A DNA stretch of 21,826 nt, from NCBI GenBank assembly GCA_038093975.1, contig JBBPTG010000349.1:1-21826 (forward strand), read 5' to 3'. The position numbers and the translations under genes were made by a program. This document shows, one piece after another, positions 1-21,826 of the stretch (within the stretch, counting starts at the first letter, position 1; every line of letters begins with the position of its first letter). The notes beneath the pieces were generated by a model that was not told where the DNA came from, ran no database searches, and worked only from the letters and a program-made list of their open reading frames with translations. The DNA comes from Chalciporus piperatus (taxonomy: Eukaryota > Basidiomycota > Agaricomycetes > Boletales > Boletaceae).

Positions 1-2
1 CC

Positions 3-718
3 TTCGTACGTAAAAATCGAATCCCAACCACTCGACTTGAAACCCCCATTCGAGTTCGAAACGTCGACCAAACCGCAAACAAACGCGGAATGATACTCTT
101 CACCACCACCCTCTTCCTCGACATCGAAGGACTTGCGCAAGAAGTAACCTTCCACGTCATGAACTGCGGAAACGAAAACGTCATCCTAGGTCTCCCATGG
201 CTCGAAAAGGCTAACCCAATCATCGATTGGCGTCGACGAACCCTCTCACTATCAGAATCTATCGACGAGTCAAAAAGGTTATATGCTATGCACGCTTCAG
301 CCTGTAAAACCAATGACCGACTCTTCACTCGACCTACTCCTCCCCCTCGACACTCCTATGTAACCCCGGAGATCGACAAACAACTCTATGACTACCTAGA
401 TTCTGAAACCGAATCCACCTTCCTCAATCGCGCCTATGAAAACCATACCCTAAACCGCATCATTCGTTGCGGCTCACGCTTTGTCCCAAACCACGTTGTT
501 GCTCGCCTCACCAGAGCTACGGAACTTGCAATCGCAGCCGAGCTGGCCAAACCTAAATCTACCCTCCCGAGAGAATATGCCAAATACGCCTCGGTTTTTG
601 ACGAACCTTCGGCCGGCCACCTTCCTCCGTCTCGAATTTACGACCACGAGATTAACCTGAAGGAATCCTTCGTCCCCAAAATCGGGAAACTCTATCCGCT
701 ATCCCCAGACGAGAAAAA
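3..718 (+). CDS. pol: Element I pol, first segment: protease C-terminal part and linker to RT (partial)
   Basis: The frame is open from base 3 at the window edge, so the first in-frame ATG at 90 is not the real start. It reads the back half of a retropepsin domain: the segment [18 protein letters not shown] is the typical end of the fungal gypsy protease. The catalytic D-S/T-G lies outside the window. A linker of about 150 residues follows, then the start of the RT domain ([20 protein letters not shown], then [20 protein letters not shown]). Similarity to RT is lost at the A-run near 711-718, and reading onward in this frame stops at 854. The RT continues in the next frame from 719. The break equals one missing A. 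Confidence 0.85.
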
Positions 719-1882
719 GCCACAGAAGACTTCCTTGAAGAAAATCTTCGCACCGGAAAGATACGTCCTTCCAATTCCCCCCAAGCATCTCCCTTCTTCT
801 TTGTCAAAAAGAAAGACGGAAAACTCCGACCCTGTCAGGACTATCGATATCTGAATGAACACACTACCCGCGACGCCTACCCCCTTCCCCTTATTGGAGA
901 TCTCGTTGACAAACTCAAAGACGCTAAGATCTTCACCAAATTCGACGTACGATGGGGTTACAATAATGTCCGTATCAAAGACGGACACCAATGGAAAGCT
1001 GCCTTCCTCACTCACAAAGGCCTCTTTGAACCGACTGTGATGTTCTTTGGGCTGAACAACTCCCCGGCTACCTTCCAACGCTTCATGAACGACTCTTTTA
1101 GAGACATGATAGCTGAAGGATGGCTCGTCATCTATATGGACGACCTTCTCATCTTCTCCCCCGACGACACCACTCACACTGTTCACACCCAACGAGTTCT
1201 CGAGCGCATGCAGGAGCTAGATCTCCATCTTCGCTTGGAGAAATGCAACTTTGCCGTAAACGAGGTTGAATATCTCGGCATGATCGTCCGCCCAGGAGAG
1301 CTTGCCATGGATCCCATCAAACTCGACGGCATCTCTCAATGGCCCATCCCCTCCACCGTTAAGGAAGTTCGCTCATTCCTTGGCTTCGCCAACTTCTACC
1401 GACGTTTTATCCCAAACTACTCTTTGGTCGCTCGCCCTCTGATCGATCTAACCAAAAAGGACCATCGATGGGATTGGACCAATGCATGCCAAAATGCCTT
1501 CGCTCGCCTAAAACAGATGTTCTTGGCAAAACCCGTCCTGCGATTCCCTGACCTCTCCAAACCCTTCGCCATCGCGACTGATGCCTCCAAATTTGCCTCT
1601 GGAGGAATACTCCTCCAAACCGACGCCAACGGCGATTGGCATCCTTGTTCGTATCTCTCCCAGTCCTTCGGTGACGCAGAGCGAAATTACGATATTTACG
1701 ATCGTGAACTTCTTGCTGTCATTCGCGCACTAAAGACCTGGCGGCACTACCTCCATGGCTCCCCCTTCCCCGTCCAGGTGTTCACCGATCACAAAAACCT
1801 GACCTACTTTCGCCAACCCCAGAACCTGAACCGTCGGCAAGCCCGCTGGCTCCTTGACCTTGCCGACTTTGACTTAAAATGA
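719..1882 (+). CDS. pol: Element I pol, second segment: reverse transcriptase and RNase H
   Basis: This frame carries the RT fingers and palm: [20 protein letters not shown], then [12 protein letters not shown] with the first catalytic Asp, [16 protein letters not shown], and YMDD at about 1133-1144. The connection region ([17 protein letters not shown]) and RNase H follow, with its acidic residues in [33 protein letters not shown] and VFTDHKNL. All catalytic residues are present. There is no ATG before 1040, so it cannot be translated alone and must belong to the same polyprotein as the segment before it. It ends at a TGA that begins inside a run of four A's. One more A would run it straight into the integrase frame. 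Confidence 0.9.
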
Positions 1883-3513
1883 TCCACGTCCCTGGCTCGT
1901 CCCTCGCCGGTCCTGATGCCTTATCTAGGCGTGCTGATCACTTCCCCACTGACGCCGATGACAATGCGGGTACCACTCTGCTACCACCCTCGCTATTCGT
2001 CCGTGTCATTGACTCTGCGATGAACAATCACATCTCCAATCTTTCCAAGGACGACCCGTTTCTCCTCACGGCGTTACAGGCCATTGACGGTGACATCCCT
2101 GCACCTTTCCGCTCTAGACTGGCAGATTGGCAGATGACTAACGGCGTCCTGACCTATCAAGGTCGTGTCTACATCCCACCGGATGAAGACCTACGTCGCA
2201 CCGTAGTCCAACGATGCCATGATCATCCCACCGCCGGCCACCCTGGCTATCTCAAGACTCGGCAATTAGTCGCCGCTGAGTTTTGGTGGCCCGGACTTGC
2301 CCAATTCGTTCGCAAATACGTAGAAGGATGCGCAACTTGCCAACAGAATAAGGCAAACACACATCCAACCACCCCTCCTCTGATGCCAATACCCTCAAAG
2401 AGTTCTAAACCATTCCAACAAGTATCCTGTGATCTCATCACCGACCTACCCATTTCCAATGGCTTTGATTCTCTGTTGGTCGTGGTCGACCACGGGCTTA
2501 CAAAGGGGGTAATTCTTTGCCCTACCAAGAAAACCGTCACGGCCGAAGGGATCGCTTCCCTCTTTTTCCACAAAGTCTACTTAAGATTCGGTCTTTACGA
2601 CAAAATCATCAGTGACAGAGGACCACAATTCGCATCCGAATTCGCTCGTGAACTAGGACGAATCCTCGGATATGACCTTTCCCTTTCCACCGCCTATCAT
2701 CCCCAGTCTGATGGAGAAACTGAACGCGTCAACCAGGAAGTTGAGACTTACCTTCGAATCTATTGCGGAGATAACCCCATATCCTGGGCTGATTCCATTT
2801 CCCACGCAGAATTTGCACACAATCATCGGCCCCACTCTGTCACCGGCAAATCCCCGTTCTACCTCATGATGGGATATGAACCCCGTCCTCTTCCTGCGGT
2901 GATCGCCGATTCCGCATTACCCGCTGTCGAACTTCGTCTCCACTCTCTCACCGCTGCCAGAGACGAAGCGCTCGCCTCACACGAACTCGCCAGACAAGTG
3001 ATGGCTGCACGAACTCGACAGAAGTTCAAACCGTTCGCCAAAGGAGACAAAGTCTGGCTGGAAGCGAGGAACCTCAAACGATCCCTGACTTCCCCAAAGT
3101 TCGCCCCAAAACGGGAAGGACCCTTTACCATCACCCAAGTCCTATCTCCGCTATCCTACAGACTCCGTCTCCCACAGACGTGGAGAATTCACCCCGTGTT
3201 CCATGCTTCTCTGTTATCGCCCTATCGCGAAAACCCCGTCCACGGACCGAACTTTCCCGCTCCACCGCCTGACCTAATAGAAGGCGAAGAGGAATACGAA
3301 ATTGAAAGAATTCTCCGTCACCGAGGTTCTTCCGGGCGCCACTCGTACCTAGTCCGCTGGAAAGGATATTCTTCCGATGAAGACCGCTGGCTTAAAGAAG
3401 CAGACCTTACCCACGCCACAGAAGTCCTAGAAAACTATAAAAAAGCTCACCCGTCCGCCTTCCCCTCTTCCCCAAGATCCCCATCTTCTGTCAGACGCAA
3501 AACCCGCCGCTAA
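1879..3513 (+). CDS. pol: Element I pol, third segment: integrase with chromodomain
   Basis: The segment starts with the end of RNase H ([16 protein letters not shown]), so its ATG is an internal codon and not a true start. The integrase zinc domain has H114/H116, H121, C151 and C154. The core has D185 (SCDLITDLP), D246 (IISDRGPQF) and E282 ([12 protein letters not shown]), so the DDE triad is complete. A GPF-type C-terminal module follows (REGPFTI). Residues about 467-519 form a chromodomain ([24 protein letters not shown]), which in chromoviruses guides integration to modified chromatin. The tail is Ser/Pro/Arg rich. It ends with TAA only 4 nt before the next ORF. Confidence 0.92.
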
Positions 3514-3517
3514 GACC

Positions 3518-4684
3518 ATGTCCGCTCCTACCACCCCTTCGTCCTCTACTATGTCTTCCATCTCTTCTCTGTCCCGTTCTTCTTCCTCTCCTACTTACCC
3601 CCCTGGCTTACCTATTCGTTCTCTACCTATTCAACCCACTCGTCCCTCCTCTCCAGAACCCCCTAGCCCAACCGTCGCTGAGGCTGGATGGAATACCACC
3701 GGTCTTCCATTAAACTCCGCTGGATGGCCGATCTTGCAGGAAGACCTAGACGCCCCCACGCATATTGCCGCTACTCCCACGGTCAGAGTCCTACCCATTG
3801 AACTACCACTCACCGCCCATCGTCTTCGCGACGAGTTGATGGATAATGCCGTTATGGATCGCATGTCCCAATTCTTGCTAGACTCACGACTCTCGGTACC
3901 CATCGGAGCCCACCTTGATCTGGGGTCACCCCTCTTCGCCCTTTACCGCGCCTACCTGCAAGCATCCCGTCTCGCCAATCTTCCTCCTTCCCTGACGACG
4001 GTTCACCAAGCTCATTCAGAAGCTGCTTCCATCCGCAATATCCACGGTGATTTAATTACCAACCTCAGCATTGCTCTCTACGAGCTACGGATGCCGGAGT
4101 TTCTGGACGACCTAGACCGTTACCTCAGAGAGTCCGCCTCTGCGGCTCAATCCCCCATCCCTGTCATCGGAGTTTCTACCTCATCTCTCCCCTCGTCGAC
4201 GCCTTCCGCATCTAGCTCCCCTTTGAACGATGAAGAAGAGGCAGTGTTCTTTCGTGCAGAACGCAACCATATTACCTCGCAACGACAACGGACTGGCACC
4301 ATACCTCTATCCACCTCACATCCCCAGTACCATGACGCCTGCTTCGTATGTCACAGACTGGGCCATATACGTATCCACTGTCCCGTATACCAGTGTCCCA
4401 CGTGCTTCCGCTGGGCACCCGGTCACATTCAAGGTCGTTGCCCACTTAGGCGTGGGCAGAGACATACAACCACGCCACCTGTTGCGCCCTCTTCCCGTTC
4501 CCGCCGATCAACGAATACCAATCGAGCTGCTCGACGCCCCCCTCCACTCTATACCCGTATCTCGGGTGAGACTTATTCACGCGACGACGACGACGCCACT
4601 CTCTATGACGGAGATGATCCGACCGACGATGTCGGATATGCAAACATGACCGGTTCTCCTGGGCATTACGGGTTAAACATTTGA
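3518..4684 (+). CDS. Element I 3' ORF: double zinc-knuckle protein in the env position
   Basis: This 388-aa ORF has a real ATG with A at -3 and begins 4 nt after the pol stop, in another frame. That spacing would suit termination-reinitiation. Residues 1-60 are Ser/Pro/Thr rich. Residues 95-205 look globular and helical. Two zinc knuckles follow: C275-C278-H283-C288 (CX2CX4HX4C) and C293-C296-H303-C308 (CX2CX6HX4C). The C-terminus is basic and then acidic (RRSRRS type, then DDDDATLYDGDDP). The paired knuckles resemble a nucleocapsid and match the spacing in the Gag of Element II at 18942-20144. I see no signal peptide or membrane segment, so it is not an envelope protein. Nucleic-acid binding is inferred. 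It could be a moved or duplicated Gag, or an accessory factor. Confidence 0.82.
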   Translation: MSAPTTPSSSTMSSISSLSRSSSSPTYPPGLPIRSLPIQPTRPSSPEPPSPTVAEAGWNTTGLPLNSAGWPILQEDLDAPTHIAATPTVRVLPIELPLTAHRLRDELMDNAVMDRMSQFLLDSRLSVPIGAHLDLGSPLFALYRAYLQASRLANLPPSLTTVHQAHSEAASIRNIHGDLITNLSIALYELRMPEFLDDLDRYLRESASAAQSPIPVIGVSTSSLPSSTPSASSSPLNDEEEAVFFRAERNHITSQRQRTGTIPLSTSHPQYHDACFVCHRLGHIRIHCPVYQCPTCFRWAPGHIQGRCPLRRGQRHTTTPPVAPSSRSRRSTNTNRAARRPPPLYTRISGETYSRDDDDATLYDGDDPTDDVGYANMTGSPGHYGLNI

Positions 4685-4717
4685 CTAGTTTTTATCTTCG
4701 TCGATGACTTGATTCTA

Positions 4718-4729
4718 ATACGGGGGTAA
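4718..4729 (+). other. Polypurine tract of Element I
   Basis: The run ATACGGGGGTAA lies directly before the TGTTACG of the 3' LTR. This is where second-strand DNA synthesis starts. It has the same G5-TAG/TAA form and place as the tract of Element II. Confidence 0.75.
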
Positions 4730-5197
4730 TGTTACGATCGTTCATTCTTTCCTTTCTCATTACCTTGTACTAAGTCCTAGTCGCTGGTTCGAGTCCTGCC
4801 TAGGCCTCTTATTTCTTGCTTGCTTTAGTCAGCGGATGTTCTTCGATGTTCTTTCACATTCCATACTTCGTCATCGCTGACTCGTACTCTTACCAAGCAT
4901 GACTCATTCCTATTCGTCATAGCTTGTTCTTACACATTCCAACCGATTCCATGCCTGCCCTTAACTCGTTTCTCTACTTATATAAACCCTCGAGTTTCTC
5001 CTGTAACCTTAACTTAGACCTACGCAATCTAGCTTGGTCATTCCTTGCTTCCTGTGAACCCTCTGAGAGTCACCGTCCCACTCTTGAACGGACGCTAGGC
5101 CTTAACGTGGACATCCCATCGTTAGGCTACCTTTGAAACCCTTGCTTTGACTAGGCTTTTGTGTCTACGCTTTGACCTACCCGGCACAAGCGTAACA
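4730..5197 (+). repeat. 3' LTR of Element I (468 bp)
   Basis: It begins TGTTACGATCG after the polypurine tract and ends AAGCGTAACA. TGTTACG and CGTAACA are perfect inverted ends. A TATA box, TATATAAA, is at 4979-4986, which puts the RNA start near 5010-5015. The right boundary is firm because Element II sequence starts at 5198. The next five bases, ACGAC (5198-5202), occur at the same site in the uninterrupted Element II ORF3 (complement of 14896-14900), so they are the likely target duplication. The other copy would lie left of the window. A tRNA-like B-box hairpin is at 4776-4804. Confidence 0.9.
4776..4804 (+). promoter_or_regulatory. tRNA T-arm-like hairpin with a Pol III B-box match in the LTR
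   Basis: GGTTCGAGTCC at 4786-4796 matches the B-box consensus GGTTCGANTCC at every position. It is flanked by CCTAG (4776-4780) and CTAGG (4800-4804), which pair. The inner GCTGG/CCTGC arms pair with one mismatch, like a tRNA T-arm. I could not find a convincing A-box at the usual distance upstream, so Pol III use is unproven. Confidence 0.4.
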
Positions 5198-5500
5198 ACG
5201 ACAAGGTGGATGAAGCTCGTCGTATGGCACCCGGATCTGAGCAAGTGGGACAATGTGATAGAGGAACAGCCAGAGAATCCTGATCAGCAGGAATGGCCTA
5301 CAAATTGGCCTGATCTCGCTGGGGCTCCTATTCCCGACCCTGCACTCGTAGGTGCTCCCCACCCTATCCCTGTCGATGAACACGATGGTAACCCATTCGA
5401 ACCACCAGTAACCTGGACAAACAACAATCTTCAGGTCGCTACTGCTCTGCCAGCAAATGGAGTACCGTGGATGAATCAAGGCCCACTCATCGAAATCTGA
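5198..5500 (+). pseudogene. ORF3 C-terminal fragment of Element II, cut by Element I
   Basis: This is about 100 codons ending in TGA, homologous to residues 89-188 of the ORF3 at 14598-15164. The start and both membrane segments were separated by the Element I insertion, so the open frame that appears to start at 5147 begins inside the Element I LTR. Compared with the other copy I count 10 synonymous and 6 amino-acid-changing codons over 98 codons, with no gap or stop. The chemistry is conserved: Trp-rich start (RWMKLVVWHPDLSKW), acidic Asn/Pro-rich middle, end in MNQGPL. The changes show that the frame was under constraint before the split. Confidence 0.85.
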
Positions 5501-5520
5501 TCGTCTAGGAATACGATCCA

Positions 5521-5534
5521 TAGAGAGGGGGTAG
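5521..5534 (+). other. Polypurine tract of the split Element II copy
   Basis: TAGAGAGGGGGTAG lies directly before the LTR start TGTTACGAACG and is identical to the tract of the other copy. Confidence 0.8.
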
Positions 5535-6010
5535 TGTTACGAACGCTCCATTCCTTATCCTAATCATCCCTACATTCCATTACGCTTACTAGGTTTCTCT
5601 TCGTTTCGTGGACTTAGTCATTTCACTTTCACTTTTGTTATCTTATCTTATCGCATCACATGACTTACTTACATAAGCTAGGTCTAGACCTTCGCTTACT
5701 AACTGATGACTCACCGCTCACTCATCAGCATCAGTCAGCATTACTCATCATATGACTCACGCTTACTCATTCCGCAGTAGAGCTAGTTACGCCATTGGCT
5801 AGTAGTCAGTATGAGTCATACCCAGTCACCTACGATAAGGTTTAACCACAACATGTACAAACATTGACAATAGTATATAAACCCGGGTCGACAAGCACTG
5901 GACTCCCCAGTCTTGTTCTCCTGGAGTTTCCTCATCGAACCTCAGCCAAGTACATCGGCTCGCTATTGTCTAGTGTGAGTCTTAGCTCTTAGTTGAGTTG
6001 AGTCGTTTCA
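5535..6010 (+). repeat. LTR of Element II, + strand copy (476 bp)
   Basis: It starts TGTTACGAACG and ends GAGTCGTTTCA. It has the same length as the LTR at 14088-14563, of which it is the reverse complement with scattered substitutions. TATATAAA lies at 5874-5881. The 11-mer AGTCTTGTTCT, predicted RNA 5' end and self-primer, is at 5909-5919, 35 nt below the first T of the TATA box, the same spacing as in the other copies. Confidence 0.93.
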
Positions 6011-6210
6011 AGGCCTGTGAGAAGCCCCCAAGAGGCCCCGAGTGAAATTCCTGGCAAGAGCCTCCAATGAGGGGGGGTCTAAGAGACCCATTGTTCCCTA
6101 CAAGGAAAATGGGTCTGTGAGACCTCTATTGGGGCCGAAAAGTGCTGCCTGAGGTGCTTACCTCATAGGTGTATGGGCGCATTACTTTTGTTCGACAAAA
6201 TTGGTGATAC
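6011..6210. other. Gene-free stretch with alternating GGGTCT/AGACCC segments
   Basis: No coding sequence is visible. GGGTCT at 6076-6081, AGACCC at 6084-6089, GGGTCT at 6111-6116 and AGACC at 6119-6123 alternate, so several exclusive hairpins are possible. The best is AGACCCATT (6084-6092) with AATGGGTCT (6108-6116), extended inside by TTCC/GGAA. I cannot assign a role. Confidence 0.4.
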
Positions 6211-6240
6211 TTAGGGCCCGTTCGGCAGCCTTCGTTTTGC

Positions 6241-6314
6241 GTCCGTTTTGTTTTGTTTGCGTCCGTTTTGTTTTGTTTGCGTCCGTTTTGTTTTGTTTGC
6301 GTCCGTTTTGTTTT
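6241..6314 (+). repeat. 20-bp perfect tandem repeat, 3.7 copies
   Basis: The unit GTCCGTTTTGTTTTGTTTGC starts at 6241, 6261, 6281 and 6301, the last copy cut to 14 bases. The copies are identical, so the expansion is recent. On the - strand it gives a meaningless KTDANKTKR-type peptide that extends the dead transposase frame. Confidence 0.95.
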
Positions 6315-6399
6315 CCCACCGTTTCCAAACGGACGAGTGTGTTTGGCAGCCCTTTCGTTTCCAACTCGTTTGTCACACTCTCGTTTCACCTTCAATTCA

Positions 6400-6818
6400 G
6401 AGCAGCTATCTGCAGCACTCCCTTCCCAGCCAGCCAGAACATAGCAAAACCGCATGTCAAATGTACATGCTGCAAGAATATTCTGTGAGAGACGACCTTT
6501 GTGGTTTCGATAGCGAGTGGCGAGCGCATCATCTGGGACAAAGACATCGATGTGAGTGCCGTCGATAGCACCCGACAGTCTTTGAAAAATGGATAAAGTT
6601 TCGGTTCGTCACGAATTTCGGGGGGATAACATTGTTGGGTGGAAGATGAACATATCAGTTGTAAAATTGCGGTGAGACAACCATGTCAAGAACACGGTGA
6701 AAAATTCTGCAAGTATGATTTTTATTGTATTTTACCATTAATAAGATCCCTGTACTCACTTGGAGATAGTATCTGCACTGTGCTGGAAGCGCTCTTGCAT
6801 ATCCCTATTTGTGGCACC
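6400..6818 (-). pseudogene. PIF/Harbinger (DDE_Tnp_4) transposase fragment, frameshifted
   Basis: Read on the - strand, the order matches the family. It starts with the helix-turn-helix end (MQERFQHSADTIS, near 6762-6800), then a 53-nt intron-like gap with donor GTGAGT and acceptor TTGCAG (about 6707-6759), then FHRVLDMVVSPQFYN, PPEIRDEPKLYPFFKDCR, GAIDGTHIDVFVPDDALATR and RYRNHKGRLSQNILAACTFD, and finally MRFCYVLAGWEGSAADS. The first catalytic Asp codon is at 6561-6563 and the second at 6408-6410. The region with the last acidic residue is absent. A TGA after QFYN, a one-base shift before PPEI and a lost G between DCR and GAIDG break the frame. The intron phase also does not restore the frame. 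It is dead. Confidence 0.85.
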
Positions 6819-7406
6819 TGTCAAAATATAGTCCAATCCGTGTCTATCCGCTCCTTTCCGCTTCCGGATAGCCCCTATCCGGACCCGGATACTTCCGGAT
6901 GCATTCCGTGTTTAATCCGACGTTTCCGATGCCCGGAACGCACGGAAACATCTCCGTCATTCATTGGAACGGATTCCTTTTACATTCATATGTTCTCCTA
7001 CATGTCATTCACTTGTCTATTCCCATTCATGACATCTCTGTTCACCATTCTCCCTTTCTATTCTTATCCCTGTCAAGTCCTTGACATTCCTTGATCCTTT
7101 TGCACCCGGAATCAGTCATTCCGGACCGGAATCACGTCGGATCGTTCCGAGCGCATCTCCACCCATCTACTTAAACTCCTCGTCTCACTTCCAGAGCACC
7201 TCAGTCGTTTCTGCCTCTCTTAGGCATCGGCTGAGGTGAGTATTTACTTTCTTTACTTAGTTCCTTTACTGTTTGAGTTGTACCTAGTTCGTTTAGGTGA
7301 ATACAGTCGTTTCCACCTCTCTTAGGCATCGGCTGAGATTGTTTAGTTTTCACAGCATCTGTACAGATCATCCGCAGAAAGATATCATCGCGCAACGCTT
7401 TCCGCC
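6819..7406 (+). repeat. Probable LTR and leader of a third retroelement (partial)
   Basis: TGTCAAAATATAG starts exactly where the Harbinger transposase stops. A dense cluster of TCCGGA motifs follows, including TCCGGATAG (6863-6871) paired with CTATCCGGA (6875-6883) around a 3-nt loop. A weak TATA-like ACTTAAAC lies near 7170. A 34-bp sequence is repeated at 7202-7235 and 7304-7337 with 2 mismatches. A donor GTGAGT (7236) and acceptor TTCACAG (ending 7355) could bound a 120-nt leader intron. No ATG occurs from about 7030 to the ATG at 7407. I could not find the LTR's 3' end or a second LTR. Confidence 0.5.
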
Positions 7407-7700
7407 ATGTCCGCTGGTATTTTTATTCGCACTCCCCCCACTCGTCCTACACAGGCCCCTACAACACATTCTGGTGAGCCCGCAGACGCTGATCTTGACT
7501 CAGCCTCCGAGGATGGGGACAGTGTCCCTTCTGGATCTCTTGATCCCGCCGCTGTTGAAGATCTCCTCAGGGGATCATCCGGGTCGCTTCTCCACTCCCC
7601 TCAAGTAGGAAATCATCGCGCACGCAATGTCTCGTCTCCTATGCCTCCAAGTTCATCCACTATGAGCCCTTCTGCTGCACCACCCCCAGTAGTGTTTTGA
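7407..7700 (+). CDS. N-terminal gag-like ORF of the third retroelement (97 aa, truncated)
   Basis: The ORF has a true ATG after a long ATG-free leader and ends at TGA. It is Ser/Pro/Thr rich with an acidic middle (ADADLDSASEDGDS) and no recognised domain. Its place, just behind an LTR-like sequence, and its composition suggest the start of a retrotransposon Gag or first ORF. Its C-terminus probably ends where foreign sequence begins near 7690. No capsid or zinc knuckle follows. It could also be an unrelated low-complexity ORF. I do not recognise the protein. Confidence 0.45.
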   Translation: MSAGIFIRTPPTRPTQAPTTHSGEPADADLDSASEDGDSVPSGSLDPAAVEDLLRGSSGSLLHSPQVGNHRARNVSSPMPPSSSTMSPSAAPPPVVF

Positions 7701-7914
7701 AGTCCAGTTGGCAACTGGTACGAAGACTGGCAACTGGACTGGACCGCAACTGATTGCAACTGGACTGCAGTTGCCGGTTGCCGGCATTTAAGATCAAAAG
7801 ACTGCAGTTGCAAGAGCCCATTCAGCTCGTTAGGCCGTACAGCAAGGCCAGTCGATTGCCAATTAGGCCGTGCTCTACTGGCCGGCTAACAATTGGCCGC
7901 TGGTGTATGATCAC
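7701..7914. other. Gene-free stretch with CAACTGG / CCAGTTGC short repeats
   Basis: No coding sequence is visible. Short inverted words of the type CAACTGG, GCAGTTGC and GTTGCCGG recur between 7705 and 7815, and AATTGGCCG/TAGGCCGT words between 7830 and 7900. This looks like degenerate repeat DNA leading into the minisatellite. Confidence 0.4.
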
Positions 7915-8546
7915 CTAGGTTAGGGATCGGCTAGTAATAGAATGTACACATAGAGTAGGGATCAGCCAATGTACCATTGTGCCCTGGCAATGGGAATGGC
8001 CAACACAAAGGTTCCATGAGGTAGGACCTGGCCGACTGGTGCTAATCACCCAGTCCTGCCTGCATCAGGGTTCGGCCCATAGAGAATAGGGATAGGCCGA
8101 TGTGTAAACCCTCCATGTGTAGGGAGCGGCCGATGTAGGGAATGTTTAGGGGTGGGCATTGGCCAGTGAATTATGTCTCCTACAGCAGGCATGGTCTGAT
8201 AGATTGAGTGTCAATGGGTAGGGATGGGCTGATGCAATAATGTCTATCTGTAGGGATGGGCCGATGCAACCCGCCTCAGTAGGTAGGGATGGGCCGATGT
8301 ATAGTTTGTCGATGTGTAGTAATGGGCCAATGCAGTCATTTCAATGTGTAGGGATGGGCCAATGCATTGAGCCTCAATGCGTAGGAATGGGCTGATGCAA
8401 TCAGTGTCAATGTGTAGGGATGGGCCAATGGGTTGAGCCTCAATGCATAGGGATGGGCCGATGCAATCAGTGTCAATGTGTAGGAATGGGCCAATGGGTT
8501 GAGCCTCAATGCGTAGGGATGGGCCGATGCATTGAGCCTCAATGTG
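7915..8546. repeat. 33-bp minisatellite (TAGGGATGGGCCRATG family)
   Basis: The core TAGGGATGGGCCRATG recurs every 31-36 bp. The last six units, from about 8348 to 8546, are strictly 33 bp and alternate between a TTGAGCCTCAATG and an ATCAGTGTCAATG half, giving a partial 66-bp higher-order period. Units before 8218 are degenerate (e.g. near 7921, 7952, 8083, 8118). The 33-bp length keeps frame, so both strands show long repetitive open frames with no sign of real coding. The array ends exactly where the inverted-repeat unit at 8547 begins. Confidence 0.9.
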
Positions 8547-8572
8547 CATCAGGAAAAATGACCTATGCCATA
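8547..8572 (+). repeat. Left terminal inverted repeat
   Basis: It pairs with 10758-10783 at 24 of 26 positions. The two mismatches lie next to each other in the middle (TGAC against TACC). Confidence 0.7.
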
Positions 8573-8989
8573 TGTCACCATATGACAATATTTGTTGCTA
8601 TATGATGCTATTTGATGTTATTTGTGCAGTATGGGCCATATGGCAAAAAGGGAAAAGTACCCAACTATAGTGCATCATATGGCATACAAATAGCACCAAA
8701 GTGCACCATATAGCATGGCCTTTAGGCATGTAAATGGCTTCTGTCAATATAAGCTATATGTGCACAATGTGCACCAAATGGAAAAGTCAAAAAACAGTCT
8801 GGGACTTTGCCATATGGTGCCATTTTTCACTCTTTGTGCAAGAATTGAAATAAAATATATTTATTTATGTATACTACTACATGATTACTACTACTGTGCT
8901 AAGTATATACTACACACGAGCCACTCGGGCTCGAGAAATGGTGGAGATGGGGTTGGAAAGGTGTTGGTGTGGTCGCACGAAGAGGTGGG

Positions 8990-10275
8990 AGGTGGTGGTG
9001 GGCAGACAGCCCTGAGCGGCTGCTAATGAGGTGAGTGGATGGGATGGTGGGTGAATTGGCAGTGAGCACTCACATTGTGATGCCAGCAGGGGCTGTTGAG
9101 CCCGCGCCGGCTTTGTTTTTCGACTGGACTCGGAGACTGAGGTGGTGGTGGTGCCAGTGGAAGGTGGTGGTAGGGCACACAGCCCGAGTGGCTGTAGACG
9201 AGGTGAGTGGATGAGTGGTGGGTGAGATTGTACTCACTTCGTGATACCAGCGGGGCTGTCAAGCCCACGCCGGCTGTGTTTTACTGTCGAGGGGTGGAGG
9301 TGGAAAGTGGGTGGTGGCTGCCACTGGCATGCACGAGCGAGGGTGAGGCAAGGTGAGTGGATGTGGTGGTGGTGGTGAGTAAAAACTCACATAGCAATGC
9401 AGGCGGGGCTGTTGAGCCCTTGCCGGCCATGTTTCTGGTAGGTCGTGGTGGATGTGGGGGGTGCTGGTGGCGAGCGCCTGTTTACGAGGTGAGTAGTGGT
9501 GGTGGTGGTGAGCGAGAACTCACCTGGTGACGCCGGCAAGGCTGTTGAGCCCACATCGGCCATGTTGTTTGAGGGTGAGTTGAGGTGAGGTAGTGGTGGG
9601 GTGGACAGCCCGACCGGCTGTGTTCGAGGTGAGTGGATGTGGTGGGGGTGAGTAAAAACTCACGGTCAAGGACTGGCTGGGCTGTTGAGCCCTCGCTGGC
9701 CGTTTTGTTCGTGTTCGAGTCGAAGATGAGGGTGAGGTGGTGGTGGGGCAAACACCCTGAGTGGCTGTTGGCAAGGTGAGAGGTGGTGATGGTGAGTGAA
9801 AAAATACAAACATTGTGATGCCGGCGGGGCTGTTGAGCCCACACCGGCTGTTTTGTTTGAGTTTGAGTCGAAGGTGAGGGTGAGGGTGGTGGTGGGGCAA
9901 ACAGCTGGAGTGGCTGTTGGCAAGGTGAGCGGGTGGGTCGGTAGGTAAGTAAAAGCTTACCTTCGACAGCCGGCGGGGCTGTTGAGCCCTCACCGGCTGT
10001 ATTGCTGCTGTTGATGTGTCAAGTTTGAGGTGGGAGGTGGGAACTTTTGAGCCCTCACCAGCATTATTGTTGTGTTGTGGTTGAAGTAGTGGTGGTGGGA
10101 TGACAAGGTGAGCGGTTGGGTTCAAAAAGTGAGTAAAACCTGCAATGCTTGTCTTTCCCAATAAGGAAATTGCGTAAATATGCAATTTTCTTATTGGGAA
10201 AGACACTACATAGCACATTAAGAGGTGAGCGCACTTACCTTGTAATGCCACCAGGCTGTTGAGCCCATGCCGGCT
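8990..10275. repeat. Tandem units of 130-165 bp with two conserved hairpins
   Basis: The core GGGGCTGTTGAGCCC recurs near 9088, 9251, 9405, 9536, 9674, 9822, 9971 and 10250, with a partial copy near 10036. Each core forms GGGCT-GTTG-AGCCC. In several units an outer GCCGG/CCGGC pair extends the stem, e.g. 9820-9848. About 20-40 bp before each core is a second hairpin of GTGAGT...ACTCAC type (9375-9390, 9648-9663). The unit at 9944-9961 has GGTAAG...CTTACC instead, which keeps the pairing by changes on both arms. Spacers are GGTGGTGG rich. The - strand shows His/Pro/Ser-rich open frames that simply follow the repeats. Confidence 0.85.
10151..10204. repeat. 54-bp near-perfect palindrome
   Basis: The arm 10151-10173 (GTCTTTCCCAATAAGG...) and the arm 10182-10204 are inverted copies over 23 bp with one mismatch, around an 8-nt AT-rich loop. 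It interrupts a tandem unit: unit-like sequence (GTGAGTAAAACC) lies left and GAGGTGAGCGCACTTACC right. It may be a tiny foldback insertion. Confidence 0.85.
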
Positions 10276-10433
10276 ATGTTGCTGTTGCTGTACTGTAGAT
10301 TGAGGTAGGATAGAATGTTAGATAGTAGTAGTACTAAAAGACTCAAAACAATGTGGGCGTGTCAAGTTCAACATGGTCATGTGACCTGCTTGCATGAATT
10401 TTTCTAAGTCTAAGCATTAGAGAAATAAGGCTA

Positions 10434-10640
10434 CACTTTTGTACACTTTTTTGTACACTATTTCGATATATTTTCCCACACTATTGACTACACTTTACTA
10501 CGCTTTTTTGTACACTTTAGCTACACTCAATCCTAATGACTTTCCCACACTTGTAAATACACTTTTAGTCCGCTTTTTTGTACACTTTATTACACATATT
10601 TCCTATACACTTTGCTACCCTTTCAACAGGTTTTTCAGAT
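10434..10640. repeat. Degenerate TACACTTT / TTTTTTGTACACTTT repeats
   Basis: Words of the form CGCTTTTTTGTACACTTTA recur near 10440, 10501 and 10570 with CCCACACT words between them, spaced about 60-75 bp. The region is T-rich and has no coding sign. Confidence 0.6.
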
Positions 10641-10783
10641 GCAAGTTTGATAATTTTAGTACATCAGAAATAGACTCATATAGCATCAAATGGCACCATA
10701 GTAGCCTATATAGCACTTTGTGCATCATATGTGCACAAATAGCAACCTATTGCCATCTATGGCATAGGGTATTTTTCCTGATG

Positions 10784-12105
10784 TTGTGCTGCCAATCTGG
10801 AAGGAGTGATCTGAGAAAGAGGGAATACTGTGGAGTTTCCAAACGGCGTTGCAGCGAAGGACTAGTTTCTTTTTGGTTAGACAGTGCTGTTGCAGCCAAA
10901 GACTTGCAGGGGGTGACTAGCCAGTTGCTAGGTCGACTCAAGAGTCTATTGGAGGCTTGGACTAGAGTCCAATGTGAGTAACTGTGATATATTTGAGTGA
11001 AGAAATAGGTAACAGTACCTAGAGTCCAATGTGAGTAACTGAAGGTTAGCTACAATGGACTCTGGAGGAGTGTGCGCTTCAAGGTAAACAAAGGTAAACA
11101 AAGTGTCAAGGAAGCGCCACACAAGTGTAAGGTAAAGCTCTGCTAGTGCAGAGCGAAGGGAACAACACTAGGTAATGAACCAAGTTGGTACCCTAGGTAA
11201 AATGACCCGAGGAATCGATCTAGATAGGTTAGAAGTCGAATGGAGCGCTAGGTAGCGCTGTATGAGTAAAAGGAAAAGTAAGTAAGTAGGAAAAGCTAAG
11301 TTGGGGAATCACCAAAGCAACAAGTGCCAGCCAAGTGGGGAAAGATAAGAACAAAGAGAAATGTTTGGCAGGGGATTGTTGAAGCAAAGATGGGAATTGA
11401 GTCTGCATCGCCAATTTAACAGCGGATACAAACATCATCCCCTTTGGACTTTGTGACCTTCGTGAAAGGAAGGTGAACAATGTGGGAACCATTCAAATTG
11501 ACTTTTGATGTGACGAAAGAGCCTTCCCATTGGGATAGAATTTCACCCAGACGGAGTTGGCCCCACATGGTGCATGTTGCAGCGACGAGGCAACATATGT
11601 CAAAGGAGTCCAGAGGCTAGTAGAGAGCATTCTGGAGGTTGAGGAGAGCATCTTGAGATAGTTGAAGTAAGGTTTTCGACACCATGAAGGATGTAGCGCA
11701 AACGGGCGCCACTCAGCTAAGGGGTGTCATTGTAGATATGCCAAGCCTTGGGTGCACTGATGTGAGATTTTACGATGGAGCCTGCAATGGAACAAATGTG
11801 GGAGACCACAAAACCACACAAAAGGTCTTCATTTACAGGCGAGGTTGGCAAGAGCAAGCTCCATGTGGGATGAGAGCGAGATACTGGAGATCACGTGCAT
11901 AGTTCAGAATGAATCTGACATTTCAATGGAAACAATGGAACACAATTGATTGCAAGACAGATAGAATGCAGGTAAGAATGAGACTATGGATGTTATAGTA
12001 TTTAAAAACTTTTCAAACTTTTGCCTTCAACGGTATTCGAACACTGGACTTTGTCTACAAGTTAGGGGTCAAGCTGGATTCATCTTTACCCGCTCCGGTA
12101 GTCCC
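10784..12105. other. 1.3 kb without a recognisable gene
   Basis: Only short unconvincing open frames are present. A 23-bp sequence beginning CTAGAGTCCAATGTGAG occurs identically at 10962-10984 and 11019-11041, and an inverted degenerate copy (CAATGGACTCTGG) lies near 11053. GGTAAACAAA is doubled near 11082-11102. CTCTGC-TAGT-GCAGAG near 11137-11152 is a small hairpin. I see no domain on either strand. Confidence 0.5.
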
Positions 12106-12400
12106 TGTAGCATTACATAATCTATTACATAATCAGGTCACGTGACAAAGGTCTAGACTTAGATGAGTCAGCAATAATGTCATGGCCTAGACCCTAATCC
12201 GTGCCTGGTACCTTTTCTTATCATTGTACCATTTACCTTATCTATCTTTCCCTTTGTATTTTCCTTATTCGGCTGTTGGTCTGTGCGCACTTCTCAATAG
12301 TATATAAGTCCGCAATTAAGTTTTAGTACTCAGCTTAGTCTTTCGCAAGGTCTAGTGTACCTAAGTCCCCGCTGTGTTGTGAGCAATCATAACAATACCA
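12106..12400 (+). repeat. Possible solo LTR, about 295 bp
   Basis: It starts TGTAGCATTACA and ends near CATAACAATACCA. CAATAGTATATAAG near 12295-12308 closely resembles the promoter of the Element II LTR (CAATAGTATATAAA). The order of words GGTCTAGAC, GATGAGTCAGCA, TATATAA, CTAGTGT is also shared, so it may be a distant relative. No internal retroelement sequence and no clear 5-bp target duplication are visible. The exact ends are uncertain. Confidence 0.45.
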
Positions 12401-12775
12401 ATAAATCTGCAAAAATTAGAGTAAGTGGTCCTGAATAGTCCTGAATAGGGGGTGGCTGTGCGGACCATAGAGAGCTTGGACACTGGGAAAGAGAGAGATA
12501 GCTAGGTAGGACACTAGGCTGGGTGACCGGGTAGACCAAGGTTAGAGGGTCATAGCGTGAGAACCTGGGACTTAAGTACAATCCCAAAGGTAATGACTAA
12601 GCAACCAGAAATGAAAGGGAATAGTAAGGGTACTAATCCTTCCGAAATTTGCTGTTGCTGTCGAGTGAAACTGAAATGGCAAGTGCAGCGAGAATGAGCT
12701 GGACGAGTGAGATGATGGTCGCAGAGGACATCCCAGGCACTAGTAGTATGCTGCCGACACTCATCCGACAAGGCT
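12401..12775. other. Gene-free stretch before the decayed gene
   Basis: No coding sequence is convincing. GTCCTGAATA is doubled at about 12427-12447. The last 100 bp may belong to the 5' part of the decayed gene that follows, but I cannot see a consistent frame. Confidence 0.35.
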
Positions 12776-13845
12776 TTGCTGCTGACCACGACTGATTCTC
12801 CAGACTCTGTGCCCTCTGTTGCTACGGTTGTGAAACCGATGCCAGCGGTTCCACCAGGCATGAGTGCAAGCACAATTGCTGGTGCGAAGGCTGCTGAGCT
12901 CAAATATTGGATTGACCAGGCAAACTTGGCAGCCGGTGGAAAGAGGGTGCTCACGAAGTCTGGTCATGTTGATAATTTGAGGAAAAGGGTTGCCGACTAC
13001 TATGGCATCGACCTTGCAGCCCCCCCCCCCTCCACCGCAGGCCACTCCTGTTGTCACTGCTGGCTCTGGTCCAGGTTCTCAGCTTGAGATCCAGACATGA
13101 CAGTGGGCATATCTTCGCCAGCTCAGGGATGAGTGGGAGAGCTGTCTGTCCAAGGGCAGACCCTTCCTGCTCTGTTCAGGGCCATCATCAGATGAGCATG
13201 ACTTTGCCTAAAGTCTGACTGGTTCTGTCTGAATGAGTGATTTTCTCTCTTCTCTTCCAAGTCAATCTCAGGCTGTTGGAGGAAGCCATTGTCTAACTGA
13301 GCATCTAGAATGAGAGCACTGCTGCCATTCCCTCTCCGTCGTTTGCTCCTGGTGCACAAGTTTCACCTGTTCTCACAAATAAATCTATTCAAGCACTGAC
13401 CAATGCTACTCATGCAGGTGATTGCGAGGCTCATAAAATGCTAATGCACTTTCACCGGACCCTCATACCTCTTCGACTCTGTTTACCCATTCTCCTTCTA
13501 CACCAGCTCAGGCTGTCGCCGCTATCACACCCATCACTGGCACTCCATTCGCCACACCACATAGCCACATAGTCTCACTTCCACTGTGAGCCAGTTCAAG
13601 CCCTGCAAGTGAGGAGGCCACACTACAGGCCTGTGAAGCTGACCATGAGGTTCTCGCTCGAGCAAATTCACATCACGATGTGGTGGCACAGATGAAGAAG
13701 GGAGTCATTTGAGAGATGCGGGAGAAGTATGGACCACGCAAGGGTCACAAACCAAATTCTCTTTGGGAGAGGATCAAGGTCACCATCAACCGGCGAGAGA
13801 CCTGAACTGAAGGGGAAGACGGATCAGCAAGAGAAACAACATCAC
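12776..13845 (+). pseudogene. Decayed gene with a SAP-like segment, family not recognised
   Basis: Frame 2 from 12776 gives 80 residues with a helix-rich, SAP-like stretch (ELKYWIDQANLAAGGKR, then GHVDNLRKRVADYYGIDL), a fold often used for DNA binding. A run of C's at about 13019-13030 shifts the frame. Frame 3 then continues naturally (PPPQATPVVTAGSGPGSQLE), meets TGA at 13098 and goes on as QWAYLRQLRDEWESCLSKGR to TAA near 13209. Later coding-like pieces include QACEADHEVLARANSHHD and YGPRKGHKPNSLWERIKVTI, separated by TGA/TAA codons. Several stops are one transition from sense codons. This is a multi-break pseudogene, either of a mobile-element protein or a host gene family. Confidence 0.55.
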
Positions 13846-14087
13846 TCCACTGTCAGCTACTAGGTGACAACTTTGAATCTTACCACTGGCCAGTCGCTTC
13901 ATCAACATGCCATTTACTCATTGCTATAATAGTTCTATAGAGTACTATAATTGCATTTATATTGCTTAGAGGAAAAAGTGACAAGTCCCCTCTATGTAGC
14001 ACTCTATAGTGCCCCCCAAAACTCCCATAGCTTTTATAATACTCTATAGACTCCAATTGAATCAACAGCTATTGAGCTCTATAGTAG
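13846..14087. other. AT-rich flank with repeated CTATAG words, broken by Element II
   Basis: CTATAG or CTATAATA words occur at least six times between about 13922 and 14087 (TTCTATAGAGTACTATAAT, GCACTCTATAGTGC, ATACTCTATAGACTCC, GAGCTCTATAGTAG). Such a cluster can mark the end of a small DNA transposon. Element II's LTR starts at 14088 inside it. AGTAG (14083-14087) is the candidate target duplication, whose partner is outside the window. Confidence 0.4.
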
Positions 14088-14563
14088 TGAAACGACTCAA
14101 CTCAACTAAGAGCTAAGACTCACACTAGACAATAGCGAGCCGATGAACTTGGCTGAGGTTCGATGAGGAAACTCCAGGAGAACAAGACTGGGGAGTCCAG
14201 TGCTTGTCAACCCGGGTTTATATACTATTGGCAGTGTTTGTACATGTTGTGGCTAAACCTTATTGTAGGTGACTGGGTATGACTCATACTGACTACTAGC
14301 CAATGGCGTAACTAGCTCTACTACGGAATGAGTAAGCGTGAGTCATATGATGAGTAATGCTGACTGATGCTGACGAGTGAGCGGTGAGTCATCAGTTAGT
14401 AAGCGAAGGTCTAGACCTAGCTTATGTAAGTAAGTCACGTGATGCGATAAGATAAGATAACAAAAGAGAAAGTGAAACGACTAAGTCCACGAAACGAAGA
14501 GAAACCTAGTAAGCGTAATGGAATGTAGGGATGATTAGGATAAGGAATGAAGCGTTCGTAACA
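14088..14563 (-). repeat. 3' LTR of Element II (476 bp)
   Basis: Sense strand starts TGTTACGAACG at 14563 and ends GTCGTTTCA at 14088. It has a TATA box at 14217-14224 and the self-primer 11-mer at 14179-14189. It matches 5535-6010 (reverse complement) along its length and 21585-21826 where visible. Confidence 0.96.
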
Positions 14564-14577
14564 CTACCCCCTCTCTA
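14564..14577 (-). other. Polypurine tract of Element II
   Basis: The sense strand reads TAGAGAGGGGGTAG directly before the 3' LTR. It is identical in the copy at 5521-5534. Confidence 0.85.
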
Positions 14578-14597
14578 TGGATCGTATTCCTAGACGA

Positions 14598-15164
14598 TCA
14601 AACTTCGACGAGTGGACCTTGATTCATCCACGGTACTCCATTTGCTGGCGGAGCAGTAGCGACCTGAAGGTTGTTGTTCGTCCAGGTCACTGGTGGCTCG
14701 AATGGGTTACCATCGTTTTCGTCGACAGGAATAGGGTGGGGAGCACCTACGAGTGCTGGGTCGGGAATAGGAGCCTCAGCGAGATCAGGCCAATTTGTGG
14801 GCCATTCCTGCTGATCAGGATTCTCCTGCTGTTCCTCTATCACATTGTCCCACTTGCTCAAATCCGGGTGCCATACGACGAGCTTCATCCACCTTGTCGT
14901 CCAGTCCCAGTTAACCTCGATAGACGTGGACCGTCTGGTCACGATCATGTGAGCGAACATTAGATATTGAATGGCGACGGTGACGACGACGATGGAGATG
15001 AAGGCGATGAGGGAGGGGATGAGCATGCGGAGAATCCAACCGTTGCAGATGACGAAGAGTATAAAGAGGAGGGAGAGGACGAAGTTTCCTCGATCCCTAG
15101 TGAAGTTGCGAATGAATATGTCGCGGAGGATATTCTCCCAAGCATAGACGTCGTTGAGATCCAT
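14598..15164 (-). CDS. ORF3: two-helix membrane protein downstream of pol (env position), 188 aa
   Basis: It starts with a true ATG 64 nt after the pol stop and ends 20 nt before the polypurine tract. Residues 1-27 are polar, without a classical signal peptide. Residues about 28-45 and 48-72 are strongly hydrophobic (FVLSLLFILFVICNGWIL; then MLIPSLIAFISIVVVTVAI) and likely form a helical hairpin with both ends on the same side. The remaining 115 residues are soluble, Trp/Pro/Asn rich and acidic. The part shared with 5198-5500 shows 10 synonymous against 6 replacement codons, a sign of purifying selection. I do not recognise a family. It lacks the length, furin-like site or glycosylation pattern of an envelope protein. 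How it is translated is unclear: I saw no good splice acceptor just upstream. Confidence 0.85.
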   Translation of the reverse strand: MDLNDVYAWENILRDIFIRNFTRDRGNFVLSLLFILFVICNGWILRMLIPSLIAFISIVVVTVAIQYLMFAHMIVTRRSTSIEVNWDWTTRWMKLVVWHPDLSKWDNVIEEQQENPDQQEWPTNWPDLAEAPIPDPALVGAPHPIPVDENDGNPFEPPVTWTNNNLQVATAPPANGVPWMNQGPLVEV

Positions 15165-15228
15165 TGGTGATGATGGTGGTTTGTGGAAGAAAAACCGTGA
15201 GAATGAAGACCGTCAGACATCATTCTTT

Positions 15229-18200
15229 TTATACCTTTTCGGTATCCGGCACGGTATTCAACCAATTCACTTGTCCATCATCCACGTGACTCGTTAGGTT
15301 GTCATACGGCTGGAACAGTGACTCGAATAGACTCCGTGACATGCGAAGGAATCGTGGTGCGGACAGATGTATCTTGTTGAATTCCCTTATTGCATCCTGT
15401 GCATTCTTGAGATTCGATCTCGGTTCCCATGTCCGATCAGATTCCGCATAGCCTTTCCAGTGCACGAGGTATTTCAGGGTTTTCCCCTGTAAGCGAGAAT
15501 CAACAATGTAATCCACCTCATATTCATCATCTCTGTCTTCTGTCACAATTACAGGCCCAGGCTTATCAACGGTTTGCTTCCGTAACCTGTCCTTATATGG
15601 TTTGACACGTGAAACATTAACGACGGGGTGAATTTTCATGGTACGCGGAAGCTTCAAACGTAGTGCGTTCCGTCCAATCAGGGTTATGATTTCGTAAGGA
15701 CCCAACCATCGTGGGGAAAGTTTCTTAGATCTCTGCGCCAGGCGGAGATTAGCTGTAGATAACCAGACTTTCTGACCAATTTCGTAAGATGGCGATTCAG
15801 AGCGGTGTTTGTCAGCTTGCGCTTTCATACGCTTCTGAGCTTCTATTATGTTATCCTTGGTTTCTTTCAACGTGTTGGCGAGTGTGTCGACAAAGTCCGT
15901 AGCAGCTGGTGCTTTAGACGTGTAATTCTCTATTCCCATTCTTGGAGAATATGTGTGCGTGACGTTGAAAGGTGCCTTAGATGTAGAAGCTTGCTTCTTC
16001 GAGTTATATGAGAATTGCGCAATTGGCAACCAATCAGTCCATTCTTCTTGTTTTTCTGACGTAAATAGGCGGAGATACTGTTGTAGATCTTGATTCATAC
16101 GTTCAGTTTGTCCATCAGTCTGTGGATGAAAGGCGGTGGAGAGTTTGGGCGTAATGCCAAGACGTTTGCATATGTCTTTCATCACTTGGGATGCGAATTG
16201 CGGACCTCGGTCCGATATGATGGTTTTAGGAAGTCCATGATGTTTCCACACATGGGTTAGGTAAAGACGAGCGGTGTCGAGAGCGGTGACCGTCTTGTTA
16301 CAGGGAATGAATTCGACTTCTTTGGAGAATCTGTCAACGACGACAAGAATAGAATCGAATCCATTCGAGAGTGGCAGATCGGTAGTGAAATCTGCAGAGA
16401 TATGTTCCCAGGGAAGATCCGGAACTTCGAGGGGACGGAGTTTTCCAGAAGGAGCATAGTTTATCCCTTTGAAACGTGCACATCTGTCACAGCGTGAGAC
16501 GTAGTCTTTTACGAGCGTAGCCATTCCTGGCCATGTGTAACTGCGCTGTAGCAGTTCAATTGTCTTTTCGTATCCGGGATGTCCAGCTACGGGCGTGTCG
16601 TGATGAAGTCGAATAATCTCCATGCGGAGATCTTCTTCTTCAGGAACATACAACCTTCCTTTCTTGTCAATCAGAATTCCATCAGACTCTTCACAAATGC
16701 CGTGTTCTTTACAGAGTTTCATGACTTCTGTTTCACGTATTTTGAAGGTTGCTTTTCTGATTTTATTCTTGATCAGATCGGAATCGGTTGAGAGTTGAAC
16801 AGTTGACGTGGCAGCTATTCTGTCCGGAGGTATTACAAGGACAGCTTTGTTATCTGCTTCGATACCGATTGCGTGATCTTCTCTTCTTGATAAGGCATCA
16901 GCTTTTCCCATTTGGGAACCTGCCTTATGTAACCATTTGAAATTGAATCGGCTAAGATATTGAGACCAACGTGCTTGGCAACGATTTAGATCTTGCCGAG
17001 TCATGAAGAACTGAAGGTTCGCGTGATCGTTCCAGATTTCAAATTCGTGCTTAGAACCTTCCAGATAATGTCTCCATTGTTCTAGACTTCTGATAACGCT
17101 TAGCATCTCTTTATCCGCAATGGGGTAGTTGCGTTCTTCCGGTGACATGGAGTGGGAAGAGAACACGACGGGATGCCATTTGTCTTCTTGTTCTATAGAT
17201 AGAACAGCACCCGTGGCGTAATTAGATGCGTCCGATTCTAGACGGAAGCGTTTGTCATTGTCTGGGAAAGCGAGTATGGGCGCGGTGATGAACCTCTGTT
17301 TCAAGGTGTTGAAAGCGTTCTTTTGCGCATCTTCCCATGCAAATTTCACATCCTTCTTGGTAAGGTCATTCAAGGGTCTAGCCACTTGAGCGTAATCTTG
17401 AATGAAACGGCGATAGAAGTTTGCTAGTCCAAGGAAGCTTCTGACACCTCTGACATTTGTCGGAGTTGGCCATTCGGTGATTGCCTTGACCTTATCGTCG
17501 TCCATTCTGATTCCCTCGGGAGTAATTGTCATTCCCAAGAATTCTACTTCTTTGGTATGGAAGACACATTTCTCTGGTTTGACGAAAAGGTCATTCTCTT
17601 CTAGGCGACGAAGAACTTCTCTGACTATTTTGGCATGGACAGCAGGGTCGTCGGATTTGGTAAAGATCATGATGTCATCAATGTAGACAACAACGGCGTC
17701 TTCCATATCCGAGAAGATGTCGTTCATCATGGTTTGGAATGTTGCAGGAGAATTGCATAATCCGAAGTACATGACTAAGGGTTCGAAGGCGCCACGGAAG
17801 CATACAAATGCGGCTTTAGATTCATCACCTTCTTTGATGCGGATGTTGTTGTATCCCCAGCGCAAGTCCATTTTGGTAAACAGTTTTGCGCCTTTCAGTT
17901 TATCAACCAATTGGGAAATGAGAGGTAGCGGATAATTGTTTTTCACCGTGTGTTCATTCAGATAACGGTAATCTTGAACCATGCGTTTCTTGCCGTCTTT
18001 CTTAGGGACGAAAAACACGGGAGAAGTCTGCTCAGATTTGGAAGGACGAATGTACCCTTTCTTGAGCTGATCATCAATGAACGCGCTGACTTCTTCTTGT
18101 TCCGTGACAGAGAGTGGGATAAGACGACCCTTTTTCGGCTTGTAGGTGTCTTTCAGGTCAATTGCATGATCCCACGGCTTTCGGGTTGGCATGCGTTCAG

Positions 18201-18957
18201 ATTCCTTTTTCTTGAACAGGTGAATATACTTGTGATATTCTTTTGGAACAAGCTCTTCTGGAGTCTTTTCCATTTTTGGTTCAGGTGCCTCCCTCTTTGC
18301 GGCGTTGATGTGACGAAGAGAATTTCGTTCTTCATCATCAAGTTGGCGTGCAAACGGTGGTTTATCTCGTAAAACGGAACAAGACCAAGGACAACGCGTC
18401 ATGTGGACCGTTCCTTTATTCCAATCTATTTCCGGATTGTGTTGCTTCAGCCATGCGTATCCTAGTATCACCTGATTCTTTCCGAGATCAGTGACTTCCG
18501 CAATGGCCTTCTCACGATGTCCGTTGAAATGGATAATGATTTCCGCACAGTGTGTTATCTGTCCAGCGGAGTTATGTGTTCCGTCCACGTTGTATACCGT
18601 AAGTGGGTGTCTGAGTTGCACGAGGGGTAATTTGATTTTATCAGCCCATCTCCGATCAACGAAGATAGCGTTAGCTCCTGAATCAAGAAGTGCTTCTGCT
18701 CGTGTGAAAGCAGAAGGGAGTCGTTGCGAAGCGATGGAAGTAGATAGCTTCAATTCTCGATCCGTCGTGCGAATGAAACGTGGTCCTGGGTTTTCGGAAA
18801 GATATCGGATTATGGAAACGGAATTAAGCACCTGACTAGAGTCCAGGCCAAGCTCATGATCAACATGAGACCCCGTTTGACTGTGTGAATAGTTTACAGT
18901 TTTTCCTAACGAGTTAGTTGCGGTCCGTTTGCCCAGATCATTCAGGCCGCTTTGCCT
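15229..18957 (-). CDS. pol: Element II pol: protease, RT, RNase H, integrase, chromodomain
   Basis: One intact frame. The only start-like codon is GTG at 18831, but the frame stays open upstream through the gag end, so pol is expected as a Gag-Pol fusion by -1 frameshift at 18957-18963. Numbering from 18831: protease LLDSGANAIFVD (D50); RT with D322 (KMDLRWGYNN) and YIDD at 383-386; RNase H with D534, E575, D602 and D645; integrase zinc site H743/H744, H751, C781, C784; DDE core D814, D874, E910; GPY module near 1044; chromodomain about 1103-1153 (DEYEVDYIVDS, LVHWKGY, DRTWEPRSNL). No catalytic residue is missing. The domain set places it with Tf1/sushi-type chromoviruses, which fits the self-priming signal. 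Confidence 0.96.
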   Translation of the reverse strand, partial: RQSGLNDLGKRTATNSLGKTVNYSHSQTGSHVDHELGLDSSQVLNSVSIIRYLSENPGPRFIRTTDRELKLSTSIASQRLPSAFTRAEALLDSGANAIFVDRRWADKIKLPLVQLRHPLTVYNVDGTHNSAGQITHCAEIIIHFNGHREKAIAEVTDLGKNQVILGYAWLKQHNPEIDWNKGTVHMTRCPWSCSVLRDKPPFARQLDDEERNSLRHINAAKREAPEPKMEKTPEELVPKEYHKYIHLFKKKESERMPTRKPWDHAIDLKDTYKPKKGRLIPLSVTEQEEVSAFIDDQLKKGYIRPSKSEQTSPVFFVPKKDGKKRMVQDYRYLNEHTVKNNYPLPLISQLVDKLKGAKLFTKMDLRWGYNNIRIKEGDESKAAFVCFRGAFEPLVMYFGLCNSPATFQTMMNDIFSDMEDAVVVYIDDIMIFTKSDDPAVHAKIVREVLRRLEENDLFVKPEKCVFHTKEVEFLGMTITPEGIRMDDDKVKAITEWPTPTNVRGVRSFLGLANFYRRFIQDYAQVARPLNDLTKKDVKFAWEDAQKNAFNTLKQRFITAPILAFPDNDKRFRLESDASNYATGAVLSIEQEDKWHPVVFSSHSMSPEERNYPIADKEMLSVIRSLEQWRHYLEGSKHEFEIWNDHANLQFFMTRQDLNRCQARWSQYLSRFNFKWLHKAGSQMGKADALSRREDHAIGIEADNKAVLVIPPDRIAATSTVQLSTDSDLIKNKIRKATFKIRETEVMKLCKEHGICEESDGILIDKKGRLYVPEEEDLRMEIIRLHHDTPVAGHPGYEKTIELLQRSYTWPGMATLVKDYVSRCDRCARFKGINYAPSGKLRPLEVPDLPWEHISADFTTDLPLSNGFDSILVVVDRFSKEVEFIPCNKTVTALDTARLYLTHVWKHHGLPKTIISDRGPQFASQVMKDICKRLGITPKLSTAFHPQTDGQTERMNQDLQQYLRLFTSEKQEEWTDWLPIAQFSYNSKKQASTSKAPFNVTHTYSPRMGIENYTSKAPAATDFVDTLANTLKETKDNIIEAQKRMKAQADKHRSESPSYEIGQKVWLSTANLRLAQRSKKLSPRWLGPYEIITLIGRNALRLKLPRTMKIHPVVNVSRVKPYKDRLRKQTVDKPGPVIVTEDRDDEYEVDYIVDSRLQGKTLKYLVHWKGYAESDRTWEPRSNLKNAQDAIREFNKIHLSAPRFLRMSRSLFESLFQPYDNLTSHVDDGQVNWLNTVPDTEKV

Positions 18958-18963
18958 TTTCCC
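18920..18963 (-). promoter_or_regulatory. Candidate programmed -1 frameshift signal at the gag-pol junction
   Basis: In the gag frame the sense strand reads G-GGA-AAA (18963-18957), the X-XXY-YYZ slippery pattern. After a 6-nt spacer (GGCAAA), GCGGCC (18950-18945) pairs with GGACCGC (18926-18920) with one bulged base, around an 18-nt loop that holds the gag stop. pol is in the -1 frame and open on both sides. All three parts of a classical -1 signal are therefore present at the right place. The stem is short, so efficiency cannot be judged. Confidence 0.65.
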
Positions 18964-20144
18964 TTCATTTCGATGTCTTTCATATCGTAGAAATAAGCCT
19001 TCATTTCGTCGAATGAACGGCCTTCAAGAGCACTAGATTCAGTAGACAGTTCTCTCACCTGTCTCTTCTGAAGTTTGCAGGCATGTTTGTGTTCGCCTCG
19101 TGACCAACCACAATTCTTGCATTTGGTACTGGGCACCGGACATTGTTGCTTTGGATGTCCCGGTTTCCCACAGTTCCAGCAATTTCCTTGTTTCTTTTCT
19201 TTGGAATTGCTTGTGGCCGCCTTTACGACAGATGATGCTTCTTCTTCTTCTTCCACAATTTCTCCTTCTTCGACTTCGGCAGAACCTATATCCATTGGGG
19301 CACCACGACCCGGTTGTGTGCCCGTGTTGGTATATTTATATCGCGAGGTATCACCTGCGGTTCCTGTCTTGATCATGGAGATAAGCTGCTTCCTTCCTGC
19401 AAGGAGGCGTAGTTCTTCGACGTATGTGTCATATTTGTCGAACCGTCCCTTATCCATAAAGATCCGATGCGTGATCTCTGGATCTGCATTTAGTTCTAGA
19501 AGTTCGATGTGTCTCGCGTCACTCCAATCGTCCATAAGGCGATGAGTCTGGAACGTGGTAAGGAATTTCTCCATAGACATCTTGCCCTGTTTCAGATTCT
19601 TGATCTGATTGCGGTGGTATTCCACTTCGTTACCCGAGCGGAATTGATCGGTGATTCGTTTATGGAACTCGGCGGAAGTATACGTGGTTCCATTTTCCAA
19701 GATGTCATGTGTCATGGCTCGTGAGAAAGTGGCGGCGTCTCCTCCTGTCATTCGACTAAGGATAGCTCTGATCGCCGTCATTCCGGTTAACACGGTATTG
19801 TTTTCATCTATCCATGCACGGACTCTTGTCCACCATTCTTCGAATTTCCTTCCTCTAGATCCGTCATAGTCTCCTGGGTCTTTGACGATTTTGGATAGCT
19901 TAGGTCCGCTAGGTCCGACCGTAGGGGCTGGTATGGCACCAGGCACTTGAATGGCTTGTACTTGCGCTTCAAGCTGCAAGATATTATTGTTTAGGTTTTG
20001 ATTTACCCTTTGAGCGTTGGTAAGCTGATCCGTCATGGTTTCTAACGCGAGTCTCAACTGTGTTCCAAGATCCCGTATGGACGCGTCACGATGTCCGAGA
20101 ATGCCTGTTAAGGCAGCTGCTAAGTCTGGGGCGAGAACCGACAT
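18942..20144 (-). CDS. gag: Element II gag: capsid and double zinc-knuckle nucleocapsid, 400 aa
   Basis: The ATG at 20144 is the first ATG in any frame of the predicted genomic RNA. Residues 30-65 are a likely coiled coil. Residues about 95-240 match the retrotransposon Gag/capsid pattern (FEEWWTRVRAWI, FHKRITDQFR, LKQGKMSMEKFLTTFQTH). An acidic stretch at 290-303 precedes two zinc knuckles: C322-C325-H330-C335 (CX2CX4HX4C) and C342-C345-H352-C356 (CX2CX6HX3C). The protein should form the virus-like particle and bind the RNA. The stop at 18942 lies in the loop of the frameshift hairpin; pol follows in the -1 frame. The paired knuckles have nearly the same spacing as the 3' ORF of Element I. 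Confidence 0.95.
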   Translation of the reverse strand: MSVLAPDLAAALTGILGHRDASIRDLGTQLRLALETMTDQLTNAQRVNQNLNNNILQLEAQVQAIQVPGAIPAPTVGPSGPKLSKIVKDPGDYDGSRGRKFEEWWTRVRAWIDENNTVLTGMTAIRAILSRMTGGDAATFSRAMTHDILENGTTYTSAEFHKRITDQFRSGNEVEYHRNQIKNLKQGKMSMEKFLTTFQTHRLMDDWSDARHIELLELNADPEITHRIFMDKGRFDKYDTYVEELRLLAGRKQLISMIKTGTAGDTSRYKYTNTGTQPGRGAPMDIGSAEVEEGEIVEEEEEASSVVKAATSNSKEKKQGNCWNCGKPGHPKQQCPVPSTKCKNCGWSRGEHKHACKLQKRQVRELSTESSALEGRSFDEMKAYFYDMKDIEMKGKGKAA

Positions 20145-20185
20145 TCTTGATGCACTAGAATGGAAGGGATAAAACTAGATTTATT

Positions 20186-21500
20186 TCAGATCTCCTGAGA
20201 TCCTTCAAGGGTTTCTCCTGATAACGAAGCAGGGGCGTCTCTTTGATAAGGTGGCGGTGGAATACTTCTTCTGATGGAATGGGGCGCGGGGTAGTAAAGT
20301 TGCACTCCTGGTGCGTTTGTCTCTCTTAGTCCTCCTTCGTCTTCACTATCTGATTCTACTAATCCTGGTACCGATTCTCTGTCCTCTTCTAACTCTGCTT
20401 GTGATACAACAGGGGAAAGGGGAGGAGTAGGTGGTGCTACTGGGCGAATCCTGTGAGATACGAGAATATATGCGAAGTCAAAGGTAACGCGACGGTCGCT
20501 TGAGAGAATTTCGTGGCCGAAGATGAGGTATGAAAGAAACAGGAAGGCCTGTAAGCTGTACTGGACGAATCTTCCTAAGGGGTACAAGAGGCTTATGGCA
20601 GCGAGTGCGGCGAGTAGGACGCGGGGTTGGTACTCTCTCCTTAATACGTACACCGGCGTCCTCTGGGATACCTCTAAGTAGCCTGTCGCTTCGTCTGCGT
20701 TGACGTACCCGATCGTCAATGTTCTCTCGAATCGCCTTCTCTCCTGACGGTGATATAAGCGTGTGATAGATAGCGCTACGGAAACTTTGCGTACGACCAG
20801 AGACTCCAAGGGGAAATCTGTGTTGAAGAGCAAGAATATCCTCGTCGACGGTGGTCCAATCAACGGGCTCCGCGAGCGGGGTTGGGGCTCTGGGGATGGA
20901 GGAGGCACGATAGTATAACTCTTCAACGCCGAAGGCGTCGGCTAATATCTGCTGGGGGTTGGGCGGCAACGGTGCCCGAATAGCCTCGATGGGAGGGAGC
21001 GACGGAAGTCGACGAGTGCCGATCTGGAGATTGACGGGATGATGAGGTAACCGAAGGGTACCGAGAGGGTGAATGTAAACCTCAGAAGGTAGATGGTATG
21101 GGTAGGAGGGAATTACCGGAGGTTCCAACCAATCAACGTAGAGATCCGAATAGTCTGGCTCTGGGACTATCGGCGCTGAGTACTTCTCAATGGTCTCCCT
21201 TTGTCTTTCAGCGTGTAACGCCTGAGTACGAGCGTAGTCTTCCTGGACACGAGCGTTCTCTCGCTCAAGGTCGTCGATGATGCTGGTGAAGCCGGGGACG
21301 ACCTCTACAGCTCGTTCGAGGTTTCTGATGACGCTGGCGAAGTCGAGATTGTTCTCGACGGCGGGGAGATCAAGTATACCGTTCCACTGGATGGAAGGTA
21401 CAGGGGACGCGGCGCGCTGAGATGCGGCGGGGTTGCTCGACACTTATTCAAAAACAAGGTCAGCGATGACGAGGCGCGAACAAGCAGCGCAGTACCCACT
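20186..21500 (-). CDS. ORF1: spliced leader gene for a coiled-coil, two-helix membrane protein (403 aa predicted)
   Basis: Two long open frames overlap here (20478-21443 and 20186-20926) and neither has an ATG. Removing two introns joins them: exon 1 ends at 21500, exon 2 is 20709-21442, exon 3 is 20186-20662. The coding length is 1212 nt including the stop, an exact multiple of three. The start codon is formed at the first junction in a strong context (CACA before ATG). Residues about 52-88 form a coiled coil (SIIDDLERENARVQEDYART). Residues 90-200 are Pro-rich. Residues about 259-293 contain two hydrophobic segments (VLLAALAAISLLYPLG; VQYSLQAFLFLSYLIFG). The tail is Pro-rich and acidic. Apart from the initiator there is no Met. 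I do not recognise a family. ORF1 ends 41 nt before gag. The first splice and the frame join are predictions. Confidence 0.6.
20663..20708 (-). other. Predicted intron 2 of ORF1 (46 nt)
   Basis: The donor is GTACGT, the optimal fungal form, and the acceptor is CCCAG. Removal joins the frame ending ...ENIDDR to the frame starting RTPVYVLRRE in phase 0. The branch site is weak (CTTAG, about 12 nt from the acceptor) and 46 nt is near the lower limit for fungal introns. Confidence 0.45.
21443..21499 (-). other. Predicted intron 1 of the leader (57 nt), creates the ORF1 AUG
   Basis: Donor GTGGGT (21499-21494) fits GTRNGT. GCTGAC (21464-21459) is an ideal branch site, 17 nt from the acceptor, with a T-rich stretch between. 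The acceptor is AAG, a weak form. Exon 1 ends in ...CACAA and exon 2 starts TGTCGAGC, so the junction spells ATG with A at -3. In unspliced RNA a TAA precedes the frame and no AUG exists. Confidence 0.65.
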
Positions 21501-21571
21501 TGTGATCAACGATGGAGTGGCGTACAAGACACGTGTGGTAGCGACGAGACGCTAAGACAAAAGAAAATATT

Positions 21572-21582
21572 AGTCTTGTTCT
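21572..21582 (-). other. Primer binding site, self-priming type
   Basis: Sense strand AGAACAAGACT starts 2 nt after the 5' LTR. It is the exact 11-nt reverse complement of AGTCTTGTTCT at 21686-21676 in the LTR, which lies 35 nt below the TATA box at the expected RNA start. It does not begin with TGG as tRNA-primed sites do. Tf1 of fission yeast primes with the first 11 nt of its own RNA in the same way. Confidence 0.8.
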
Positions 21583-21584
21583 AA

Positions 21585-21826
21585 TGAAACGACTCAACTC
21601 AACTAAGAGCTAAGACTCACACTAGACAATAGCGAGCCGATGTGCTTGGCTGAGGTTCGATGAGGAAACTCCAGGAGAACAAGACTGGGGAGTCCAGTGC
21701 TTGTCGACCCGGGTTTATATACTATTGTCAATGTTTGTACATGTTGTGGCTAAACCTTATCGTAGGTGACTGGGTATGACTCATACTGACTACTAACCAA
21801 TGGCGTAACTAGCTCTACTGCGGAAT
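21585..21826 (-). repeat. 5' LTR of Element II, right part outside window (242 of about 476 bp)
   Basis: It ends GTCGTTTCA at 21585 (sense). It carries the TATA box TATATAAA at 21721-21714 and the predicted RNA start near 21686. It differs from the 3' LTR at 8 of 242 positions by my count, several of them CpG to TpG/CpA. U3 continues past the right edge. Confidence 0.95.

Follow-up and report, generated by a model that had tools for sequence, protein, structure and literature searches.

The leader of a Ty3/gypsy chromovirus in the fungus Chalciporus piperatus carries two predicted introns, which are likely to sort the single transcript of this self-priming element into an ORF1 message on the one hand and a genomic and Gag-Pol RNA on the other. 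Unspliced RNA would keep the primer-binding site, would have the gag start codon as its first AUG, and would serve both as genome and as Gag-Pol message. Splicing of the first intron (intron A) would remove the primer-binding site and therefore leave an RNA unable to prime itself. Splicing of the second (intron B) would join A to UG, making the ORF1 start codon the first AUG, and the spliced RNA would be read as ORF1. Enough RNA would also have to stay unspliced. The candidate splice sites, their conservation, the absence of ATG codons and the selection on ORF1 can be read directly in the DNA.

Research on retroelements has long asked how transcripts are allotted to translation or replication. 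If our reading is correct, that division is here written into two short introns, the primer site being removed and a start codon made in the same RNA. Retrovirus-like splicing logic would then extend to fungal chromoviruses, and the element would offer a compact test system.

The element and its ATG-free leader

The window, by which we mean the whole 21,826-nt stretch of DNA that was analysed, is one contig of the 35.5-Mb, 484-contig C. piperatus assembly GCA_038093975.1. A Ty3/gypsy chromovirus occupies its minus strand between 21826 and 14088, with protease, reverse transcriptase (RT), RNase H, integrase and chromodomain recognized by Pfam in that order between the LTRs. A genome search with ORF1 gave 86 matches, some of which are pieces. 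Copies were compared in an alignment of 48 rows, consisting of the window copy, 38 more from 40 loci (L040 was left out) and nine more divergent sequences; all rows except L038 (47 of 48) have letters at intron B. The one really divergent relative, L079 on C19, lies in the same genome, is decayed, and is about 41% identical to the window copy in the frame f2 described below. The features of the element are the following.

21585–21826, minus strand: 5' LTR, 3' part only, agreeing with the 3' LTR at 233 of 243 aligned positions and cut by the contig end at 21826
21676–21686, minus strand: predicted first 11 nt of the element RNA (AGTCTTGTTCT), the complement of the primer-binding site, placed by the Tf1 rule
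21552–21620, minus strand: predicted intron A (69 nt), GTGAGT...CTRAT...TTTTCTTTTGTCTTAG, running from U5 across the primer-binding site; strict-consensus and conserved
21572–21582, minus strand: putative self-priming primer-binding site AGAACAAGACT inside intron A, kept in 46 of 47 rows
21500–21551, minus strand: exon 2 (52 nt) from the alignment, its last base the A of the split start codon
21443–21499, minus strand: predicted intron B (57 nt), GTGGGT...GCTGAC...AAG, already proposed in the initial annotation; from the sequence and the row alignment
21441–21500, minus strand: predicted split start codon, A at 21500 and TG at 21442–21441, from the alignment
20478–21443, minus strand: ORF1 frame (f1), 321 codons, genomic ATG absent; recognized by synonymous excess and by C-terminal similarity to L079
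20186–20941, minus strand: f2, 251 codons, +1 relative to f1, no ATG, with a hydrophobic stretch and a PPPY motif; recognized by selection and by similarity to L079
18942–20144, minus strand: gag, with the first AUG of the predicted unspliced RNA
15229–19023, minus strand: pol frame with protease, RT, RNase H, integrase and chromodomain (Pfam)
14598–15164, minus strand: ORF3, N-terminal part hydrophobic, between pol and the 3' LTR
14088–14563, minus strand: 3' LTR (TGTTACGAAC...GTCGTTTCA), read from the repeat and the sequence

In Tf1-type self-priming, described for fission yeast Tf1 and proposed for Tcn1, the first 11 nt of the RNA are complementary to the primer-binding site (PMC7175516). 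The primer-binding site of our element begins two bases past the LTR end and is the exact 11-nt complement of 21686–21676. Perfect complementarity holds for 44 of 46 rows, and direct reading of the divergent L079 shows the pair there as well. From this complementarity and the Tf1 rule we infer that the element RNA starts at 21686.

Between this predicted start and the gag ATG at 20144 the window copy has a leader of 1,542 nt without a single ATG, which bears out the statement of the initial annotation that unspliced RNA has no AUG before gag. ATG is the only trinucleotide absent from the leader; the ATGs at 21742 and 21784 both lie upstream of the predicted RNA start. By comparison, 2,000 dinucleotide-shuffled leaders had a mean of 10.9 ATGs and a minimum of 2, and gag-pol has 31.7 per 1,542 nt. 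Leader ATGs are absent in 34 of the 44 copies counted (five of the 44 are incomplete), and the other 10 have 13 ATGs at 11 sites, one site common to three copies and the rest found once. The rows outside this count (L072, L073, L078 and L079) have 7 to 23. Codon-order shuffles of f1 alone had a mean of 5.7 ATGs and reached 0, so the avoidance of ATG, strong over the whole leader, is less striking within one frame alone.

Two predicted introns in the leader

Intron A starts in U5, holds the whole primer-binding site, and has the branch sequence CTAAT in the window copy, 18 nt before its end. No other intron in the leader fits the strict consensus. Strict-consensus introns occurred at 0.01 per shuffled leader and not at all in four control strands, by criteria that were chosen after intron A had been seen; generic intron criteria gave 0.44 per shuffled leader and seven introns on one of the four control strands. 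Donor and acceptor are kept in 45 of 47 rows and are broken in L078. Variation within the intron is greatest at the R of CTRAY, which is A in 36 rows, G in eight and C in two, the branch thus reading CTCAT in 2 of 47 rows. The junction left by intron A makes no ATG. Spliced or not, this intron carries the LTR end and the primer site, and the latter is itself constrained.

The signals of the 57-nt intron that had been said to join A to TG and so open the 321-codon frame are present in the sequence as described. On the minus strand this predicted intron reads CACAA/GTGGGT...GCTGAC...GAATAAG/TGTCG, with the branch A 17 nt upstream of its 3' end, and its removal would give an ATG where the stop-to-stop frame 21443–20478 otherwise opens with GTG. 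An A at -3 makes a good AUG context, and the spliced AUG has one. The acceptor AG/TG is found in all 47 rows. The donor is GTGGGT in 45 rows, GTAGGT in one and broken in one, such that 46 of 47 rows have the A followed by an intact GTRGGT and retain the A/TG junction. The branch is GCTGAC in 46 of 47 rows and ACTGAC in the remaining one. Nine sites in intron B vary in at least two rows; the donor hexamer, CTGAC and AAG contain none of these sites. When L078 and L079 are excluded, the two donors in the LTR and leader, GTGAGT at 21620 and GTGGGT at 21499, are each conserved in 45 of 45 rows; L078 is broken at both and L079 has GTAAGT and GTAGGT. A motif made of the intron B donor and acceptor had 61 matches in the genome, against 0 for the reversed motif; of the 18 matches whose letters were viewed, one (on C1) was unlike the element.

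Neither the acceptor AAG nor the donor GTGGGT of intron B is strong. The acceptor had been characterized as a weak AAG, which is accurate for the window copy but not for L079, where it is CAG. An alternative acceptor at 21436 for the same donor gives no ATG.

The frequency of AUG-creating introns by chance was estimated with the pattern A/GTRNGT, CTRAY, AG/TG at 45–120 nt, chosen after intron B had been seen. There were 18 such introns in 2,000 shuffled leaders, none opening a frame of at least 100 codons, and none in the four control strands (about 38 kb in total). Because shuffling destroys long frames, the fairer chance figure is that for the junction alone, about 0.9% per leader. No exact copy of the spliced junction, searched for as one 15-nt motif, is present in the assembly, an absence that would fit with spliced RNA escaping reverse transcription. 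With one mismatch the motif matched 20 places in the genome, against one for the reversed motif. Letters were viewed for three of these places only; we took all 20 for unrelated sites because none adjoins an ORF1 match.

L079 has counterparts of both introns. That of intron A reads GTAAGT...TTAAC...CCCTAG and is 70 nt long (69 in the window copy), and that of intron B reads A/GTAGGT...CTGAC...CAG/TG and is 53 nt long (57 in the window copy). Exon 2 is 68 nt in L079 and 52 nt in the window copy, with 57% identity. Introns A (77%) and B (69%) are both better kept than this exon, suggesting that something besides the splice signals may be conserved in them. In L079 the stretch from the predicted RNA start to the spliced ATG is free of other ATGs, and the frame after the junction weakly resembles the start of ORF1 (E 0.009). 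Further on this copy is decayed, with 23 ATGs over the aligned stretch.

ORF1 and the overlapping frame f2

Selection was tested with variants common to at least two copies; the two f1 windows that were summed share one site. In f1 from 21437 to 20942, 122 of 216 variants are synonymous where 62.6 are expected (P 5e-17), and in the part that belongs to f2 only, 20477–20192, the count is 62 of 94 where 28.3 are expected (P 9e-13). By this measure ORF1 is under purifying selection.

The two frames overlap by about 460 nt. Among variants silent in one frame only, those silent in f1 lead upstream of 20853 (131 versus 41), those silent in f2 lead from 20852 to 20630 (33 versus 14), and those silent in f1 lead again near the end of f1, from 20584 to 20540 (14 versus 3). 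The constraint on f2 begins near 20853, and the switch between frames there has a Fisher P of 1.4e-8, an optimistic value since the break was chosen from the data. The overlap contains fewer changes that alter both frames than expected (25 of 141, with 50.2 expected; P 4e-6). The C-terminus of f1 is identical to L079 at 17 of 38 positions (E 4e-7, a single comparison), and f2 matches L079 with E values of 1e-12 and 4e-10, also single comparisons. Frame-specific selection, together with the retention of the f1 C-terminus in L079, argues that f1 and f2 are both coding.

A broken junction or frame in related copies had been named in the initial annotation as an observation that would count against its reading. 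The A/TG junction stands in nearly every row, as given above, and of the 43 full copies 35 have an open f1, but eight have a broken one; f2 is open in 41 of 43. Gaps shared by at least two rows within the coding stretch (39 rows) are 3, 45, 6, 3, 3 and 24 nt long, all multiples of 3. Some of these are insertions in a few rows, and single-row gaps of 7 and 17 nt also occur. Outside the coding stretch, gaps of 1 and 2 nt are common.

ORF1 has an arginine-rich stretch around residues 245–257 and no match to a Pfam family; its single-sequence structure model had a pLDDT of 50. f2 has one hydrophobic stretch and a PPxY motif that is found in 41 of 44 rows and in L079. Protein searches with ORF1 and f2 found no relatives outside this genome; viral contigs yielded none for f2 or gag, and prokaryote genome contigs none for f2. 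ORF1 is a gene without a genomic ATG, such as gene finders would miss, and the empty protein searches may reflect this.

The intron B junction does not account for f2. A +1 shift near 20853, or else some other route, probably connects this frame to ORF1. Our first guess for its expression would be a +1 frameshift and our second a non-AUG start. Several specific candidates were rejected or stayed unproven. For a third intron leading from f1 to f2, 27 conserved GT/AG pairs have the necessary length (1 mod 3), none with a branch-like sequence at the chosen distance. The GTACGT donor at 20708, which would define a 46-nt intron, reads ATACGT in 9 of 46 rows, yet f2 is open in 41 of 43 copies. No second A/TG acceptor that could serve f2 lies between 20941 and 20346 in the window copy. 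The sequence CTTAGAG, an unproven candidate for a +1 slip site, is absent from L072 and L073, and changes just after the GTG at 20908, a possible f2 start, mostly alter f2.

Transcript fates and comparison with other retroelements

From the sites and their context we infer splicing of both introns and a role of the spliced RNA as message for ORF1. The initial annotation had already seen in intron B a switch between an ORF1 message and a Gag-Pol message or genome, and conservation, the ATG-free leader and frame-specific selection fit two such RNA fates. Its picture of the leader was incomplete, lacking both the second intron (21620–21552) and the overlapping frame f2; the removal of the primer-binding site by that intron makes the two-fate idea stronger. 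The ATG-free leader, however, is fitted equally well by leaky scanning, which is the main rival, although an unlikely one. On this alternative the leader would nearly always be spliced, and the same spliced RNA would also yield Gag through ribosomes missing the ORF1 AUG; there would be no switch, and a small unspliced fraction would be the genome. Leaky scanning would need the stretch after the spliced AUG to be free of ATG until gag, as it is. The A at -3 of that AUG should keep leakage low, however, and if Gag is translated from unspliced RNA, leakage is not needed to explain the avoidance of ATG.

Another possibility is that the introns are real but that ORF1 comes mainly from a non-AUG start in unspliced RNA, with the A/TG junction as a by-product. 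At least one unusual translation route is probable in any case, given that f2 is under selection yet lacks an AUG; L079, however, keeps the exact A/TG junction despite its diverged exon 2, and we regard this explanation as very improbable. Least probable of all is that the sites resemble introns by chance and that RNA structure, packaging or priming accounts for the conservation of the leader. The preservation of donor and acceptor of both introns in L079 at changed lengths (69/70 and 57/53 nt) speaks against it, as does the fact that one of the two makes an AUG opening a selected 320-codon frame. It does draw on the low variability of the first part of the leader among copies, on the rate of generic introns in shuffles, on the better preservation of both introns than of exon 2 in L079, and on the constraint on the primer-binding site itself.

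The sorting of one transcript by two leader introns has partial parallels elsewhere. Foamy viruses splice to distant acceptors to express downstream genes, whereas intron A is 69 nt long and ends just past the primer-binding site. Their major splice donor is placed within R, inside the LTR (PMC5035957), which makes them a precedent for the LTR donor predicted here; spliced foamy virus RNAs would likewise lack the primer-binding site. Tf1/sushi elements resemble the present one in being Ty3/gypsy and in the 11-nt complementarity between RNA start and primer-binding site, the RNA 5' end being predicted in our case; a 1.5-kb leader that precedes gag and contains two predicted introns as well as two overlapping frames found no counterpart in the part of the Tf1/sushi account compared (PMC7175516). 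The springer subclade of the Drosophila infectious gypsy-group elements, where splicing apparently completes a start codon, is a likely precedent for the junction predicted here (PMC12992720). The spliced gene there is env, whereas here it would be an ORF 5' of gag, with a split A/UG, in a fungal chromovirus.

Cer1 of Caenorhabditis elegans is an LTR retrotransposon whose accessory protein CERV is made from spliced RNA and is needed to export unspliced genomic RNA (PMC10309623). An accessory protein from spliced RNA is also what we predict here; CERV exons 1–3 share the gag frame, in contrast to ORF1, which lies wholly upstream of gag (PMC10309623). BARE of barley, as predicted for our element, keeps the RNA that is translated apart from the RNA that is replicated, and one of the two pools is spliced, but BARE splicing removes 104 nt at the end of gag, and its replicating RNA comes from another promoter (PMC3735527). 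A survey of fungal gypsy elements describes mostly one or two ORFs, and a figure legend there mentions that some elements have an additional ORF with no known function, a likeness as far as its presence goes (PMC2864245). Among the titles and abstract openings surveyed, with few subscription papers, there was no fungal element with such a leader. The two leader introns might act as a commitment device that makes each RNA an ORF1 message or a genome but not both, with ORF1, given its arginine-rich stretch, as a regulatory protein that exports unspliced RNA in the manner of Rev or CERV and a frameshifted ORF1-f2 product as its membrane-bound partner; we consider this extension doubtful.

The pol search gave 6,691 relatives among 7,962 scored sequences. 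Named relatives among the matches listed (the best 120 of 6,691) are from Lyophyllum, Pisolithus, Agaricus and Phellinidium, along with other mixed names. One listed protein, P0004, is 75% identical in the part searched and comes from a 5.4-kb contig labelled as a Neobacillus assembly; it is probably a fungal contamination of a bacterial record. The C. piperatus genome also holds a second family with a gag about 50% identical (for example C51:153761). The leaders of L005 and L006 are near-identical (1703 of 1706 bases), which suggests recent activity or duplication.

ORF3 has 98 matches in the genome, many of them weak, and is hydrophobic but without a match to any envelope family in Pfam. Its weak matches, at about 31–39% identity, form another large group in the genome. 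A CTAAC...CAAG/TG site near ORF3 ends at 15270.

Elsewhere in the window, a further chromovirus pol lies at 3–3510 (plus strand), opposite in orientation and distributed among several frames. The family of our element is also represented by a fragment at 5198–6010 (plus strand), which comprises the end of ORF3 and the LTR and is 96% complementary to 14088–14900. A 20-nt repeat occurs at 6236–6314. Repeat arrays at 8143–8562 and 9084–10281 have spacings of 33 nt and about 133–163 nt, and a near-perfect hairpin at 10150–10205 has 27-nt arms separated by a 2-nt gap.
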